From Nocardioides jiangsuensis (GTDB lineage: Bacteria > Actinomycetota > Actinomycetes > Propionibacteriales > Nocardioidaceae), in assembly GCF_019679455.1 (NCBI RefSeq), contig NZ_JAIEZQ010000002.1, positions 1 to 64,000 of the forward strand: 64,000 bases of DNA, written 5' to 3'. Under the pieces are notes generated by a model. The model was given only the letters and a program-made list of their open reading frames with translations, did no database searches and was not told the origin of the DNA. Below, piece by piece: positions 1-64,000 of the stretch; position 1 is the stretch's first letter, and each line of letters starts with the position of its first letter. The position numbers and the translations under genes are program-made.

Positions 1-65
1 ATGCCGTCGAAGCCGACGAGTACGACGAGTGGGCTGACTACTCAGAGCCCGGTCGCCGGGACTGA
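1..65 (+). CDS. DUF3073-type protein, C-terminal end only (partial)
   Basis: Only the last 20 codons are in the window (frame from base 3, stop TGA at 63-65). The tail is acidic and aromatic (DEYDEWADYSE), as in actinobacterial DUF3073 proteins. In Streptomyces a DUF3073 gene lies next to valine dehydrogenase and bldC, the same order as here. The family assignment rests on this tail plus synteny. The function of the family is unknown. Confidence 0.6.
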   Translation, partial: AVEADEYDEWADYSEPGRRD

Positions 66-80
66 TCTCCGTCCGGCCGT

Positions 81-114
81 GGGTCCGGGGACTCCGCAGG
101 GAGTCCCCGGACCC
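81..114. terminator. Perfect 15-bp hairpin between convergent genes
   Basis: Bases 81-95 and 100-114 are perfect inverted repeats with a GCAG loop. The hairpin sits between the DUF3073 stop (65) and the vdh stop (156), so it can end transcription from both sides. There is no clear T-tract, which is common in high-GC actinobacteria. Confidence 0.8.
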
Positions 115-155
115 ATGACCGTGGGGTCGACCCGTTCGGGTCCACCCCGGGCCGG

Positions 156-1241
156 TCAGCCCAGCCAGATCCCGCGCAGGCGTCCGACCTCGGTCATCCG
201 CCGCTCGGCGAGCCGGTCCGCGGCCGCGGCCGGGGGCACGCCCTCGTCGCCGGCCAGTGCGAACACCCGCTTGGTCGTGTCGAAGATCTTCTCCGCGCGC
301 TGCTTGGCGCGCTCGAACGAGAAGCCCTCGAGCTCGTCCGCGACCTGGATCAGGCCACCCGCGTTGACCATGTAGTCGGGCGCGTAGAGGATCCCGCGGT
401 CCTGCAGGGTCTTCTCGATGCCTTCGTGCGCCAGCTGGTTGTTGGCGGCGCCGCACACGATCTTCGCGCTCAGCGTCGCGACCACCTCGTCGTCGAGGGC
501 CCCGCCCAGGGCGCACGGCGCGTAGACGTCGAGCTCGGTCGCGACGAGGTCCGCGGCCGTGGCCACCTCACGCACGTCGGGGTGCTCGCCCTGGACCCGC
601 GCCACGGCCGCCGGGTCGACGTCCGTGATGACCACATCCGCCCCGTCGTCGACCAGATGGGTGACCAGATGACGGCCGACTTTTCCGACCCCGGCGACCC
701 CCACCGTGCGGCCGTGGAGGGTCGGTGCCCCCCAGGTGACCTCGGCCGCGGCGCGCATCCCCTGGAAGACGCCGTACGCCGTGAGCACCGACGAGTCCCC
801 GGCCCCGCCGTGGGCCACCGTGCGGCCGGTGACGTAGGAGCACTCGCGGGCGATGTGGTCCATGTCCTCGCTGAACGTGCCGACGTCGCAGGCGGTGTAG
901 TAACGGCCGTGGAGGGACTCCACGAAACGGCCGTACGCGCGCAGCAGCGCCTCGGTCTTCAGCTGGGTCGGGTCGCCGATGATGACCGCCTTGCCGCCGC
1001 CGAGGTCGAGCCCGGCGAGAGCCGCCTTGTAGGCCATCCCCTTGGAGAGGTTCAAGACGTCCTCGAGGGCGTCGTTCTCGCTTGCATAGGGGTAGAAACG
1101 GGTCCCGCCGAGCGCGGGGCCGAGGGCGGTGGAGTAGATGGCGATGATCGCCTTGAGGCCGGTCGGCTCGTCGTGGCAGAAGACGACCTGCTCGTGGCCG
1201 GTGCCCCGGTCGAAGACGCCGGCGGCGTCGCGTGCGGTCAC
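156..1241 (-). CDS. vdh: Valine (branched-chain amino acid) dehydrogenase
   Basis: NAD-dependent oxidative deamination of valine and related branched-chain amino acids to 2-oxo acids; cytosolic. In actinobacteria it feeds branched acyl-CoA precursor supply. The 361-residue protein has the Glu/Leu/Phe/Val dehydrogenase layout: a glycine-rich catalytic segment GGGKAV (Lys84), then a Rossmann domain with VAGVGKVG near residues 182-189. The start is GTG with GAAGGG upstream. It is divergent from bldC, as in Streptomyces. Leucine dehydrogenase is the main alternative; the Streptomyces-like neighbourhood favours valine. Confidence 0.9.
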
Positions 1242-1652
1242 GGTGGTGACCCTTCCGTTCGGGCCCGCGAGGGATGGTGCGGGCGGTGTGGGTGCGTTCG
1301 GCGGGGGTGGTGCCGATGCTGGTCCTAGACTACGAACATCCCGGCCCGTGTGCGACCGGGCTCACAGGTCGAAGTGGGGCGTTTGGGGGGCATCCCGTGC
1401 CCGCCCGGTGCCGTTCTCGGGACGTCGTCGGTGGCTGCAACCGGTGGAAAGCATCCCCAATCCTCATGTTGGGTGGGATCGGGGAGCCCCCCTGGATGCA
1501 GCACTTATGACTCGTCCAGACCACTTGGCCGCGCATATGGACCATTGTCACTATTTGGGGATCTGCTTACGCTCCAGGTGTCAAGATGGAGCGAGCATGA
1601 CCGGGAATTTCCTGGTTATGGGGTTGGCACCAACAGTGAGGGAGGCTCGCTT
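1242..1652. other. 411-bp divergent intergenic region vdh/bldC
   Basis: No credible gene. It is noticeably less GC-rich toward bldC. It holds the bldC promoter (separate entry), an imperfect palindrome CCGGGAATTTCCTGG at about 1599-1613, and inverted CATCCCCAATCC/GGGATCGGGG segments near 1453-1485. On the minus strand a TAGTCT hexamer near 1327-1332 could be the vdh -10 box. The length and AT-richness are consistent with a heavily regulated developmental gene (inference). Confidence 0.5.
1545..1573 (+). promoter_or_regulatory. Candidate bldC promoter
   Basis: TTGTCA (1545-1550), exactly 17 bp, then TACGCT (1568-1573). This is a good match to a housekeeping sigma-70-type promoter and predicts a 5' UTR of roughly 70 nt before bldC. 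Confidence 0.6.
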
Positions 1653-1871
1653 ATGAATACGCGACCACCTGAGTCCGAACCACTGCTCACGCCTGCTGAG
1701 GTCGCGGCCATGTTTCGGGTGGACCCGAAGACGGTCACCCGCTGGGCCAAGGCCGGCAAGCTGAGTTCGATCAGGACTCTCGGAGGACATCGCCGCTACC
1801 GCGAGTCCGAAGTGCGCGATCTGCTCACGGGGATGGTCCCTGAGCAGCGTCGTGGGGAAGACCTGGACTGA
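1653..1871 (+). CDS. bldC: BldC family MerR-like DNA-binding protein
   Basis: Small 72-residue protein that is essentially one winged-helix MerR-type DNA-binding domain (LLTPAEVAAMFRVDP, then KTVTRWAKAGKL and the GGHRRYR wing). It is nearly collinear with Streptomyces BldC, which binds direct repeats cooperatively and controls the onset of development. MerR effector and dimerisation regions are absent, as in BldC. The ATG at 1653 has GAGGGAGG upstream; in-frame codons before it have no family counterpart. Targets in this organism are unknown. Confidence 0.93.
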   Translation: MNTRPPESEPLLTPAEVAAMFRVDPKTVTRWAKAGKLSSIRTLGGHRRYRESEVRDLLTGMVPEQRRGEDLD

Positions 1872-1954
1872 GAGGGACAGGCGCCCATTTGGGGGACGTA
1901 ATTTCTGCGGTTATGGGGCCGAGGGGGGCCGCCTGCATCGGAGTTTGAGCGTTC

Positions 1955-1985
1955 GAAGACCTAGCACCCAGTGTGCTAGGTCTTC
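1955..1985 (+). terminator. Terminator after bldC
   Basis: Perfect 13-bp stem (1955-1967 with 1973-1985), loop CCAGT, followed by a T/C-rich TCTTCTCATGTCTTC stretch. It lies 84 nt past the bldC stop and also faces the end of the convergent membrane-protein gene. Confidence 0.85.
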
Positions 1986-2071
1986 TCATGTCTTCGGGGC
2001 CTTCGGGCCGTGTCTGGCGGACGGTGCGACTCGGCAGCCGCGCCTGGCCCGGCTCGCTGCGGGCAGGCGCG

Positions 2072-4654
2072 TCAGCGGAGGTGGCGGACGTAGCCGAGCA
2101 TGGCGCGGGCCTCGCGGAGGCGGTTCTCCCAGGTGATGCCCATGCTGATCAGGAGGGCGCCGGCGAGACCGATCAGCATCCAGCGGGGGACCGCCTCGGC
2201 CATCGGGGTGGCGTGCCGCAGGACCAGGAGGGCGCCGACGGTCGAGGCGAAGACGACCGGGGCGGTCCACCGCAGCTTCACGCCGACGAGGACCAGGGCC
2301 AGGCAGGCGAGGCCGAGCAGCAGCGAGCGCAGGGTCACCGGGTCGGCGAGCACCCACAGCAGGCTGGGCACCAGCGCCAGGCTGAGCGCCGGCGAGAGCG
2401 CGGTCATCGTCGTGGCCTCGGGGTCGCGGCGCAGGTGCACGACCCCGACCACGGCCAGCGCGACCGCGGTGGGCAGCGTGTAGGCCTCGGGGGCCTCCAC
2501 ACCGATGTCCCACAGCCGGACCCAGCTCGCGGCCGCGAGCAGCCCGCCGCCGAGCCAGCCGGCCATCCGGCGGTCGGGGCGGAGCAGTGCCATCGCCGAG
2601 ACCGCTGCACCGGTGATGGTCAGGTAGACCGCCGCCCATGTGGCGGTACGGGCGGCCGCAGCCATGTCGAGCCCCCCGGCCGACAGCCCGAGAGCCGCGG
2701 CCAGGGCGCCGAGCTCGATGCCCAGCCGGGCGTAGGTGGCGGGTCCGGCGACGCGCAACCGGGTGTCGACGTACGGCGTCGCGAGCACCAGGACCGCGAG
2801 CAGCAGCAGGCCGGTCAGCGCCGTCCAGCTCCAGGCCGCGTCCGCGAGGGCGCCTACCGTCCAGGTGAGCCCGGCGACGGAGGCGGCGAGCAGCGCTCCG
2901 GCGGTGGCGCTGACGTCGAGCCCGGCCCAGCGCAGGTGTACGGCGGTGGTCAGGACCAGGCCGACGAGAAGGGCGGCCAGGGTGAGCGTCTCCGCGTGCA
3001 GGGAGAGCACAACCCCGAGGGCGAGGTAGCCGATGGCCAGCGCCAGCGCCAGCGCGTGCTGCCCGCTCAGCGCCCGGACGGCGAAGCCGCAGGCGACCGA
3101 GAGCAGGAGGGCCAGGACCAGCCACACCGAAACGGCGTACAACGCCAGGGTGGCGATGCCGGCGGCGGCCGCCACGCCTGCCAGCAGGTCCGGGTTCAGG
3201 AGCGGCGCGGACAGCCGGCCCGCACCGGGGTAGGCCCGGGCCAGCACGACCAGCGCGGCGACCGAGGCGGCCGCGGCCACGAGCAGCAGCCAGCTCGCGG
3301 GAGCACCCGGCAACGTGTCCGCGGCGCGGGGCAGCAGGTCGCCGGCCGCACCCTGCCAGACCATGCTGCCGCTGCTGACCAGACGGTCCAGGGCGGTCGT
3401 CGCGAGGGCCATCGCCAGCACGGTGGTCCAGACCCCCGCCAGGGCGACGGTCACGGCGACCCCCCGGTCCCACGGCGCGGGGACGAACCAGGCCAGCGCG
3501 CCCGTGACGACGAGGACCGCGACGACGACGAGCGATGCCGCCGTGACCGTCTCGTCGCTGACGGGTGCCAGCACGGCGGTGGCCAGCAGCGCCTCGCCGA
3601 TGGCCAGGGCGGTCACCCGGGCGAGGACCGGCAGCGCCCGCGCCAGGGCGAGGGTGCTGACGAGGAGCGCCCCGGCCACCAGGGGCCAGACCTCGAGCTC
3701 GAGCCACAGCTCGCGGACGCTCGGGTGGGTGAGCGCCCGGTCCCACCCGGTGAGCACGAGCAGCACCCAGGCGCCGCCGCCCAGTGCGGCGGCGGCGGTC
3801 GTGAGGGCCGGGAGACGCACCGAGTAGGCAGCACGGGTGGCGCCGGCGAACAGCACCACGGACACGGTCAGGCCCGCGGCGTCGGTGACCCACGCCGCCT
3901 GCGTGATGCCCCCGGCGACCGAGAGCAGGCCGAGCGCGGCGACGAGCTCGGCGCCCACCAGTGCGGGGGTCTTCGTCCGTCGTACGGCGACCGCCGCCGA
4001 GGTGCCCGCCGCCGCGAGCGCGGCGCCGAGCAGCACCAGGAAGCCGGCGTCGGTCATCTCCCCGAACCAGCCGGAGTCCCGGGCGCCGAAGAGGTCGAAG
4101 GCGAGCAGGCCCAGGGCGACCACGGTCAGGGACTCGGCGGCGGCCCGCAGGCCACGCCGGGCCACCCAGGTCGCGAGGCCGCCGGTGACCACGGTGAAGC
4201 CCACCAGCGTCGCGGTGCGGCCGGCGACGCCCATCACCGACCAGGTCACCGCGAGGAAGACCATCGCCGCGATCAGCACGCAGATCGCTCCCAGGCCCAG
4301 CAGGATCTTCGGCACCGAGGAGGCGCTGAGGTGGGCGTGCGGGAGGTGTGCGGGGCCGGTCACGGGCGGCGGTGCGACCCCGGCGAAGCCGGTCGCCGGG
4401 GCGGTCCGGGTCGGGAGGGCCTGGACCGGGACGGCGGCGGGCGCCGCGCCGGCCGGGGTGGCCACGGGCTGAGCCGCGGCGGGCGCGGCCGCGCGCATCT
4501 GCTCCAGGATCCGGTCGGCCTCGCTGAGGGTCAGGAACAGCTTCGCGGGGAGCGGACCGTCGAGCGAGAGGCCGCACGCGGGACAGGTGGTGGCGCCGAA
4601 CGGCATCGCCCCGAGACAGTCCGGACAGCGTTCAGGGTCGGCATAGCGCGTCAT
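2072..4654 (-). CDS. Large multi-spanning membrane protein with N-terminal zinc ribbon
   Basis: 860 residues. The N terminus has CPDC (10-13) and CPAC (24-27), a zinc-ribbon knuckle, then a helical linker and an Ala/Pro-rich stretch to about residue 95. The rest is a long run of roughly twenty hydrophobic segments rich in Ala, Leu and Val. Actinobacteria encode similar uncharacterised proteins; no transporter or enzyme motif is seen. It stands alone, with gaps on both sides. Function unknown; a cytoplasmic zinc ribbon attached to a membrane body suggests a regulatory or scaffolding role (inference). Confidence 0.75.
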   Translation of the reverse strand: MTRYADPERCPDCLGAMPFGATTCPACGLSLDGPLPAKLFLTLSEADRILEQMRAAAPAAAQPVATPAGAAPAAVPVQALPTRTAPATGFAGVAPPPVTGPAHLPHAHLSASSVPKILLGLGAICVLIAAMVFLAVTWSVMGVAGRTATLVGFTVVTGGLATWVARRGLRAAAESLTVVALGLLAFDLFGARDSGWFGEMTDAGFLVLLGAALAAAGTSAAVAVRRTKTPALVGAELVAALGLLSVAGGITQAAWVTDAAGLTVSVVLFAGATRAAYSVRLPALTTAAAALGGGAWVLLVLTGWDRALTHPSVRELWLELEVWPLVAGALLVSTLALARALPVLARVTALAIGEALLATAVLAPVSDETVTAASLVVVAVLVVTGALAWFVPAPWDRGVAVTVALAGVWTTVLAMALATTALDRLVSSGSMVWQGAAGDLLPRAADTLPGAPASWLLLVAAAASVAALVVLARAYPGAGRLSAPLLNPDLLAGVAAAAGIATLALYAVSVWLVLALLLSVACGFAVRALSGQHALALALAIGYLALGVVLSLHAETLTLAALLVGLVLTTAVHLRWAGLDVSATAGALLAASVAGLTWTVGALADAAWSWTALTGLLLLAVLVLATPYVDTRLRVAGPATYARLGIELGALAAALGLSAGGLDMAAAARTATWAAVYLTITGAAVSAMALLRPDRRMAGWLGGGLLAAASWVRLWDIGVEAPEAYTLPTAVALAVVGVVHLRRDPEATTMTALSPALSLALVPSLLWVLADPVTLRSLLLGLACLALVLVGVKLRWTAPVVFASTVGALLVLRHATPMAEAVPRWMLIGLAGALLISMGITWENRLREARAMLGYVRHLR

Positions 4655-4762
4655 GGGTACATCTAGCCACGCGTCGCCGTGGAATGTGCAGGGTCCAACG
4701 ACTCAGCCGGACTGAGTACCAGCGCCCATCTTTCCGCCCCGTTCCAGGACTCCGTGAGCCGC

Positions 4763-6427
4763 TCAGGTACGCCGGTGCGAGCGGACGTTGCGGGTCTGCA
4801 GCGCGATCCGGACCAGCATCACCATCGCCACCACGACCGCCACCACGAACACCACCAGCGCGATCCGGTTCTCCGTGGTGGGCGCCTCGCCGGAGGTCCT
4901 CGCCAGCAGCGCGGAGGCCAGGATCATCGAGGCGAGGATCAACCCGGCCGCGATCACGTTGGCGAGCTTGTGCAGCCCGCGCAGGAACTCGTCCTCGTCG
5001 AACGCCTTCACCCGCAGCTCGAAGTGGCCCTCGCCGATGGCGTCGAAGGCACGGTTCACCCGGCCGGGCAGCGCCTCCACGAACTCCTTGGCCTCCAGCA
5101 GTGACGCCATCATCGCGGCCGGGCTGGTGTGCATCGAGGAGCGCATCAGCTCGCTGGTGTGGCGGCGCAGCGCCTCGCGTGGCTCGAAGTCGGGGTCCAG
5201 GGTGGCCGCGACCTGGTCGAGGTTGAGCAGGGTCTTGCCGAGCATCACCAGCTCGGGATCCATCCGCAGCCCGGCCTCACCCGCCTTGCGGGTCAGCTGG
5301 AGCACGGTGGCTCCGACGTCGAGGTCGGACAGGGAGGCGTCGGCGGACCGGCCGACCACCTCGGTCACCGCCCGCTCGAACAGCGCCGCGTCGAAGTCGG
5401 GGAGCTCCTCGCCCATCGTGCGCACCACCCGGGTGACCACCTCGGGACGGCCGTCGGCGAGCGCGAGGAAGAGCTTGACCAGCTTGTCGCGGTAGGCCGG
5501 GGCCAGCCGGGCGACCATGCCGATGTCGAGCAGCACCAGCCGGTGGTCGGGGGTGAGCAGCACGTTGCCGGGGTGCGGGTCGGCGTGGAAGACGCCCTCG
5601 ACGAGCACCTGCTTGAGGTACGCCGCGAAGAGCGCGTCGGCCAGCGGGGCGCCGTCCAGCTCGAGCTGGCCGAGGGGTCCCAGGTCGGTGACCTTCCGGC
5701 CCTCGACGTACTCCATGGTCAGCACCCGGCTCGTGGACAGGTCGGGGTACGGCTCGGGCACCAGGATCGTGGGGTGCGCGCCGAGGATGCCGCGGACGGT
5801 GACCAGGTTCTCGGCCTCGCGGCGGTAGTCGAGCTCGTCCATCAGCGACCGGCGGAACTCCTGCAGCAGGTCGCCGAGGCCGTACCGGCGGCCGAGGTCG
5901 GTGTGCGCGTCGAGCAGGTCGGTGATCTCGGTGAGCACCTCCATGTCCTCGAGCACCTGGTGGCGGATGCCGGGCCGCTGCACCTTGACCACGACCTCGC
6001 GGCCGTCGCGGAGCGTGGCCCGGTGCACCTGCCCGAGCGAGGCCGCGGCGAGCGGGCGGTGGTCGAAGGTCGGGAAGACCTTGGAGAGCCGGACGCCGAG
6101 CTCGGTGCTGACGATCTCCTCGACCTCCTCGAACGGGAACGGCTCGACCTTGTCCTGGAGCCGGGACAGCGCCTCGACGTACGCCGGCGCGAGCAGGTCG
6201 ACGCGGGAGGACATCAGCTGGCCGAGCTTCACGAAGGTGGGGCCCATCGCCTCGAGGTCGTCGGCGAGCCGGGCCGCCGCCTTGGGGTCGCCCTCCTCGA
6301 GCGGCTCGTCGGCGAGCACGGCGTCGATCCCGGCGGTGCGCACGAGATCCCTCCGCCCGTGCCGGGCGAGGAGGGTCGCGATCTCGCGGTAGCGCTGCAG
6401 GTGACGGGGCTTGATCTTGGGTGCCAT
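4763..6427 (-). CDS. ABC1/UbiB (AarF) family atypical kinase
   Basis: 554 residues. Family hallmarks: KLGQ in the N-terminal extension (67-70), the Ala-rich nucleotide loop AAAS (127-130), a catalytic-domain lysine in VVVKVQRPG (148), HADPHPGN (281-288) and a metal-binding DIGM (301-304) where DFG is usual. The C terminus carries two predicted membrane helices (about 500-545). UbiB proteins act as ATPases supporting isoprenoid-lipid (quinone) metabolism at membranes. The substrate here is unknown, and no quinone gene is adjacent. Confidence 0.88.
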   Translation of the reverse strand: MAPKIKPRHLQRYREIATLLARHGRRDLVRTAGIDAVLADEPLEEGDPKAAARLADDLEAMGPTFVKLGQLMSSRVDLLAPAYVEALSRLQDKVEPFPFEEVEEIVSTELGVRLSKVFPTFDHRPLAAASLGQVHRATLRDGREVVVKVQRPGIRHQVLEDMEVLTEITDLLDAHTDLGRRYGLGDLLQEFRRSLMDELDYRREAENLVTVRGILGAHPTILVPEPYPDLSTSRVLTMEYVEGRKVTDLGPLGQLELDGAPLADALFAAYLKQVLVEGVFHADPHPGNVLLTPDHRLVLLDIGMVARLAPAYRDKLVKLFLALADGRPEVVTRVVRTMGEELPDFDAALFERAVTEVVGRSADASLSDLDVGATVLQLTRKAGEAGLRMDPELVMLGKTLLNLDQVAATLDPDFEPREALRRHTSELMRSSMHTSPAAMMASLLEAKEFVEALPGRVNRAFDAIGEGHFELRVKAFDEDEFLRGLHKLANVIAAGLILASMILASALLARTSGEAPTTENRIALVVFVVAVVVAMVMLVRIALQTRNVRSHRRT

Positions 6428-6492
6428 GGTGCTTCGAGGCTAGCCGCCCGTGGTGGCGTCCGCCCCGGCCGGGGCCGGGGCGGACGTCTGGT

Positions 6493-7728
6493 CTACCGCA
6501 GCGTCATCCGTGGCTCGCCGTTCAGCAGGCCGGTGGCGCTGATGGAGCAGGCCCCGCTGCGGGGCGTGCCGCCGTTGTAGGCCTGCCGCACACAGGACCG
6601 GGTGGCCATCTGCGCCCAGTAGTTCGGGTGCAGCGACTCCTGCACGAAGTAGGGCCCGGAGACCGTGGAGACGGTGCGGATCTGGTTGACCCACTCGGTC
6701 TTGTCGACGGCGCCGGCCTGGGTCCAGCTGGTCAGGCCCTTCTCCTCGTACAGGCCGACCGTGCTCTCGCAGAGCCGGCGCCCGTTGAACGCCGCGGACA
6801 GGTCCAGGGTGCGGGAGTTGGCGATCCCGGCGGTGCTCACCGCGCCGACGACGGTGCTGTTGATGGTCGGCAGCGCCGTGTCGTTGGCCCAGTTCAGGTC
6901 GGCGTTCCAGAACCCGCAGCCACCGGTGTTCTGCCGCGTGTAGCCGCTCTCGCCGTACCGGATGCCGGTGGAGCGCGGCAGCGGCGACGGGTAGTTCTGC
7001 ACGAGCATCGTCCACGCGCCGTCGGCGTACCCGGCGTTGCGCATCGCGGTGCGCACGTTCTGGTACGCGGTGGCGATCCGGCCTTTCACGGCGGCGACGT
7101 TGGCGCTGGTGAAGTTCGAGGTGACGCTGCTGTCGTCGTTGCAGTAGTTCTTGAACCACGACGACGAGGAGAGGAAGTCGCTGACGCAGGTCTGCACGAT
7201 CGAGCCGAAATTGAAGTCGTTGCCGCCGATGGAGACGACGACCATCGTCACGTTGTGGCCGGCGGCGAACTGCTGCAGCGCCTTGGCCTGGCCGATCCGG
7301 CCGGCCCCGTCGTCGTAGAAGTCCAGGCCGGGCTTGAAGTAGCCGTTGCCGTCGGTGAAGGTGGCCGTCCGCGCGCCCGAGCAGGCCAGGTTCAGGCCGC
7401 TCACGCCGCCGCCCACGAACGCCTCCGCGGACCGGCTGCGGTGGCAGCGGTTGATCTGCTCGCCGGTGCCGGCGGCGTTGTCGTAGTAGGCGGTCGGGCC
7501 GAGGGCGTCGGCATACGACGTGGACGCGTTCGAGCTCCCGGCCCAACGGCCGGCCTCGCCCGAGATGTAGGAGTCGCCGACCGTCACCACCCACGGCGTG
7601 CCGACGCCGGGACCGTCCGCGGCGGCCGGCGGGGCGGTGAGGGCGAGGCCGCCGAGGGCGGTGAGAAGGGCGGTGAGGACGCCGAGGACGGCGCCCCGGG
7701 TACGACGCCGCTGGGACTGACTGCGCAA
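6493..7728 (-). CDS. Secreted SGNH/GDSL-family lipase or esterase
   Basis: 411 residues from a TTG start at 7728, chosen because AAAGGAG lies 7 nt upstream and a typical signal peptide (RRRTR, then a hydrophobic stretch, then PPAAADG) follows. No in-frame ATG fits. SGNH blocks: GDSYISG (Ser53), SIGGND (167-171) and ESLHPNYW (His367). Several cysteines (CHRS, ACSG, SDF/KNYC, GCGFW) suggest disulfides in an exported enzyme. It probably hydrolyses lipid or acyl esters outside the cell. The usual Asp three residues before the catalytic His is Glu here (ESLH). Confidence 0.88.
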   Translation of the reverse strand: MRSQSQRRRTRGAVLGVLTALLTALGGLALTAPPAAADGPGVGTPWVVTVGDSYISGEAGRWAGSSNASTSYADALGPTAYYDNAAGTGEQINRCHRSRSAEAFVGGGVSGLNLACSGARTATFTDGNGYFKPGLDFYDDGAGRIGQAKALQQFAAGHNVTMVVVSIGGNDFNFGSIVQTCVSDFLSSSSWFKNYCNDDSSVTSNFTSANVAAVKGRIATAYQNVRTAMRNAGYADGAWTMLVQNYPSPLPRSTGIRYGESGYTRQNTGGCGFWNADLNWANDTALPTINSTVVGAVSTAGIANSRTLDLSAAFNGRRLCESTVGLYEEKGLTSWTQAGAVDKTEWVNQIRTVSTVSGPYFVQESLHPNYWAQMATRSCVRQAYNGGTPRSGACSISATGLLNGEPRMTLR

Positions 7729-7823
7729 CCTGTGTCTCCTTTGACCGGTTCGCCCCCCATGTCCCGTTGTGGGACCTCCGGCAACGTAGCGCCGTACGGG
7801 CCCGCTTGGGAACACCCCGCGGG

Positions 7824-8990
7824 TCAGGAGTGCGGCAGCTGCCCGACCGCCCGCAGGCCCGCGAAGTTCCGGTTCGCCCAGAGGGTGAGCGCACGGGCGC
7901 CGGAGGTCGAGTAGCCGGTCGGCGCGCCCAGGCTGGCGACCGCGATCCGGTGGTCGTCGATCTCGGTGGCCACGACCAGCGTGTTCTTGGCCGGTGTCGT
8001 CCAGCCGCTCTTCCCGCGCGCGCCGGCGTACTCGGTCACGTAGTCGGTGCCCTGCCAGACCGTGTGCGGGTCCCGGCCGCGGACCGAGGTGATCCTCGCC
8101 GACGGCATCGCCAGCACCTCGGCCACGGCCGGCTGCCGCAGGGCGGCGCGGAGCAGCAGCACCAGGTCGCGGGCCGACGAGTGCGACCCGTCCGCAGTCA
8201 GCCCGGAGGCGTTCCTGGCCACCGTGTCCGTGGCGCCGAGCCGTTCGGCGTTCCGGTTCATCGCGGCGTAGAAGGCGCGGCGGCCCCGCGGGTGCGACCC
8301 GGCCACCGCCTCGGCGGCGTCGTTGCCGGAGGGCAGCAGCATCCCGGCGAGCAGGGTGTCCCGGGCGTAGCGGTAGCCGGGGCGCAGCCCCGCGCACGAG
8401 CAGGTCTGGCGGGCCTCGAAGCGGGTCACCCGGTGGGCGGTGCCGACGGGCACGGTGCGGGCCGCGGTGACCGCGGTGAGCAGCTTCATCGTCGAGGCCT
8501 GGGGGAGCCGGGCCCGGGGCCGGTACTTGCCGAGGATGCGTCCGGTGTCGAGGTCGACGACCACCCAGGAGCGGGCGCGGACCCGCGGCGGGAGGGTGAC
8601 CTCGGTGCGCCGGGGCCGGAAGTCGGTGCGGTTGGCGACGTACACGGTCCGGCCGTCGCCGGTCACCGTGCCCGTGCGCCGGGTCAGCTCCACCCGCTCC
8701 AACTGCCGGGCCCGCTCGAGCCGCTGGGCCCCCTCGACCGGCTGGACCCCCGCGACCTGCTGCACCCGCTCGACCAGGCTGCGCAGCGGCGTGCCGTGCG
8801 CCTCGGCCTCGCCGGCCCACCAGGAGGGAGCGGTCGTGGCCACGACCGAGACCGCGGCGACCAGCGCGAGGGCGGCGGTGAGCCGGGACCGCCGTCCGGA
8901 ACGGCGTACGGCCGTGGAACGTGACCGGGAGCGGGCGGTCCTGCCGCTGGTGCGGGTGCTGCGGGTGCTACGGGAACGGCGGGTGCGCAT
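7824..8990 (-). CDS. D-alanyl-D-alanine carboxypeptidase (PBP5-like, S11 family)
   Basis: 388 residues. Penicillin-binding motifs: STMK (166-169), SGN (221-223) and KSG (327-329, in place of KTG). The enzyme trims the terminal D-Ala of peptidoglycan stem peptides outside the membrane. The N terminus is unusual: about 36 residues of Arg/Ser/Thr repeats before one hydrophobic segment (38-55), probably a membrane anchor or long signal peptide. The ATG at 8990 is preferred; a GTG two codons upstream is also possible and neither has a strong ribosome site. A coiled, Gln/Arg-rich linker (70-105) separates anchor and catalytic domain. Confidence 0.88.
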   Translation of the reverse strand: MRTRRSRSTRSTRTSGRTARSRSRSTAVRRSGRRSRLTAALALVAAVSVVATTAPSWWAGEAEAHGTPLRSLVERVQQVAGVQPVEGAQRLERARQLERVELTRRTGTVTGDGRTVYVANRTDFRPRRTEVTLPPRVRARSWVVVDLDTGRILGKYRPRARLPQASTMKLLTAVTAARTVPVGTAHRVTRFEARQTCSCAGLRPGYRYARDTLLAGMLLPSGNDAAEAVAGSHPRGRRAFYAAMNRNAERLGATDTVARNASGLTADGSHSSARDLVLLLRAALRQPAVAEVLAMPSARITSVRGRDPHTVWQGTDYVTEYAGARGKSGWTTPAKNTLVVATEIDDHRIAVASLGAPTGYSTSGARALTLWANRNFAGLRAVGQLPHS

Positions 8991-9045
8991 GGTCACAGAT
9001 GATGACCGCACACCCGCCGTTCGCGCAGGAAAGTAAAGGAACTTT

Positions 9046-9061
9046 GTCCGAGATGTCGGAC
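9046..9061 (-). terminator. Hairpin after the desaturase operon
   Basis: Inverted repeat GTCCGA/TCGGAC with a 4-nt loop directly after the desaturase stop codon. On the minus strand it is followed by a T-rich stretch (AAAGTTCCTTTACTTTCC). Confidence 0.5.
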
Positions 9062-9063
9062 GG

Positions 9064-10239
9064 TCAGGCCGCGGCGCCATCCTCCGTCGCGGTCCCGCCG
9101 AGGAGCCCGCCGGGAGCGATGGAGGCGACCTTCGCGGTGGCCTTCTTGCCGAAGTCGTTGGGCAGCGAGAGCCGGAAGACCTTCTTCCACGCCGAGCCGA
9201 CCTGCCTGGGCAGCGAGCCGGTCGTGTAGGTCAGGCCGTAGCGCTCGAAGAGCTCCTGCACCTTCGGGGCGATCTCCTGGTACCGGTTGCTGGGCAGGTC
9301 CGGGAACAGGTGGTGCTCGACCTGGAAGGACAGGTTGCCGGTCATCAGGTGCATCAGCGGGCTGCCCGTGATGTTGGCCGAGCCGAGCATCTGGCGCAGG
9401 TACCACTCGCCGCGGGTCTCGCCCTCGATCGAGCGGCGCTCGAAGGTCTCGACGCCCTCGGGAAAGTGGCCGCACATGATCACCGAGTGGGTCCACAGGT
9501 TGCGGACCAGGTTGGCGGTCGCGTTCGCGGACAGCGTCGTGGCCGCCGACGGACCGGACAGGACGGGGTGCAGCACGTAGTCCTTGGTCATCTGCGAGCG
9601 GATCTTCTTCAGCACCTGCTTGCCGCGGGCCTTGAACTCCGGGCTGGACCGGCGCTTCTTGCTGCGCAGGTTCTTGCCGAGCTCGAGGTCGTAGGCCGCG
9701 ATGCCGTACTCGAAGAAGCAGGCGTTGATGAAGTTCCACAGCGGCTGGGCCAGGTAGAGCGGGTACCAGCGCTGGTCCTCGTCGACGCGCATGATGCCGT
9801 AGCCGAGGTCGTTGTCGCGGCCGATCACGTTGGTGTAGGTGTGGTGGACCTCGTTGTGCGAGTGCTTCCACTGCTCCGACGGCGACGCGTTGTCCCACTC
9901 CCACGTGGTCGAGTGGATCTTCGGGTCCCGCATCCAGTCCCACTGGCCGTGCATGACGTTGTGGCCGATCTCCATGTTCTCGAGGATCTTGGCGACCGAG
10001 AGGCCCGCGGTGCCCGCGAGCCAGGCCGGCGGGAACAGCGAGAACAGCAGCACCGCGCGGCTGGACAGCTCGAGCTTGCGCTGCACGTCGATCACCTTGC
10101 GGATGTACGCCGCGTCGCTCTCCCCGCGGGAGGCGACCACCTCGGCGCGGATCGCGTCGAGCTCGGCGCCGAGGGTCTCGATGTCCTCGTCGGTGAGGTG
10201 GGCGATCGGGTTGTCGGGCTTCTTCTGCAGTGTGGTCAT
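9064..10239 (-). CDS. Fatty-acid (acyl-CoA/acyl-lipid) desaturase, DesA3-like
   Basis: Di-iron membrane desaturase, 391 residues. Three histidine boxes: HNVMH (93-97), HSHNEVHH (126-133) and QVEHH (306-310). Family members introduce a cis double bond, usually at the delta-9 position, into long acyl chains, using electrons from a reductase. The ATG at 10239 has GAAGGAG upstream. The partner reductase is 20 bp upstream in the same operon, the arrangement of mycobacterial DesA3 with Rv3230c. The double-bond position is inferred, not visible. Confidence 0.92.
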   Translation of the reverse strand: MTTLQKKPDNPIAHLTDEDIETLGAELDAIRAEVVASRGESDAAYIRKVIDVQRKLELSSRAVLLFSLFPPAWLAGTAGLSVAKILENMEIGHNVMHGQWDWMRDPKIHSTTWEWDNASPSEQWKHSHNEVHHTYTNVIGRDNDLGYGIMRVDEDQRWYPLYLAQPLWNFINACFFEYGIAAYDLELGKNLRSKKRRSSPEFKARGKQVLKKIRSQMTKDYVLHPVLSGPSAATTLSANATANLVRNLWTHSVIMCGHFPEGVETFERRSIEGETRGEWYLRQMLGSANITGSPLMHLMTGNLSFQVEHHLFPDLPSNRYQEIAPKVQELFERYGLTYTTGSLPRQVGSAWKKVFRLSLPNDFGKKATAKVASIAPGGLLGGTATEDGAAA

Positions 10240-10259
10240 GGGATCTCCTTCGTTGAAGG

Positions 10260-11378
10260 TCAGAGGTCGATGTCGCAGGCGCCGGCCGGGGCCGAGACGC
10301 AGGTCTGGACGAGCACGCCGTCGCCGGGGACGGCGGTGGTCAGGTCGCCGGAGCGCAGGTCGCGCACCGCGCCCTGACGCAGCGGCAGCACGCACGAGTA
10401 GCAGATGCCCATCCGGCAGCCGGAGGGCATCAGGACGCCGGCCTCCTCGCCGGCGTCGAGGATCGGGGTGGCGCCGTCGACCTCGAGGACGGTGCCGTCC
10501 TGGGTGAAGGTCACGGTGCCGCCCTCGCCGGGCTCGGCGAGCTCGACCTTGAACCGCTCGGTGTGCAGGCGGTCGGCGAGCCCGGCCGCGGCCCAGTGCT
10601 CCTCGATCGCGTCGAGCAGGCCGCTCGGCCCGCAGGCCCAGGTCTCCCGCTCGGCGAGGTCGGGCACGAGCGCCGCCAGCGCCTCGACGTCGAGGCGACC
10701 GGCGCTGTCGGTGTGCTGCTCCACCAGGCGCAGCCGACCGTCGGTGGCCAGCGCCCGCAGCTCGTCACCGAAGATCACGTCCTCGGCGCTCCTCTCGGAG
10801 TGCACGAGCACGACGTCCCGCAGCCGGTCGAGGCCGGAGCGCAGCATGCCCATCACCGGGGTGATGCCGCTGCCGCCGGTGACGAAGAGGACTTTGTCCG
10901 GGGCCGGGTCGGGGAGGACGAAGTCGCCGAGGGCCTGGTCGAGATGGACCAGCTGGCCGGCGCGCAGCTCCTGGGCGAGGTGCAGGCTCACGGTGCCGTC
11001 GGGAACGGCCTTGGCGGTGATGGTGAGCAGGCCGTCGGGCGCCTCGGGCGTCGAGGTCAGCGAGTAGGAGCGCCACAGCCGCACGCCGTTGACGTCGAGG
11101 CCGACCCGCACGTACTGGCCGGGGACGTGCCCCTGCCAGGCGCCGCCGGGGCGCAGCACCACGGTGACCGCGTCGCCGGTCTCGGGGCGTACCTCGACGA
11201 CGCGGGCGCGGAGGTCCGCGCCCCGGCGCAGCGGCCGGAACATGTCGAGGTAGTCCGAGGGCTGGAGGGGAGTGGTCACCCGCTCGGCGAGCCTCAGGGC
11301 CCGGTCGCGCAGCGACGCGGTGACGGTCGACGGGGACCGGTCACCGGTGGCGCGGCTGGGACGGACAGAAAAGGACAT
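10260..11378 (-). CDS. Ferredoxin reductase-type electron donor for the desaturase (Rv3230c-like)
   Basis: 372 residues: an FAD-binding barrel with RSYS (103-106), an NAD(P)H domain with GGSGITP (168-174) and WACGPSG, and a C-terminal plant-type [2Fe-2S] domain with Cys321, Cys326, Cys329 and Cys360. It passes electrons from NAD(P)H to the di-iron desaturase encoded immediately downstream. The ATG at 11378 was chosen by alignment to the family start; codons upstream overlap the intergenic operator region. Confidence 0.92.
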   Translation of the reverse strand: MSFSVRPSRATGDRSPSTVTASLRDRALRLAERVTTPLQPSDYLDMFRPLRRGADLRARVVEVRPETGDAVTVVLRPGGAWQGHVPGQYVRVGLDVNGVRLWRSYSLTSTPEAPDGLLTITAKAVPDGTVSLHLAQELRAGQLVHLDQALGDFVLPDPAPDKVLFVTGGSGITPVMGMLRSGLDRLRDVVLVHSERSAEDVIFGDELRALATDGRLRLVEQHTDSAGRLDVEALAALVPDLAERETWACGPSGLLDAIEEHWAAAGLADRLHTERFKVELAEPGEGGTVTFTQDGTVLEVDGATPILDAGEEAGVLMPSGCRMGICYSCVLPLRQGAVRDLRSGDLTTAVPGDGVLVQTCVSAPAGACDIDL

Positions 11379-11391
11379 GTACCCAGCATGA

Positions 11392-11460
11392 CTGTGCACA
11401 GGGGTAAACTCCTGTCCGCTGAACGTGAACTTCTGGAAGCCGATTGTTCGGAGGGAACAA
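11392..11460. promoter_or_regulatory. Inverted repeats in the desaturase/PucR divergent promoter
   Basis: The 85-bp gap holds three dyads: CTGTGCACAG (11392-11401, perfect), CAGG-8-CCTG (11400-11415) and TTGTTC-GGAGG-GAACAA (11444-11460, perfect 6-bp arms). The last one carries the Shine-Dalgarno GGAGG of the regulator gene in its centre. They are plausible operators for the divergent regulator (inference). Confidence 0.5.
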
Positions 11461-11463
11461 ATC

Positions 11464-12711
11464 ATGGACGAATCCCCCTCCAGCCCCGCTCCGCGAGGGG
11501 CGGCCGACCTGCAGCTGGACGCGGACATCGGCGCCGTCCTGCGGGACCGGCTGCCCGCGGTCGCGGCCCAGACCGTGGCAGCGGTCACCGAGGAGGTGCC
11601 GAGCTACGCGGGCGGTTTCAGCGGCACGATGGGCGACAACATCGAGGCCGCGGTGCAGATGGCGCTGGCCGGCTTCCTCAAGCTCGCCTCCGGCAGCCGC
11701 GACTCCGACCCGAGCACGCCGCACGGCCCCACGCTGGAGGGCGCCTACGCCCTCGGTCGCGGTGAGGCGCGCAGCGGCAGGTCCATGGACGCGCTGCTCG
11801 CCGCCTACCGGGTCGGTGCCCGGGTCGCCTGGCGGGAGATGGCCGACGCCGCGACCAAGGCCGGGGTCGCCGCGTCCACGATGGCCCGCTTCGCCGAGCT
11901 GGTCTTCGCCTACATCGACGAGCTGTCCGCGGCCAGCGTCGCGGGGCACACCGACGAGCTGTCCACCACGGGGCGGGTCCGCGAGCGCTACCTCGACCGG
12001 CTGGCCCGGAACCTGCTCTCCGGCGCGAGTGCCGACGTGCTCGCGGCCAGCGCGGAGCGGGCGGACTGGCCCGAGCCGCGCACCCTGACCGCCGTGCTGC
12101 TGCCGGCCGCACAGGTGCGGGGCGTGCTGTCGCTGCTCGGATCGGGGACGCTGCGCGTGGGGGACGAGCTGCCCGGCCTCGAGGACAGCGAGGAGCTCTC
12201 GCTGCTGCTGGTCCCCGACATGGAGGGCCGCGACCGGCGGCGGCTGCTGCGGGTCCTGGCCGGCAAGCACGCGGTGGTGGGCCCGCCCCGCCCGTGGCTG
12301 GCCGCGCGGGCGTCGTACCTGCGTGCCGCGCGGGTGGTGGACCTCGTCCCCGCCCCGGACCCGCCCGCCCCGCTGGACACCGAGGACCACCTGGTCGACG
12401 TGGTGCTCGGTGCGGACCCCGACGCGCTCGCCGACCTGCGCACCCGCGTCCTCGAGCCGCTGGGCGAGCTCCGGCCGGCCACCGCACAGCGGCTCGGGGA
12501 GACGCTGCGCTCCTGGTTGCTGCACCAGGGCAGGCGGGACGACGTCGCCGCCGACCTCCACGTGCACGCGCAGACCGTGCGCTACCGGATGGGGCAGCTG
12601 CGCGACCTGTACGGCGACCGGCTCGACGACGCGCAGGTGGTGCTGGAGCTGCTCCTGGCCCTGCACCCGCCGGCGGGCGAGGACGTCGTGCTGCCGGACG
12701 ACGAGGACTGA
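11464..12711 (+). CDS. PucR/CdaR-family transcriptional regulator
   Basis: 415 residues. The C terminus has the PucR helix-turn-helix (WLLHQGRRDDVAADLHVHAQ, then TVRYRMGQL). The N-terminal two thirds is an all-helical sensory region with LGRGEARSG and a GGDEF-remnant-like middle. The ATG at 11464 has GGAGGGAA upstream. It is divergent from the desaturase-reductase operon and most likely controls it, perhaps sensing acyl-CoA or membrane state. PucR-type FasR controls fatty-acid synthesis in Streptomyces, but this protein is not shown to be its orthologue. Confidence 0.85.
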   Translation: MDESPSSPAPRGAADLQLDADIGAVLRDRLPAVAAQTVAAVTEEVPSYAGGFSGTMGDNIEAAVQMALAGFLKLASGSRDSDPSTPHGPTLEGAYALGRGEARSGRSMDALLAAYRVGARVAWREMADAATKAGVAASTMARFAELVFAYIDELSAASVAGHTDELSTTGRVRERYLDRLARNLLSGASADVLAASAERADWPEPRTLTAVLLPAAQVRGVLSLLGSGTLRVGDELPGLEDSEELSLLLVPDMEGRDRRRLLRVLAGKHAVVGPPRPWLAARASYLRAARVVDLVPAPDPPAPLDTEDHLVDVVLGADPDALADLRTRVLEPLGELRPATAQRLGETLRSWLLHQGRRDDVAADLHVHAQTVRYRMGQLRDLYGDRLDDAQVVLELLLALHPPAGEDVVLPDDED

Positions 12712-12746
12712 GGTCGCGTCCGCCGTACGGACTGGTCGTCGACGGG

Positions 12747-13250
12747 TCAGGCCCGCGCCTCGCCGCGCGCCTCGCGCACCAGCGAGTGCAGCAGGGTGGT
12801 CACCTCGTGGATCTGCGGGATGTCCCGCATCACGACCGTTCCCTCCTCGCTCGCGGCGGAGACCCGCAGCGTCCCCGCCCGGGCGACGCGGTCGAGCAGC
12901 CCCTGCTCGAAGGCGACGTCGTTGACCCGGCTCAGCGGGATGTCGCGGCCGGTGCGGCGCAGGACGCCCTTGCGGGTCGCGATCCGCTGGTCGGTGATCG
13001 TGTAGGTGCGCCGCTGCCACCGGATGAACGGCCAGATCCCGAACACCGCGACCACCCCGGCGAAGGCCACCCAGGCGGCGACGTCGAGCCACGCGAGGAA
13101 GCCGGACTCCGGCGTGACCGCCAGCACGACGACGAGCCCGACGAGCGCGGCGAGACAGATCAGACCCGGCACCAGCAGGTGCTTCCAGTGCTCGTGCATC
13201 TCGCGGATGACGCGCTCGCCGCCGCCCAGCTCGTCAGCCGGAAAACCCAT
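12747..13250 (-). CDS. bPH2 (YdbS/YdbT-like) PH domain membrane protein
   Basis: 167 residues. Two membrane helices (about 25-50 and 55-75) are followed by a bacterial PH domain with the family pattern TYTITDQRI, GVLRRTGRDIPLSRVNDV and FEQGLLDRVARAGTL. Function of the family is unclear. The ATG at 13250 starts a typical family N terminus. It converges on the PucR gene with a 35-bp gap. Confidence 0.85.
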   Translation of the reverse strand: MGFPADELGGGERVIREMHEHWKHLLVPGLICLAALVGLVVVLAVTPESGFLAWLDVAAWVAFAGVVAVFGIWPFIRWQRRTYTITDQRIATRKGVLRRTGRDIPLSRVNDVAFEQGLLDRVARAGTLRVSAASEEGTVVMRDIPQIHEVTTLLHSLVREARGEARA

Positions 13251-13435
13251 GCCGCACCCCACGCTCGTCCGTGTCTCGGAGTCCTGCCCCTCACGATGCG
13301 CGGCCGGGCCGTGCCCGGGCATCACCCGGCAGGGGTGAGCCATCCGGGGCCACCGGCCGGGCCGTGGGGCGGGCGGGCGTTGGTGCGGGCGCGCCGTACC
13401 GCTGGTGTGCCCTGCGTGTCCGCCCTTCGTGGGAG

Positions 13436-13450
13436 CCTGTCCGGGACAGG
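13436..13450. promoter_or_regulatory. 15-bp perfect palindrome upstream of the DUF1622 gene
   Basis: CCTGTCC-G-GGACAGG, with 7-bp arms and a 1-bp centre, 28 bp before the GTG start. Candidate repressor site. The rest of the 228-bp gap (13251-13478) shows no gene. Confidence 0.4.
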
Positions 13451-13478
13451 GTCGAGCGGTGGGACGTGAGGAGCAGGC

Positions 13479-13886
13479 GTGAGCTTCGTCGAGGTCATGG
13501 AGGTGACGGCGCAGGGCTTCGAGGCCTTCGGCGCCGCTGTCCTCGTGCTGGGCCTGCTGTGGTCGCTCGGGCTCGCGGCCCTGGTCTGGCGGCGCTCCCG
13601 CCAGGGCCAGGAGGCGTACCGCGTGCTGCGGTCGGCGTTCGGCGGCGTGCTCCTGCTGGGTCTGGAGATCCTCGTCGCCGCGGACCTGATCAAGACGGTC
13701 GCCGTGGCCACCACCATCGAGAACGTCGGCGTGCTCGGCCTGATCGTGCTGATCCGGACCTTCCTCAGCTTCTCCCTCGAGGTCGAGATCGAGGGCACGC
13801 TGCCCTGGCGGCGGGCCACCACGAGCGGGGTCGGTGTGATGGCCCGGGCCGCCGCCGACGCGCGCCGTACCGGTGCCGAGCAGTAG
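13479..13886 (+). CDS. DUF1622 family membrane protein
   Basis: 135 residues. Three hydrophobic segments (about 15-37, 50-72, 83-102) and the DUF1622 signature (LGLEILVAADLIKTV, then LIRTFLSFSLEVEIEG). GTG start with GTGAGGAG upstream. The family is uncharacterised. Its stop overlaps or abuts the start of the next gene, so the two are probably co-transcribed. Confidence 0.85.
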   Translation: MSFVEVMEVTAQGFEAFGAAVLVLGLLWSLGLAALVWRRSRQGQEAYRVLRSAFGGVLLLGLEILVAADLIKTVAVATTIENVGVLGLIVLIRTFLSFSLEVEIEGTLPWRRATTSGVGVMARAAADARRTGAEQ

Positions 13887-13890
13887 CGGC

Positions 13891-14748
13891 ATGGCCGGCC
13901 CGCTGCGCACCCGCCTCCTCGCCTTCGGTGTCGCCGCCGTCCTGCTCACCCTGCTCGACCTGGTGTGGCTGGGCTACATCGCCGCCGACCTGTACCGGCG
14001 CGAGCTGGGCGTCCTGCTCGCCGACCCGCCGCGCCCCGGCGCCGCCGTGGCGTTCTACCTGCTGTTCGTGGCCGGCCTGGTGCACTTCGTGGTCCTGCCG
14101 GCGCTGGCGCGCGGCGGGGGCGGGGTGCGCCGGGCCGTCGGGTCGGGGGCGTTCTTCGGGCTGGTCGCCTACGCGACCTGGGACCTGACGAACCTCGCGG
14201 TGCTTGACGGCTTCCCGGCGTCGCTGGTCCCGGTCGACCTGGCGTGGGGTGCGGCGCTGGCGGCGTCGGTCAGCGGGCTCACCACGCTCGTCGTACGCCG
14301 GCTCGAGCGGCCTCCTCGGGAGGCTGCCCGGCCTGCGCGCGAGAGCGCCGCGGACGTGTGGTTCGACCTCCGGTTCCGCGACCTCGACGCCTTCGGGCAC
14401 GTCTACCACGCGGAGTACCTCACCTTCCTCGACGAGGCGCGCACCGGGTGGTTCCGGCGGGTGCTCGAGCTCGACGACCCGGGCTCGTACGTCGTGGCCC
14501 GTGTGGAGATCGACTACCGGAGCTCGCTCGCGCTCGACGACGAGGGGGTGACCGTGCGGCACGCGGTCGAGCGGACGGGACGGACCAGCCTCACCCTGCG
14601 CGAGACGATGCTGGCCCGGGGCGGACGGACCGTCGCACAGGCCCGGGTGGTCGTGGTGCTGCGGGACCGCGCCACGGGGGAGCCGCGTGCGCTGACCGAG
14701 CAGGAGCGCGAGCGTTGCGCCTCCCACGCGGTCGCCGGCACTGCGTGA
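13891..14748 (+). CDS. DUF2177 membrane domain fused to a hotdog (4HBT) thioesterase
   Basis: 285 residues. Residues about 1-140 are a DUF2177 integral membrane domain (LDLVWLGYIAADLYRRELG and YATWDLTNLAVLDGFP, four hydrophobic segments). Residues about 155-285 are an acyl-CoA thioesterase hotdog (VWFDLRFRDLDAFGHVYHA, then FLDEARTGWF). The two domains are normally separate proteins. The join is in frame with no stop, so a membrane-tethered thioesterase is encoded unless the reading frame is an assembly error. An in-frame GTG at 13873 is an alternative start; neither start has a strong ribosome site. Confidence 0.8.
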   Translation: MAGPLRTRLLAFGVAAVLLTLLDLVWLGYIAADLYRRELGVLLADPPRPGAAVAFYLLFVAGLVHFVVLPALARGGGGVRRAVGSGAFFGLVAYATWDLTNLAVLDGFPASLVPVDLAWGAALAASVSGLTTLVVRRLERPPREAARPARESAADVWFDLRFRDLDAFGHVYHAEYLTFLDEARTGWFRRVLELDDPGSYVVARVEIDYRSSLALDDEGVTVRHAVERTGRTSLTLRETMLARGGRTVAQARVVVVLRDRATGEPRALTEQERERCASHAVAGTA

Positions 14749-14792
14749 CCGGCCGGGCCCGGCCCGGCGACCGGCGCGGCCCGGTGACTGGC

Positions 14793-14808
14793 GGCCGGCA
14801 TTCCGGCC
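14793..14808 (+). terminator. Short hairpin after the DUF2177-thioesterase gene
   Basis: GGCCGG/CCGGCC with a CATT loop, 44 nt after the stop codon. No T-tract, so the call is tentative. Confidence 0.35.
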
Positions 14809-14841
14809 ACAAGCCCGCCACGTCTGCCGCAGACTGAGCGG

Positions 14842-15852
14842 GTGAACGGGAACCGGGCCATCGTCCTCGGCGTCGTGCTGGCGCTGTTCGTCGCCGTGAC
14901 CGTCTTCGCGTTGCTGGCGGGTCGCCTGACCCCGCCGTCCTCGGCGCCCCCGTCCAGGCCCGCCGGCGGGGACAGGCCGTCCGTGTCCTCCCTGCCCAAG
15001 CCCTCGCCCTCGCCCTCCCTGCCGAGCGAGTCGCCGTCCTCGCCGACGGGCTCACCCTCGCCGGACGGCGGAGAGTCGCCGACCCCCACCAGGCCACCCG
15101 TGACCCGGATCGCCGCCGTCGGGGACACCGGGACCGGCGACGACGCCCAGCTCGCCACGGTGCAGGAGATGGTGGACCAGACTCGCGACGGTGAGCCGTA
15201 CGAGGCTCTCGTCCTCCTTGGCGACCTCGTCTATGAGGACGGTGACGCGGAGCTTGTCGACGATCGGGTCACGGAACCGTTCGCGCCGCTGGTCGAGGAC
15301 GGTACCGAGCTGGTGCCCGTGCTCGGCAACCACGACTACGAGAGCGACGAGCAGGACGAGATCCTGGCCGCGCTCGGCCGGGACCGCTCGTGGTACGTCG
15401 AGCAGATCGGAACGGTGCGCGTCGTCGCCCTGGACTCCGAACGCATCGACGACCCGGAACAGCTCGAGTGGCTCGAGGACACGCTCGCGGAGCCACAGCC
15501 GCCGGGGACGTGGACCGTCGCTGCGATGCACCGACCGGCGTACTCCGCCGGCGAGCACGGCTCCGACGAGTCGGTCCAGGAGCACTGGGTGCCGCTCTTC
15601 GAGGAGTACGACGTGCCGCTGGTCCTGGCCGGGCACGACCACGACTACCAGCGCTCGGAGCCGATCGACGACGTGGTCTACGTCGTCTCCGGCGGCGGCG
15701 CCAAGCTGCGTCCCGCGGGCGAGGAGGACTTCACCGCGGTCAGCACCTCCACGCTGCACTTCCTCGAGCTGGTCTTCCACGAGAAGCGCATCGTCGGGAA
15801 GGCGATCGACCAGTCCGGGGAGGTCATCGACGCGTTCGCCATCGGTCGGTAG
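14842..15852 (+). CDS. Membrane-anchored calcineurin-like metallophosphoesterase
   Basis: 336 residues. One N-terminal hydrophobic segment (8-28), then a Ser/Pro/Thr-rich linker (30-85), then a metallophosphoesterase domain with AAVGDTG, LLGDLVYEDG, VLGNHDYE, AMHRP and AGHDHDYQRSE. The catalytic domain is expected outside the membrane; the substrate is unknown. GTG start at 14842. A CAGACT -10-like box 6 nt upstream and no ribosome site suggest a leaderless message. Confidence 0.87.
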   Translation: MNGNRAIVLGVVLALFVAVTVFALLAGRLTPPSSAPPSRPAGGDRPSVSSLPKPSPSPSLPSESPSSPTGSPSPDGGESPTPTRPPVTRIAAVGDTGTGDDAQLATVQEMVDQTRDGEPYEALVLLGDLVYEDGDAELVDDRVTEPFAPLVEDGTELVPVLGNHDYESDEQDEILAALGRDRSWYVEQIGTVRVVALDSERIDDPEQLEWLEDTLAEPQPPGTWTVAAMHRPAYSAGEHGSDESVQEHWVPLFEEYDVPLVLAGHDHDYQRSEPIDDVVYVVSGGGAKLRPAGEEDFTAVSTSTLHFLELVFHEKRIVGKAIDQSGEVIDAFAIGR

Positions 15853-15883
15853 CCGCTCGAAAGGCTCCGGGCGTCTCGCCTCC

Positions 15884-16525
15884 TCAGCGCCTGCGGGTCA
15901 GCGAGAGGAACTCCGCGCGTGAGGAGGGGTTGTCCCGGAGGGCGCCGAAGAGAGCCGAGGTGACCGTCCGGGCGCCGACCGCGCGGACTCCCCGCAGGCT
16001 CATGCAGGTGTGCTGGGCCTCGATCACGACACCGACACCGCGTGGTGCGAGCTGGCGCTCGAGGTGCTCCGCGATCTGCTTGGTCAACCGCTCCTGCGTC
16101 TGCGCGCGGTGGCTGAAGTGGTCCACCACCCGTGCGAACTTCGACAGGCCGAGGATCCGTTCGGCGGGCAGGTAGCCGACATGTGCCACGCCTACGAACG
16201 GCAGCATGTGGTGCTCGCACACCGACCGCACCGGGATGTCCTCGACGAGCACCAGCTCGTCGTACCCCTCGGAGTTGGCGAAGGTGGTGAAGTCGAAGGC
16301 GCCGGCTGTGAGCATCTCGGCGTAGGCGTGTGCCATCCGCCGAGGCGTCTCGGCCATGTCGGGGCCGTCGACGGGCTGGCCGAGGGCGGCGAGCAGGTCG
16401 GCGGCCGCCTTCTCGGCCAGGGCGAGGTCCACTGGCGCTGCATCGTGCACCACCCGGGGCCGCCACGAGACGACGGCGGGACCGTCCGACTCGCGGGCGG
16501 CAACGGCGTCGGTGCGCGGAGTCAC
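15884..16525 (-). CDS. folE: GTP cyclohydrolase I (FolE)
   Basis: 213 residues. Converts GTP to 7,8-dihydroneopterin triphosphate, the first step to tetrahydrofolate and other pterins. Zinc ligands and active site are present: CEHH (Cys103, His106) and HTCM (Cys174). It overlaps the doxX-like gene by 4 bp, so translation is coupled. No other folate gene is nearby, and the divergent regulator suggests this is an inducible extra copy rather than the housekeeping one (inference). Confidence 0.92.
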   Translation of the reverse strand: MTPRTDAVAARESDGPAVVSWRPRVVHDAAPVDLALAEKAAADLLAALGQPVDGPDMAETPRRMAHAYAEMLTAGAFDFTTFANSEGYDELVLVEDIPVRSVCEHHMLPFVGVAHVGYLPAERILGLSKFARVVDHFSHRAQTQERLTKQIAEHLERQLAPRGVGVVIEAQHTCMSLRGVRAVGARTVTSALFGALRDNPSSRAEFLSLTRRR

Positions 16526-16965
16526 CGGGCGTCCCGAGCAGTCGGGGGCGCCGTGAGGGTGGGCGAGGCCAGCCGCGCCAGCGCGAGCGCACCGGCCAGG
16601 AGGCCGACGTCACGCAGGGCCACGTCGAGGTAGGCGCCCATCGTGACGAGGTTGACGATGATGCCCAGCAGCCAGGCGGCCACCACGTAGCCGCCGATCG
16701 CGGGTCGTACGGCGACCAGGACGCCGGCCAGGACCTCGACGACCCCCACGGCGAGCATCGCCTGGTGAGCGTCACCCGGGACGATCCCGTTCACCCAGGG
16801 GGCAAGGTACTGCTCCCAGTCGGTCAGCCGGCCGAGGAACTTGTCGAGGCCGAACACGATGGGTGCGACCGTGAAGACGGTGCGGAGAAGCAGGAACGCC
16901 TGGCGAACGTTGCCGGCCATGACGGCGGGGGTTGCCGGCGAGTGGAGGAAGCGGAGGTGGGTCAT
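16522..16965 (-). CDS. DoxX-like membrane protein
   Basis: 147 residues with four hydrophobic segments and the DoxX/DoxD-like start LLRTVFTVAPIVFGLDKF, then a VNGIVPGDAHQ loop and VGVVEVLAGVLVAV. It is the first gene of a two-gene operon with folE (4-bp overlap). Members are implicated in redox or thiol homeostasis in some bacteria; the role here is not visible. Confidence 0.8.
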   Translation of the reverse strand: MTHLRFLHSPATPAVMAGNVRQAFLLLRTVFTVAPIVFGLDKFLGRLTDWEQYLAPWVNGIVPGDAHQAMLAVGVVEVLAGVLVAVRPAIGGYVVAAWLLGIIVNLVTMGAYLDVALRDVGLLAGALALARLASPTLTAPPTARDAR

Positions 16966-16980
16966 GGTGGTCTCCCGGTC

Positions 16981-17058
16981 TCTAAAAAGATATGCTGTTG
17001 ACGTTAGAACGCTCTCGCTGTTTCGTCAATAGACTTCTCTTTTAGAAAGTATGTCATC
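16981..17058. promoter_or_regulatory. AT-rich divergent promoter/operator doxX-folE versus regulator
   Basis: An AT-rich island in GC-rich surroundings. On the minus strand TTGACG (17024-17029), 17 bp, TAACGT (17001-17006) makes a good promoter for doxX-folE. The sequence CTAAAAAGATATG (16982-16994) recurs in inverted, imperfect form as TCTTTTAGAAAG (17038-17049), and TTGACG/CGTCAA (16998-17003, 17024-17029) are inverted. These are candidate binding sites for the divergent regulator. Confidence 0.55.
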
Positions 17059-17736
17059 GTGTCGGACGAGCTGGCCGAACAGGTGGCCGGGGTCGGCGCG
17101 CTGGTGGAGCCCGCGCGCCGGGCTCTCTACCTGTACGTCGCGGCCCAGCCCGACGCCGTGAGCCGCGAGCAGGCGGCGACCGCGGTCGATCTGCCGCTTC
17201 ACTCGGTGAAGTTCCACCTCGACCGGCTCGTCGACGAGGGTCTGCTGGAGGTGACGTTCCGTCGTCTGTCCGGTAGGACCGGTCCGGGCGCGGGCCGACC
17301 GTCGAAGCTCTACCTGCGTTCGTCCCGGCAGCTCTCCGTCTCCCTGCCCGAGCGCCGCTACGACCTGGCCGGGCAGGTCCTGGCCGCCGCGATCGACAGG
17401 TCGGCAGGTGAAGACGTGCCCATCACGGAGGCGGTGCGCGACGCGGCGCGGAACGAGGGTCGGCGTATCGCCACCGACGCCGCGGGTGGAACGGGTGGTG
17501 ACCTGGAGCGCGCGGCGGCCGTGTTGGCCGGCCACGGCTACGAACCCCGGATCTCCCACGGCGAGATCTGCCTGGCGAACTGCCCGTTCGACCGGCTGGC
17601 CGCCGAGCACACCGAGCTGGTCTGCGGGATGAACCTCGCGCTCATCGGCTCGGTCCTCGAAGGGCTCGGTGTCCGCGAGGTCACCGCCGAGCTCGCGCCG
17701 CAGGCCGGGTTCTGCTGCGTCAGGGTCCACGGCTGA
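17059..17736 (+). CDS. ArsR-like winged-helix regulator with C-terminal cysteine cluster (SufR-like)
   Basis: 225 residues. N-terminal winged helix (about 15-70; PLHSVKFHLDRLVDEGLLE). The C-terminal part has CLANCPF (Cys171, Cys175), LVCGM (Cys189) and GFCC (Cys219, Cys220), the layout of SufR-type regulators in which cysteines hold an Fe-S cluster. It is divergent from doxX-folE and is the obvious candidate to control it in response to iron, oxidation or nitrosative stress. GTG start; the preceding ATG at 17051 is out of frame. The Fe-S cluster is inferred from cysteine spacing. Confidence 0.8.
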   Translation: MSDELAEQVAGVGALVEPARRALYLYVAAQPDAVSREQAATAVDLPLHSVKFHLDRLVDEGLLEVTFRRLSGRTGPGAGRPSKLYLRSSRQLSVSLPERRYDLAGQVLAAAIDRSAGEDVPITEAVRDAARNEGRRIATDAAGGTGGDLERAAAVLAGHGYEPRISHGEICLANCPFDRLAAEHTELVCGMNLALIGSVLEGLGVREVTAELAPQAGFCCVRVHG

Positions 17737-17769
17737 ACCCGAGCACCGTCGCGGTCCGGGCGGCCCTGC

Positions 17770-18480
17770 TTACGACGCGGCGACGTAGACACTGTTCGAC
17801 GACTCCCCGCCCGTGAGCGGGTTCGGGAACGAGACCAGGTGCGCCTCGCCGGAGGGAAAGACCTCCCGGAGCACGGCCATGAACGCGTCGTCCGGCGGGT
17901 CGTCGGACCAGAGCGCGAAGACACCGCCCGGCTGCAGGTAGCGCTGCAGCTCCCGCAGGCCCTCGGCCGTGTAGAAGTGCGCGTGGCTCGGGTGCAGGAC
18001 GTGGTCGGGGGTGTGGTCGACGTCCAGCAGGATGGCGTGGAAACGCTCCGGCGTACCGGTGCCGAAGCCGGTGGCTCCGCGCGCCAGGGCGAAGAAGTCC
18101 CCCTGCACCAGTCGGGTCCGCGGGTCCGCCGTGAGGCCGGCCGTGTCGGGGAGCAGCCGGCGCTCGTGCCAGTCGATCACCTGGGGGAGCGCCTCGACGA
18201 CGGTGAGCGACGCGACCCGGGAGTCCTCCAGCGTCGTCGCCGCGGTGTACCCCAGGCCCAGGCCGCCGACGAGGACGTCGAGGCCCGTCCCGGAGGTCTC
18301 GGCCAGCCCGAGGCGGGCCAGCTCGACCTCGGCGACGGTGAACAGGCTCGACATGAGGAACTCCTCGCCGAGCTTGACCTCGTAGACGTCGACCCGGAGC
18401 GACGGCTCCACGCGACGGCGCAGGCTGATCGGCCCCATCGGGGTCTCCTGCCAGTCGAGCTCCTCGAAACGCAGACCCAT
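17770..18480 (-). CDS. Spermidine synthase-like class I methyltransferase-fold protein
   Basis: 236 residues. Rossmann motif LVGGLGLGYTAATT (about 90-103), VVEALPQVIDW for the acidic loop, and LLDVDHTPDH where polyamine synthases have the catalytic Asp region. Shorter than classical spermidine synthase and lacking its full N-terminal barrel. It is probably an aminopropyltransferase-fold enzyme of unknown substrate. The ATG at 18480 has GAGGAGG upstream. It converges with the cysteine-rich regulator. Confidence 0.7.
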   Translation of the reverse strand: MGLRFEELDWQETPMGPISLRRRVEPSLRVDVYEVKLGEEFLMSSLFTVAEVELARLGLAETSGTGLDVLVGGLGLGYTAATTLEDSRVASLTVVEALPQVIDWHERRLLPDTAGLTADPRTRLVQGDFFALARGATGFGTGTPERFHAILLDVDHTPDHVLHPSHAHFYTAEGLRELQRYLQPGGVFALWSDDPPDDAFMAVLREVFPSGEAHLVSFPNPLTGGESSNSVYVAAS

Positions 18481-18567
18481 CGGAGCAGCCTCCTCGTGGG
18501 CTGGGGCGGGTGTCGAGCGGCTGACCCTACCCGTTCCCGGAGCAGCCGAGGTCGGCGGACGTCGCCC

Positions 18568-21500
18568 TCAGTCGGCGTCCGGCTCCTGGCTGGTGTCGGC
18601 GGCCAGGAGGCACCACACCGACTTGCCGTCCTCGGTGGCGCGGGTGCCCCACCGCTTCGCGAGCGCGGCGACGATCTGCAGGCCGCGTCCGTGCTCGTCC
18701 TCCGAGGTCGGCCGGAGCTTGCGGGGCTGGAAGGTGGCGCGGTCCTGCACCTCGATGAGCACCTCCCGGTCGTTGGTGCGCAGTCGTACGTCGATGGGAC
18801 CGACCCCGTGCACGATGGCGTTCGTCAGCAGCTCGCTCGTGGTCAGCACGGCCTCGTCGATGAGCGTGCGCGGCACCGCCCTCTCGGCGAGGTGGCGCGC
18901 GACCAGGTGACGCGCCTCGAGGACTGAGCTCTCGGTCGCCTCGAACCGTTGGACGAGGCCGTGCTCGCCCTCCGGCGGGTCGACGCGGGCCACCAGTACG
19001 GCCACGTCGTCGTCCGGTCCGTCGGGCAGCAGCGCCTGCACCAGACGCTCGGGCATCCCCGCGGTGGGCTCTTCCATCTCGCTGGCGAGGCGAGCGAGCG
19101 CGTGCACGCCGTGCTCGAGGTCCTCCCCGCGCCGCTCCACGAGGCCGTCGGTGTAGAGCACCGCCAGCGAGTCCGCGTCGAGCTTGACGTCCTGCTGGGT
19201 GAGCGTGAACGGTCCCGCGCCGAGCGGCGGGTCCTCGGCGCCCCACAGGATCTGCGACACCCGGTCCGGCCCCACCAGGATCGGAGGCAGGTGGCCGGCG
19301 TTGGCCATCCGGAGCGTCCGGTCGGCCGGGTCGAAGACGGCGTACAGGCAGGTGACGATCTGGTTCTCCCCGAGCTCGCGGACGATGCCGTCGAGGAACT
19401 CGAGGACGTCGGCGGGCGGCAGGTCGAGCCGCGCGTAGGCCCGGATCGCCGCACGCAGCTGACCCATCACCGCCGCGGCCTGCACCCCGCGGCCCATGAC
19501 GTCGCCGACCACGAGGGCGGTCCGGCCCGCGCCGAGCTCGATCACGTCGTACCAGTCGCCGCCGACCTGGGTTCCCTCGACGCCGGCGCGGTAGTAGGTC
19601 GCGACCTCGAGGTGCTCGAGGTCGACGGTGAGCCGGGGAAGCAGGCTGCGCTGCAGCTGGTCGGCGATCGCGTGCTCGCGGGCGGCCGCCTCGGCGTTCG
19701 CGGCCGCGAGCGAGAGCGCCTCCTCGGCGGCCCGGCGCTCGGTGATGTCCTGCACCGACCCGCGGATCAGCTCCGGGTGACCCTCGCCGTCGTGGACCAC
19801 CTCGGCGTGCACGGCGACCAGCACGCTGCGTCCGTCGGGGAGCAGCATCCGAGCCTCGTAGGAGATGTCCGCTCCGGCGAGACCGGCGTCCAGCGCGTCC
19901 CGCACCGGCTGTCGGTCCTCGGGGTGCACCAGCTCGAGCACGACATCGGGGTAGACCATCTCGGCCAGGACCTCCCGGCTCCGCCCGGCGATCCGCAGGA
20001 ACTCGTCCGAGACCTCCAGCCCGCCGGTGCGCAGATCGATCTCCCAGCTGCCGACCTGGGCCAGCCGCTGGGCCTGGTCGAGCAGGGACCGGCTGCGCTC
20101 GAGCTGGCGCCGCACCCGACGGGCCCGGTCCAGCTCGAGGTTGGCGCGCACCCTGGCCAGCAGCTCCCGGCCGGTGAACGGCTTGATCAGGTAGTCGTCG
20201 GCTCCCGCGTCGAGGCCCTGGAGCATTCCCTCCTCGCCGGCCCGCGCGGAGAGCATGACCACCGGGACACCGAGGGTGAGCGGGTCCTCCTGCAGCGCCG
20301 CGAGCAGCTCGAAACCGTCCATCCGCGGCATCATCACGTCGGTGAGGACCAGGTCGGGCACGCTGTCCCGGGCCTTGGCCAGGCCGTCGGCGCCGTCCAC
20401 TGCCGTGTCCACCCGGTAGTCCTCCGCCAGCAGGTTCACCACGTAGTCCCGGATGTCGGCGTTGTCGTCGACCACGAGGATCCGCGGGACGTCTCCGCGC
20501 GGCGTGGCTCGCGGCACGGGCACGGACTCCCCGCGGGCGCCGTCGGCCAGGTGCGTCACCTCCTCGAGGAAGCCCTGGGCGTCGCGCAGCGCGGAGGCGG
20601 TGCCGTCGCCGCTGCGCCGTGCCACCGACCCCGCGTCGAGGTGGGCCGTACCGAAGGGGATCCGCACCGTCAGGGTGCTGCCGACACCCAGCCTGCTCTC
20701 CGCGGCGACGTGGCCGCCGTGCAGCCCGGTGAGCTCGGACACCAGGGCCAGGCCGATGCCGGAGCCCTCGTGGGTCCGGGAGGCTGCGCCGTGCACGCGG
20801 TGGAAGCGCTCGAAGAGGTGCGGCAGCTCGCCGGGAGGAATGCCGGTGCCGGTGTCGGTGACCGTGAGGACCGCCTCGTGGCCCTCCGCGTGCAGGCGGA
20901 CACTGATGCCTCCGGTGAAGGTGAACTTCAGCGCGTTCGACAGCAGGTTCAGCACGATCTTCGCCCAGAGGTCACGGTCGACGTACACCTCCTCGGGGAG
21001 CGGAGGGCAGTCGACGGTCAGGGTCAGCCCGAGCCGCTCGGCCGCGGCGTCGAACATCGCCGCCAGCTCCCGCGTGTAGGCGGCCAGGTCGAGTGGCTCG
21101 AAGTGGGCCTCGAGGCGTCCGGACTCCAGCCGCGAGAAGTCCAACAGGGTGTTGACGAGCTTCAGCAGACGCTGGCCGTTGCGCAGGATCACGTCCACCC
21201 GGCCGCGCTGACGGTCCGGCAGCGGCTGGTCGGCGTCGGAGAGCGCGTCCTCGGCCGGCCCCAGCAGGAGCGTGAGCGGGGTCCGGAACTCGTGGCTGAT
21301 GTTGGTGAAGAAGTCGGTCTTGGCCCGGTCGAGCTGGGCGAGCGTCTCGGCGCGCTGCCGCTCGAAGTCGAAGGCGCGGGCGTCGTTGATGGTGCCGGCG
21401 AGCTGGCCTGCCAGCAGCTCGAGGAAGTCGCGGTAGCCGTCGTCGAGCGGCCGGTACCGGTTGATGCCGGCGACCAGGAAGCCGTACGGCGGCGCCTGGC

Positions 21501-22344
21501 TGCTCTGCGCCAGGGGCAGGAGGACGGCGCTCAGCGGCGGCTCCGGCCAGCAGCCGGTGGGCAGGTCGGCGAACCGGCGCTCGAGGTCGTCGACCACGAC
21601 GGTCCGGCCGTCGAGCGTGGGTAGGGCGGGCCAGACCGCGTCGGGGCTGTCCGGCACCAGGTCGGCCGGGGCCGCCATGTGGTCGCCCTTGAAGCCCGTG
21701 CTGCCGGCCAGGTGGGCGGCGCCGGACTCCCCGTCGAGGAGGTAGACCAGCGTGAACGGCAGGTCCTCGGGGGAGGCCGCGAGCTGGCGGCAGGCCTGGG
21801 CCACCGCCTCGTCCGCGCCGAGCTTGGTGGCCGTCCTGGCACCGAGGTCGCGCAGCGCGCCCATCCGCCGGTGCCCGATGACCTCCTGCGTGTCCTCGGT
21901 GACCACGCAGAGCATGCCCGCGACCGTGCCCTGGTCGTCGGCGAGCGGGCTGTAGGAGAAGGTGTGGTACGTCTCCTCCACGTAGCCGCTGCGCTCCAGG
22001 AACAGCTGCAGCGACTTGTCCCAGGTCGCCTCACCCGTGCTCAGCACGTGCTGGATGCGCGAGCCGGCGTCGTGCCAGACCTCGGACCACACCACCGAGG
22101 CGGGCTTGCCGAGCGCCCACGGGTACTTCTTGCCGAGGGTGTCGCGGCGGTAGGCCTCGTTGCAGAAGAAGGTGAGCTCCGGGCCCCAGGCCATCCACAT
22201 GGAGAAGCGCGAGGTGATGAGCATGCGGACCACCGTCTGGAGGCTGCGCGGCCACCCGTCGGGCGGGCCGAGCGGCGTCGCCGCCCAGTCCACGGCGAGG
22301 AGGTCGCGACCGATCTCCCCGCTGCGCTCGAGCATGGCGCGCAT
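18568..22344 (-). CDS. Hybrid sensor kinase - receiver - PP2C phosphatase - anti-sigma-type ATPase
   Basis: 1258 residues with seven domains in order: PAS (about 1-160), GAF (165-330), HisKA with phospho-acceptor His351 (NISHEFRTPL), HATPase (about 455-570; LLSNALKF, DTGTGIP, GSGIGLAL), receiver with Asp669 (LVLTDVMMP), a second PAS (765-880), a SpoIIE/PP2C phosphatase (905-1125; GGDWYDV, GDVMGRG, NAGHLPP) and a terminal RsbW-like HATPase (1140-1255; LTTSELLTNAIVHG). It joins two-component sensing to the partner-switch logic that controls sigma factors. The ATG at 22344 is chosen because GGAGGGG lies 8 nt upstream. No anti-sigma antagonist gene is adjacent. Confidence 0.92.
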   Translation of the reverse strand: MRAMLERSGEIGRDLLAVDWAATPLGPPDGWPRSLQTVVRMLITSRFSMWMAWGPELTFFCNEAYRRDTLGKKYPWALGKPASVVWSEVWHDAGSRIQHVLSTGEATWDKSLQLFLERSGYVEETYHTFSYSPLADDQGTVAGMLCVVTEDTQEVIGHRRMGALRDLGARTATKLGADEAVAQACRQLAASPEDLPFTLVYLLDGESGAAHLAGSTGFKGDHMAAPADLVPDSPDAVWPALPTLDGRTVVVDDLERRFADLPTGCWPEPPLSAVLLPLAQSSQAPPYGFLVAGINRYRPLDDGYRDFLELLAGQLAGTINDARAFDFERQRAETLAQLDRAKTDFFTNISHEFRTPLTLLLGPAEDALSDADQPLPDRQRGRVDVILRNGQRLLKLVNTLLDFSRLESGRLEAHFEPLDLAAYTRELAAMFDAAAERLGLTLTVDCPPLPEEVYVDRDLWAKIVLNLLSNALKFTFTGGISVRLHAEGHEAVLTVTDTGTGIPPGELPHLFERFHRVHGAASRTHEGSGIGLALVSELTGLHGGHVAAESRLGVGSTLTVRIPFGTAHLDAGSVARRSGDGTASALRDAQGFLEEVTHLADGARGESVPVPRATPRGDVPRILVVDDNADIRDYVVNLLAEDYRVDTAVDGADGLAKARDSVPDLVLTDVMMPRMDGFELLAALQEDPLTLGVPVVMLSARAGEEGMLQGLDAGADDYLIKPFTGRELLARVRANLELDRARRVRRQLERSRSLLDQAQRLAQVGSWEIDLRTGGLEVSDEFLRIAGRSREVLAEMVYPDVVLELVHPEDRQPVRDALDAGLAGADISYEARMLLPDGRSVLVAVHAEVVHDGEGHPELIRGSVQDITERRAAEEALSLAAANAEAAAREHAIADQLQRSLLPRLTVDLEHLEVATYYRAGVEGTQVGGDWYDVIELGAGRTALVVGDVMGRGVQAAAVMGQLRAAIRAYARLDLPPADVLEFLDGIVRELGENQIVTCLYAVFDPADRTLRMANAGHLPPILVGPDRVSQILWGAEDPPLGAGPFTLTQQDVKLDADSLAVLYTDGLVERRGEDLEHGVHALARLASEMEEPTAGMPERLVQALLPDGPDDDVAVLVARVDPPEGEHGLVQRFEATESSVLEARHLVARHLAERAVPRTLIDEAVLTTSELLTNAIVHGVGPIDVRLRTNDREVLIEVQDRATFQPRKLRPTSEDEHGRGLQIVAALAKRWGTRATEDGKSVWCLLAADTSQEPDAD

Positions 22345-22522
22345 GCACGTACCCCTCCCTCGCACCCGACCCCGGGCCGGCCGCGCCGCTTGCCCCCGAC
22401 CCGTTCGAGTCTAGGGGTGGCGCGCGCGTGAGGGAGCGGGACGGATCGACAGCTTCCCGCAAGGGGCCTGACCTGCGGCTGGTGCGTGAGTGCGGGCAAC
22501 GGGGCGTGGACGACGCGATGTC

Positions 22523-23851
22523 TCAGGCGACCCGCAGTCGCGTGCGCAGCTCACCGACCTCTACCGGGACGCCCGCGGCGAGGCCGTCGAGGTCGGGAAA
22601 CAGGTGTCGGTCCGCGAGAAACCCGATGAACAGCGATCCTTCGAGGGACACGGCGGCGATCCGCAAGCCGTGATGAGGCGCGAGCTCGGCGAAGGAGTAC
22701 AGGGCTTCGACGTGCCGGTCGAGCACCTGGATCGGTCCGCGCGGACCTGGGACGTTGGAGATGCTCAAGGAGTACTCATGGGAGCCCTGGACGACGTGCT
22801 GCAGATGGTGCCGAACCCGGGGTGGTGCGTGTGACAGCGACTCGCGAAGCGCGTAGATCGCCCGGGCGTCATGGCGGTTCTTCCGCCGGCCGGTGGCGCG
22901 GGCGACCGCCCGCACCCGCGCGACGGGGTCCCTCTCCCCGACGGGGAGACGGAAGAGCAGGAACGAGTCGCGGTTCCCCGCGGTATCGCCCAAGCCGTCC
23001 TCGGCGTGCATGCTGACCGGCACCTGCACCTTCAGTGCCCGCGTGGCTGCGCCGCCCCGGTCCTCCAACCACCTCCTGAGGGCACCGGTGACGATGGAGA
23101 GAAGCACGTCATTGACGGTCACCTCCGGTCCGACGGCCTTGCCGAGCGCGTGGAGCTCGTCCAGCCGGCACTGCGCGAAGGCAGTGACGCGGTCGGGACC
23201 GACCTCACCGGCGAGCGGGGACAACCCCCAGACCCGACGGAACTCGCGGATCATCAACCCGCGGTAGCCGAACACGCGCGCGAGCCGCGCCCCCGCGGTG
23301 AGTTGCGCGGGTGCTCCCGGCGCCGGAGGACGTCGCTGCCTGGGAACCGGAGGGGGCCCGCCCTGCTCAGTCCACACCAGCCGTGGTCCGGCGCGCATGA
23401 TGGTGAGCCCGTCGGCGAGGCAATGGTGGACCTTCCAGACCAGGGCCGCGCCGCCGTCCGCGAGCCTCGGGATGACGTCGACCCTCCACAGCGGCCCACC
23501 TCGGTCGAGCGGCGCCATCATGATCTCGGCAACGCAGCCCGCCAACGCGACGTCATCGACCGGTCCCTGGGTCGGCCAGACACCAACCTGTCGGCCGATG
23601 TCGAACTCCGGGTCCTCCTGCCAGGCCAGCCTCGAGGGCGCCTCGGGTGCCGGGACGAGCCGCTCTGTCCAGTGACGCTGACCCTGGAGCCGGTCGGCCA
23701 TCTGGGCGCGGAGCTCTGCCACGGACAGCTCGCTGTCTGCGGCCCGGAGTACCAGCACCTTCAGGGTGTGGCCGCGGATCGGGCCGGACTCGAGCGCGAG
23801 GATCCGGGCATCCTCGATCCCCAGGGGCGTCCGGGTCGGGTTCGCGGTCAT
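22523..23851 (-). CDS. WS/DGAT family acyltransferase (wax ester synthase / diacylglycerol acyltransferase)
   Basis: 442 residues. Active-site HHCLADG (142-148) and the C-terminal ISNVPGP motif are diagnostic. Members use acyl-CoA to make wax esters or triacylglycerol, storage lipids typical of actinobacteria. The ATG at 23851 follows GAGGGAG. It is slightly shorter than the usual 450-480 residues. It is monocistronic, bordered by the hybrid kinase and by the tRNA-Phe region, which holds no lipid gene. Confidence 0.9.
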   Translation of the reverse strand: MTANPTRTPLGIEDARILALESGPIRGHTLKVLVLRAADSELSVAELRAQMADRLQGQRHWTERLVPAPEAPSRLAWQEDPEFDIGRQVGVWPTQGPVDDVALAGCVAEIMMAPLDRGGPLWRVDVIPRLADGGAALVWKVHHCLADGLTIMRAGPRLVWTEQGGPPPVPRQRRPPAPGAPAQLTAGARLARVFGYRGLMIREFRRVWGLSPLAGEVGPDRVTAFAQCRLDELHALGKAVGPEVTVNDVLLSIVTGALRRWLEDRGGAATRALKVQVPVSMHAEDGLGDTAGNRDSFLLFRLPVGERDPVARVRAVARATGRRKNRHDARAIYALRESLSHAPPRVRHHLQHVVQGSHEYSLSISNVPGPRGPIQVLDRHVEALYSFAELAPHHGLRIAAVSLEGSLFIGFLADRHLFPDLDGLAAGVPVEVGELRTRLRVA

Positions 23852-24042
23852 GGTGAGCTCCCTCGCCGTGGTGAGCACGCACCTCTACGAGACCAAGACG
23901 CAGGCGCGGATGTCCAGGGTCTTGTTGGGGGGGACGTTCCGACGCGCCACTCGCGCCCTCAGGGTCGAGGACACGGGCTCGGCGAGCGTCTTGCCTGAGG
24001 CGGTTGCGGTCAGAAGTGGCGGTCAGCCGTCCGGGCAACAAG

Positions 24043-24079
24043 AAGCCGCAGGCCGGGCATGTTGCCCGACCTGCGGCTT
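24043..24079 (-). terminator. Terminator of tRNA-Phe
   Basis: 17-bp stem (24043-24059 with 24063-24079) with one G-T wobble and a 3-nt loop, starting 7 nt beyond the tRNA 3' end on the minus strand, followed by CTTGTTG. Confidence 0.8.
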
Positions 24080-24085
24080 TGCTTG

Positions 24086-24159
24086 TGGGCAGGGGCGGGG
24101 TCGAACCGCCGACCTTCCACTTTTCAGGCGGACGCTCGTACCAACTGAGCTACCTGCCC
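24086..24159 (-). tRNA. tRNA-Phe (GAA)
   Basis: 74 nt, complete cloverleaf: acceptor GGGCAGG/CCTGCCC, D-arm AGCTCAGTTGGTA, anticodon stem TCCGC/GTGGA with loop CTGAAAA (anticodon GAA) and T-arm GGTTCGACC. Discriminator A. CCA is not encoded. Confidence 0.97.
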
Positions 24160-24326
24160 AAGCGCAGGAAACGATACAACAGTCGCCTACGGAGCGAGGA
24201 ATCGAGTCCGGGGCCGACCCGTCCGACGTGCAGTCGGCCCGGGCTCGGCCGGGGCTGAGCCTGCGGGAGGGCGGAGTCGCCCTTGAGTGCACGTCGGAGT
24301 GGTCGTCGTACGCCGGCGAAAGAGAA

Positions 24327-24369
24327 GCCGGGCCCGCCGGCCCTACGGGGACAGGGCAGCGGACCCGGC
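24327..24369 (-). terminator. Candidate terminator after the nitroreductase gene
   Basis: Eleven-base arms (24327-24337 and 24359-24369) with one mismatch, enclosing a smaller GCCCT/AGGGC hairpin. It starts 20 nt beyond the stop codon. No T-tract. Confidence 0.4.
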
Positions 24370-24388
24370 GGTCGGGGGAGCGGTGAGC

Positions 24389-24985
24389 TCAGGCCTCGAG
24401 GACGACCTCGTCGTGCGCGAGGCGGGGGAGGCGGTCGTACCACGGGTTGTCGCCGGGCTTGCCGATGTTCACGACGATCAGCGACTTCAGCGTGGTGCCG
24501 TCGAAGAAGTCCGCGTCGATCCCGGCGGCGTCGAAGCCGCCCATCGGACCGGCGGCGAGGCCCGCGGCGCGGACGCCGAGGAAGAAGTAGCCGGCCTGGA
24601 GGGTGGCGTTGAACTTCGCGGCCTGTTCGCGCGCGGCGTCGTCTGCGAAGAGGTCCTTGGCGCCGGGGAAGTGCGGGAAGGTGCGGCCGAGGTGCTCGTG
24701 GAAGTCGGTGTCGGCGGCCAGGATCGCGACCAGCGGAGCGTTCGCGGTCTTGTCGCGGTTGCCGTCGGCCATGTGCTTGAGAAGGCGCTCGCGGGGCTCG
24801 CCGTCGCGGACCAGCACGATGCGCAGCGGCTGGGTGTTCATCGCGGTCGGCGCGTACTTCACCAGGTCGTAGATGGCGGCGATCTGCTCGTCGGTCACCG
24901 GCTCGTCGGAGAAGGTGTTGGCGGTACGGGCGTCGCGGAAGAGCAGGTTCTGGGCTTCGGCGGAGAGTTCCAGGTTCTCGGTCAT
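24389..24985 (-). CDS. Nitroreductase family protein (RutE/HadB malonic semialdehyde reductase-like)
   Basis: 198 residues. Flavin-dependent nitroreductase fold with the RutE-subfamily pattern LFRDARTANTF, YAPTAMNTQPLRIVLVR, GYFFLGVRAAGLAAGPMGGFD and VNIGKPG. RutE-type enzymes reduce malonic semialdehyde or related aldehydes and quinones with NAD(P)H. The ATG at 24985 (GAGGTGG upstream) is used; a longer N terminus would run into the tRNA-Asp leader. It lies between tRNA-Asp and tRNA-Phe on the same strand, with no other rut gene nearby. Confidence 0.85.
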   Translation of the reverse strand: MTENLELSAEAQNLLFRDARTANTFSDEPVTDEQIAAIYDLVKYAPTAMNTQPLRIVLVRDGEPRERLLKHMADGNRDKTANAPLVAILAADTDFHEHLGRTFPHFPGAKDLFADDAAREQAAKFNATLQAGYFFLGVRAAGLAAGPMGGFDAAGIDADFFDGTTLKSLIVVNIGKPGDNPWYDRLPRLAHDEVVLEA

Positions 24986-25101
24986 GGCCACCTCAACAGT
25001 CGTTGACGGTTCAATCATTCCGGACGTCGCTGTGTTCCGTCGCACATCGCTGCGTCAGGTCAGCGGGTCGCGGCCGCCGTACGACGTGCCCGGGAAAGGG
25101 C

Positions 25102-25134
25102 GAGGCGCCCTGGACCTTAAGTCCAGGGCGCCTC
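25102..25134 (-). terminator. Terminator of tRNA-Asp
   Basis: Perfect 14-bp stem (25102-25115 with 25121-25134), loop CTTAA, starting 6 nt after the tRNA-Asp 3' end on the minus strand. It separates the Glu-Asp tRNA unit from the nitroreductase gene. Confidence 0.85.
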
Positions 25135-25139
25135 ATCTG

Positions 25140-25213
25140 CGACCCCGACGGGACTCGAACCCGCGGCCTCCGCCGTGACAGGGCGGCGCGCTAACCAACT
25201 GCGCTACGGGGCC
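25140..25213 (-). tRNA. tRNA-Asp (GTC)
   Basis: 74 nt. Acceptor GGCCCCG/CGGGGTC, D-arm AGCGCAGTTGGTTAGCGC, anticodon stem CCGCC/GGCGG with loop CTGTCAC (anticodon GTC), T-arm GGGTTCGAGTCCC. Discriminator G, no encoded CCA. Confidence 0.97.
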
Positions 25214-25308
25214 TCGTTTGCTGCTGCTCTTCCGTGTTGCTCGAGCGGTGGAATGCTAACGCATCAACCGCCATTCGTCCGAATCGGCCGTGGCCTGCGC
25301 GGACTGCG

Positions 25309-25381
25309 CACCCCCAACGGGATTCGAACCCGTGCTACCGCCGTGAAAGGGCGACGTCCTAGGCCACTAGACGATGGGGGC
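25309..25381 (-). tRNA. tRNA-Glu (TTC)
   Basis: 73 nt. Acceptor GCCCCCA/TGGGGGT, D-arm CGTCTAGTGGCCTAGGACG, anticodon stem closing on loop CTTTCAC (anticodon TTC), T-arm GGGTTCGAATCCC. It is upstream of tRNA-Asp on the same strand with a 95-nt gap, so the two are probably one transcript. Confidence 0.97.
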
Positions 25382-25506
25382 TGGGACACCCAGATGGCCG
25401 TCGGGCATGACTACCGTCAGGGACCGGTACAGCATAGGGCACACCCCGGACGGCCCCAAATCACACCACCGCGCCGCCGCGAACACCGCCGCGACACAAT
25501 GGCGGC

Positions 25507-25857
25507 GTGATCGAGATGAGCCGCGAGCGCTTCGAGGAGCTGGTCAGCGACGCCCTGGACGAGGTGCCCGACGAGCTCGCCGCGCTGGTCGACAACGTCG
25601 TCGTGCTCGTCGAGGACGACGCCCCGGCCGAGGACCCCGACCTGCTCGGGCTGTACGACGGGACGCCGCTGACCGAGCGGGACACCCACTACGCCGGCGT
25701 GATGCCCGACCGGATCACGATCTACCGCAACCCCACGCTGCGCTTCTGCGAGGACGAGGACCACGTGGTCGAGGAGGTCCGGATCACCGTCGTGCACGAG
25801 ATCGCCCACCACTTCGGCATCGACGACGACCGGCTGCACGAGCTCGGCTACAGCTGA
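25507..25857 (+). CDS. Metallopeptidase-fold (minimal zincin) protein
   Basis: 116 residues with the zinc-binding HEIAHHFGIDDDRL near the C terminus and the family N terminus (RERFEELVSDALDEVPDEL). Conserved in actinobacteria as a possible metallopeptidase; substrate unknown. GTG start at 25507, with an in-frame ATG three codons later. CACAAT 6 nt before the GTG and no ribosome site suggest a leaderless transcript. Its last 10 bases overlap the 3' end of the convergent fluC gene. Confidence 0.85.
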   Translation: MIEMSRERFEELVSDALDEVPDELAALVDNVVVLVEDDAPAEDPDLLGLYDGTPLTERDTHYAGVMPDRITIYRNPTLRFCEDEDHVVEEVRITVVHEIAHHFGIDDDRLHELGYS

Positions 25858-26180
25858 GCGCCCAGCCAGAACCCGAGTGCGCACAGCCCGAGCGCCGGTA
25901 CGGCGGTCAGCAGGACCGTGGCCGCGCCCAGGCGGGGCCCGCGGTCGTGCACCTGCACCGCGAACGCGGAGTAGGTGGTGAGCGCGCCGCAGAACCCGAC
26001 GCCGAGCAGCGCCATGGCGTGGTCGCCGAGGGCGAGGCCGCTGAAGATCCCGAGCAGCAGCGAGCCCACGACGTTGACCAGGATCGTGCCGTGGTGCAGC
26101 CGCCCGTCGAGCAGGTGCGCGGCCACGTAGCGAAGCGGGGCGCCGACCGCGGCGCCGAGCGCGACGAGGAGCAGCGTCAC
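25848..26180 (-). CDS. crcB: Fluoride channel subunit FluC/CrcB (second of a pair)
   Basis: 110 residues, four membrane helices, with VNVVGSLLLGIFSGL and GFCGALTTYSAF, the CrcB pore signatures. Exports fluoride as an antiparallel dimer. GTG start at 26180; the GTGA overlaps the stop of the upstream fluC gene by 4 bp. Gram-positive bacteria often use two such genes to build a heterodimer. Confidence 0.92.
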   Translation of the reverse strand: MTLLLVALGAAVGAPLRYVAAHLLDGRLHHGTILVNVVGSLLLGIFSGLALGDHAMALLGVGFCGALTTYSAFAVQVHDRGPRLGAATVLLTAVPALGLCALGFWLGAQL

Positions 26181-26599
26181 AGGTCGCCCTCCTCGTCCTC
26201 GAACTCGTGCCGCGCGTCCGGCGTGCTCCACCGGTCGGCGAGCGCCACCGCCCCCAGGCAGGCCGCCAGCGTGCCCACGGCGTAGAGGGCGGCGAGCCCG
26301 GCCGACCCGTCCGCGACGAGGGCGCGGGTCTCCTCGGACCACGCCGAGAGGGTGGTGTAGCCGCCGAGCACACCGGTGCCGAGCAGCGGCGGCAGCAGCG
26401 GCTGTCGGCGTACCGCGGGGATCCCGGGGAGCAGGGCGAGCAGGAACGAGCCCGAGACGTTGACCGCGAACGTGGTCCAGGGGAAGCCGGGCCCCTGCTC
26501 GAACCACGTGGTCAGCCCGTAGCGTGCGCAGGCGCCGAGCGCGCCACCGACGGCCACGGCGAGCAGGACGGTCAGGTGCAGGGGGTGGCGCGGGGTCAC
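26177..26599 (-). CDS. crcB: Fluoride channel subunit FluC/CrcB (first of a pair)
   Basis: 140 residues, four membrane helices, with GGALGACARYGL, VNVSGSFLLALLPG and GVLGGYTTLSAWSEE. An acidic cytosolic tail (EFEDEEGD) is absent from its partner. GTG start overlaps the stop of the ATPase-domain gene by 4 bp (GTGA), so fluC is translationally coupled to a regulator-like gene. No fluoride riboswitch was recognised upstream of the operon. Confidence 0.92.
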   Translation of the reverse strand: MTPRHPLHLTVLLAVAVGGALGACARYGLTTWFEQGPGFPWTTFAVNVSGSFLLALLPGIPAVRRQPLLPPLLGTGVLGGYTTLSAWSEETRALVADGSAGLAALYAVGTLAACLGAVALADRWSTPDARHEFEDEEGDL

Positions 26600-27537
26600 G
26601 ACACGACCGGTGCGCGGTCTTCCGACGTGGGTCCGGTCCAGGGCGTGGGCGGCTCCCCGGCGATCTGCCGGACGAACTCGCCGAGGTACCAGCGCTGGAA
26701 CTCCAGCTGCAGCGGGGAGGCGGCGAGCACGAGCAGGCGCTGCTCGCGGCAGAACGCGTCGGCCCGCTCCAGGAGGACCTGCAACCGGGCCATCGTCTCG
26801 CCCGCGGACAGCGGGACCATGTAGTCGAGGTCGACCCGCTCGAGCCCCTGCTCGATCGCGGCGTCGAGGCTGTCCACGCCGCGGGCCAGGCGCCGCTCCC
26901 GCTCCACCTCGAGGAACACCTCGGTGAGCTCGCTGGCGACCGGGTAGTCCTCGCCGTGCGCGAGGGCCAGCAGCCGTAGCTCGCGTCGCATCTCGCTGTA
27001 GCGGCGGCGGAACTGTCCGAAGAGCACCGCGGGCATGCCCAGCAGTCGTACCGGGACCAGGTCGACCGTGTCGGTGTCGGCGAGCCGCTCGGCGATGGAC
27101 CGCTCGAGGTCGAAGACGTCCCCGGTGAGGTCGCCCTCGAGGCGGGGCTCGCTGCTCGGCTCGAACCAGACCGTCTTGCCGTCGGGGACCACCTCGGCGC
27201 CCCAGGCCGAGGAGTAGAGCGCGACGATGCCGAGCCCGCGGCCGATGGTGGAGAGCAGGTTCTCGTCGTAGGTCATGCCCACGTTGACCGCCGGCGGGTG
27301 CGAGGACCGGTCGCCGACCTCCACCCGCGGGTGGTTGCGCGTGCCCCGGACCCGGACCGTGATCGGCGGCTCGCCGTGCAGGATCGCGTTCGTGACCAGC
27401 TCCGAGACGCCGAGCTCGGCGGCGTCCACGAGGTCCTCCCGGTGCAGACCGTTGAGCACGTCGCAGACCCAGTCGCGCGCCTTCTTGACCGAGGCCGGGT
27501 CGGCATCGAGCGGGATCGCCTCACGGTTGAGCGGCAT
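26596..27537 (-). CDS. RsbW-like ATP-binding protein with C-terminal helical domain
   Basis: 313 residues. Residues about 1-130 are a histidine-kinase-type ATPase domain of the anti-sigma kind (ELGVSELVTNAILHGEPP, GRGLGIVALY). Residues about 145-300 are a helical region rich in Glu/Arg/Leu of unknown family. Proteins of this kind bind or phosphorylate anti-anti-sigma partners; no partner gene is adjacent. Three bases separate it from the upstream channel gene and it overlaps fluC, so all four genes look like one operon. Confidence 0.78.
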   Translation of the reverse strand: MPLNREAIPLDADPASVKKARDWVCDVLNGLHREDLVDAAELGVSELVTNAILHGEPPITVRVRGTRNHPRVEVGDRSSHPPAVNVGMTYDENLLSTIGRGLGIVALYSSAWGAEVVPDGKTVWFEPSSEPRLEGDLTGDVFDLERSIAERLADTDTVDLVPVRLLGMPAVLFGQFRRRYSEMRRELRLLALAHGEDYPVASELTEVFLEVERERRLARGVDSLDAAIEQGLERVDLDYMVPLSAGETMARLQVLLERADAFCREQRLLVLAASPLQLEFQRWYLGEFVRQIAGEPPTPWTGPTSEDRAPVVS

Positions 27538-27540
27538 CGC

Positions 27541-28194
27541 TCACACCCTCGCTCGTGCGGCGTTGAGCCCGACCAGCCGGGTGACCACCATCGCGATGTA
27601 GAACACGCCGGCGACCTGCTCGAGCATCATCACGCTGCGGGCGTGCCCGGTCACCGGGTAGATGTCGGAGAGTCCGGTGCTCGACAGGGTGGTGAACGAC
27701 AGGAACAGCAGGTCCATCCAGGTCTGCGGGCCGCCATCGGTGGGCGCGAAGCTGCCCGGCTGGAGCGCCTGGAGGACGACGTACACGTAGGCGAACCCCC
27801 AGGCCATCAGCGTGAACACCGCACCGATCGCGAACAGCTCGTCGGTGGTGACCCGGGTGTCCTCGAGCATGTACGCGAGCATGCTGAACGCGGCGTAGAA
27901 GTACAGCACCGCCTCGAAGCCGGCCGACCACGCGAACAGGTCGCCCTGCGAGGTGAACACCTGGACGCCGAGCAGCACCATCGCCGGGGCGGCGATCAGC
28001 ACGCTGACCCAGGACAGGAACGGCGTCGCCCGGATCGCCAGGACCGCGAGAGCGAGCACCAGGATGCCGAAGACCGCGAAGGCGGCCCGTCCGGCCGACG
28101 AGGTCTCCATGAAGGGGTAGAGCAGGACGCCGAGGAGCTGCGCCAGGAGCAGCAACCCGCAGGGGGTCTGCCTCACCGCCGCCACGACACGCAT
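27541..28194 (-). CDS. Ion-channel (two-TM pore) domain membrane protein
   Basis: 217 residues, about six hydrophobic segments. The C terminus is a K+-channel-like pore module: WMDLLFLSFTTLSSTGLSD, then a last helix EQVAGVFYIAMVV. The selectivity-filter position reads STGLSD (172-177) instead of TVGYGD, so potassium selectivity is doubtful. First gene of the operon. TAACCT (28201-28206) lies 6 nt before the ATG with no ribosome site, suggesting a leaderless message. Confidence 0.8.
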   Translation of the reverse strand: MRVVAAVRQTPCGLLLLAQLLGVLLYPFMETSSAGRAAFAVFGILVLALAVLAIRATPFLSWVSVLIAAPAMVLLGVQVFTSQGDLFAWSAGFEAVLYFYAAFSMLAYMLEDTRVTTDELFAIGAVFTLMAWGFAYVYVVLQALQPGSFAPTDGGPQTWMDLLFLSFTTLSSTGLSDIYPVTGHARSVMMLEQVAGVFYIAMVVTRLVGLNAARARV

Positions 28195-28274
28195 AGCAGG
28201 AGGTTAGCCCCACGGCCCGGGCCGGGGGCGCACCCGCCCGGTGGTGGCCCGCGTCACGGTCCCCGGGGAGGGGG

Positions 28275-28826
28275 TCATCCGCGCTCGGGTCGCCGGACGT
28301 GGAACAGCTCGAGCTCGGCCTGGTAGTAGCGCGTGGTGCGGCCGTGCGGGGTCATCCCGGCCCGGGCGCACACCGCGAGCGAGGGCGTGTTGTCGGGGCG
28401 TACGACGGCCCAGATCTCGTCCAGACCACGTGCGAAGCCCCAGGCGATCGCGGCCCGGGCGGCCTCCGTGGCGTAGCCGTGCCCCCACGCGTCGGGGTGG
28501 AAGTGCCAGCCCACCTCGAACTCGCCGTCGCCGTCCGGCAGCGGGACCAGGATCACCGCGCCGAGGAGCAGGCCGTCGTCCCTCCGCTCCACCGCCCAGC
28601 GGCGCGCGACCGGCTCGGAGCGGTTCAGCTCGTCCCAGCGGGCCACGAGCCGGGCCGCCTCCGCTGGGTCCTCCATCGGCTGCGGCGTGCTGCCGAGCCA
28701 CCTCGCGACCGTCCAGCGGGAGTAGATGTCGAGCACCCGGGTCTCGTCGGCGGGCGTCCAGCTCCGGAGCAGGCAGCGCCCGGTCTCCAGCTCCGCCCGG
28801 CCGGCCGGGTCCGCGTCAGCGGTCAA
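28275..28826 (-). CDS. GNAT N-acetyltransferase (RimJ/RimL-like)
   Basis: 183 residues. Pattern of the RimJ/RimL group: LETGRCLLRSWTPADETRVL, GWHFHPDAWGHGYATEAARAAI and NTPSLAVCARAGM. Transfers acetyl from acetyl-CoA to a protein N terminus or small amine; substrate unknown. Its first 11 bases overlap the end of the DUF1206 gene, so the two are probably co-transcribed. Confidence 0.87.
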   Translation of the reverse strand: MTADADPAGRAELETGRCLLRSWTPADETRVLDIYSRWTVARWLGSTPQPMEDPAEAARLVARWDELNRSEPVARRWAVERRDDGLLLGAVILVPLPDGDGEFEVGWHFHPDAWGHGYATEAARAAIAWGFARGLDEIWAVVRPDNTPSLAVCARAGMTPHGRTTRYYQAELELFHVRRPERG

Positions 28827-29643
28827 GGTGTCGCGCCCAGGCGAAGCAGAACAGCCCGTAGCAGCCGATGCCGATCCCCATCGCGATGAGCACGGGCACG
28901 CCGAACGGCTGCTGCAGCACCTCGTGCAGGGCCTGGTCCAGGCCGCCGGACTTCTGCGGGTCGTGCGACCACGCCGCCCACAGGAACAGGCCGGCGACGA
29001 CGAGCAGAGCCAGCCCCTTGGACACGTAGCCGACCTTGCCGAACAGGAGGAACGCGCGCCCGTCGTACCCGGTGTGGCCCTCGACCTCGAGGTGCTTCTT
29101 GAAGCCCTCGCTCAGCCCGCGGTAGATGAGCCGGCCGCCGTAGGCCAGCACGCCCAGGCCGACCAGGCCGACCAGGACCGGGCCGAACGGCATCGCCATG
29201 ATCTTCGCGGTCGTCGTGTCCGTGCCGCCGCCGTCGGAGCCGCCACCGATCGCGATCTTCAGGGCGTTGACGCCCAGCGAGCCGTAGAGCACCACCTTGA
29301 GCGCGGAGCCGGCCCGCTTGGCGACCAGCTTGCCGCCGTCGTGCTCGCGGTGCCCGGCGACGACCTCGATCAGCTGCCAGACCACGAGGGCGCCGAAGCC
29401 GCCGGCGACGACGTAGAGCAGCAGGTCCCCGAACGGGCTCTGGGCGAGCTGGCTCAGCGCGCCGTCGCTGGAGGCGGAGCCCTCCTCGCTGCCGAGGGCG
29501 AGCTGGATCGCGACCCAGGCGATCAGCAGGTGCACGACCCCGTACGCGACCAGCCCCACCCGCACCGCGTGGTCGAGCAGGTTGCTGTCGTCGGCCTTCC
29601 GGCCGAACGCAGACTTCTTCGCAGCCACGTCAGCGGCGTTCAT
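28816..29643 (-). CDS. DUF1206 family membrane protein
   Basis: 275 residues built of three repeats of a two-helix unit (start residues about 25, 105 and 200), each beginning near a Gly-x-x-AYG/LYG-like motif (GLVAYGVVHLLIAW, VLYGSLGVNALKI, GYVSKGLALLVVAG). This is the DUF1206 pattern. No function is established. The GNAT gene follows with an 11-bp overlap. Confidence 0.87.
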   Translation of the reverse strand: MNAADVAAKKSAFGRKADDSNLLDHAVRVGLVAYGVVHLLIAWVAIQLALGSEEGSASSDGALSQLAQSPFGDLLLYVVAGGFGALVVWQLIEVVAGHREHDGGKLVAKRAGSALKVVLYGSLGVNALKIAIGGGSDGGGTDTTTAKIMAMPFGPVLVGLVGLGVLAYGGRLIYRGLSEGFKKHLEVEGHTGYDGRAFLLFGKVGYVSKGLALLVVAGLFLWAAWSHDPQKSGGLDQALHEVLQQPFGVPVLIAMGIGIGCYGLFCFAWARHLDR

Positions 29644-29691
29644 GGGGTGTGCCTTTCGTCAGACGGGCCCCGACCTGGGGCCGAGTCCCTT

Positions 29692-30063
29692 CTACCCGTT
29701 CGCGGGCGCGGGGATGTCCGCGGGAGATTCAAATCTCGCGATGGAGGCGACCTTGCCGTCCGTGACGGTGAACACGCACCAGGTCTCGGTCGGCTCGAGC
29801 GGGGCCCCCTGGGGTGCTCCGGCGGTGGTCCACCGGGCGACCTCGCGGACCACGAACCGGCCGTCGGCCTCCACCAGCGGCTCCTGCGGCTCCAGCCGGA
29901 TGCCCGAGCGGGTGAGCCAGCCGCGCACCAGGTCGTGGCCGTGCCCGATGCCGCGGGGCCCGGCGATCGCGACGTCCTCGGTGCAGCACGCCACCGCCGC
30001 GTCGACGTCTCCGGCGTTGACGGCGTCGTGCCATTCCTGGAGGGCTGCGGCGGGGTCGCTCAT
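29692..30063 (-). CDS. SnoaL/NTF2-like small protein
   Basis: 123 residues with an NTF2-like cone fold pattern: LQEWHDAVNAGDVDAAVACC at the start and ETWCVFTVTDGKVASIARFE near the end. Members are small-molecule isomerases or binding proteins; the ligand is unknown. CATACT (30071-30076) lies exactly 7 nt before the ATG with no ribosome site, consistent with leaderless expression from a promoter divergent to the phosphatase gene. Confidence 0.8.
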   Translation of the reverse strand: MSDPAAALQEWHDAVNAGDVDAAVACCTEDVAIAGPRGIGHGHDLVRGWLTRSGIRLEPQEPLVEADGRFVVREVARWTTAGAPQGAPLEPTETWCVFTVTDGKVASIARFESPADIPAPANG

Positions 30064-30109
30064 GGCGGTAAGTATGCGCCGCCCGGCGCGAGGGCGTACA
30101 ACAGTCCCT

Positions 30110-31948
30110 GTGACTCAGCCACCACTCGTCCTCGGTCCGCTGCTCAGGTACGTCGACGCGACCTCCGCCGCGGTCTGGGTGGAGACCCGTGACGCCGCCC
30201 GGGTCGTCGTACGGGCCGCCGGCCGCTCCTGGGAGGCCCGGACCTTCGCCGCCCACGGCCACCACTACGCGCTGGTGGAGGTGGTCGGGCTCCAGCCGGG
30301 CAGCATCGAGGCCTACACGGTGGAGGTGGACGGTACGCCGGTGTGGCCGGACGCCGGGTCGGACAACCCCGCGAGCGTGATCGCCACGATGCGGCCGGGC
30401 AAGCCGCTGCGGATGGCGTTCGGGTCCTGCCGCACGAGCGTGTCCCACGACGCGAAGGGCAACAAGACCCACGGCGTCGACGCGATGCGCAGCTACGCGC
30501 TGCGGATGGCCCGCGGCGAGAGCGGACCGGACCACGAGCGGTGGCCCGACCTCGTGCTGTTCCTCGGCGACCAGGTGTACGCCGACGAGACCACCGCGGA
30601 GATGAAGGAGTTCATCGAGTCCCGTCGCGACACCGGCGAGCCGCCGTGGGAGGAGCTCAAGGACTACGAGGAGTACGCCCACCTCTACAGGCTGGCCTGG
30701 ACCGACCCGGCGAACCGGTGGCTGCTGTCCACGCTGCCGAGCCTGATGATCTTCGACGACCACGACATCCGGGACGACTGGAACACCTCCCGGTCGTGGC
30801 GGGAGAAGATGGAGGCCACCTCCTGGTGGCACGAGCGGATCGTCTCGGGGCTCGGCTCGTACTGGGTCTACCAGCACCTCGGGAACCTCTCCCCGGCCGA
30901 GCGCGCGCAGGACGAGCTGTGGCAGCGGATCGCCGCCTGGGACGGCACCGACGAGCTCGACATCACCGAGACGCTCGACAAGTTCGCCGAGCGGGTCGAC
31001 CAGGAGCCGGAGACCTACCGCTGGAGCTACGCCCGCGACTTCGACGACGTCCGGCTCGTGGTGGTCGACTCCCGCGCGGCGCGGGTGCTGACCCCGGGGC
31101 ACCGGTCGATCCTCGACGACACCGAGATGGCCTGGCTCGACGAGCAGATGCAGGGCGGGTTCCGGCACCTGCTGGTCGGCACGTCGCTGCCGTTCCTGCT
31201 CTCGCCGGGCCTGCACCACCTCGAGGCGTGGAACGAGGCGCTGGTCAACGGCGCCTGGGGCCGGTTCGGGTCCTGGGTCGGCGAGCACATCCGGCAGGTC
31301 GTGGACCTCGAGCACTGGGCGGCGTTCCAGCGCGGCTTCGCGGAGGTCGCGGAGATGGCGCTGTCGGTGGCGTACGGCGAGCGCGGGCCCGCCCCGGAGA
31401 CGGTGACGTTCCTGTCCGGGGACGTGCACCACTCCTACGTCTCGGAGGTGCACAAGGTCGGCGGCCGCCGGCGCGGTCGTGCGGAGGGCGACGGGGGCGA
31501 CGGGGGCGGCGCGGTCGGCGGGGTCGAGCCGGCCCGGCGCCGTACCGGACGGCGGAGCCGGATCGTGCAGGCGGTGTGCTCCCCGATCCGCAACCCGCTG
31601 CCCCGCTACATGCGCTTCGCGACCGCGATCCTGTCCTACGGGCTTGCCGGGCCGATGGGCACCGTGGCTGCCCGCTCGGCGCACGTGCCGGACCCGCCGT
31701 TCCGGTGGCGCTCGGTGCAGGGGCCGTGGTTCGACAACAACCTCGCGGTGCTCGAGGAGACGCCGAAGGGCCTCGCGATGGCCTGGTACACCGGCGTGGT
31801 CACCGGCGGCGACCACCTGAACCCCGAGCTCGACGAGGTGGCCTCGGTGCTGATCCGGCCCGGGCGGCCGCGGCGGCTCAGCCGCGCGTCGAGGGTGAAG
31901 GGGCGGCTTCGGCGGTTCCGAGCAGCACGTTCTCTACGACCTCGCTGA
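30110..31948 (+). CDS. PhoD-like alkaline phosphatase / metallophosphatase
   Basis: 612 residues. PhoD family motifs: FGSCRTS (104-110), LGDQVYADE (152-160), IFDDHDIRDDWN (214-225), VVVDSRAAR and SGDVHHS. No signal peptide or Tat motif is seen, unlike classical PhoD, so it may act in the cytosol. GTG start at 30110, preceded by TACAAC 7 nt upstream. A Gly/Arg-rich insert (about residues 455-485) interrupts the domain. Its last 71 bases overlap the convergent mycothione reductase gene. Confidence 0.87.
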   Translation: MTQPPLVLGPLLRYVDATSAAVWVETRDAARVVVRAAGRSWEARTFAAHGHHYALVEVVGLQPGSIEAYTVEVDGTPVWPDAGSDNPASVIATMRPGKPLRMAFGSCRTSVSHDAKGNKTHGVDAMRSYALRMARGESGPDHERWPDLVLFLGDQVYADETTAEMKEFIESRRDTGEPPWEELKDYEEYAHLYRLAWTDPANRWLLSTLPSLMIFDDHDIRDDWNTSRSWREKMEATSWWHERIVSGLGSYWVYQHLGNLSPAERAQDELWQRIAAWDGTDELDITETLDKFAERVDQEPETYRWSYARDFDDVRLVVVDSRAARVLTPGHRSILDDTEMAWLDEQMQGGFRHLLVGTSLPFLLSPGLHHLEAWNEALVNGAWGRFGSWVGEHIRQVVDLEHWAAFQRGFAEVAEMALSVAYGERGPAPETVTFLSGDVHHSYVSEVHKVGGRRRGRAEGDGGDGGGAVGGVEPARRRTGRRSRIVQAVCSPIRNPLPRYMRFATAILSYGLAGPMGTVAARSAHVPDPPFRWRSVQGPWFDNNLAVLEETPKGLAMAWYTGVVTGGDHLNPELDEVASVLIRPGRPRRLSRASRVKGRLRRFRAARSLRPR

Positions 31949-33284
31949 GCGCGGGATGGATCCAGTACTGCCCGCGGGCGACGTCCGCGGCGGTCTGGCC
32001 GAAGCTCATCGCCTGGATCAGCGGCTGGATCAGGTTCGACGCCTGCGCGCCGAGGATGTGCGCGCCGAGCAGCAGCCCGGTGTCGGGGTCGACGAGCACC
32101 TTCGCGAAGCTCGCGTGGTCCTCCATCGCCCAGCCGTAGGCGGTGTCGCCGTACGCCCGGCGCGCGGTGACGTAGCGGACGCCACGCTCGCGGGCCTCCT
32201 CCTCGGTGATCCCGACGCTGGCCACCTGCGGTGAGGTGAAGACCGCGCTGGGCACCACGTCGCGGTCGGCGCGGATGAGGTCGTCGGGGTGCAGCAGGTT
32301 GTGCCGCACCACCCGCGCCTCCTGGTTGGAGACGTGCTTGAGCTGGTAACGGTTGGAGATGTCGCCGAGCGCCCAGATCCCGCGCGCGGTGGTGCGCTGG
32401 TGCTCGTCGACGACGACCAGGCCGGTGGCGTCGACCTCCACGCCGGTGCGGTGCAGGTCGAGACCGTCGGCGTTGGAGGTCCGGCCGGTGGCGACGAGCA
32501 GGGTGTCCACGTCGAGGACCGAGGTCGCGCCGTCGGTGCGCAGGTGCAGCCGGATGCCCCCGTCGTACGCCTCGACCTTCTCGGTGGTGGTGTCGAGCCG
32601 GACGTCCCAGCGGCGCTGCGCGAGCTCGGTGAACCGGTGCGAGACGTCGGCGTCCTCCGCGCGCAGCAGCGCCTCGGAGCGGTTGACGAGGGTGACCTCG
32701 CTGCCGAAGGAGCCGAAGATGTGCGCGAACTCCGCGGCCACGAAGCCGCCGCCGATGATCGCGATCCGGCCGGGGACGTCGTCGATGCGCATGATCGTGT
32801 CGCTGGTGTGGTGCTCGACCGTGTCGAGGCCCTCGATCTCGGGGACGACGGCCCGGCTGCCGGCGGCGAGCACCACCTGGTCGGCGGTGATCGTCGCGCC
32901 GGTCCCGGTGTCGATCGTCCGGTCGCCGGTGAACCGGGCGTGGCCCTCGTAGAGGGTGACGTGCTCCTGACGGTCCGCGCGGTAGCTGCGGCCGGCGACG
33001 GAGATCGGGTCGATCCGGCGGAAGATGCGGTCGCGGATCTCCCGCCAGCGGACCCCCTCGAGCCGCAGGTCGACGCCGAGGTCGCGGGCATGGGTGACCT
33101 CGGCGGCGAGGTCGGCGGGGTAGACGAACATCTTGGTCGGGATGCAGCCCACGTTGAGGCAGGTGCCGCCGAACGTGCCCTTCTCGAGGATCGCGACCTT
33201 CCGGTCGGCGAACGCTTCGTCGACGATGGAGTTGCCCGAGCCGCTGCCGATGATCGCGAGGTCGTAGTGGGTCACGCGACCCAT
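31878..33284 (-). CDS. mtr: Mycothione reductase
   Basis: 468 residues. Flavoprotein disulfide reductase that regenerates mycothiol from mycothione with NADPH. Redox-active pair in GGTCLNVGCIPTK (Cys42, Cys47), NAD(P) motif IIGGGFVAAEFAHIF, and C-terminal active-site histidine in HPALSE. Mycothiol is specific to actinobacteria. The catalytic motifs are intact; only the Ser/Pro-rich C-terminal tail lies in the overlap with the phosphatase gene. Confidence 0.93.
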   Translation of the reverse strand: MGRVTHYDLAIIGSGSGNSIVDEAFADRKVAILEKGTFGGTCLNVGCIPTKMFVYPADLAAEVTHARDLGVDLRLEGVRWREIRDRIFRRIDPISVAGRSYRADRQEHVTLYEGHARFTGDRTIDTGTGATITADQVVLAAGSRAVVPEIEGLDTVEHHTSDTIMRIDDVPGRIAIIGGGFVAAEFAHIFGSFGSEVTLVNRSEALLRAEDADVSHRFTELAQRRWDVRLDTTTEKVEAYDGGIRLHLRTDGATSVLDVDTLLVATGRTSNADGLDLHRTGVEVDATGLVVVDEHQRTTARGIWALGDISNRYQLKHVSNQEARVVRHNLLHPDDLIRADRDVVPSAVFTSPQVASVGITEEEARERGVRYVTARRAYGDTAYGWAMEDHASFAKVLVDPDTGLLLGAHILGAQASNLIQPLIQAMSFGQTAADVARGQYWIHPALSEVVENVLLGTAEAAPSPSTRG

Positions 33285-33421
33285 CCTGCCGGACCCGTTG
33301 TGAGCCAGGTCATTCCTGGAGGGGCATGCGCGAGACGCGGGGTGTGTTGTGTCTAGGGAGGCACGACAATGGGAAGAGTGGGCGTACGCCCCGCAGCAAG
33401 CTACGTGGAGAGGTAAGCACG

Positions 33422-34906
33422 ATGACAGAGGTCGTCCCGGACCGGCACAAGGTTGTGGTGATCGGCTCAGGCTTCGGTGGTCTGTTCGGCACCAAGGCGC
33501 TCCGTCGCTCCGACGTGGACGTGACGATGATCGCGAAGACCACGCACCACCTCTTCCAGCCGCTGCTCTACCAGGTGGCCACCGGCATCCTCTCCGAGGG
33601 CGAGATCGCCCCGCCGACCCGTGAGGTGCTCGCGTCGCAGGAGAACGCCCGGGTGCTCCTGGGCGAGGTCACCGAGGTCGACCTGACCGCGAAGACGGTC
33701 ACCCACCACGTCCTCGGCCGCGAGACCGTGACGCCGTACGACTCGCTGATCGTCGCCGCGGGTGCCGGCCAGTCCTACTTCGGCAACGACCACTTCGCCG
33801 AGTACGCGCCGGGCATGAAGAGCATCGACGACGCGCTCGAGCTCCGCGGCCGGATCTTCGGCGCGTTCGAGCTCGCCGAGCTCGCCGACGAGGACGAGGA
33901 GATCGACCACCTGCTCACGTTCGTGGTCGTCGGCGCCGGCCCGACCGGCGTGGAGATGGCCGGCCAGATCGCCGAGCTCGCGCACCGCACGCTGCGCAAG
34001 GACTTCCGGCGGATCAACACCCGCGAGGCCCGGGTCGTGCTCCTCGACGCCGCGCCGCAGGTGCTGCCGCCGTTCGGGGAGAAGCTCGGCGGCAAGGCGC
34101 AGCGCGAGCTCGAGAAGCTCGGCATCGAGGTCCAGCTCGGCGCGATGGTCGTCGACGTCGACGAGCGCGGGCTCGAGGTGCAGGACAAGGACGGCACCCG
34201 TCGCCGGATCGACGCGGTCACCAAGATCTGGGCGGCCGGCGTCTCGGCCAGCCCGCTGGGCAGGACGCTCTCGGAGCAGACCGGGGCCGCCCTCGACCGG
34301 GCCGGCCGGATCTCGGTCAACCCCGACCTCACCCTGCCCGGGCACCCCGAGGTGTTCGTGGTGGGCGACATGATCAGCCTCGACCGGCTGCCCGGTGTCG
34401 CGCAGGTGGCGATCCAGGGCGCCAAGTACGCCGCCAAGGAGATCGACAACCGGATCAACGGCAGGAGTCCGCAGGGTCCGTTCGAGTACTTCGACAAGGG
34501 CAGCATGGCGATCATCTCCCGCTTCCGGGCGGTCGCGATGGTGGGCAAGCTGCGGCTGACCGGCGTGATCGCGTGGTTCATGTGGCTCGCGGTGCACCTG
34601 GTCTACATCACCGGGTTCAAGAACCGCGTGACGGCGCTGCTGCACTGGTTCGTGAGCTTCATCGGCCGCGGCCGGTCCGAGCGGACCACCACCGAGCAGC
34701 AGATCTTCGCCCGCGCGGCGCTGAACCGGCTCGAACGCGGGGCGGCCGACCTGGTCACGCCGCCCGGGGCGTTCGACGCGGCCCGCGCGATGATCGAGCT
34801 GACGAAGAAGGCGGAGGACGAGCGCGCCAACGCCGAGCTCTCCCAGGCAGAGCGGAGGAGGGCGGCGGAGGCCGAACGAGCCGAGGCCGGCCGCACCTCC
34901 TCCTGA
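33422..34906 (+). CDS. ndh: Type II NADH dehydrogenase (NDH-2)
   Basis: 494 residues. Non-proton-pumping NADH:quinone oxidoreductase on the inner face of the membrane. FAD motif VVVIGSGFGG (11-20), the quinone-site region FQPLLYQVATG, second nucleotide motif VVVGAGPTGVEMAG, GDM near 350, and a C-terminal membrane-binding segment (about 385-425) followed by a charged helical tail. The ATG at 33422 has GGAGAGG upstream. It is divergent from mtr across 137 bp that contain an inverted CCAGG/CCTGG pair near 33304-33318. Confidence 0.92.
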   Translation: MTEVVPDRHKVVVIGSGFGGLFGTKALRRSDVDVTMIAKTTHHLFQPLLYQVATGILSEGEIAPPTREVLASQENARVLLGEVTEVDLTAKTVTHHVLGRETVTPYDSLIVAAGAGQSYFGNDHFAEYAPGMKSIDDALELRGRIFGAFELAELADEDEEIDHLLTFVVVGAGPTGVEMAGQIAELAHRTLRKDFRRINTREARVVLLDAAPQVLPPFGEKLGGKAQRELEKLGIEVQLGAMVVDVDERGLEVQDKDGTRRRIDAVTKIWAAGVSASPLGRTLSEQTGAALDRAGRISVNPDLTLPGHPEVFVVGDMISLDRLPGVAQVAIQGAKYAAKEIDNRINGRSPQGPFEYFDKGSMAIISRFRAVAMVGKLRLTGVIAWFMWLAVHLVYITGFKNRVTALLHWFVSFIGRGRSERTTTEQQIFARAALNRLERGAADLVTPPGAFDAARAMIELTKKAEDERANAELSQAERRRAAEAERAEAGRTSS

Positions 34907-34913
34907 CCCTCTC

Positions 34914-35082
34914 GTTGAGAGGTCACTCGTTCGGCGTTGACGCGTCAGTCCGTCGGCGTCGAGACGTCAGTCGTTCCGGGTTGTCCCCAGGGTGGGCCGA
35001 ACGAGTGACCTCTCGCGCCGTACGACTGACGTCTGAACGCGGTACGACTGACCTCTCAACACCGCACGGGTGACGTCTGAAC
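34914..35082. repeat. Head-to-head array of seven 22-bp repeat units
   Basis: Three contiguous forward units (34914-34935, 34936-34957, 34958-34979), a 16-bp spacer, then four contiguous reverse units (34996-35016, 35017-35038, 35039-35060, 35061-35082). The forward consensus begins GTTGAGACGTCAGTCG and ends TTCGGC. Unit 1 and unit 4 share a perfect 19-bp inverted repeat (34917-34935 with 34996-35014). The array fills the 183 bp between two convergent stop codons. Confidence 0.93.
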
Positions 35083-35089
35083 GCGGGGG

Positions 35090-35521
35090 CTACTCCTCGT
35101 CGATGACGTGTACGGCGGCCTCCTCGGCGCTCGCGCCGGCGCCGTCGATGCCCACGTCCTCCGCGACGAGGTCCGCCTCCGTGTCCTCCGTGAGCCCCTC
35201 GTCCTCCGCGACGAGCCTCCCGGACCGGGCGTCCCCGACCTCGCCGCCGACGTTCTCGCCCTCGGTGGCCGCCAGCTCGTACGGGTCCGGTTCGGGCTCC
35301 TCCTGGGCGATCCGCTGGTCGAGCGTCTCGCCGACCAGCTCCTCGTACGGCGTGTTGCCGAACCCCTCGCCGGCCGACCACCTCTCCGGCGCGGTGTACC
35401 CCTCGTCGAGCGTGTCCTCGACGCCGCGGTCGACCAGGGTGTCCTCGGCCTGCAGCTGCGTCTCGTCGTCGACGCTGTACTCGCCGTAGATCTCGCCGTT
35501 CTCGGGGGTGTTCTCGCTCAT
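35090..35521 (-). CDS. DUF5709 family acidic protein
   Basis: 143 residues, strongly acidic, with the family N terminus (NGEIYGEYSVDDETQLQ, then EDTLVDRGVEDTLDEGY). No enzyme motif or membrane segment. Actinobacteria-specific and uncharacterised. Its stop codon lies 7 bp from the 22-bp repeat array. Confidence 0.85.
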   Translation of the reverse strand: MSENTPENGEIYGEYSVDDETQLQAEDTLVDRGVEDTLDEGYTAPERWSAGEGFGNTPYEELVGETLDQRIAQEEPEPDPYELAATEGENVGGEVGDARSGRLVAEDEGLTEDTEADLVAEDVGIDGAGASAEEAAVHVIDEE

Positions 35522-35615
35522 GTCCTACCCTCCAGGTCGTCTCGGGCCGATGCCCTCGTGTCACGTTCGTTCGGGCGGGGCCAGTGCCCGATCGGGGCCC
35601 CGGCATGTGCCGCGG

Positions 35616-36056
35616 TCAGGTGAGCCGGGTCTCCAGGTCGCGCAGGTCCTTGCCGATGTTGCGGCGCACCATCGCGCCCATCACGGGACCGGCCACCTTG
35701 TAGTAGGTGCTCGCGTCGCCGCGGACCCGGATCTCCGCCCTGGTGCCCCGCTCGTGCGGCTCGAACCGGTAGGTGACGTGCATCGGCATCGGCCCGGACA
35801 CCGAGCGCATGTCGAGCAGCGCCGGCGGGTCGTAGCCGGTCACCTCGAGCACGTAGTCGATCCGCTTGCCCAGGAAGTACGCCGTGCGGGTGACCTGCGC
35901 GCCGAGACCGAAGCCGCCTCCGGGTGCCTCCCGGGTCAGCGAGGCCTCCTTGATGCCCTGCGTCCACTCGTGGTCGTGCCGCCAGTCCATGGCGTAGCCG
36001 GCCACCTGCACCGGGGGCATCGCGATGACCCGTTCCGCGTTCACATCCAGTCCCAT
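35616..36056 (-). CDS. SRPBCC (polyketide cyclase/START-like) protein
   Basis: 146 residues with the START-like pattern: a strand-rich N terminus (ERVIAMPPVQVAGYAMDW), a middle GYDPPALLDMRS and a C-terminal long helix (MGAMVRRNIGKDLRDLETRL). Probably binds a hydrophobic small molecule. The ATG at 36056 gives the usual family length. It stands between the DUF5709 and PaaI-like genes on the same strand with short gaps. Confidence 0.8.
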   Translation of the reverse strand: MGLDVNAERVIAMPPVQVAGYAMDWRHDHEWTQGIKEASLTREAPGGGFGLGAQVTRTAYFLGKRIDYVLEVTGYDPPALLDMRSVSGPMPMHVTYRFEPHERGTRAEIRVRGDASTYYKVAGPVMGAMVRRNIGKDLRDLETRLT

Positions 36057-36141
36057 GCGGCCAGTCTCGCACCCGGTACGGCGGCCCCGACGACCGCGGC
36101 GGACCGCCGTACGGCACCGGCCCGCCCGTCGGCCGGCCGGG

Positions 36142-36810
36142 CTACTCGAAGGAGTCCGGGCGTCGCGCGTCGGCCATCGCATCGCGGGCCCAGCGAGGCA
36201 GGACGAACAGCCCCTCGGCCTCGACGGTGGGGTTGCCCTCGGGGTCGAGGATCCGGCCGTGGACGGTGGTCTTGTAGCCGTTCACCTCGTGGATCGCCGC
36301 CTCCGCCCGCAGGTCGCCGAGCGGGGTGGGGCGGCGGTAGCTCAGGGCGAGCCGGCCGGTCATCCCGGGGGCGCCTCCGGCCGCGGCGGCCTCGCCGAGC
36401 ATCTGGTCGAGGATCAGCGCGCTGACCCCGCCGTGCACCAGCCCGGGCGGGCCCTCGTACATCGCGCCGAGGTGGAACGACGCCGCCGCGGTCCCGTCCG
36501 GGGTGCGCTCGACCCGGAGCGGCGGCGCGACCGGGTTCCGCAGCCCGACCACGGCGTTCCCGGGGTTGCGCATGGTGCCGTCCGGGCCGATCTCGACGCC
36601 GAGCGAGCCGGGTCGCTGCTGCTTGCCGAGGCGGGTGGTGAGCGCCTCGATCAGTGCGGTGATCTCCTCGACCTCGGCGTGGTCCACCTCGGTGCGCATC
36701 GTGGCGTCGACCAGCTCGCGGGTGCGCTGGGCGAGCGCGCCGAGGACCCGGTCCTGCTCGGCGAGGTCCGCGGTGCTCAGCGTCGTCCGGGTGTACGAGT
36801 CAGCGTCCAT
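36142..36810 (-). CDS. PaaI-family (hotdog) thioesterase with N-terminal extension
   Basis: 222 residues. The hotdog domain (about 90-205) has YEGPPGLVHGGVSALILDQ, the PaaI/YbdB hallmark with the HGG loop. The first 75 residues are a helical extension (LAQRTRELVDATMRTEVD). Hydrolyses acyl-CoA thioesters; substrate unknown. No pathway genes are next to it. Confidence 0.83.
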   Translation of the reverse strand: MDADSYTRTTLSTADLAEQDRVLGALAQRTRELVDATMRTEVDHAEVEEITALIEALTTRLGKQQRPGSLGVEIGPDGTMRNPGNAVVGLRNPVAPPLRVERTPDGTAAASFHLGAMYEGPPGLVHGGVSALILDQMLGEAAAAGGAPGMTGRLALSYRRPTPLGDLRAEAAIHEVNGYKTTVHGRILDPEGNPTVEAEGLFVLPRWARDAMADARRPDSFE

Positions 36811-36901
36811 CCGGCGAGCCTAGAACAGGTTCTGCACGATCGCGCGGCGGTGTGCGGCGGTGTGCGGCGGAACACAGCCGGGGCGGGCCGCGGCCACGAC
36901 C

Positions 36902-37333
36902 TCAGTCGGGCACCGCGGTGTGGTGCCGGTGCCCGTGCGTACGGCGGTCCTCCTTCATCTGCGCCTCGTACAGGTGCCGCCGCCCCTCGGTCAGCTTGTC
37001 GCGCACCCGCTGCTCCATCTCGCGGAACGGCCCCCAGTAGGTGTCGTCGTACGCCTCCATGATCTGGAACGTCCACCGCCCCGGTATCACGTTGCGCCCG
37101 ACGATCTCCCGCTCGATCTCCTCGGCCAGGTCGTGGTGGCCGGCGTCGTGGAGCTTGTCGACGGCCTCGCCGAGCTTGAGGTCCGCGGACCCGGTGAGCT
37201 GGTGGAAGGAGTACAGGTACCCGCGCGCCCGCTCGGTGGTCTCGAGCGCCTCGGTGACCAGGCCCACGGCCTCGATCGTGCGGGTGTCGACACCCGGGGG
37301 CGGCTGGTGCTCGGGAAGCGGCTCGTCGGCCAT
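36902..37333 (-). CDS. Conserved actinobacterial hypothetical protein
   Basis: 143 residues, charged and helical, no membrane segment. Recognisable stretches are GYLYSFHQLTGSADLKLGEA and VIPGRWTFQIMEAYDDTYW. The C terminus is His/Arg-rich (DRRTHGHRHH). GGAGAGG precedes the ATG at 37333. Similar proteins occur in Nocardioides-type genomes but I know no function. Divergent from the lipoprotein gene. Confidence 0.7.
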   Translation of the reverse strand: MADEPLPEHQPPPGVDTRTIEAVGLVTEALETTERARGYLYSFHQLTGSADLKLGEAVDKLHDAGHHDLAEEIEREIVGRNVIPGRWTFQIMEAYDDTYWGPFREMEQRVRDKLTEGRRHLYEAQMKEDRRTHGHRHHTAVPD

Positions 37334-37433
37334 GGCGGTTCCTCTCCGGTCGGGTGCAGCACAGGTCTCCCATTCTGCGTCGAGAATGCGCGTCGCGCCG
37401 GGGCTCTGCCGGACCCGACCGCACCCGGCTGCG

Positions 37434-37439
37434 TAGGTT
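37434..37439 (+). promoter_or_regulatory. -10 box of a leaderless lipoprotein gene
   Basis: TAGGTT ends 7 nt before the GTG at 37447, with no ribosome-binding site between. The spacing places the transcription start at or next to the start codon. Confidence 0.5.
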
Positions 37440-37446
37440 GGGTGCC

Positions 37447-37848
37447 GTGCACCGACCTCGACCCCGTACGGCGCCGCGCGCCCTGCGCCTGGGCGCCGTC
37501 CTCTCCGTCCTGGCCGCGTGCGGCGGCTGTCTCGGCGACCCGGGATCCCCGCCGGAGGTGGCGCCGATCGAGGTGGTCGCGCGCGACACCGGGGAGCCGG
37601 CGTGCCTGCTGAACCGGGCGGACGTCGCGGCCGGCGTGCACCAGACCTTCCTGCTCGCCGAGGGCGGTCCCGCCACGATCCGGCTGTTCGACCCCGACGG
37701 CGCGGTGATCCTCGAGTCGGCGGTGGCCGACGGGGACGGCGCGACCAGCAACCCGGAGCTCGTCGAGGGCGACCACGTCGTCGAGTGCCGCTGGCCCGAC
37801 GGGGAGCGCAGGACGGTCCGGCTGACCGTCGTCCCCGGCCGGCTGTAG
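37447..37848 (+). CDS. Small putative lipoprotein
   Basis: 133 residues. N terminus RPRPRT, then a hydrophobic stretch ending LSVLAACGG, a lipobox with the modifiable Cys near residue 23. The rest is a beta-rich domain (TIRLFDPDGAVILESAV, VVECRWPDGERRTVRLTVV) resembling a small extracellular carbohydrate- or protein-binding module. GTG start is placed by the lipobox and the TAGGTT box. No known family. Confidence 0.65.
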   Translation: MHRPRPRTAPRALRLGAVLSVLAACGGCLGDPGSPPEVAPIEVVARDTGEPACLLNRADVAAGVHQTFLLAEGGPATIRLFDPDGAVILESAVADGDGATSNPELVEGDHVVECRWPDGERRTVRLTVVPGRL

Positions 37849-37951
37849 CGCCCGCGCCCCGGGCCCGACCCCGCGCCGGAGCGGCGGAACCGGGCGTCCC
37901 GGGCCAGTTTTTCGCCGGCTGTAACCCAGCGGGCCAGGTGTTTTCGTGCCC

Positions 37952-37966
37952 GTAACGTCTCGTTAC
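37952..37966. promoter_or_regulatory. Inverted repeat GTAACG-TCT-CGTTAC
   Basis: Perfect 6-bp arms, 66 bp before the small repeat-containing gene at 38032. Candidate operator. The remaining 183-bp gap (37849-38031) shows no gene. Confidence 0.4.
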
Positions 37967-38031
37967 TTCGCGGAGCTTTTCGCTGGTCACGATGGATCTC
38001 GTCGCACACCGCACGCACGAGGGAGAACACC

Positions 38032-38280
38032 ATGACCGCCATGCCGCACACCGCCCCCAGCCGCACCGCCCCCAGCCGCACCGCCCCCAGCCGCACCGCC
38101 CCCAGCCGCACCGCCCCCGACGCGGACGTCGTCGTCGAGGGCGGTGCAGTCCTCCGGATGCCGCGCAAGCCGCGCCGCAAGCTCGAGGGGCTGTCGGAGC
38201 TGCTCGACCAGCGCGCCGACCTGCGCGGCGCCTACGCGCCCGCGGACTACCTGGAGGAAGCCATCCGCTGGAGCGCCTGA
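38032..38280 (+). CDS. Small hypothetical protein with TAPSR tandem repeats
   Basis: 82 residues. Residues 7-26 are four exact TAPSR repeats, followed by a basic segment (MPRKPRRKLEGLSELLDQ) and a short C-terminal helix. GAGGGAG is 8 nt before the ATG. No known family. The repeats are in frame with 15-bp DNA units, so copy-number change would alter length without shifting frame. Confidence 0.65.
   Translation: MTAMPHTAPSRTAPSRTAPSRTAPSRTAPDADVVVEGGAVLRMPRKPRRKLEGLSELLDQRADLRGAYAPADYLEEAIRWSA
38050..38118 (+). repeat. 15-bp in-frame tandem repeat, about 4.6 copies
   Basis: Unit ACCGCCCCCAGCCGC, four identical copies (38050-38109), then a 9-bp partial copy. All lie inside the 82-residue ORF. 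Confidence 0.95.
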
Positions 38281-38390
38281 GGCCCGGGGTGGCCGGGTCC
38301 GGGGCACGCCGCCCTTCCCGGCGCAGCACCCCCGGGGGGGCTTTGCGCGGTTTCCACCCGCACGTCCCGTCCGACCGGGATCATCGGAGG

Positions 38391-40115
38391 ATGCGAGGAC
38401 CCGACCTGGACGACGGGCTCCGGGCGCTGCTCGAGCGGCACCGGGAGCGGGCGATCGACGTGGTCCTGGTGGCCGCGTCGACGTACGACGGCGGCCCGCT
38501 CGCGGACACCGCGGAGGGCCGCGGCCTCCTGGCGCTCGCCCCGGAGCGGCTGGTCTCGGTCGCGGTGTACGTCGTCGCGGGGGCGGTGCAGGCGCAACCG
38601 CTGCCGGAGCGGTTCGTGACCGAGGACCTGTACCGGGTGGCCGCGTCGGACCTGTTCGCGAGCACGGTGCTGGAGAGCCTGCGCCGGCGCCGGCTGCCCT
38701 ACTCCGCGCAGGACGCGCGGCTGCTGCTCGAGCTGGCCTGCTCCCCGTTCGAGGTCGGCGCCTTCGACTTCGCCGTCGCGGCGGCCGGTGCCGTGCTGCG
38801 ACACGACCCCGCGGACCTGCTGGTCGTCGAGGGGCTGACCCGGGCCGAGCGGGTGCTCCGCGAGCAGCCGGTGCACCGGTACCTGATCCCGGGGCTGCGG
38901 CAGAAGGTCCGCGCGATGATCGCCGCGCACGCCCCGGCCGGCCTGCTGGACCTGTCGGCGGTGGAGGTCACCGACCACTGGGGTCCGGTGGTCCGCGCGG
39001 CCGCCGAACGGATCGCGGAGGACTGGGACGGCGCTCAGCCGCTCCTGGCCCGCCTCGCGGCCGCGACCCAGGCCCGGCCCACCGCCCGGTGGCAGCGCGA
39101 GGTGCGGGAGCTGGTCGCCGGGTCACCACCGGCCGCGGAGCTGCTCCGGACGATGCTGGAGGCGCTGGTCGCCGCGGACCTGGCACCCGTCCCGCCCGAC
39201 GAGGTGGACTCGGGTGGGTCCACGTGGCTGGTGAGCCGGGCCAACGCGGTCGTGGTCCGCGGGGCCGCCCTGGCCAGCCGGTACGTCGACGCGGCGTGGG
39301 TGACGCCGCTGCTCGGGCAGGTCGTGCTGCGGGGCGCCGCGAGCCATCCGCAGCGGTTCGTCACCGTGGCCCTGTGCGCCAAGGCCGCGGCCGGCGCGGT
39401 CGACGCGCTGGAGGCCCGGAGCCGGGCCGGTGAGGCGGCGGCGCGCGAGCAGCTGGAGCAGCTGTTCGGGGAGCTGACCCGCCGCGAGCTGCTGAAGCGG
39501 GTCGCGGCCGCGCTCGGCACTCCCGAGGACGAGCTGCGCCGCCGCGCGCGCGAGGTCGGCAGGGCCAAGGACCAGGTCCAGGCCGCCCAGGCCTCGCGGG
39601 CGCCCCGACGGGCGCAGTCCGCGCTGGGCCGGGTGACGCGGACGCAGGTCAGGCCCGCGCTGCTCGCCGCCGGCTTCACCGCGGGGCCGGGCCAGTCGTT
39701 CTGGCGCCGGGGCGCGAGGTCGGTGTTGGGGGTCCGGCTGGGCGTCGCGGACACCGCCGCGGTGGTCACGCTCGCCGTCTGGCTCGCCACCGACCTCACC
39801 GCCCCGCAGCTGGAGGTGCTCCCGGCCGCGGAGATGCCGCCGGTGGCGCGGTTCGACGTCCTGGCCCGCCTGGTCGGGCCGGAGCGCGGCCACTGGCCGG
39901 TGCGGCTGGACGAGCCGGGACTCGAGGGACGGATGGCTTCCGTCGTACACGCGCTGACCGAGGTCGGCCTGCCCTGGCTCGCGCGCTGGGACCACCCGCG
40001 TACGGCGGCGGAGATGCTGGCCGCGCGCGACTACGCGGCCCACCCGGGGATCGAGGTGGCGACGTTCGGCAGCCCGGACCTCGCGGAACGCGTCGCCCGG
40101 CGGGCGGGAGGCTGA
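38391..40115 (+). CDS. Uncharacterised protein, possible DUF4304-like C-terminal domain
   Basis: 574 residues, Ala/Arg/Leu-rich, without membrane segments. The N-terminal 400 residues have no motif I recognise. About residues 418-520 (TQVRPALLAAGFTAGPGQSF, then WRRGARSVLGVRLGV) resemble DUF4304, a small domain of unknown role; this is a weak resemblance. The ATG at 38391 is directly preceded by GGAGG with no spacer, so the true start may be a later GTG. It converges on the LmeA-like gene. Confidence 0.6.
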   Translation: MRGPDLDDGLRALLERHRERAIDVVLVAASTYDGGPLADTAEGRGLLALAPERLVSVAVYVVAGAVQAQPLPERFVTEDLYRVAASDLFASTVLESLRRRRLPYSAQDARLLLELACSPFEVGAFDFAVAAAGAVLRHDPADLLVVEGLTRAERVLREQPVHRYLIPGLRQKVRAMIAAHAPAGLLDLSAVEVTDHWGPVVRAAAERIAEDWDGAQPLLARLAAATQARPTARWQREVRELVAGSPPAAELLRTMLEALVAADLAPVPPDEVDSGGSTWLVSRANAVVVRGAALASRYVDAAWVTPLLGQVVLRGAASHPQRFVTVALCAKAAAGAVDALEARSRAGEAAAREQLEQLFGELTRRELLKRVAAALGTPEDELRRRAREVGRAKDQVQAAQASRAPRRAQSALGRVTRTQVRPALLAAGFTAGPGQSFWRRGARSVLGVRLGVADTAAVVTLAVWLATDLTAPQLEVLPAAEMPPVARFDVLARLVGPERGHWPVRLDEPGLEGRMASVVHALTEVGLPWLARWDHPRTAAEMLAARDYAAHPGIEVATFGSPDLAERVARRAGG

Positions 40116-40155
40116 CCCGCCGGGGCCCGTCGTACGGCGGTGGGTGCCGGCTGCG

Positions 40156-40905
40156 TCAGGGGACGGTGAGGCGGGTGTTCCGCGACTGCGCCACCAGGCT
40201 CACGCCGGTGCCGTCCACCTCGGTGGAGGTCACCTCGAAACCCATCGGCAGGTCGGGCAGCGCGAAGGACCGGTCGAGCCCCTGCTCGACGAGGTCACGG
40301 GCGGCGTCGGGCAGCCTGCCCAGCGCGTTCCCGCGGAGCTTCAGGCGCATCGCGCCGTCGTTCACGACCGCGTCCACCGGGGCCCGCAGCCTGACCGCGC
40401 CGAGCGGGGTGGCCAGCTCCCCGGCCATCGCGAGACGGCCCTCGTCGCCCTCGGAGAAGCGCAGTTCCAGACCGCTCGCGCCGACCTCGTCGTCGACCAG
40501 CCGCTCGAACTCCTTGAACGGCATGTGGACCTCGACGGTGGCGTCCTCGACGCGCAGGGCGTCCAGGTCGCGGTTCACCAGGTCCTGGAACGGCGCCCGC
40601 AGGCCCTCCGCGACGCCGGTGGAGCGGTCCACCCGCAGGCCGCGGACCACGAACGCGTCGCCCACGTCCACCTGCACCCGGGTGTAGCGGCCCTGGAGCA
40701 CCTGGGTGAGGAACGGGAAGCCCCCGATGTCCACGCCGGGCGCGCTGGTCAGCTCCGCGCGCTGCTCGATCTGCTTCGAGAGCACCCGCTCGGCCGCCCA
40801 CGCGGCGCCGCGGTCGGCGGCGAGGACGAGCACGGCCAGGACCGCCACCACGCTGAAGATGCGCCTCACGGGACGCCCTGCTCTGCCATGCCTCAACCCT
40901 GACAT
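40156..40905 (-). CDS. LmeA-like (DUF2993) phospholipid-binding protein
   Basis: 249 residues. One N-terminal hydrophobic anchor (15-31), then the DUF2993 pattern: IEQRAELTSAPGVDIGGFPF, LTQVLQGRYTRVQVDV, FKEFERLVDDEVG and LRAPVDAVVNDG. LmeA of mycobacteria is a cell-envelope lipid-binding protein needed for lipomannan maturation. The ATG at 40905 lies 1 nt after GGAGG; a GTG 12 codons later is a possible alternative. Confidence 0.83.
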   Translation of the reverse strand: MSGLRHGRAGRPVRRIFSVVAVLAVLVLAADRGAAWAAERVLSKQIEQRAELTSAPGVDIGGFPFLTQVLQGRYTRVQVDVGDAFVVRGLRVDRSTGVAEGLRAPFQDLVNRDLDALRVEDATVEVHMPFKEFERLVDDEVGASGLELRFSEGDEGRLAMAGELATPLGAVRLRAPVDAVVNDGAMRLKLRGNALGRLPDAARDLVEQGLDRSFALPDLPMGFEVTSTEVDGTGVSLVAQSRNTRLTVP

Positions 40906-41023
40906 ACCTCCCCGCGCGGGCCGTCGGCCAGGGACCGGGGGCTGCCGCCGGCGTACGTCGGCTCGGTGACCGGCAGGCGTCGGGCACCTTCTCGCCCTTG
41001 GTGGCTGATGTGAGACTCGAGAT

Positions 41024-41686
41024 GTGCCATCGGGCGAGGGACCCGGCCGACGGGGAGCTCCGAGCCTGCGTCGCGCCTCGGCCGGCGCGGGCCGGTGGCT
41101 GGTGCCGTGGGTCCGCTGGGTGGTGGTCGCGGTCGTCGGGTTCGCCTTCGGCTACGCCGCCAACCAGCTGCCGGCGCCGGAGACGGTCGCCCGGATGTGG
41201 CCCGGGAGCCTCGGGGCGCCGTACGTGGTGCTGCCCTTCGTGGCCGGCGCCTGGGTCTTCCCGGGGCGTGCCGGTGCCGTGCTGGCCGGGCTGACCGTCG
41301 TGTTCGCCGGCTTCTTCGGCTACTACGCCGACCTCCTCGACGACCGGGGCGTGCCCTGGACCGTCCTGCTCACCCCACGGAACCCCTGGCTGCCCCTCGA
41401 GATCGCCGCCGGCGTCGTGTTCGGCTACCTCGGCCACCGGTGGTGGCGTCGGGGGAGCGCCCGCGCGGTGCTGGCCTGCGCCGCGGTGCCGGTCGTCGAG
41501 GCCGGGATCCTGCTCCTCGGCGTCCACTCCTGGGTGCTGCGGCGGGTGCTGGTCCTCGACCTGCACCCGCCGTTCTACTCGCGGTCGCCCTGGAACGTCG
41601 GGCTGTGGGTGGCCGAGGTCCTGGTCGCGGTCCTCCTGGCCTGGCTCGCGATCCGGCACGGCGTACGGCGCCGCCGGGACCGCTGA
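41024..41686 (+). CDS. Hypothetical membrane protein (about five TM segments)
   Basis: 220 residues. Hydrophobic segments near 28-48, 65-83, 85-103, 122-140 and 148-168, a last one at 190-210, and a basic C-terminal tail (RHGVRRRRDR). No catalytic motif. The start is uncertain (GTG at 41024 without a clear ribosome site). It lies next to the sulfur locus but nothing ties it to sulfur metabolism. Confidence 0.6.
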   Translation: MPSGEGPGRRGAPSLRRASAGAGRWLVPWVRWVVVAVVGFAFGYAANQLPAPETVARMWPGSLGAPYVVLPFVAGAWVFPGRAGAVLAGLTVVFAGFFGYYADLLDDRGVPWTVLLTPRNPWLPLEIAAGVVFGYLGHRWWRRGSARAVLACAAVPVVEAGILLLGVHSWVLRRVLVLDLHPPFYSRSPWNVGLWVAEVLVAVLLAWLAIRHGVRRRRDR

Positions 41687-41770
41687 CCCCCGGCGCGCAC
41701 GGGCGCGCGTCCCGGACCTGCGAGGCGCCGGCCCCTGCCACAACTGGCGGGACCGGCGTCCTGCGTGGAG

Positions 41771-43141
41771 TCAGGCGGGGCGGACCTGGTCGGACCGGGT
41801 GCCGCGACCGGTCAGTCCCTGCGTCGCGCGCAGATGCGTCGCCAGCCGGGCGGCCTGCTGCCGCAGGTCGGGGACGGCGGCGACCTCCCACTCGGTGCCG
41901 CGACGTGCCGCGCCCACCGCGTAGAGGCGCGGGTTCGTGCGGCCCTCCGCGTCGACCACCCTCCCGAGCGGGTCGAGGGCCAGCCCGAGACCGAGCCGGT
42001 GACCGCGCAGCGCGCCGCGGTCGAGCAGGGTGTCCACGAGCCGGCTCCAGCCCCGGGTCGGGACCGGGGCCGGGCCGGTGCAGTTGACGATCCGGTCGAA
42101 CGCCGCGGGGTCGACCTCGCCGACCTGGGCGACGCGCAGCGTGCCGGACTCCCGCAGCCGGTCGACGTACGCCGCCATCTCCGGCGACATGCGGTGCCGG
42201 GCCACCTCCCAGTGCCGGGCGACGTTGCGCACGAACCAGTCCTGGTCCGCGCGGGACAGGCCGGCCCACAGGTCGTTGGCGCAGGCGCGTACGGAGTCGA
42301 CCACGTCGCGCCAGTCGCCGCCGACGTCCTCCACCTCGCGGACCCGGGTGCGCACGCGCTCGATCAGCGTGTCGAGCGAGCCCACCCCCGGGTGGAAGGT
42401 GTCGTGCAGCCGGGCGCTGCCCCGCTTGTGGGCCGTGGGCAGCAGGCCGTGCCGGGAGACCGCGGTGAACCGGGTGCCGGGTGACGCCTCGTGCATCCGC
42501 GCGACGACGTCGACCATCGTCAGCCCGGTGCCCACCAGCAGCACCTCGCGGGCGGGTTCGCCGCTCCCGGTCGGGCTCTCGGCCCACGGGTCGGGCTGGT
42601 AGCGGTCGCCCCAGCGCTCGTACTCGGCCTGCCGGCGCGGGGGCGGGTTCCCGAGCGCGAGGACGACCGTGTCCCCCGGCAGCTCCCGGCCGTCGGCGAG
42701 GAGCACGGTGAGCCCGTCCTCGTCCTGGCGTACGTCGACCACCTCGCCGCGGTCGCGCCGCAGCATGCTGCCCGCGGGTGTCGGCGCGTCGTCGAGCACC
42801 CCGGCGAGGTAGCGGCCGTAGACCTCGCGCTGCAGGAACGTCGTGGGCTCGACCGGCAGGCCGCGCTCGGCGCACCAGCGGAGCAGGTGGTCCGGGTCGC
42901 CCTCGACGGCGCTGAGCCGGCCGGCGAAGTTGTTGAGCGTGTGCAGCGGGTGGCGCGTCCGGTAGGCCAGCCCCGGACCCATCGCGGCGTCCTTCTCGAC
43001 GACACGGACGTCCACCGGGTGCGCCGGGTCGGCCGCGCGGAGGAGGTGCGCCGCGGTGATCACCCCCGCGGCGCCTCCGCCCACGACCACCACCCTGGTC
43101 GGCCGGACCTCGACCTCTCCGTCGGCAACGAGATTCCGCAT
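41771..43141 (-). CDS. FAD/NAD(P)-binding oxidoreductase
   Basis: 456 residues. N-terminal dinucleotide motif VVVVGGGAAGVITA, GPGLAYRTRHPLHTLNNFAG typical of the FAD-NAD(P)-binding group 9 family, a second glycine motif LLVGTGLTMVDV (about 220-231) and a C-terminal DEG/NPRLYAVGAA pattern. Family members include putative hydroxyacylglutathione-linked or sulfur-metabolism flavoproteins. The ATG at 43141 has GGAGGATCG upstream. Divergent from the alkanesulfonate operon across 112 bp, suggesting shared control. Confidence 0.82.
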   Translation of the reverse strand: MRNLVADGEVEVRPTRVVVVGGGAAGVITAAHLLRAADPAHPVDVRVVEKDAAMGPGLAYRTRHPLHTLNNFAGRLSAVEGDPDHLLRWCAERGLPVEPTTFLQREVYGRYLAGVLDDAPTPAGSMLRRDRGEVVDVRQDEDGLTVLLADGRELPGDTVVLALGNPPPRRQAEYERWGDRYQPDPWAESPTGSGEPAREVLLVGTGLTMVDVVARMHEASPGTRFTAVSRHGLLPTAHKRGSARLHDTFHPGVGSLDTLIERVRTRVREVEDVGGDWRDVVDSVRACANDLWAGLSRADQDWFVRNVARHWEVARHRMSPEMAAYVDRLRESGTLRVAQVGEVDPAAFDRIVNCTGPAPVPTRGWSRLVDTLLDRGALRGHRLGLGLALDPLGRVVDAEGRTNPRLYAVGAARRGTEWEVAAVPDLRQQAARLATHLRATQGLTGRGTRSDQVRPA

Positions 43142-43199
43142 CGATCCTCCATCTGTCGGTCCACATGTCGGCGCGCCTTGCATGGAACGCCGTCGTTCT

Positions 43200-43239
43200 G
43201 TCTAGTATCACCACTAACTTACTAGACATTGACTAGTTC
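43200..43239. promoter_or_regulatory. CTAG-containing operator of the sulfonate operon
   Basis: Inverted repeat GTCTAGTA (43200-43207) and TACTAGAC (43220-43227) with a 12-bp spacer, followed by a third CTAG in GACTAGTTC (43231-43239). It is AT-rich compared with the surrounding coding DNA. It sits between the divergent flavoprotein gene and the first ssu-type gene. Confidence 0.6.
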
Positions 43240-43253
43240 AGAGGAGTGGCTAC

Positions 43254-43808
43254 ATGTCTGTGTCACCTGAGAATCCGGCGGGAGACGTGGTGGTGCTGGT
43301 CGGGAACCCGGCGGCCGGCTCGCGCACCGGCGCGGTCGCCCGCGCCGTGGCGACCGGTCTCGTCGCGGACCGGCCCGCCGCCCCCGTCGTCATCGAGCTC
43401 GCCGACCTCGGCTCCGCGCTGTGCTCGCCCGAGGACGGCCGTGTCGCACGGGCCCGCGACGTCGTACGGCACGCCCGGGTGCTGGTCGTGGCGACCCCCG
43501 TCTACAAGGCCGGCTACACCGGCGTCCTCAAGCTCTTCCTCGACGGCCTCGAGCCGACCGCACTGGCGTCGACCGTCGCGGTCCCCGTCGTCCTGACCGC
43601 GTCGAGCGCTCACGGGGTCACGGCCGACCTCCAGCTGCGGCTCGTGCTCCAGGCGGTCGGCGCCCACCTGCCCGTGCCGTCGTTCGTGCTCGAGGAGCAC
43701 CGCCTCGACCGGCTGCCGGACTCCGTCGACGCGTGGCAGCAGAGCCACGGGCGCGTGGTGTCCGCGGTGGCCTCGGCGGTTCGCCTCGAGGAGGTGGGGG
43801 TCCGATGA
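43254..43808 (+). CDS. NAD(P)H-dependent FMN reductase (SsuE/MsuE-type)
   Basis: 184 residues. Flavodoxin-like fold: VVLVGNPAAGSRTGAVARA, VVATPVYKAGYTGVLKLFLDGL and the VVLTASSAHG loop. Supplies reduced FMN to SsuD monooxygenase. First gene of the operon, with GAGGAG before the ATG. Its stop overlaps the next ATG (ATGA). Confidence 0.9.
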   Translation: MSVSPENPAGDVVVLVGNPAAGSRTGAVARAVATGLVADRPAAPVVIELADLGSALCSPEDGRVARARDVVRHARVLVVATPVYKAGYTGVLKLFLDGLEPTALASTVAVPVVLTASSAHGVTADLQLRLVLQAVGAHLPVPSFVLEEHRLDRLPDSVDAWQQSHGRVVSAVASAVRLEEVGVR

Positions 43809-44368
43809 GCACCCTGCGTCTCAGCGAGGTCGAGGAGGCGCCCGAGCCGGTCACCGCCGACCTCTTCAGGTCGGTGTTCCGGGACCACGCCGCCCGGGTG
43901 GTCGTCGTCACGGCCGCCGGCCGGCCTGCTCCGGTCGGTTTCACCGCCACGTCGCTGGCCTCGGTCTCCCTCGACCCGCCGATGGTGTCCCTGGCCGTCG
44001 CCCGCTCCGCCTCGGCCTGGAGGACCGTGTCGCGGTCGAGCCGGATCGGGGTGCACCTGCTGGCCCGCGACCAGGAGGGGCTGGCCACGACCTTCGCCAC
44101 CTCCGGCATCGACCGCTTCGCCGAGGTGAGCTGGCGTCCCGCACCCGGGGGAGAGCCCCTGATCGACGGGTGCGCCGCCTACCTGTGCTGCCGGGTGGTC
44201 CAGCACGTGACGGCGGGCGACCACGTGATCGTGCTCGCCCGCGTCACCGAGGCGCGGATCAGCAGGTCCGGCTCGCCGCTGGTCTACCACGACGGCGCCT
44301 ACGCCTCCGTCGGCGCCGCAGCCGACGAGTCCCCGACCCCGATCACGAGCAGGAGCCGCAGACGATGA
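43805..44368 (+). CDS. Flavin reductase domain protein
   Basis: 187 residues with the flavin reductase-like FMN-binding domain: FRDHAARVVVVTA, VGFTATSLASVSLDPPMVSLAV and RIGVHLLARDQEGLA. A second reductase of a different fold from the preceding gene; together they can provide FMNH2 for more than one monooxygenase, or this one may itself bind a co-substrate. ATGA overlaps link it to both neighbours. Confidence 0.88.
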   Translation: MSTLRLSEVEEAPEPVTADLFRSVFRDHAARVVVVTAAGRPAPVGFTATSLASVSLDPPMVSLAVARSASAWRTVSRSSRIGVHLLARDQEGLATTFATSGIDRFAEVSWRPAPGGEPLIDGCAAYLCCRVVQHVTAGDHVIVLARVTEARISRSGSPLVYHDGAYASVGAAADESPTPITSRSRRR

Positions 44369-45204
44369 CCACACTCGTACCCCCGCAGGAGCTGGCGGAG
44401 GTGACCGCGGAGCCGGCCGTCCGCCGACGCGAGCGCCGGCCCCGGCGCCGCCGCCGTGCGGGCCTCGGCTGGCTCCGCCGCTGGGTGAGTCCGCTGCTCA
44501 TCCTGGCGGCGTGGCAGGTGCTGAGCAGCGCCGGGATCCTCACCGAGGACGTGCTCGCCTCACCGCTGCAGATCCTCGCCACCGCGACCGAGCTGCTCGC
44601 CGACGGCACCCTCCAGTCCGCCACCGCGACGTCGATCGGCCGGGTGCTCTCCGGCTTCCTGATCGGGGCCACGGCCGGCCTGGTGCTGGCCGTGGTGGCC
44701 GGCCTCTCCCGCATCGGCGAGGACGCGGTGGACCCGCCCATGCAGATGCTGCGCACGCTGCCGCATTTCGGGCTGATCCCGCTGTTCATCGTGTGGATGG
44801 GCATCGGGGAGACCCCCAAGATCGCGCTGATCGCGATGGGCGTTGCCTTCCCGCTGTACCTCAACACGTTCGCCGGGATCCGCAGCGTGGACCGCAAGTT
44901 CCTCGAGGCTGCGCACACGCTGAACCTGACCCGCCGGCAGCGCCTGCGGCACGTGATCGCCCCCGGTGCCCTCCCGCAGGCCCTCGTCGGGCTCCGGCAG
45001 AGCCTCGGCGTCGCCTGGCTGTCGCTGATCGTCGCCGAGACGGTCAGTGCCGACGCCGGGCTGGGCTACCTCATCAACGACGCCCGCGAGTTCCTCAAGA
45101 CCGACGTGATCGTGGTCGGGCTGGCCGTCTACAGCCTGCTCGGCCTGCTCACCGACACCCTCGTCCGACTCATCGAAAGGAAGGCTCTGGCATGGCGCTC
45201 ATGA
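44365..45204 (+). CDS. ssuC: Aliphatic sulfonate ABC transporter permease (SsuC)
   Basis: 279 residues. Arg-rich N terminus, six membrane segments, and the EAA loop typical of the SsuC/TauC group (EAAHTLNLTRRQRLRHVIAPGA in two parts around 240-262 of the operon frame). Forms the channel for organosulfonate uptake with SsuA and SsuB. The ATG overlaps the previous stop by 4 bp. Confidence 0.92.
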   Translation: MTTLVPPQELAEVTAEPAVRRRERRPRRRRRAGLGWLRRWVSPLLILAAWQVLSSAGILTEDVLASPLQILATATELLADGTLQSATATSIGRVLSGFLIGATAGLVLAVVAGLSRIGEDAVDPPMQMLRTLPHFGLIPLFIVWMGIGETPKIALIAMGVAFPLYLNTFAGIRSVDRKFLEAAHTLNLTRRQRLRHVIAPGALPQALVGLRQSLGVAWLSLIVAETVSADAGLGYLINDAREFLKTDVIVVGLAVYSLLGLLTDTLVRLIERKALAWRS

Positions 45205-46022
45205 CCAGGAACCCCCGTCACCAGACCCCTCGCCCGAACCGCACGGACGCCACCGAGGACGGGACCGGCCGTTCCGTCGCCACCGTCACCGAGCTGCACC
45301 GCTCGTTCGGCACGACGCACGTCCTGCGCGGCCTCGACCTCGAGATCCGCGGAGGCGAGTTCGTCGCCCTGCTGGGCCGCAGCGGCTCCGGCAAGTCCAC
45401 CCTGCTGCGGAGCCTGGCCGGCCTCGACCCGGCGTCCCCGCGCGAGCTGACCGTCCACGGCGCGGTCTCCGTCGCCTTCCAGGAGCCACGGCTCCTGCCC
45501 TGGCGGACGGTGGAGGACAACGTGGCCCTCGCCCTGGCCAACGGGCCCCTGCGGCGGATCCGCCGCGAGCACGCCCGCCGGTCCCTCGACGAGGTCGGCC
45601 TCACCGAGAAGCGCGACGCCTGGCCGCTCTCGCTGTCGGGAGGCCAGGCTCAGCGCGTGTCGCTGGCCCGCGCCCTCGTGAGCAAGCCCAACCTGCTCCT
45701 GCTCGACGAGCCGTTCAGCGCCCTCGACGCGCTGACCCGCATCGAGATGCACCGGCTCGTCGTCGCGCTCTGGAAGCGGCACCGGCCCGGCGTCCTGCTC
45801 GTCACGCACGACGTCGACGAGGCCCTCGCCCTCGCCGACCGCGTCCTCGTCCTCGACCAGGGCCAGGTCGCCGCCCAGTGGTCGCTCGCCGTGCCCCGTG
45901 GCCGGAGGAACGGCGACCCGCAGATCTCTGCCATCAGGACCCACGTCCTGGAGGCCCTGGGTGTCGACGCCGGCACCCGGAACCCCCGCACCGAACGACC
46001 TACCGAAAGTGGAGCAGCATGA
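45192..46022 (+). CDS. ssuB: Aliphatic sulfonate ABC transporter ATPase (SsuB)
   Basis: 276 residues. Walker A GRSGSGKST (62-70), Q-loop Gln97 (FQEPRLLPW), signature LSGGQ (148-152), Walker B LLLLDEP (168-174) and switch His in VTHDVDEA. It starts inside the end of ssuC (GGAAGG upstream of the ATG at 45192); an ATG at 45201 overlapping the ssuC stop is the alternative. Confidence 0.93.
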   Translation: MALMTRNPRHQTPRPNRTDATEDGTGRSVATVTELHRSFGTTHVLRGLDLEIRGGEFVALLGRSGSGKSTLLRSLAGLDPASPRELTVHGAVSVAFQEPRLLPWRTVEDNVALALANGPLRRIRREHARRSLDEVGLTEKRDAWPLSLSGGQAQRVSLARALVSKPNLLLLDEPFSALDALTRIEMHRLVVALWKRHRPGVLLVTHDVDEALALADRVLVLDQGQVAAQWSLAVPRGRRNGDPQISAIRTHVLEALGVDAGTRNPRTERPTESGAA

Positions 46023-47056
46023 GAACCGCACACCGCATCCGCCGAGCGACCGGCCTCGCCAGCGGAGCCCTCGCCCTCACCGCGCTGAGCGCGTGCGCGA
46101 GCGCCTCGGGGCAGAACGCCGACGCGGTCCGCGACGACGGCACCGTCGACCTGTCCAAGGTGACGCTCACCGTCGGCGACCAGAAGGGCGGCTCCAAGGC
46201 CCTCCTCCGGGCCTCAGGCGCGCTCGACGAGCTGCCGTACGACGTGGAGTGGAAGGAGTTCACCTCCGGCCCGCCGCTGCTCGAGGCGCTCAACGCCGGC
46301 GCGATCGACATCGGCGGCGTGGGCAACACACCCCCGCTGTTCGCCGCCGCGGCGAGCAGCGACCTGGTCGTGGTCGCCGGCGACACGATGGGCGCCAAGG
46401 GCGACGCGATCGTCGTACCCGAGGGCTCCGACGTCCAGGACGTCGCCGACCTCGAGGGCAAGGACGTCGCGGTCGCCAAGGGCAGCTCGGCCAACTACAA
46501 CCTGCTCGCCCAGCTCGCCGAGGCCGGCGTCGGGTTCGACGAGGTCGAGGTGCAGTACCTCCAGCCGGCCGACGCGCTGGCCGCGTTCAGCGCGGGGCAC
46601 GTCGACGCCTGGGCGATCTGGGACCCGTACACCGCCCAGGCCGAGCTCGAGGAGGGCGCCCGCGTCCTGGTCGACGGCAGTGGCCTGGTGAACGGGATGA
46701 CCTTCCAGGCCGCGGCCCCGGACGCCCTCGACGACAAGGCGACCGCGGCCGCGATCGAGGACTACGTGGCCCGGCTGGCCGAGGCCAAGGTGTGGAGCAA
46801 CACGCACCGCGAGATCTGGGCGGAGGTGTGGGCCGAGGAGACCGGGCTGCCGGTCGAGGTGACCGGCCGCGCCGTGGACCGGCGGGTCGCCACGCCCGTC
46901 GCCCTCGACGACGAGGTCCTCGCCTCCGAGCAGGAGATGGCCGACGCCTTCGTCGACGCCGGGCTGCTGCCGGAGAAGTTCGACGTCGAGCCGTTCTTCA
47001 CCGACCGCTTCAACGAGGCGGTCCTCGGCAGTGCCGAGACGAGCGAGAAGGAGTAG
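46019..47056 (+). CDS. ssuA: Aliphatic sulfonate ABC transporter binding protein (SsuA-like)
   Basis: 345 residues. Lipoprotein signal with lipobox ALSAC (Cys near residue 24). Mature domain of the SsuA/TauA type: LTVGDQKGGSKALLRASG, WKEFTSGPPLLEALNAGAID, IGGVGNTPPLFAAA and VDAWAIWDPYTAQAE. Delivers sulfonates to SsuBC. The ATG overlaps the ssuB stop (ATGA). Substrate range is unknown. Confidence 0.92.
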   Translation: MRTAHRIRRATGLASGALALTALSACASASGQNADAVRDDGTVDLSKVTLTVGDQKGGSKALLRASGALDELPYDVEWKEFTSGPPLLEALNAGAIDIGGVGNTPPLFAAAASSDLVVVAGDTMGAKGDAIVVPEGSDVQDVADLEGKDVAVAKGSSANYNLLAQLAEAGVGFDEVEVQYLQPADALAAFSAGHVDAWAIWDPYTAQAELEEGARVLVDGSGLVNGMTFQAAAPDALDDKATAAAIEDYVARLAEAKVWSNTHREIWAEVWAEETGLPVEVTGRAVDRRVATPVALDDEVLASEQEMADAFVDAGLLPEKFDVEPFFTDRFNEAVLGSAETSEKE

Positions 47057-47060
47057 CACG

Positions 47061-48230
47061 ATGAGCATCAAGCTGCACTGGTTCCTGCCGACGACCGGGG
47101 ACTCCCGGGGCCTGGTCGGGGGCGGGCACAGCGTCCCCCAGGGGGTGGGCCTCCCGGTCGGCGAGCCGGGGACCGCCGCGGTGTTCCGCGAGGCGAACAT
47201 CGACTACCTCGCCAGCGTCGCCCGCACCGCCGACCAGCTCGGGTTCGAGGGGGTGCTCACCCCCACCGGGACCTGGTGCGAGGACGCCTGGCTGGTCACC
47301 TCCGCGCTGATCCGGGAGACGCGCCGGCTCAAGTTCCTGGTCGCGTTCCGGCCCGGGGTCACCAGCCCCACCCTGTCCGCGCAGATGGCCGCGGCCTTCC
47401 AGCGCATCTCCGGCGGCCGGCTTCTGCTGAACGTGGTCACCGGCGGTGAGCAGAGCGAGCAGCGCCGCTTCGGCGACCACCTGAGCCACGCCGAGCGGTA
47501 TGCCCGCACCGACGAGTTCCTCTCCGTCGTGCGCGGCGCGTGGACCCAGGCGCCGTACGACTTCGACGGCGAGCACTACCAGGTGGAGGGCGCCCAGATC
47601 CGCGGCGAGATCGACCCGCTGCCGGACATCTACTTCGGCGGCTCCTCGGCGCCGGCCGGGCCGGTGGCCGCACGGCACGCCGACGTCTACCTGACCTGGG
47701 GTGAGCCGCCGGAGCAGGTCGCGGAGAAGATCGCCTGGATCCGCGGGCTGGCCCGCGCCCAGGGGCGGGAGATGCGCTTCGGACTCCGGATCCACACGCT
47801 GTCCCGGGACACCAGCGAGCAGGCCTGGCGGCAGGCGCAGTGGCTGCTCGACGGGCTCGACCCGGCCGAGATCGAGAAGGCCCAGGAGGTCCTGGCCCGC
47901 AGCGAGTCGGTGGGTCAGCAGCGGATGCGCTCGCTGCACGGCGGCCGGAGCACGTTCGCCTCCGCCCACGACCTCGAGATCGCGCCCAACCTCTGGTCGG
48001 GCGTCGGCCTGGTCCGCGGTGGAGCCGGTACGGCGCTCGTGGGGAGCCACGAGGAGGTGGCCACCCGTCTGGAGGAGTACCACCGCCTCGGGATCGACGA
48101 GTTCATCCTGTCCGGCTACCCCCACGTGGAGGAGGCGTACTGGTTCGCGGAGGGCGTCATGCCTCTCCTGCGGGCCAAGGGCATCTACGGTCGCGCCGAG
48201 AACGCGGATCCGGCGGTGCGCAGCGCCTGA
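47061..48230 (+). CDS. ssuD: FMNH2-dependent alkanesulfonate monooxygenase (SsuD)
   Basis: 389 residues. Luciferase-like TIM barrel matching SsuD end to end: LHWFLPTTGDSRG at the start, GVLTPTGTWCEDAW, FLVAFRPGVTSPTL, NVVTGGEQ and YFGGSSAPAGPVAARHADVY. Cleaves alkanesulfonates to aldehyde and sulfite using FMNH2 and oxygen. GAAGGAG is upstream of the ATG. It is last in the operon, 4 bp after ssuA. Confidence 0.94.
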   Translation: MSIKLHWFLPTTGDSRGLVGGGHSVPQGVGLPVGEPGTAAVFREANIDYLASVARTADQLGFEGVLTPTGTWCEDAWLVTSALIRETRRLKFLVAFRPGVTSPTLSAQMAAAFQRISGGRLLLNVVTGGEQSEQRRFGDHLSHAERYARTDEFLSVVRGAWTQAPYDFDGEHYQVEGAQIRGEIDPLPDIYFGGSSAPAGPVAARHADVYLTWGEPPEQVAEKIAWIRGLARAQGREMRFGLRIHTLSRDTSEQAWRQAQWLLDGLDPAEIEKAQEVLARSESVGQQRMRSLHGGRSTFASAHDLEIAPNLWSGVGLVRGGAGTALVGSHEEVATRLEEYHRLGIDEFILSGYPHVEEAYWFAEGVMPLLRAKGIYGRAENADPAVRSA

Positions 48231-48238
48231 CCACCCCG

Positions 48239-48281
48239 CCGTCGGCCGGGCCCACCTCCGGGGAGTGGGTCCGGCCGGCGG
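48239..48281. terminator. Bidirectional terminator ssuD/GerW gene
   Basis: 17-base arms (48239-48255 and 48265-48281) with two mismatches and a 9-nt loop, starting 8 nt after the ssuD stop and 14 nt from the convergent stop. Confidence 0.75.
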
Positions 48282-48294
48282 CCCCGGGTCGCTG

Positions 48295-48639
48295 CTAGTC
48301 CTTGGACAGGGCGCGGGCACGAGCCAGCCGCGGCCGGCTGAGCAGGAAGGCGATGACCGCCAGCCCCGCCATCACGACGATCCGGTTCGGGTCGACCGCC
48401 GGCCGCCAGCTGACCTGGCCGTCCTGGATGACGTAGGCGCCGGCCGGGCGGCCGCTGACGCCGAACCCGCCGCCCTCACCCTCCTGGCCCTTGTCGTCGT
48501 GGCCCGTGCCGCCGCCGGCGCCTCCGCCCACGATCGCGGCGGGGATGACGGTGAGCCCGTCCTTCTCGTAGGGCTCGCCGTACACCCGCTTGACCGTGAT
48601 CGCGTCCCTGGCGTTGCTGAGGACCTCGTTGACCTTCAT
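48295..48639 (-). CDS. GerW/YtfJ family protein
   Basis: 114 residues. Family pattern VIPAAIVGGGAGGGTG, then GGGFGVSGRPAGAYVIQDG, and a single C-terminal membrane helix (about 85-103). In sporulating Firmicutes YtfJ/GerW is linked to spore germination; actinobacterial members are uncharacterised. GGAGG precedes the ATG at 48639. Confidence 0.85.
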   Translation of the reverse strand: MKVNEVLSNARDAITVKRVYGEPYEKDGLTVIPAAIVGGGAGGGTGHDDKGQEGEGGGFGVSGRPAGAYVIQDGQVSWRPAVDPNRIVVMAGLAVIAFLLSRPRLARARALSKD

Positions 48640-48804
48640 GAACCCTCCTCGTGGGCGTCGGTGCGGGCGAAAGGCCCGAGACCATGCTCCGGAGCGTGCG
48701 GCGGAACAGGCAGGGCTGAAGGTCCCCTGTGGGATCGCATGCGGGTGGGTGCCGCTCGGCTAGCCTTCGGCAGTCGTCACCGCTGACCGGGAAGGGTGTG
48801 TGCC

Positions 48805-49545
48805 ATGGGGTTGGTGCTTCTCGCCCTGGCCGCGGTGGTCGGCCTGCTCATCGGCATGGCCGGCGTCGGTGGCGTGCTGCTGCCGCCCGGTCTCGTCGTG
48901 GCCGGCGGCCTGAGCCCGCACGAGGCGACGGCGACCAGCACCTGGGCGTTCCTGTTCACCGGGGTGGTCGGGACCCTGGCCTATGGCTGGCGGGGTGTCG
49001 TCCCGTGGTCGATGCTTGCGCGGCTGTGCCTGGGCGTCGTACCCGCCGCCTTCCTCGGCGCCCGCGCCAACGCCCTGCTGCCCGCGCCCGTGATCGTGCT
49101 GGCGGTGGCCGCGCTGACCCTGTCGGTCGGTGTGCACCAGCTGTGGTCGCGCGGCGGTCGGGGTGGCGACCGTGAGCTGGGGACGGCGGCGCTCGTGGTC
49201 ATCGGCGCGGTCGTCGGGTTCGGCTCCGCGCTGACCGGCACCGGCGGGCCGGTGCTGCTCGTCCCGATCCTGTTGATGCTCGGCGTGGCGCCGCTCCGGG
49301 CGGTCGCGGTGAGCCAGGTCGTGCAGCTGCCCGTGGTCGTCTCGGGGTCGCTCGGTTACCTGGAGGCGGGGCTCACCGACGTCCGGCTCGGCACCGTGCT
49401 CGGGATCGTCGCCGCCGTGGGGACCGCCCTGGGCGCCGTCGTCGCGACCCGGATCCCGGTCGAGCTGCTCCGCCGGATCGTCGCGCTCGCCTGCATCGCC
49501 GCCGGGGCGTTCCTGGTGGTCCGCACCGTGGCCTCCGTCGCCTGA
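48805..49545 (+). CDS. TSUP family transporter (TauE/SafE-like, putative sulfite exporter)
   Basis: 246 residues, about eight membrane helices, with the two internal repeats of the family (GLLIGMAGVGGVLLPPGLVV and GFGSALTGTGGPVLLVPILL). Family members move sulfite, sulfonates or related C2/S compounds. Its position 0.6 kb after SsuD fits export of surplus sulfite (inference). A GGGAAGGG site precedes the ATG at 48805; TAGCCT near 48761 is a possible -10 box. Confidence 0.88.
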   Translation: MGLVLLALAAVVGLLIGMAGVGGVLLPPGLVVAGGLSPHEATATSTWAFLFTGVVGTLAYGWRGVVPWSMLARLCLGVVPAAFLGARANALLPAPVIVLAVAALTLSVGVHQLWSRGGRGGDRELGTAALVVIGAVVGFGSALTGTGGPVLLVPILLMLGVAPLRAVAVSQVVQLPVVVSGSLGYLEAGLTDVRLGTVLGIVAAVGTALGAVVATRIPVELLRRIVALACIAAGAFLVVRTVASVA

Positions 49546-49548
49546 TCA

Positions 49549-49567
49549 GGAAGCCTTTCCGGCTTCC
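49549..49567. terminator. Hairpin between TSUP gene and GlsB-like gene
   Basis: GGAAGCC/GGCTTCC with a TTTCC loop, directly after the TSUP stop. An overlapping alternative stem TTTCCGG/CCGGAAA (49556-49575) could form on either strand. Confidence 0.6.
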
Positions 49568-49586
49568 ACCGGAAACCCAGGCGCGG

Positions 49587-49853
49587 TCACTTCGGTGACT
49601 TGCCCGCCTGCCTCTCCAGCACCGTGCGGACGACGAGCAGCACCAGGGTGGCGCCGACGACGGAGCCGACGAGTCCGCTGGGGCGGAGCTCGAGCCCGTC
49701 GCCGAAGAGCAGGCTTCCCAGCATCCCGCCCACGAACGAGCCGGCGAGCCCGACCACGAAGAGCTGGCCCCAGCTGAACCGGCCCCTGCCGACGAGCAGG
49801 CCGGCCACCCAGCCGGCCGCGAGGCCGACGACGATGACGGCGAGGATGAGCAC
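49587..49853 (-). CDS. GlsB/YeaQ/YmgE family small membrane protein
   Basis: 88 residues, three hydrophobic segments, with family pattern AAGWVAGLLVGRGRF, VVGLAGSFVGGMLG and VVGATLVLLVV. Stress-associated small membrane proteins of unclear mechanism. GTG start at 49853. Confidence 0.87.
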   Translation of the reverse strand: MLILAVIVVGLAAGWVAGLLVGRGRFSWGQLFVVGLAGSFVGGMLGSLLFGDGLELRPSGLVGSVVGATLVLLVVRTVLERQAGKSPK

Positions 49854-49874
49854 GGCACCACTCCTAGTCTCGAC

Positions 49875-51011
49875 CTACTCGACCACGCGGAGGTGGCGGT
49901 CGGTGTTGTTGAGCCGGCGGCCCCCGTCCCCGGTGACGGTCACGATGTCCTCGATCCGGACCCCGAACCGGCCGGACAGGTAGATCCCGGGCTCGATGGA
50001 GAAGCACATGCCCGGCTGCAGCGGCTGCTCCTCGCCCTCGACCAGGTACGGCGGCTCGTGCGTGGTGACGCCGATCCCATGCCCGGTGCGGTGGATGAAC
50101 CGCTCGCCGTACCCGGCCTCGGTGATCACCGACCGGGCCGCCCGGTCGATCTCCTGGCAGGTCGTGCCCGGCCGCACCGCCTCGAACGCCGCCTGCTGGG
50201 CCGCCCGTACGACGTCGTGCACCTGCTGCACCTCCGGGCTCGGCTCGCCGACGCACACGGTGCGCGTGGTGTCCGACCCGTAGCCGAGCATCAGCCCGCC
50301 GAAGTCCAGCACGACCGCGTCGCCTGGCTGGATCAGCCGCTCCCCGGGCTGGTGGTGCGGGTTCGCGCCGTTGGGGCCCGACCCGACCAGGGTGAAGTCC
50401 ACCTGCTCGTGCCCGAACTCCCGGAGCAGGCGGGCCAGGTCGGCCGCCACCTCGGTCTCGCGCCGGCCCGAGAAGCGCAGCCGGACGATCTCGGCGTACG
50501 CCGCGTCGGCGGCCGCGCCCGCCGCCGCCAGCCGGGACAGCTCGTTCGCGTCCTTGACCGCCCGAAGCATGGGCAGGCTCGTGCTGAGCGCGCGGTAGTG
50601 CGTCTCGGGCAGGGCTCGCTGCAGGCCGAGCAGGTGCAGGGACCACGCCGAGTCGGAGATGCCGAAGCGCCCGTCCGTCTGCAGCAGGCCGCTGGCGACC
50701 TGGTACGGGTCGTTCCCGTCGGCCCAGTCGACGATGCCGACGCCGGGGGCTCCCTCGGCGGCCTCCGCGTCGGGCCGCTCGAGCGTCGGCACGAGGAGCG
50801 TGGGCCGGATGCCGGGGGAGAGCACCAGCATGGTGAGGCGTTCGGTGACCGCCGTGGGCCGGTACCCGGTGAGCCAGACCAGGTCCGGGCCGGGCGTGAC
50901 GATCACCCCGTCCAGGCCCACCTCCAGGGCCTCGTCGACCACCCGCGCCATCCGGGCCGTGTAGTCCTCGGTCGTGAACGGCGCAGGCGTCGGGTGCGTG
51001 GTGGCGGTCAT
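49875..51011 (-). CDS. M24 family Xaa-Pro peptidase
   Basis: 378 residues. N-terminal creatinase-like domain (about 1-150; PDLVWLTGYRPTAVTERL) and a pita-bread catalytic domain with VVLDFGG, GYGSDTTRT, RTGHGIGVTTHEPP, CFSIEPGIYL and RIED, supplying the metal ligands. Cleaves the bond before proline in short peptides. GGAGGAG precedes the ATG at 51011. Confidence 0.92.
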   Translation of the reverse strand: MTATTHPTPAPFTTEDYTARMARVVDEALEVGLDGVIVTPGPDLVWLTGYRPTAVTERLTMLVLSPGIRPTLLVPTLERPDAEAAEGAPGVGIVDWADGNDPYQVASGLLQTDGRFGISDSAWSLHLLGLQRALPETHYRALSTSLPMLRAVKDANELSRLAAAGAAADAAYAEIVRLRFSGRRETEVAADLARLLREFGHEQVDFTLVGSGPNGANPHHQPGERLIQPGDAVVLDFGGLMLGYGSDTTRTVCVGEPSPEVQQVHDVVRAAQQAAFEAVRPGTTCQEIDRAARSVITEAGYGERFIHRTGHGIGVTTHEPPYLVEGEEQPLQPGMCFSIEPGIYLSGRFGVRIEDIVTVTGDGGRRLNNTDRHLRVVE

Positions 51012-51115
51012 GGCTCTCCTCCGTCCGGCACCCCACGCTAGCCACCCGCGCCCGGTGGAGGGCTCATCCCGGACGGGGGATGTCCGGGCCGGGCGGCCCC
51101 TGCTTCGGTGGTCCC

Positions 51116-51958
51116 ATGTGCAGATGGATGGCGTACTCGGGGGACCCGGTCCTGGCCGAGGAGCTCCTGTTCCGGCCGGTCCACTCGCTGATCGACCAGA
51201 GCCTGCACTCCCGGATGGGCGCGACCACCACGAACGGCGACGGCTTCGGGATCGGCTGGTACGGCACGGGCGAGACACCCGCGGTGTTCAAGAGCGTCGA
51301 CCCCGCGTGGAACGACCGGAACCTGCGCGAGATCGCGGCCCAGGTCGAGACGCCGCTGCTGTTCGCGCACGTCCGCGCGTCGACCGGGACCCCGGTGCAG
51401 CGCAGCAACTGCCACCCGTTCCGGCACGGACGCTGGCTGTGGATGCACAACGGCTCCATCGCGGGGTTCCACGACCTGAAGCGGGACCTGCTGATGGCGG
51501 TGGACCCGTCGCTGTTCCCGGACATCGAGGGCTCGACGGACTCCGAGACCCTGTTCTTCCTGGCGCTGACCTGCGGGCTAACCGACGACCCGGTCGACGC
51601 GGTCGCGCGGGCGGTCGGCCTCGTCGAGGCAACCGCACGCAAGCACGGTGTGGAGCACCCGGTGCAGATGACCGTGGCGACCACGGACGGCGAGTCGATC
51701 TGGGCCTTCCGCTACTCCAGCGTGGGCCGGTCGCGGTCACTGTTCTACTCCACGAAGCTGGACCGGGTGCGTGAGCTCCACCCCGAGGTCGAGGTGCTGG
51801 GCCGCCTCAGCGACGAGACACGCTTCGTCGTGTCCGAGCCGCTGCGTGACCTCAGCGGGGCCTGGAACGAGCTGCCCGAGTCGTCCTGCGGCATCGTGCG
51901 CCCGGGCCAGGACGAGATCCGCCCGTTCAGCCCGCAGGCGCTGACCGTCCCCGGCTAG
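51116..51958 (+). CDS. Class II glutamine amidotransferase
   Basis: 280 residues. Starts MCRWMAYSG: Cys2 becomes the N-terminal nucleophile after Met removal, which fixes the start. Further motifs: NGDGFGIGWYG, HVRASTGTPVQRSNCHPF, WMHNGSIAGF and GSTDSETLFF. Family enzymes hydrolyse a glutamine-type amide. The EgtC-like group in mycobacterial ergothioneine synthesis shows this layout, but no ergothioneine gene is nearby. Divergent from the M24 peptidase. Confidence 0.9.
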   Translation: MCRWMAYSGDPVLAEELLFRPVHSLIDQSLHSRMGATTTNGDGFGIGWYGTGETPAVFKSVDPAWNDRNLREIAAQVETPLLFAHVRASTGTPVQRSNCHPFRHGRWLWMHNGSIAGFHDLKRDLLMAVDPSLFPDIEGSTDSETLFFLALTCGLTDDPVDAVARAVGLVEATARKHGVEHPVQMTVATTDGESIWAFRYSSVGRSRSLFYSTKLDRVRELHPEVEVLGRLSDETRFVVSEPLRDLSGAWNELPESSCGIVRPGQDEIRPFSPQALTVPG

Positions 51959-52074
51959 TCCGGACCCGGCTGCGGCCGGAGCGGGAGACCTGCGCGGGCT
52001 CGAGTACGACGCCGCGCGCGTCGGGGTGCTCCCCCGCGCTGGATAAACAGGTGTCGCCGGGCGCCGCCGCTCAC

Positions 52075-52080
52075 TACCGT
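52075..52080 (+). promoter_or_regulatory. -10 box of a leaderless APH-fold gene
   Basis: TACCGT ends 7 nt before the ATG at 52088, with no ribosome-binding site between. Confidence 0.45.
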
Positions 52081-52087
52081 TCCGGCC

Positions 52088-53005
52088 ATGGACGACATGC
52101 GCTGGCGTGATCCCGACTGGCTGGCCGGGGTGCACGCCTGGGTCGACGACCGGCTCGACGAGCTGGGTGTGGTGCGGACCGGTGAGCTCGAGCAGCCGCA
52201 CGTCTACCCGTGGTCGACCGTGCTGCGCGTCCCGACCCGGCAGGGCGACGTCTGGTTCAAGGCCAGCGGTGACGGACTGCGGCACGAGGCCGCCGTCACC
52301 GCACGGATCGCGGCCCGCCGTCCCGACGCCGTCCCGCCCCTGCTGGCCGCCGACACCACGGCCGGCTGGATGCTGATGACCGACGCCGGCGAGTCGCTGC
52401 GCACGGTGGTGCCGCGCGAGCAGAGCCTCGACCGCTGGTACGACGTCCTGCCGCTCTACGCCGGCGTCCAGCTCGACCTCGCCGACGACGTGGACGAGCT
52501 GCTGGCCCTCGGCGTACCGGACATGCGGCTGGCCACGCTGCCGAAGGGCTACGAGCGGCTGATGGACGAGATCGGTGCCGACCGGCGCTTCCGCGACGCG
52601 GCGCCGCTGGTGGCCGACCTGTGCGACGAGCTCGCGGCGTTCGGGCTGCCCGAGCTGCTCCAGCACGACGACCTGCACGACGGCCAGGTGTTCGTCCGCG
52701 ACGACCGTCCCCTGCTGATGGACTGGGGCGACGTCTGTATCTCGCACCCGTTCTTCACGCTCTCGGTCACCCTCCAGGGTGTCCTGGCGTGGGGGCTCGA
52801 GGACGTCCAGGACTCGGTCGACGTGGCGCCGTTCCGCGACGCCTACCTCGCGCCGTACGCCGAGCGCTTCGACGGCGACCTCGTGGCCGCGACCGAGGTG
52901 GCCATGCGGCTCGGCTGGGCCTGCCGCGCGGTGAACGGACACGTGCCGAGCGACCACGACCACACGTTCACCCGGCTGCGGATGTTCCTCGACGGCCGGC
53001 CGTAG
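52088..53005 (+). CDS. Aminoglycoside phosphotransferase (APH)-fold kinase
   Basis: 305 residues. Catalytic loop LQHDDLHDGQVFV (Brenner-type motif) and metal-binding LLMDWGD; the N lobe has WFKASGDGLRHEAAVTARIA. Small-molecule kinase of unknown substrate; nothing marks it as a true antibiotic-resistance enzyme. The stop codon lies 100 nt before the TPP riboswitch on the same strand, so read-through could deliver transcription into it. Confidence 0.82.
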   Translation: MDDMRWRDPDWLAGVHAWVDDRLDELGVVRTGELEQPHVYPWSTVLRVPTRQGDVWFKASGDGLRHEAAVTARIAARRPDAVPPLLAADTTAGWMLMTDAGESLRTVVPREQSLDRWYDVLPLYAGVQLDLADDVDELLALGVPDMRLATLPKGYERLMDEIGADRRFRDAAPLVADLCDELAAFGLPELLQHDDLHDGQVFVRDDRPLLMDWGDVCISHPFFTLSVTLQGVLAWGLEDVQDSVDVAPFRDAYLAPYAERFDGDLVAATEVAMRLGWACRAVNGHVPSDHDHTFTRLRMFLDGRP

Positions 53006-53105
53006 CACCGACGGGCGGGGGCGCCGATAGCCCGTCCGGCGGTCTGGAACCCTGTCTTTGGACCCTGGCGGGAGGTGCCCGCGCCCGGCATCGTGGGACG
53101 TGGCC

Positions 53106-53232
53106 TGCGAGACGGGCGAGGGAGCCGGAAGGCTGAGAAGCAAGACGGCTGAGAGGCTGGACGATCGAGAGATCGGACAGCGACCCCCATCACCTGATCC
53201 GGACAATACCGGCGAAGGGAAATCGCCTCGCA
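53106..53232 (+). promoter_or_regulatory. TPP (THI-box) riboswitch, apparently orphan
   Basis: The 3' half CACCTGATCCGG (53191-53202), ACAATACCGG and CGAAGGGAA (to 53221) matches the THI-box consensus very closely, including the CCGG/CCGG helix and GCGAAGGG pyrophosphate site. The 5' half has GGGAGCC (53120-53126) and GGCTGAGA (53147-53154). P1 pairs TGCGA + GGCGA (53106-53119) with TCGCC + TCGCA (53223-53232). A variable hairpin (53156-53181) holds a tandem G-A/G-A internal loop. GGCTGAGA occurs a second time at 53131-53138. The downstream + strand has no thiamine gene. Confidence 0.85.
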
Positions 53233-53257
53233 GGTCCATGCACGTGCCCGTGCGGGT

Positions 53258-53680
53258 TCACACGTCGAGCGTGACGGAGCAACGCCAACCGCCCGGTCCA
53301 GGAGCGAAGTAGAGCTCATGCAGCGACACCGCCTTGGGAACGGCACCGGTCTGGGGAAGGGCCGTCGCGTCGCACATCGCGAACCGGACGTCGACGCCCC
53401 CGTCATCGGGCTCCAGCTCGACGTCCAGGGGCGCCTCCCCGGTCGTGTCCAGGAGGTAGACCACCTCGTCGAGCACCGCCACCAGCAGGTCTTCGTCGCT
53501 GTGCCCGGTCAGCCGGCACCGGCGGCTGCGCTCGGGATGCACCGACGAGGTGTCGAGGAAGCTGTCGACGGTGCCGAGCACCGCCTGGGCGATACAGCCC
53601 TCGCGCGTCGGTGCCCACGCCTCCACCCGGAGGTCCGCCGTGTGCGGCACGGTCCGGTGTCCGGGCTCGGTCTCGTCCAT
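53258..53680 (-). CDS. Archease (RtcB activator)
   Basis: 140 residues. Archease fold: [16 protein letters not shown] at the N terminus, [20 protein letters not shown] in the middle and [19 protein letters not shown] with acidic residues at the C terminus. Archease speeds guanylylation and turnover of the RNA ligase RtcB. Divergent from rtcB (83-bp gap), an arrangement that marks an RNA-repair unit. The orphan riboswitch on the opposite strand ends 26 bp from its stop. Confidence 0.92.
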
Positions 53681-53763
53681 CGGCCTGCTCCCTCCTGGTG
53701 CGGACAGCGGAGCACGGCCGGCCTGGCCGGGACCAGAGGCTTGAGACCCGGATCCGCGGCCTC

Positions 53764-55188
53764 ATGAAGGTCGTCGAGGAGACGCCGTACCGGTTCCGGA
53801 TCGAGCGGGAGGGCGCGATGCGGGTGCCGGGCATCGTGTTCGCGTCGCACGGCCTGCTGCCCGACGTGCACGGCGACAAGGCGCTGGTGCAGGTGGCGAA
53901 CGTGGCCACGCTGCCCGGGATCGTCCGGGCCTCCTTCGCCATGCCCGACGTGCACTGGGGCTACGGCTTCCCGATCGGCGGGGTGGCGGCCACGGACGTG
54001 GAGGCGGGAGGGGTGGTCTCGCCCGGCGGGGTCGGCTTCGACATCTCGTGCGGGGTGCGGCTTCTCGTGGCCCCGGACCTCGACCGTGTGGGACTGATGC
54101 CCCGGCTCCAGGCGGTGATGGACCGGCTCGACCACGCCATCCCCCGCGGCATGGGCCAGAAAGGGGTGTGGCGGCTGCTGGACCGGGCGTCGTTGCGGCG
54201 GGTGCTCGAGGGCGGGGCCCGGTACGCGGTGGAGCAGGGGCACGGCGTCCCCCGCGACCTGGACCGGTGCGAGGACCGCGGGGTGCTGGCCGGGGCGGAC
54301 GGGGCCGCGGTCGGCGATCGGGCCCTCGAGCGCGGGCTGGGCCAGGTCGGCAGCCTCGGCTCGGGCAACCACTTCCTCGAGGTCCAGGTCGTCGACCAGG
54401 TGTACGACGCGGGCACGGCGGCGCGGATGGGCGGCCTGCGGCAGGGGTCGGTGTGCGTGATGATCCACTGCGGCTCGCGGGGCCTGGGCCACCAGGTCTG
54501 CACCGACCACGTGCGGCAGATGGACAAGGCGATGGGCCGGTACGGCATCGTCGTCCCCGACCGCCAGCTGGCCTGCACCCCGGTCCGCTCTCCCGAGGGG
54601 GAGGCCTACCTCGCGGCGATGACCGCTGCGGCGAACTACGGCCGCGCCAACCGCCAACTGCTCACCGAGGCGGTGCGCCGGGTCCTGACGGCGGAGGTGG
54701 GGACGTCGCTCGACCTGGTCTACGACATCTCGCACAACCTGGCCAAGCTCGAGGTGCACGACGTCGACGGCCGGCGGCGCTCCCTGTGCGTGCACCGCAA
54801 GGGTGCGACCCGGTCGCTGCCCCCGCACCACCCCGACCTGCCGGGGGACCTGGCGGAGGTCGGTCAGCCGGTGCTGATCCCGGGCACGATGGGCACCGCG
54901 TCGTACGTGCTGGCGGGCGTGGCCGACAACCCCGCGTTCTGCTCGACCGCCCACGGCGCCGGGCGGGTCCAGAGCCGGCACCAGGCCGCGCGCGGCACCA
55001 GCGGCAGAGCGCTCCGGAGCCAGCTGGAGACCCAGGGCATCCTGGTGCGCGGCGTGTCGTGGCGCGGGCTCGCCGAGGAGAAGCCCGAGGCGTACAAGGA
55101 CATCGACGCCGTCGCCGACATCAGCCAGCGGGCCGGACTTGCCCGGAAGGTCGCTCGCCTGGTCCCGCTCGGCGTGGTGAAGGGCTGA
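53764..55188 (+). CDS. rtcB: RtcB RNA ligase
   Basis: 474 residues. GTP-dependent ligation of 2',3'-cyclic-phosphate or 3'-phosphate and 5'-OH RNA ends. Metal ligands in FDISCGVR (Cys96), SGNHF (His203), IHCGSRG and DISHN; conserved HRKGATR (344-350); guanylylated His in STAHGAGR (His397). The ATG at 53764 is the only start near the family N terminus. RtcR is not present. Roles include tRNA or rRNA repair after toxin damage. Confidence 0.94.
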
Positions 55189-55189
55189 G

Positions 55190-55453
55190 CTACGCCTCCG
55201 GCTCGGCCGCGGGCTCGTGCGGGTAGTCCTCGTCGGCCGGCTCGGCCGGCTCCGGCTCGAGCACGTCGCCCACCCGGTGGTGGAAGGACAGGTCGTCGAC
55301 GAAGCAGTTCACGTCGTCGACCTCCGACCACTGCTCGACGAGGACGGCCGCTTCCTCGTCCGACTCGCACAGGTGGCGTTCGATCAGCTCGCCATGGCGG
55401 AAGACGCGGACCTCGATGCTGGGCGTGCTGGCGGGGTCGTACGGCTCGGACAT
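55190..55453 (-). CDS. Small acidic hypothetical protein
   Basis: 87 residues. A small alpha/beta N-terminal part (SIEVRVFRHGELIERHLCESD, counted in two segments) and a Glu/Pro/Asp-rich tail. GGGAGGCGAG precedes the ATG at 55453. No known family. Its stop lies 1 bp from the rtcB stop. Confidence 0.65.
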   Translation of the reverse strand: MSEPYDPASTPSIEVRVFRHGELIERHLCESDEEAAVLVEQWSEVDDVNCFVDDLSFHHRVGDVLEPEPAEPADEDYPHEPAAEPEA

Positions 55454-55549
55454 GCGCTCGCCTCCCGGATGTGCGTCGACCCCTTCATGCTGCGCCCGCC
55501 CGGCCCACGAAACCAAGGGAACTTCGGCCCCTCGCGCGCGGCAGCGGCG

Positions 55550-55555
55550 TAGCCT
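55550..55555 (+). promoter_or_regulatory. -10 box of leaderless nadA
   Basis: TAGCCT ends 7 nt before the ATG at 55563 and there is no ribosome-binding site, the pattern of actinobacterial leaderless genes. Confidence 0.55.
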
Positions 55556-55562
55556 CGACGTG

Positions 55563-56573
55563 ATGCGTGAGGTGCCGACCATCGACGAGCCCGTCCCGGT
55601 CCTCCACCTGTCCGAGGAGGAGACGGCGGAGCTCTCGCGCGAGGTGCGCGCCCTCGCGGCCGAGCGGGACGCGGTGATCCTGGCCCACAACTACCAGGTG
55701 CCCGAGGTCCAGGCCGTGGCCGACTTCGTCGGCGACTCGCTCGCGCTCTCCCGGCAGGCTGCGGCGGCCCGGGCGGACGTGATCGCCTTCTGCGGCGTGC
55801 ACTTCATGGCCGAGACCGCCTCGGTGCTCTCCCCGGACAAGACCGTGCTGATCCCCGACCTCGAGGCCGGCTGCTCGCTGTCGGACTCGGTCACCGCGAA
55901 CGAGCTGCGCAACTGGAAGTCGCGGCACCCGGGCGCGGTGGTGGTGATGTACGTCAACACCTCGGCCGAGGTGAAGGCCGAGACCGACTACTGCTGCACG
56001 TCCTCGAACGCCGTGCAGGTCGTCGAGCACGTCTACCGCGAGCACGGCCCGGACACCGAGATCCTCTTCGGCCCCGACGTCTGGCTCGGCTCGTACGTCG
56101 AACGGGTGACCGGCCGGCGCATGCACGTCTGGCCCGGCGAGTGCCACGTCCACGCGGGGATCACGGCCGCGGACGTCGTACGGGCGCGCACTGCGCACCC
56201 CGACGCCGAGCTGCTGATCCACCCGGAGTGCGCGAGCCTCGATGCCGTCGTCGAGAGCGCCGGTGGGGGAGAGCCGGTCTCCCACGGGATCCACGTCCTC
56301 TCCACCGGCGGGATGCTGAACCGCGTCCGTGAGCACCCCGACAGGGAGTACGTCGTCGCCACCGAGACGGGCATGCTCGACCCCCTGACCCGGGCTGCGC
56401 CGCGGGCGAGGTTGGTGGCGGCGAACGAGAGGGCAGTCTGCAAGTACATGAAGATGATCACCCTGCCGAAGCTGCGCGACTCGCTGCGGGAGGGGAGGTT
56501 CGAGGTCCGGGTGCCGCCGGCGGTCGCCGAGCGCGCGCGGACCCCGATCGAGCGGATGGTCGAGATCGGCTAG
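55563..56573 (+). CDS. nadA: Quinolinate synthase (NadA)
   Basis: 336 residues. Condenses iminoaspartate with dihydroxyacetone phosphate to quinolinate in NAD biosynthesis. Start region AVILAHNYQVPEVQAVAD, substrate motifs GVHFMAETA and YVNTSAEVKAETD, and candidate [4Fe-4S] cysteines Cys104, Cys194 and Cys293 by family position. nadB and nadC are not in the window. Confidence 0.94.
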   Translation: MREVPTIDEPVPVLHLSEEETAELSREVRALAAERDAVILAHNYQVPEVQAVADFVGDSLALSRQAAAARADVIAFCGVHFMAETASVLSPDKTVLIPDLEAGCSLSDSVTANELRNWKSRHPGAVVVMYVNTSAEVKAETDYCCTSSNAVQVVEHVYREHGPDTEILFGPDVWLGSYVERVTGRRMHVWPGECHVHAGITAADVVRARTAHPDAELLIHPECASLDAVVESAGGGEPVSHGIHVLSTGGMLNRVREHPDREYVVATETGMLDPLTRAAPRARLVAANERAVCKYMKMITLPKLRDSLREGRFEVRVPPAVAERARTPIERMVEIG

Positions 56574-56770
56574 TTCGGGGGACCCGCTGTGCTCAGTCTC
56601 GTCAGCCGTCCATGACGAATGGGGGCTATCGGTGGCATGAGCGCATCGGGTGGTTATGCCCGGTTCGCGGTGAAGAGACGCCGGATCGACCGCTCGGCGA
56701 TGGGCCTGCTCGCTACCTTCGCCCCCAACCACGCGTCGCCGTGAGGGTGGCGCCGAAGAAGGAGTTGGAC

Positions 56771-57067
56771 ATGCGCAAGAAGGCGCTTCTTCTCGTCCCG
56801 ATCGCCACGACCGCGATCCTCGCCGGCGCGACTCCGGCGCAGGCGCACCCGGTGGGCGAGCCGGGCACGCCGAGCTGCTTCGGGGAACGTGTCAGCCACG
56901 GCTCGAGCGACCACGGGCTCACGCCGAAGGAGCGTGCCGAGGCGCTGCAGGAGTTCGTCGACGCGGGCGACCCGCTGGCCCTGGAGCTGTTCGGGGAGAC
57001 CGTGACCGCCGGGGAGTTCGCCAAGTTCGTGCAGGTGAACTGCTCGGACACCCCGTACTTCCCGTAG
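56771..57067 (+). CDS. Small secreted protein
   Basis: 98 residues. Signal peptide: RKK, then LLLVPIATTAILAG, cleavage near AQA-HP (residue 25). The mature part is short, has two Cys (CFGERV and VNCSD) likely to form a disulfide, and a helix (LTPKERAEALQEFVDAGDPL). AAGGAG precedes the ATG. No known family. The preceding 197 bp (56574-56770) contains a TACCTT box near 56714 and no gene. Confidence 0.75.
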   Translation: MRKKALLLVPIATTAILAGATPAQAHPVGEPGTPSCFGERVSHGSSDHGLTPKERAEALQEFVDAGDPLALELFGETVTAGEFAKFVQVNCSDTPYFP

Positions 57068-57111
57068 GCCCGCGGCGGAGGGCCCGCTGCTCCTGCCGAG
57101 CAGCGGTCCCT

Positions 57112-57666
57112 CTACTGCTGCGTCCCACCAGTGTCGGGAGCCAGTCCGTCCAGGAAGTCCTCGGCGAACCGCCTCACGCCGTCCCACTCGGTGTACACGT
57201 AGTCGCGTGAGGTGTCGGTGCCCAGGTCGCCCGGCTTGCCGCGGGCGATCCTCTTCATCATGTGTCGTTTGAGGAACCCGTACTGGGTGTAGAGCAGGGC
57301 ACCGCTGAAGAGCGCGACCATGGACGGGCGCCAGCCGGTCTCCTCCTCGAACTCCTCGACGTAGGTCTCCGCCTCGTGCGTGTCACCGTGCGCGGCGAGG
57401 CTCACCGAGAAGAGCGCGGAGGGTAGCCGCTCGAGCGCGGCGCGGTTCTTCCGGACGAGGTCCCCGACGTGCTTGTCGTGCTTGCCCATGTGGATGGAGG
57501 AGCCGAGGATCACCGCGTCACAACCGGCCAACACGTCCTCGCCGGCGTCCTTGAGGTCCACCGCCCGGGCCTCGTGACCGTGCTCCCGGACCACGTCGGC
57601 GACGTACTCCGCGATCTTGGCCGTCTGACCCTCGGTCGTGCCGTAGGGAATGCAGATCCTGCTCAC
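57112..57666 (-). CDS. Flavodoxin-domain protein (HemG-like)
   Basis: 184 residues. Flavodoxin fold: IPYGTTEGQTAKIAEYVADV phosphate loop, VILGSSIHMGKHDK and LFSVSLAAHGD. HemG-like menaquinone-linked protoporphyrinogen oxidase is the nearest characterised group, but actinobacterial members may only be redox carriers. GTG start at 57666. Divergent from the beta-lactamase-fold gene (222-bp gap without a gene). Confidence 0.85.
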   Translation of the reverse strand: MSRICIPYGTTEGQTAKIAEYVADVVREHGHEARAVDLKDAGEDVLAGCDAVILGSSIHMGKHDKHVGDLVRKNRAALERLPSALFSVSLAAHGDTHEAETYVEEFEEETGWRPSMVALFSGALLYTQYGFLKRHMMKRIARGKPGDLGTDTSRDYVYTEWDGVRRFAEDFLDGLAPDTGGTQQ

Positions 57667-57888
57667 GTCAGCCAATCTGCCAGCCGGGTCGCGGACGACG
57701 TAGGGCCCAAGGTCCCCGGGAGTCGCGCCGACTCCGCAGGCGTCACCCTTCGGAGGGCGGATAGGGGACGGCGGACCACGGAGCAGGCGTGTGCTCTTCA
57801 CTCCCTCGCCGTGGTGGAGAACCATCGGTGTCAGGTCCTCCTGGACGGGGGTCGTCGCGGAGCTGGAGCGTTTGCCGGAGGTCCACCC

Positions 57889-59412
57889 ATGCCCGAGATC
57901 GGTGAGCGCGAGCTGAAGGCCAGGGCCGAGGAGATCCTCAACCGTCGGCCGGCCGTCGGTCTCGCCCTGGGCGTGGTCCGTAACGGGTCGCTGGAGCTCT
58001 TCCACGGGCACGGCGTCGCGGACGTGGAGTCGAGGGCGCCGGTCACCGAGGACACGGTCTTCCGGGTCGCCTCCATCACCAAGACCTTCACGGCGATCGC
58101 CGTGATGCAGCTGTGCGAGGAGGGGCTGGTCGACCTCGACGCGCCCGCCGACGACTATCTCCGCGCCTACCGGCTCGTCCCCGCGAAGTCCGGATGGCGG
58201 CCGGCGACGGTGCGGCACCTGCTGACCCACACCGCCGGGATCGGCGAGCAGGTGCCCCGCTCCGGCGTGCTGCGGCGGGACTACGGCGAGAGCGTGAAGG
58301 CGGGCCGGCGGGTGCCTTCCCTCACCGAGTACTACCGGGGGAGCCTGCGTCTCGACGCGGAGCCGGGCACCAGGTTCCGCTACACGGACCACGGGCCCGC
58401 GACGCTGGGGCAGATCGTCGAGGACGTGAGCGGGACGTCGTTGGAGCGCTACCTGCGCGAGCGCGTCTTCGGGCCGCTCGGCATGGCCGACACCACCCTG
58501 GTCCGGTCCGAGGTCGACCGGTCGCGGCTCGCGACCGGCTACCTGTTGCGCTCTCATGGCCTCAGGCCGGTCCCGGACCGTGACTGGGTGACGGCAGGCG
58601 CCGCCAACGCCTACTCCACACCCCGGGACATGGCCCGTTACGTCGCCGCTCTGCTCGGCGGCGGCGCCAACGAGCACGGGGCGGTGCTCGCACCCGCGAC
58701 GCTGGCCGGCATGTTCGCGGCGCAGTACCAGCCCGATCCCCGGATCCCGGGCATGGGCCTGGCGTTCTGGCGCCGCAACGCCGGGGGGCATCCGGTCGTC
58801 GAGCACCAGGGGCTCCTGCCCGGCTTCGACTCGCAGATCCTCGTGGCACCCGACGACGGGGTCGGTGTCATGGCCTTCACCAACGGCACGAGGAGCGGGG
58901 CGTTGTGGCTGCCGGCCGAGCTGGGGCGGCTGCTCCGCTCCCTGCTCGGCGTCCCGGACGAGGTGGTGCGCATGGACGTCCCGCAACGGCCCGAGGTCTG
59001 GGGTGACCTCTGCGGCTGGTACCAGCTGCCCGGCCCGCTCACGGACCTGCGGCTGAGGGCGATGGTGGGCGCCGGGGTCGAGGTCCTGGTCCGCCGCCGG
59101 GGGGAGCTCGTCCTCCGGTTCCTGACGCCGGTACCCCTCCTCTACCGTGGCTTCGTGCTGCATCCGCGCGACGCCGAGGACCCCTACGCGTTCCAGATCG
59201 ACTTCTCCGACTTCGGGCTCGACACCTTCCCGGTCGTGTTCAGCCGTGATCGGGGAACGACAGCGGTCCACTTCGACGCGATGCCCGTGTCGGCCCGGAA
59301 GCGACCCGAGGCCACGAACCCGCGGCGGTGGGCCGAGGGTGCGGGCGCCGTCGTCGGTGCGTCGATCCTCGGCCGCAGACTTGGCAGGGCACGGCACCGC
59401 GGCAGGTCCTGA
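57889..59412 (+). CDS. Beta-lactamase-fold serine hydrolase
   Basis: 507 residues. Class C beta-lactamase/esterase domain: ASITKTF (SxxK), RYTDHG at the YxN position with Asp instead of Asn, and VVEHQGLLPGFDS near the KTG position (HQG). Residues about 365-475 form a C-terminal beta-rich domain. The last 30 residues are basic. No signal peptide is visible. CCGGAGG is 7 nt before the ATG. Probably an esterase or peptidase; substrate unknown. Confidence 0.85.
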   Translation: MPEIGERELKARAEEILNRRPAVGLALGVVRNGSLELFHGHGVADVESRAPVTEDTVFRVASITKTFTAIAVMQLCEEGLVDLDAPADDYLRAYRLVPAKSGWRPATVRHLLTHTAGIGEQVPRSGVLRRDYGESVKAGRRVPSLTEYYRGSLRLDAEPGTRFRYTDHGPATLGQIVEDVSGTSLERYLRERVFGPLGMADTTLVRSEVDRSRLATGYLLRSHGLRPVPDRDWVTAGAANAYSTPRDMARYVAALLGGGANEHGAVLAPATLAGMFAAQYQPDPRIPGMGLAFWRRNAGGHPVVEHQGLLPGFDSQILVAPDDGVGVMAFTNGTRSGALWLPAELGRLLRSLLGVPDEVVRMDVPQRPEVWGDLCGWYQLPGPLTDLRLRAMVGAGVEVLVRRRGELVLRFLTPVPLLYRGFVLHPRDAEDPYAFQIDFSDFGLDTFPVVFSRDRGTTAVHFDAMPVSARKRPEATNPRRWAEGAGAVVGASILGRRLGRARHRGRS

Positions 59413-59520
59413 GCGGGCGTCGCCGCCGACGCGACCACGTGACCTCGCGATGAGTTTCCGCGGCGACCGCGGTCAGACTCGATGAACACCACCTCTTCAC
59501 GAAGATCAAGGAGACGTCCG

Positions 59521-60141
59521 ATGCGGAAGATCACCGCTGGCCTGTTCATCTCCCTCGACGGTGTCGTCGAGGACCCCCAGGACTGGCACTTCCCGTACTT
59601 CAACGACGAGATGGGCGCGGCCGTCGACAGCCAGCTCGGCGCCGCCGACACGCTGCTGCTCGGTCGCAGCACCTACGACAGCTTCGCCGGTGCCTGGCCG
59701 GACCGCGAGGCCGCCGGAGGTGAGGACGCCGACTTCGCCAAGAAGCTCGGCGACGCGCGCAAGGTCGTCGTGTCGACCCAGGATCTGCAGCTCACCTGGC
59801 GCAACTCCGAGCAGTTGAAGGGCGACCTGGTCGAGGCCGTCGGCGAGCTGAAGAACGAGCCGGGCGCGACCGACATCGCGATGAGCGGCTCCGTGTCCGT
59901 CGTACGGCAGCTGCTGGCCGCCGGGCTCCTCGACGAGCTGCACCTCCTGGTCCACCCGATCGCCGTCCGCAAGGGCACGCGCCTGTTCGAGGAGGACGAT
60001 GCGCCGCTCCCGTTGCGGCTGGTCTCCTCCCAGACGTTCACGACCGGCGTGGTGCACCTCGTCTACGCCGGCGCCGAGTCGACCCCCGAGGGCTCGTACG
60101 ACGACGCGAAGGCGCACCTGCCTCAGAACGAGGACAGCTGA
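59521..60141 (+). CDS. Dihydrofolate reductase-like (RibD C-terminal) protein
   Basis: 206 residues. RibD_C/DHFR-like pattern: ITAGLFISLDGVVEDPQDWH, TLLLGRSTYDSF, MSGSVSVVRQLLAAGLLDEL and HPIAVRKGTRLFE. NADPH-dependent reductase of unknown substrate. The ATG at 59521 has AAGGAG upstream; codons before it lie in the leader. Confidence 0.88.
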   Translation: MRKITAGLFISLDGVVEDPQDWHFPYFNDEMGAAVDSQLGAADTLLLGRSTYDSFAGAWPDREAAGGEDADFAKKLGDARKVVVSTQDLQLTWRNSEQLKGDLVEAVGELKNEPGATDIAMSGSVSVVRQLLAAGLLDELHLLVHPIAVRKGTRLFEEDDAPLPLRLVSSQTFTTGVVHLVYAGAESTPEGSYDDAKAHLPQNEDS

Positions 60142-60203
60142 GCTCCCGCCGCCGGGCAGCTTGATGCACGGCAGGTATCCGGGCAGCCCGGATGTCGTGC
60201 GGT

Positions 60204-60491
60204 CTACGGCAGGAGCTTGTAGACGTCGATCGTGGTTTCCTGAGGCTCCGACTCGAACCCGCCCTCGATGCCCTCCCGCATGCGGGGCATGAGGATGTCG
60301 TCGCGGAAGCGCTCCCAGCTCTCCTGCGACTCGTGGACGGCCATGATCGTCCACCCGCCGGCCGACGGGCCGGCGGCGTGGAAGATCTGTCCGTCGGGGA
60401 GGCGGTCCGGTGCAGGGTGTACGGCGGCGAGCGCCGCCTCGTACTGCTCCCTTGTGCCGCCGCGGAAGTGATGCACGATTCCGTACGCCAT
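60204..60491 (-). CDS. Small ABM-like (dimeric alpha-beta barrel) protein
   Basis: 95 residues resembling dimeric ferredoxin-fold proteins: YGIVHHFRGGTREQYEA, LPDGQIFHAAGPSAGGWTIM and VHESQESWERFRDD. No catalytic residues are assigned. GGAGACGG precedes the ATG at 60491. Confidence 0.75.
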   Translation of the reverse strand: MAYGIVHHFRGGTREQYEAALAAVHPAPDRLPDGQIFHAAGPSAGGWTIMAVHESQESWERFRDDILMPRMREGIEGGFESEPQETTIDVYKLLP

Positions 60492-60808
60492 GGCCGTCTC
60501 CAATCGGGTGAGTGTCCGACGCATCATCGCCTTCTGTGGACGCTAGACCGGTGCGCGTCGAGCCGGAATGACGCCGGCGGGCGGTCTTGCGATCACCCCG
60601 CTCACCGTGGCGCTGCGCCCCGCCGGTACGCCGCGACCGAATTGCAGGGGATAGCTCGTGACAGAGGCTCGTCCGGGTCAGCGGGACGTTCGGCACTCCC
60701 GTTCGAAACCCATGCGCATGACGCTGGGCCCAAGCATGTGTGGGATGGATGAGGGTGTCGCGGTGCTCGTTCCGGTACGTCGGGAGTGCGCGCCGTGGAG
60801 GGGGCGGG
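60492..60808. other. 317-bp intergenic region without recognisable features
   Basis: Lies between a minus-strand and a plus-strand gene, so it should contain both promoters. I see no convincing gene, terminator or riboswitch. Base composition begins to drop here relative to the rest of the window. Confidence 0.4.
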
Positions 60809-61738
60809 ATGGAGTCAACGCGGGAAGTGCACTTCGATTCCGGTGGGCTTCGTTGTGCCGCCGACCTGTACTGGCCGTCCGGGCACGAGAAGGATGTCCC
60901 GTGCGTGGTCATGGGGCACGGGGGAAGCGGGACGAAGCGGCTGGGCCTGCCGAAGTACGCGGAGAGGTTCGCTGCGCAGGGGATGGCCGCCCTGGCCTTC
61001 GACTATCGCCGTTTCGGTGAGAGCGAAGGCGAACCGCGACAGGTGATCGATGTGGCGGCGCAGCACGAGGACTATCGCGCAGCCGTACGGTTCGTCCGGG
61101 GATACCCGGGAGTCGACCCGGAGAGGGTGGCGCTGTGGGGGACCTCGCTCAGCGGCGGTCACGTCCTCGCTGTAGCCGCCGCCGACCCACGCCTGAAGGC
61201 GGTCGTGTCCCAGGTCCCTCTCATTGACGGGTGGCACCGCGGCCGAAACTTGAGGCAGCGTCTGAACGGCGACGTGGCCGCGCGCACGCTGGCGTTCATC
61301 GTGGCCGCAGTCCGCGACATGCTCAATGCGCGCCGCGGCCGTCCGCCGTACCTTGTGCCGGTCATCGCCAAGCGTGGGAAAGTCGCGGTGTTCACCGAGC
61401 CCGAGGCGAGCACAGCCTTCGAAGCGCTCGGCGGTGAGCCGGTGGGATGGCGTAACGAACTCGCGCCGCGGTTCCTCTTTGCTCTGCCTCGATACCGCAA
61501 GGGGACGGCAGAGCGACTCACCATGCCTGTGCTCATGTGCCTGGGCGACCAAGACCTTCAGGCATCCAGCCGGTACGCCGCGCGCATCGCCTCAGGGATG
61601 CCCAACGTGCAGATCCGTCACTACCCGGTCGGCCATTTCGACGTGTACCTGGATCCACTGTTCGATGAGATCAGCACGACCCAGGCCGACTTCCTGCGGG
61701 AGCACCTGTGCACGCCGCCCCTCCATGGCACCAGCTAG
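60809..61738 (+). CDS. Alpha/beta hydrolase (dienelactone hydrolase/BAAT-like)
   Basis: 309 residues. VVMGHGGSGTKRLGLPKYAE oxyanion region, nucleophile elbow WGTSLSGGHVLA (Ser in GTSLSGG), acid in CLGDQDLQA and His in PVGHFDVY. Similar to fungal-type and bacterial carboxylic ester or peptide hydrolases; substrate unknown. The ATG at 60809 has GGAGGGGG upstream. Confidence 0.87.
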   Translation: MESTREVHFDSGGLRCAADLYWPSGHEKDVPCVVMGHGGSGTKRLGLPKYAERFAAQGMAALAFDYRRFGESEGEPRQVIDVAAQHEDYRAAVRFVRGYPGVDPERVALWGTSLSGGHVLAVAAADPRLKAVVSQVPLIDGWHRGRNLRQRLNGDVAARTLAFIVAAVRDMLNARRGRPPYLVPVIAKRGKVAVFTEPEASTAFEALGGEPVGWRNELAPRFLFALPRYRKGTAERLTMPVLMCLGDQDLQASSRYAARIASGMPNVQIRHYPVGHFDVYLDPLFDEISTTQADFLREHLCTPPLHGTS

Positions 61739-61835
61739 GAGGTCAGTCCGGCGAGGCAGCAACCGTGAAATCGCCGAGTCAGGTCGCGCCGGGTTGCCAG
61801 CCGATACCGTGCGGCCTCGCAGATGTTCCCGCCGC

Positions 61836-62021
61836 CTACTTCTTGGGTCTCCGACCCTTCAGTGCCTTCCGGCGCTTACGCCAGGCGAGGAGGGCGGCGA
61901 TGGCGCGGGCGATCCCATAGTCCTCTCCACCCATCCAGCTCTGTCGGGCGACATGCATCGGCGCATCCGCGTCAGACACTGGGTTGCGTTCGCCGGGGAT
62001 GCGCTTGGGCGGTTGAGGCAT
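61836..62021 (-). CDS. Small basic hypothetical protein
   Basis: 61 residues: a Pro/Arg-rich start, a middle MGGEDYGIARAIAALLAW and a very basic end (RKRRKALKGRRPKK). No clear ribosome site at the ATG at 62021. It may be real, but short length and absence of a family keep confidence low. Confidence 0.4.
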   Translation of the reverse strand: MPQPPKRIPGERNPVSDADAPMHVARQSWMGGEDYGIARAIAALLAWRKRRKALKGRRPKK

Positions 62022-62098
62022 GGCCCAATATCGCATGGGGTGCACTCATGCGTCCGCATATCGGGAGATGAAGGCGGAGGAGCCCGAGGTCGACTGCT

Positions 62099-62512
62099 TC
62101 AGGCGACAAAGATGCAGAACGGATGCCCTGAGAGGTCGGCAAGGACGTAGAGCGGCTCGTTCGCGTCGTCCGTTCGGTCGAGCAGCAGCTCCGCTCCGAA
62201 TGACTCAGCCCGGTCACGCTGTCGCCGCAGTTCCTCGAGACTTGAAACCGTGAAGTCCAGGTGCATCTGCATCGGCACGTCATGCCTGGGCCACGTCGTC
62301 CGCTCCAGGCGCTCAACCTGCTGGAACGCCAACTTGCGGGCACCGTTGGTATCTACGAGGACGAGCCAGTCCGCATCGTCGGCCTCACCCTCCGCAGGGG
62401 GCTCATCGCCCCGCCGGTACTGCAGTCCCAGGAGTTGTCGGTAGAACTCGGCAAGTGCCCGGGCGTCGGTGGTGTCGATGACAGTGTGCAGCAGCTGTGG
62501 GTAATCAGTCAT
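62099..62512 (-). CDS. VOC (glyoxalase/bleomycin-resistance fold) protein
   Basis: 137 residues. Two beta-alpha-beta-beta-beta modules: LLHTVIDTTDARALAEFYRQ at the start, QMHLDFTVSSLEELRRQ in the middle and DLSGHPFCIFVA at the end. Metal-dependent enzyme or binding protein with unknown ligand. The ATG at 62512 gives the standard length. Confidence 0.85.
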   Translation of the reverse strand: MTDYPQLLHTVIDTTDARALAEFYRQLLGLQYRRGDEPPAEGEADDADWLVLVDTNGARKLAFQQVERLERTTWPRHDVPMQMHLDFTVSSLEELRRQRDRAESFGAELLLDRTDDANEPLYVLADLSGHPFCIFVA

Positions 62513-62626
62513 CACTGCCCCGCTTCGTTGAGCCGCAACCACGTGTTCGATCGGCGCTGGATCGGTTGGGCGCAAAGGGGAGTCTCCTCTCGCGCCCGGT
62601 CACCTTCCGTGTTCGTAGACGCGAAT

Positions 62627-62655
62627 GAGGCACCGCCGAGTCCCGGCGGTGCCTC
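62627..62655 (-). terminator. Terminator downstream of the DUF4190 gene
   Basis: Perfect 12-bp stem (62627-62638 with 62644-62655), loop AGTCC, flanked by T/C-rich sequence on the + side. It lies between the DUF4190 gene stop and the VOC gene start. Confidence 0.8.
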
Positions 62656-62775
62656 TTCGCCCCTCTCCCAGGGTCCATGTCAGACAAGAGCCGCCCGGAG
62701 AGGGAGGGCCGCTCGGTCCCGAGGTTGGGTGGCGCTTCGAGTGTTACCTCGATTCGGCGCCACGGGCCTCGCTGG

Positions 62776-63438
62776 TCACCACATGTCGGCGACCTGGATC
62801 TGGGTGTATCCCTTGGGGAACCCAGAGTCGAAGGAGACGCAGTCCATCTTGGAGGACTGGCCGGCTTGCAGCTCGTTGCTGCTGCATTCGACCTCGCCCA
62901 GGTTGGAGTTGCCCTTTACGAACGTGAAGGTGAGCTGCGCGATGCGGGCCTCGTCAGCGTTGTTGGTCACCGTAAGACTCTTGATCTCGGCGTCGCCGAG
63001 CGCGCCCTTGCCCACGCGCCACCCCTCCTCGGCCGCGAAGCCGTCGTGGGTGAACGCGGCGCCCTCGGTCACGGTGGTGGGCTTGTCGTTGGCCTCTTCG
63101 GCCTTGATGGATTTGTCGATCTCGTTGACTGCGGTGTCAACAGCGGCCACCGTGGCGGCGGTGACCAAGAAGAAGGTGAGGATTGAGGCCACCCCGAGAA
63201 CGAACCCGGCGATGGACTTGCCCTTTCCGACTCCGCGCTTGCGGGCCACCAGGAAACCGGCGATGGCCAGCGCGCACCCCACGCCACCGAGGAAGGCACC
63301 AAAGGCACCGATCAGCGGGATGAAAGCGAGGACCATGCCGATGATGCCCAGGACCAGGGCGGCGGTCGCCAGGCCGTTGCTGGGCGCCTTGACGTAGACC
63401 GGCTGGCCGGTATGGGGCTGGACAGGGGTGTTCGTCAT
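62776..63438 (-). CDS. DUF4190 membrane protein with extracytoplasmic C-terminal domain
   Basis: 220 residues. Two N-terminal blocks (LATAALVLGIIGMVLAFIPL and GKSIAGFVLGVASILTFFLV) form the DUF4190 hairpin. Residues about 115-220 form a beta-sandwich-like domain (AEIKSLTVTNNADEARIAQL) with two Cys (VECSS, MDCVS). Resembles other actinobacterial DUF4190 proteins with FxLYD/DUF4352-like tails. Role unknown. Confidence 0.8.
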   Translation of the reverse strand: MTNTPVQPHTGQPVYVKAPSNGLATAALVLGIIGMVLAFIPLIGAFGAFLGGVGCALAIAGFLVARKRGVGKGKSIAGFVLGVASILTFFLVTAATVAAVDTAVNEIDKSIKAEEANDKPTTVTEGAAFTHDGFAAEEGWRVGKGALGDAEIKSLTVTNNADEARIAQLTFTFVKGNSNLGEVECSSNELQAGQSSKMDCVSFDSGFPKGYTQIQVADMW

Positions 63439-63766
63439 GCGTGTGCTCCTTGGGAGAGAGATTCCGACTCACTGTCGGGGTCAACAACGCCTCATATGGT
63501 GCAGATGGGACAGAGGCTCCATTGTCGAAACTCGGAAACACAATGGGAATTGACTCAGAGGGGCCATGGACAGAGAGCCACCCTGACCATCGGAATGTAG
63601 CCCCATTGGGCTATCCGCTCGAATGGTGACGCGCGCAGACGCGAGGACAAGCCCCGCTGCTGCCTGGCACGCTGGGGCGTTTTCGATCACGCTGCCACGC
63701 ACGCCCGTCGAGTGGGGATGGCTTGCGAGCGGTCCAGTGCGGCACGGTCAGCTCGCTTGAGGCACG

Positions 63767-63776
63767 TTTGTAGGCC
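63767..63776. repeat. 10-bp direct repeat TTTGTAGGCC, copy 1
   Basis: Identical to 63967-63976. The two copies border the IS481-derived fragment and look like a target-site duplication. Confidence 0.75.
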
Positions 63777-63966
63777 CCCACATCGGTGACCGTCACGCCG
63801 TCACTTATCACCGCAAGCACGGCCTGATATCGCTGCTGCACCACACTCAACTCCCGCATGATCGGGAGTGTCCGGGATCAGCCGAGGTAGGTGTCACCCA
63901 TCAGCCGGAACATTGTCCGGCCTCAGCCGAAACCCCGATGTCGGGGAGCTGAAGTAACACAGCAGA
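63777..63966 (-). mobile_element. 190-bp IS481-family fragment (5' end plus first 27 codons of the transposase)
   Basis: On the minus strand from 63859 it encodes MRELSVVQQRYQAVLAVISD, then GVTVTDV, the typical start of an IS481-family transposase helix-turn-helix, then stops being transposase at about 63779. The upstream part (63860-63966) has the AT-poor, hairpin-rich leader typical of such elements: CCCCGA/TCGGGG at 63933-63946 and ACTCCCG/CGGGAGT at 63850-63869 with the start codon in its loop. Complete terminal inverted repeats were not identified. Confidence 0.65.
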
Positions 63967-63976
63967 TTTGTAGGCC
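63967..63976. repeat. 10-bp direct repeat TTTGTAGGCC, copy 2
   Basis: Second copy of the repeat at 63767-63776, exactly 200 bp away. Confidence 0.75.
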
Positions 63977-64000
63977 TGTTCGGCTTCGGTTGATCCTGGA

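Follow-up and report, generated by a model that had tools for sequence, protein, structure and literature searches.

The whole stretch of DNA analysed here, 64,000 nucleotides of the Nocardioides jiangsuensis genome (the window), carries at 53102–53236 on its plus strand an aptamer of the TPP type with a long closing helix, P1, as seen with the Rfam TPP model (RF00059), with a covariance model trained on orphan copies (R2), and by folding. The upstream neighbour is an APH-like phosphotransferase gene (52088–53005, plus strand; PF01636, E 2e-5), and at 49873–51013 a segment within a peptidase-like gene has an 80% identical paralogue at C2:1419897–1421037 of the same genome. A 24-codon ORF (53239–53313, plus strand) sits directly 3′ of P1. 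The next gene after the element is archease (53258–53680, minus strand; PF01951, E 7.8e-27), convergent with the element and 22 nt after it, and beyond this comes rtcB (53764–55188, plus strand; PF01139, E 2.6e-158), divergent from archease. The original prediction had described an orphan aptamer facing an opposite-strand archease gene that separates it from a plus-strand rtcB, with no thiamine gene downstream; the Pfam matches agree with this order, the gene context is confirmed with the aptamer pointing into the 3′ end of archease, and the element does not lead into a gene for thiamine synthesis or transport.

Over its whole length the element aligns to RF00059 at 53108–53237 (plus strand) with 43.6 bits (E 2e-7 in the 401 nt searched, and E 4.7e-7 in a genome-wide search). 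The Rfam gathering score is 54.3 bits, and because the element falls below it, a default Rfam scan of the window at gathering returns three tRNAs only and no TPP element; of the proposed covariance match, the full-length alignment therefore stands and a score at the family threshold does not. No Rfam family besides RF00059 matched at the elements, apart from one match at E 0.27 that is due to chance. The R2 model, which was trained with the window copy included, gives that copy 127.7 bits. The window RNA folds at −68.4 kcal/mol (z −5.7 against shuffles, with 0 of 200 reaching this value), its centroid fold has the TPP architecture, and the assignment of a TPP-type THI-box to the plus strand is borne out by both the alignment and the fold.

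All parts of the element lie on the plus strand. The 5′ strand of P1, an extended helix, occupies 53102–53115 and the 3′ strand 53223–53236, with 13 of the 14 positions paired and one A·C; the element had earlier been placed at 53106–53232, a location that holds, and it is slightly longer than that because P1 spans 14 positions. The 3′ strand is followed by CATGCACG and no T-tract. Between the P1 strands, a GCGA junction to the next helix (53116–53119) is not found in the aligned ordinary TPP riboswitches of the family, and it is followed by the CTGAGA T-loop (53149–53154) and the pyrophosphate-sensor arm ACCTGATCC...GGCGAAGGGA (53192–53220). The P1 strands and the motifs GGCTGAGA, ACCTGATCCGG, and GGCGAAGGGA that had been named beforehand are all present in the sequence. 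An imperfect 16-nt tandem duplication (GGCTGAGA twice, at 53131–53146 and 53147–53162, 13/16 identical; period 16 at 53123–53163 in Tandem Repeats Finder) sits within the aptamer, in the arm that holds a large insert in the streptomycete-type copies, and this internal duplication probably accounts for part of the low RF00059 score.

The original prediction linked the element to RNA repair, with TPP controlling archease and rtcB, and position alone counts in favour of this. For comparison, we used the best 80 of 115 actinobacterial archease loci in GTDB genomes (L064–L143), where rtcB lies near archease in 79/80; among these the orientation of the two genes changes (co-directed, divergent, or convergent). 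A family covariance model, built from 27 ordinary TPP riboswitches of the host family, recovers the window element (33.2 bits, E 5.6e-5) and also three ordinary riboswitches in control loci, and at these best 80 of 115 archease loci it finds nothing better than E 0.43; an Rfam scan of 12 of the 80 at the gathering score contained no TPP element either. Archease itself is present in 2/245 genomes of the host family, and in the other archease-bearing genome (G006) the sole TPP match lies on a different contig. The element was therefore not conserved at the archease/rtcB loci compared, and it recurs beside unrelated genes, so that a place for it in an archease/rtcB cassette was rejected on the strength of the 80 loci without it. 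We regard TPP control of these two genes as extremely improbable, and archease and rtcB look like incidental neighbours of the element.

Copies of the element do occur in other actinobacteria. With blastn, close relatives (E 1e-14 or better) were found in seven other genomes (G305, G250, G252, G255, G260, G263, and G265) among 391 genomes of the host order, in which ordinary riboswitches matched weakly. An exact 45-nt search pattern, made of the 3′ half of the element with P1 (53192–53236, plus strand, in the window), matched 8/381 genomes of the order, namely the window genome, six of one genus, and one with three copies, and the reversed pattern used as a control matched 0. We infer that the six-genome genus includes Actinopolymorpha rutila. 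G305 holds three copies (L185, L186, and L236), and the ~70 nt downstream of P1 are similar in L185 and L186, as if a longer unit had been copied. Outside the order, the pattern matched 57/238 genomes of genus g77, which we take to be Streptomyces. The streptomycete-type copies (L237–L266) carry a large, highly conserved extra arm, GTAGCCGAC...GGCCGACGTCGACGG, placed between the first helix strand and CTGAGA, and the same long form is found on a linear megaplasmid of the Streptomycetaceae member Embleya sp. NBC_00888 (NZ_CP108785.1, 4631725–4631898), the sole match among plasmid records. Spread through phages was rejected, as IMG/VR had no match to the exact pattern and phage records had no match by blastn.

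When 394 genomes of the class were scanned with R2 at E 0.01, matches were obtained in 282, mostly ordinary TPP riboswitches judging by score; nine of these loci were read (L197–L204 and L207), of which seven are the element and two (L203 and L207) are ordinary riboswitches. RF00059 matched 13/14 other orphan loci with 32.1–46.1 bits, under the 54.3 of the gathering score, and did not match one at E 0.05, while at gathering it matched 0/9 further orphan loci. Because these scores fall under the Rfam cut-off, routine annotation skips this family of elements. No report of the element was found in the open-access papers searched.

The gene context of the copies differs from that of ordinary TPP riboswitches. 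Of 42 ordinary loci, three were dropped where the aptamer could not be placed, leaving 39, three of which had no gene call; a same-strand gene begins within 300 nt in 36/36 of those called, and the next gene is on the opposite strand in 0/36. For the orphan copies, heuristic gene calls put the following gene on the opposite strand in 26/30 streptomycete-type and 6/12 other copies, and a same-strand gene lies within 300 nt, despite the orphan rule, in 3/30 and 3/12, respectively. Their neighbours share nothing, with DUF2267, DUF1918-CBS, gas vesicle, ferredoxin, TetR, and aldehyde dehydrogenase genes among those checked (for L185–L204 the neighbours were judged by eye from ORFs, and ten proteins were checked with Pfam). 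No thi gene was recognised beside any copy read, judging the printed ORFs by eye. Six streptomycete-type loci, two of them on short contigs, had none of four genes searched for. The window genome holds a single further TPP element (61 bits, G000:C1:1377042–1377148), an ordinary riboswitch that precedes a YkoE-type transporter gene (PF09819), and lacks thiC; because thiC is absent, the organism probably depends on an external supply of the pyrimidine moiety of thiamine.

The element shares with the TPP riboswitch of RF00059 (the THI element) the aptamer core, the pocket motifs, and the pyrimidine and pyrophosphate arms, whereas its P1 has 12–14 bp, compared to 5 in the Rfam model and 3–5 in aligned ordinary riboswitches. 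It also has a G(C/T)GA junction, found as G(C/T)GAGGGAG in 14/15 aligned orphan copies and, reading by eye, not in 27 aligned ordinary riboswitches of the family. Compensatory variants of P1 occur across clades (CCTGC/GCAGG, CCTGT/ACAGG, and CCTAC/GTAGG). In the alignment of 15 copies, 5/14 pairs show double changes (4 pairs in an earlier set of 10 copies), and 92.8% of P1 cells are paired, compared to 33–50% with the partner slid; in the streptomycete-type set together with L197, double changes occur at 15/51 pairs. Because the changes in P1 are compensatory between clades, the element is, on this comparison of sequences, a constrained RNA and not a remnant.

The ligand pocket is also kept. 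In the excerpts of PMC7824784 and PMC3764141 that we drew on for TPP-contacting or most conserved residues, the CTGAGA T-loop is where the pyrimidine of TPP sits in known structures. Mapped by eye, the contact residues fall in CTGAGA, CCTGA, and GGCGNAGG, and U39–A43, U59, G60, C77, G78, and A80 (thiM numbering, likewise mapped by eye, and as given in those excerpts) are kept in 14/15 copies. The window copy and 13 more of the 15 have all of CTGAGA, CCTGA(T/C)C, and GGCGNAGGGA, and 4 kinds of pocket motif survive in the window copy. In the streptomycete-type set, CTGAGA, which lies outside the search pattern, is present in 30/30. Judged by these motifs, the element probably binds TPP. Exceptions to the rule are found in three places. 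The second copy in G265 (L190:7652–7773, minus strand) has CTAACA for CTGAGA and keeps the box, P1, and the rest, and is thus a natural pocket mutant. L192:7233–7378 and L193:7171–7267 (both minus strand), which lie just before a same-strand P450 gene and a luciferase-like monooxygenase gene, keep a DosR-like box (11/12) and the P1 strands around an interior that is not a complete TPP aptamer; these two are possibly a variant with another ligand, and they leave room for a role independent of TPP. It could be argued from the loss of CTGAGA in L190, from the two loci that keep box and P1 without the pocket, and from the high conservation of the large insert arm that the TPP fold now serves another ligand, or a protein, and that function resides in the long P1 and in the large arm of the streptomycete type. 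The pocket residues retained in 14/15 aligned copies speak against this adaptation, which we consider unlikely.

Promoter-like sequence stands right before P1, a further difference from the riboswitches of RF00059. A TANNNT hexamer, the −10 motif given for S. lividans in the excerpt of PMC8079986 that was available, ends 6–9 nt before P1 in 30/30 streptomycete-type copies (background 1.9%). At the other end, a T-tract follows P1 in streptomycete-type copies, 26/30 of them having at least three T among the 8 nt that come after the search pattern (background 8.4%); in the host order, at least three T are found in those 8 nt in 7/11 copies, and the window copy has 1 T. In Embleya, the −10 sequence TATCCT, the RNA, and a GGTTTTC tail are kept among unrelated genes. 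With TANNNT just ahead of P1 and T residues just behind it, P1 seems to mark both ends of the transcript. In the window, a scan of 52900–53900 for promoter and terminator consensus sequences found nothing, and the best −10 candidate, CATCGT, is poor.

In the host order, a different sequence recurs upstream of the element. The window has a DosR/OsdR-like box, CTGTCTTTGGACCCT, at 53052–53066 (plus strand), starting 50 nt before the element, with a good right half and a degenerate left half. Measured against the DosR consensus GGGACTTNNGNCCCT as it appears in an excerpt of PMC6448022 (S. coelicolor OsdR sites such as CGGGACCTTCGGCCCT were taken from a portion of PMC5069765), this box scores 9/12 and has the same 49–52 nt spacing as those of nine other copies. 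A DosR-like box is thus found 49–52 nt before the element in 10/13 copies of the host order, at 9/12 in the window, 9 in one other copy, and 10–11 in eight others, when the chance per position is 4.1e-4 for at least 9/12 and 1.8e-5 for 11/12; four of these ten copies are orthologues from a single genus. At this spacing the box is absent from the three G305 copies, from L197, and from the six streptomycete-type copies tested, and within 150 nt of ordinary TPP riboswitches it was found in 0/39. The window overall shows no enrichment of DosR-like boxes (7 at 10/12 or better, compared to a mean of 8.95 in shuffled sequence). Boxes of 10–11/12 at 57702–57716 (minus strand), 55518–55532 (plus strand), and 48712–48726 (minus strand) precede a flavodoxin gene, nadA, and a small gene at 48639. 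A DosR link to archease itself was also considered as a reason for the neighbourhood and rejected, since upstream boxes reach 11/14 in a looser scan at 3/80 archease loci and no link was seen. In the literature, no DosR paper was among the matches listed for DosR together with RtcB or archease, and none of the open-access papers searched contained both 'TPP riboswitch' and 'DosR'.

As its DosR-like box is weak and the T-tract is missing, the window copy may be regulated differently from the others or may be weakening. This bears on whether the element once led a thiamine gene, since lost, and is now a relic that decays in place; a relic had been one of the choices offered by the original prediction. 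The absence of a thi gene beside the element, the Rfam score below the cut-off, the internal duplication, and the weak box without a T-tract would all fit such decay, and because the genome has no thiC, a lost thi operon was a fair guess. On the other hand, the orphan state, the covariation in P1, and the promoter spacing are common to copies in other genera, which keep the pocket and have no thi genes, and the 4 kinds of pocket motif remain intact in the window copy. A relic is therefore improbable, and the family of copies does not support the idea; the window copy alone could be dying. Two possible sources in the genus mate G001, its thi operon with a riboswitch before thiE (L037) and its thiB-type transporter operon (L038), were set aside because of the orphan copies elsewhere.

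The arrangement of the neighbours gives the main rival to the explanation we favour. Here, P1 would be a terminator in which the aptamer is embedded, and without TPP it would fail, giving an RNA antisense to the convergent gene, which is archease in the window and TetR in streptomycetes. In 25/30 streptomycete-type copies, the nearest gene downstream converges on the element from within 300 nt, and in 23/30 a TetR gene is convergent (20 at 20–183 nt and three at 549–941 nt); in the window, archease is 22 nt past the element, and the lack of a T-tract after P1 would allow read-through into it. An S-box of Clostridium acetobutylicum is said to control an antisense RNA, and a riboswitch-controlled antisense RNA has reportedly been found in Listeria, so in such systems, as proposed for the element, the amount of an RNA running against a neighbouring gene may depend on an aptamer. 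We know of none that uses TPP, and the convergent gene of the element, in contrast to these systems, is not conserved. TetR lies anywhere from 20 to 941 nt away, different clades have unrelated convergent genes, a same-strand gene is next in 6/12 other copies, and Embleya has no long convergent gene directly after the element among the ORFs printed. Taken together, we think an antisense switch unlikely, if somewhat less so than the other alternatives. An overlap of aptamer and terminator, as is proposed for the P1 of the element, also has a parallel in the HMP-PP riboswitch (thiS motif), a terminator-embedded aptamer in the excerpts of PMC6478431 and PMC6429828; its fold differs from that of the element, and according to the latter excerpt, it sits upstream of TPP biosynthesis genes.

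The explanation that we hold to be probable is that the element belongs to a family of stand-alone small RNA genes, each with a TPP-type aptamer closed by a long P1. From the covarying P1, the kept pocket residues, the promoter-like spacing, the T-tract of streptomycetes, and the unrelated neighbours, we infer transcription, binding of TPP, and action away from the locus. RNA polymerase would start at P1 or a few nt before it, transcribe the aptamer, and, at least in streptomycetes, stop after P1, which would double as the stem of a terminator. The RNA product would bind TPP, and its occupancy by TPP would alter what the RNA does away from its locus, through pairing with a target or binding of a protein, and not the adjoining gene. 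In the host order, a regulator of the DosR/OsdR type (hypoxia, dormancy) seems to drive most copies, and for this reason the RNA would report TPP status during entry into dormancy; a link to dormancy in some lineages is the best reading of the boxes found. A small RNA under a DosR-type promoter has a likeness in mycobacteria, where DrrS is reportedly a DosR-regulated small RNA and is not known to be a TPP aptamer. The fuller form of the explanation is a TPP-sensing small RNA that is autonomous, having a promoter and a terminator of its own, and which has moved between actinobacterial loci and lineages, has been wired to DosR/OsdR in several of them, and acts away from its locus. As a whole, this is quite possible, and we put it forward tentatively.

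In the usual view, a riboswitch aptamer is the leader of the gene that it controls. A conserved family with a vitamin-cofactor pocket and no gene to switch would imply that an aptamer of this kind can serve as a free RNA, for regulation or for sensing. The DosR-type box gives a clear prediction of when the RNA would be made, and if the fuller explanation is true, the level of TPP and the signal for dormancy would meet in one small RNA.
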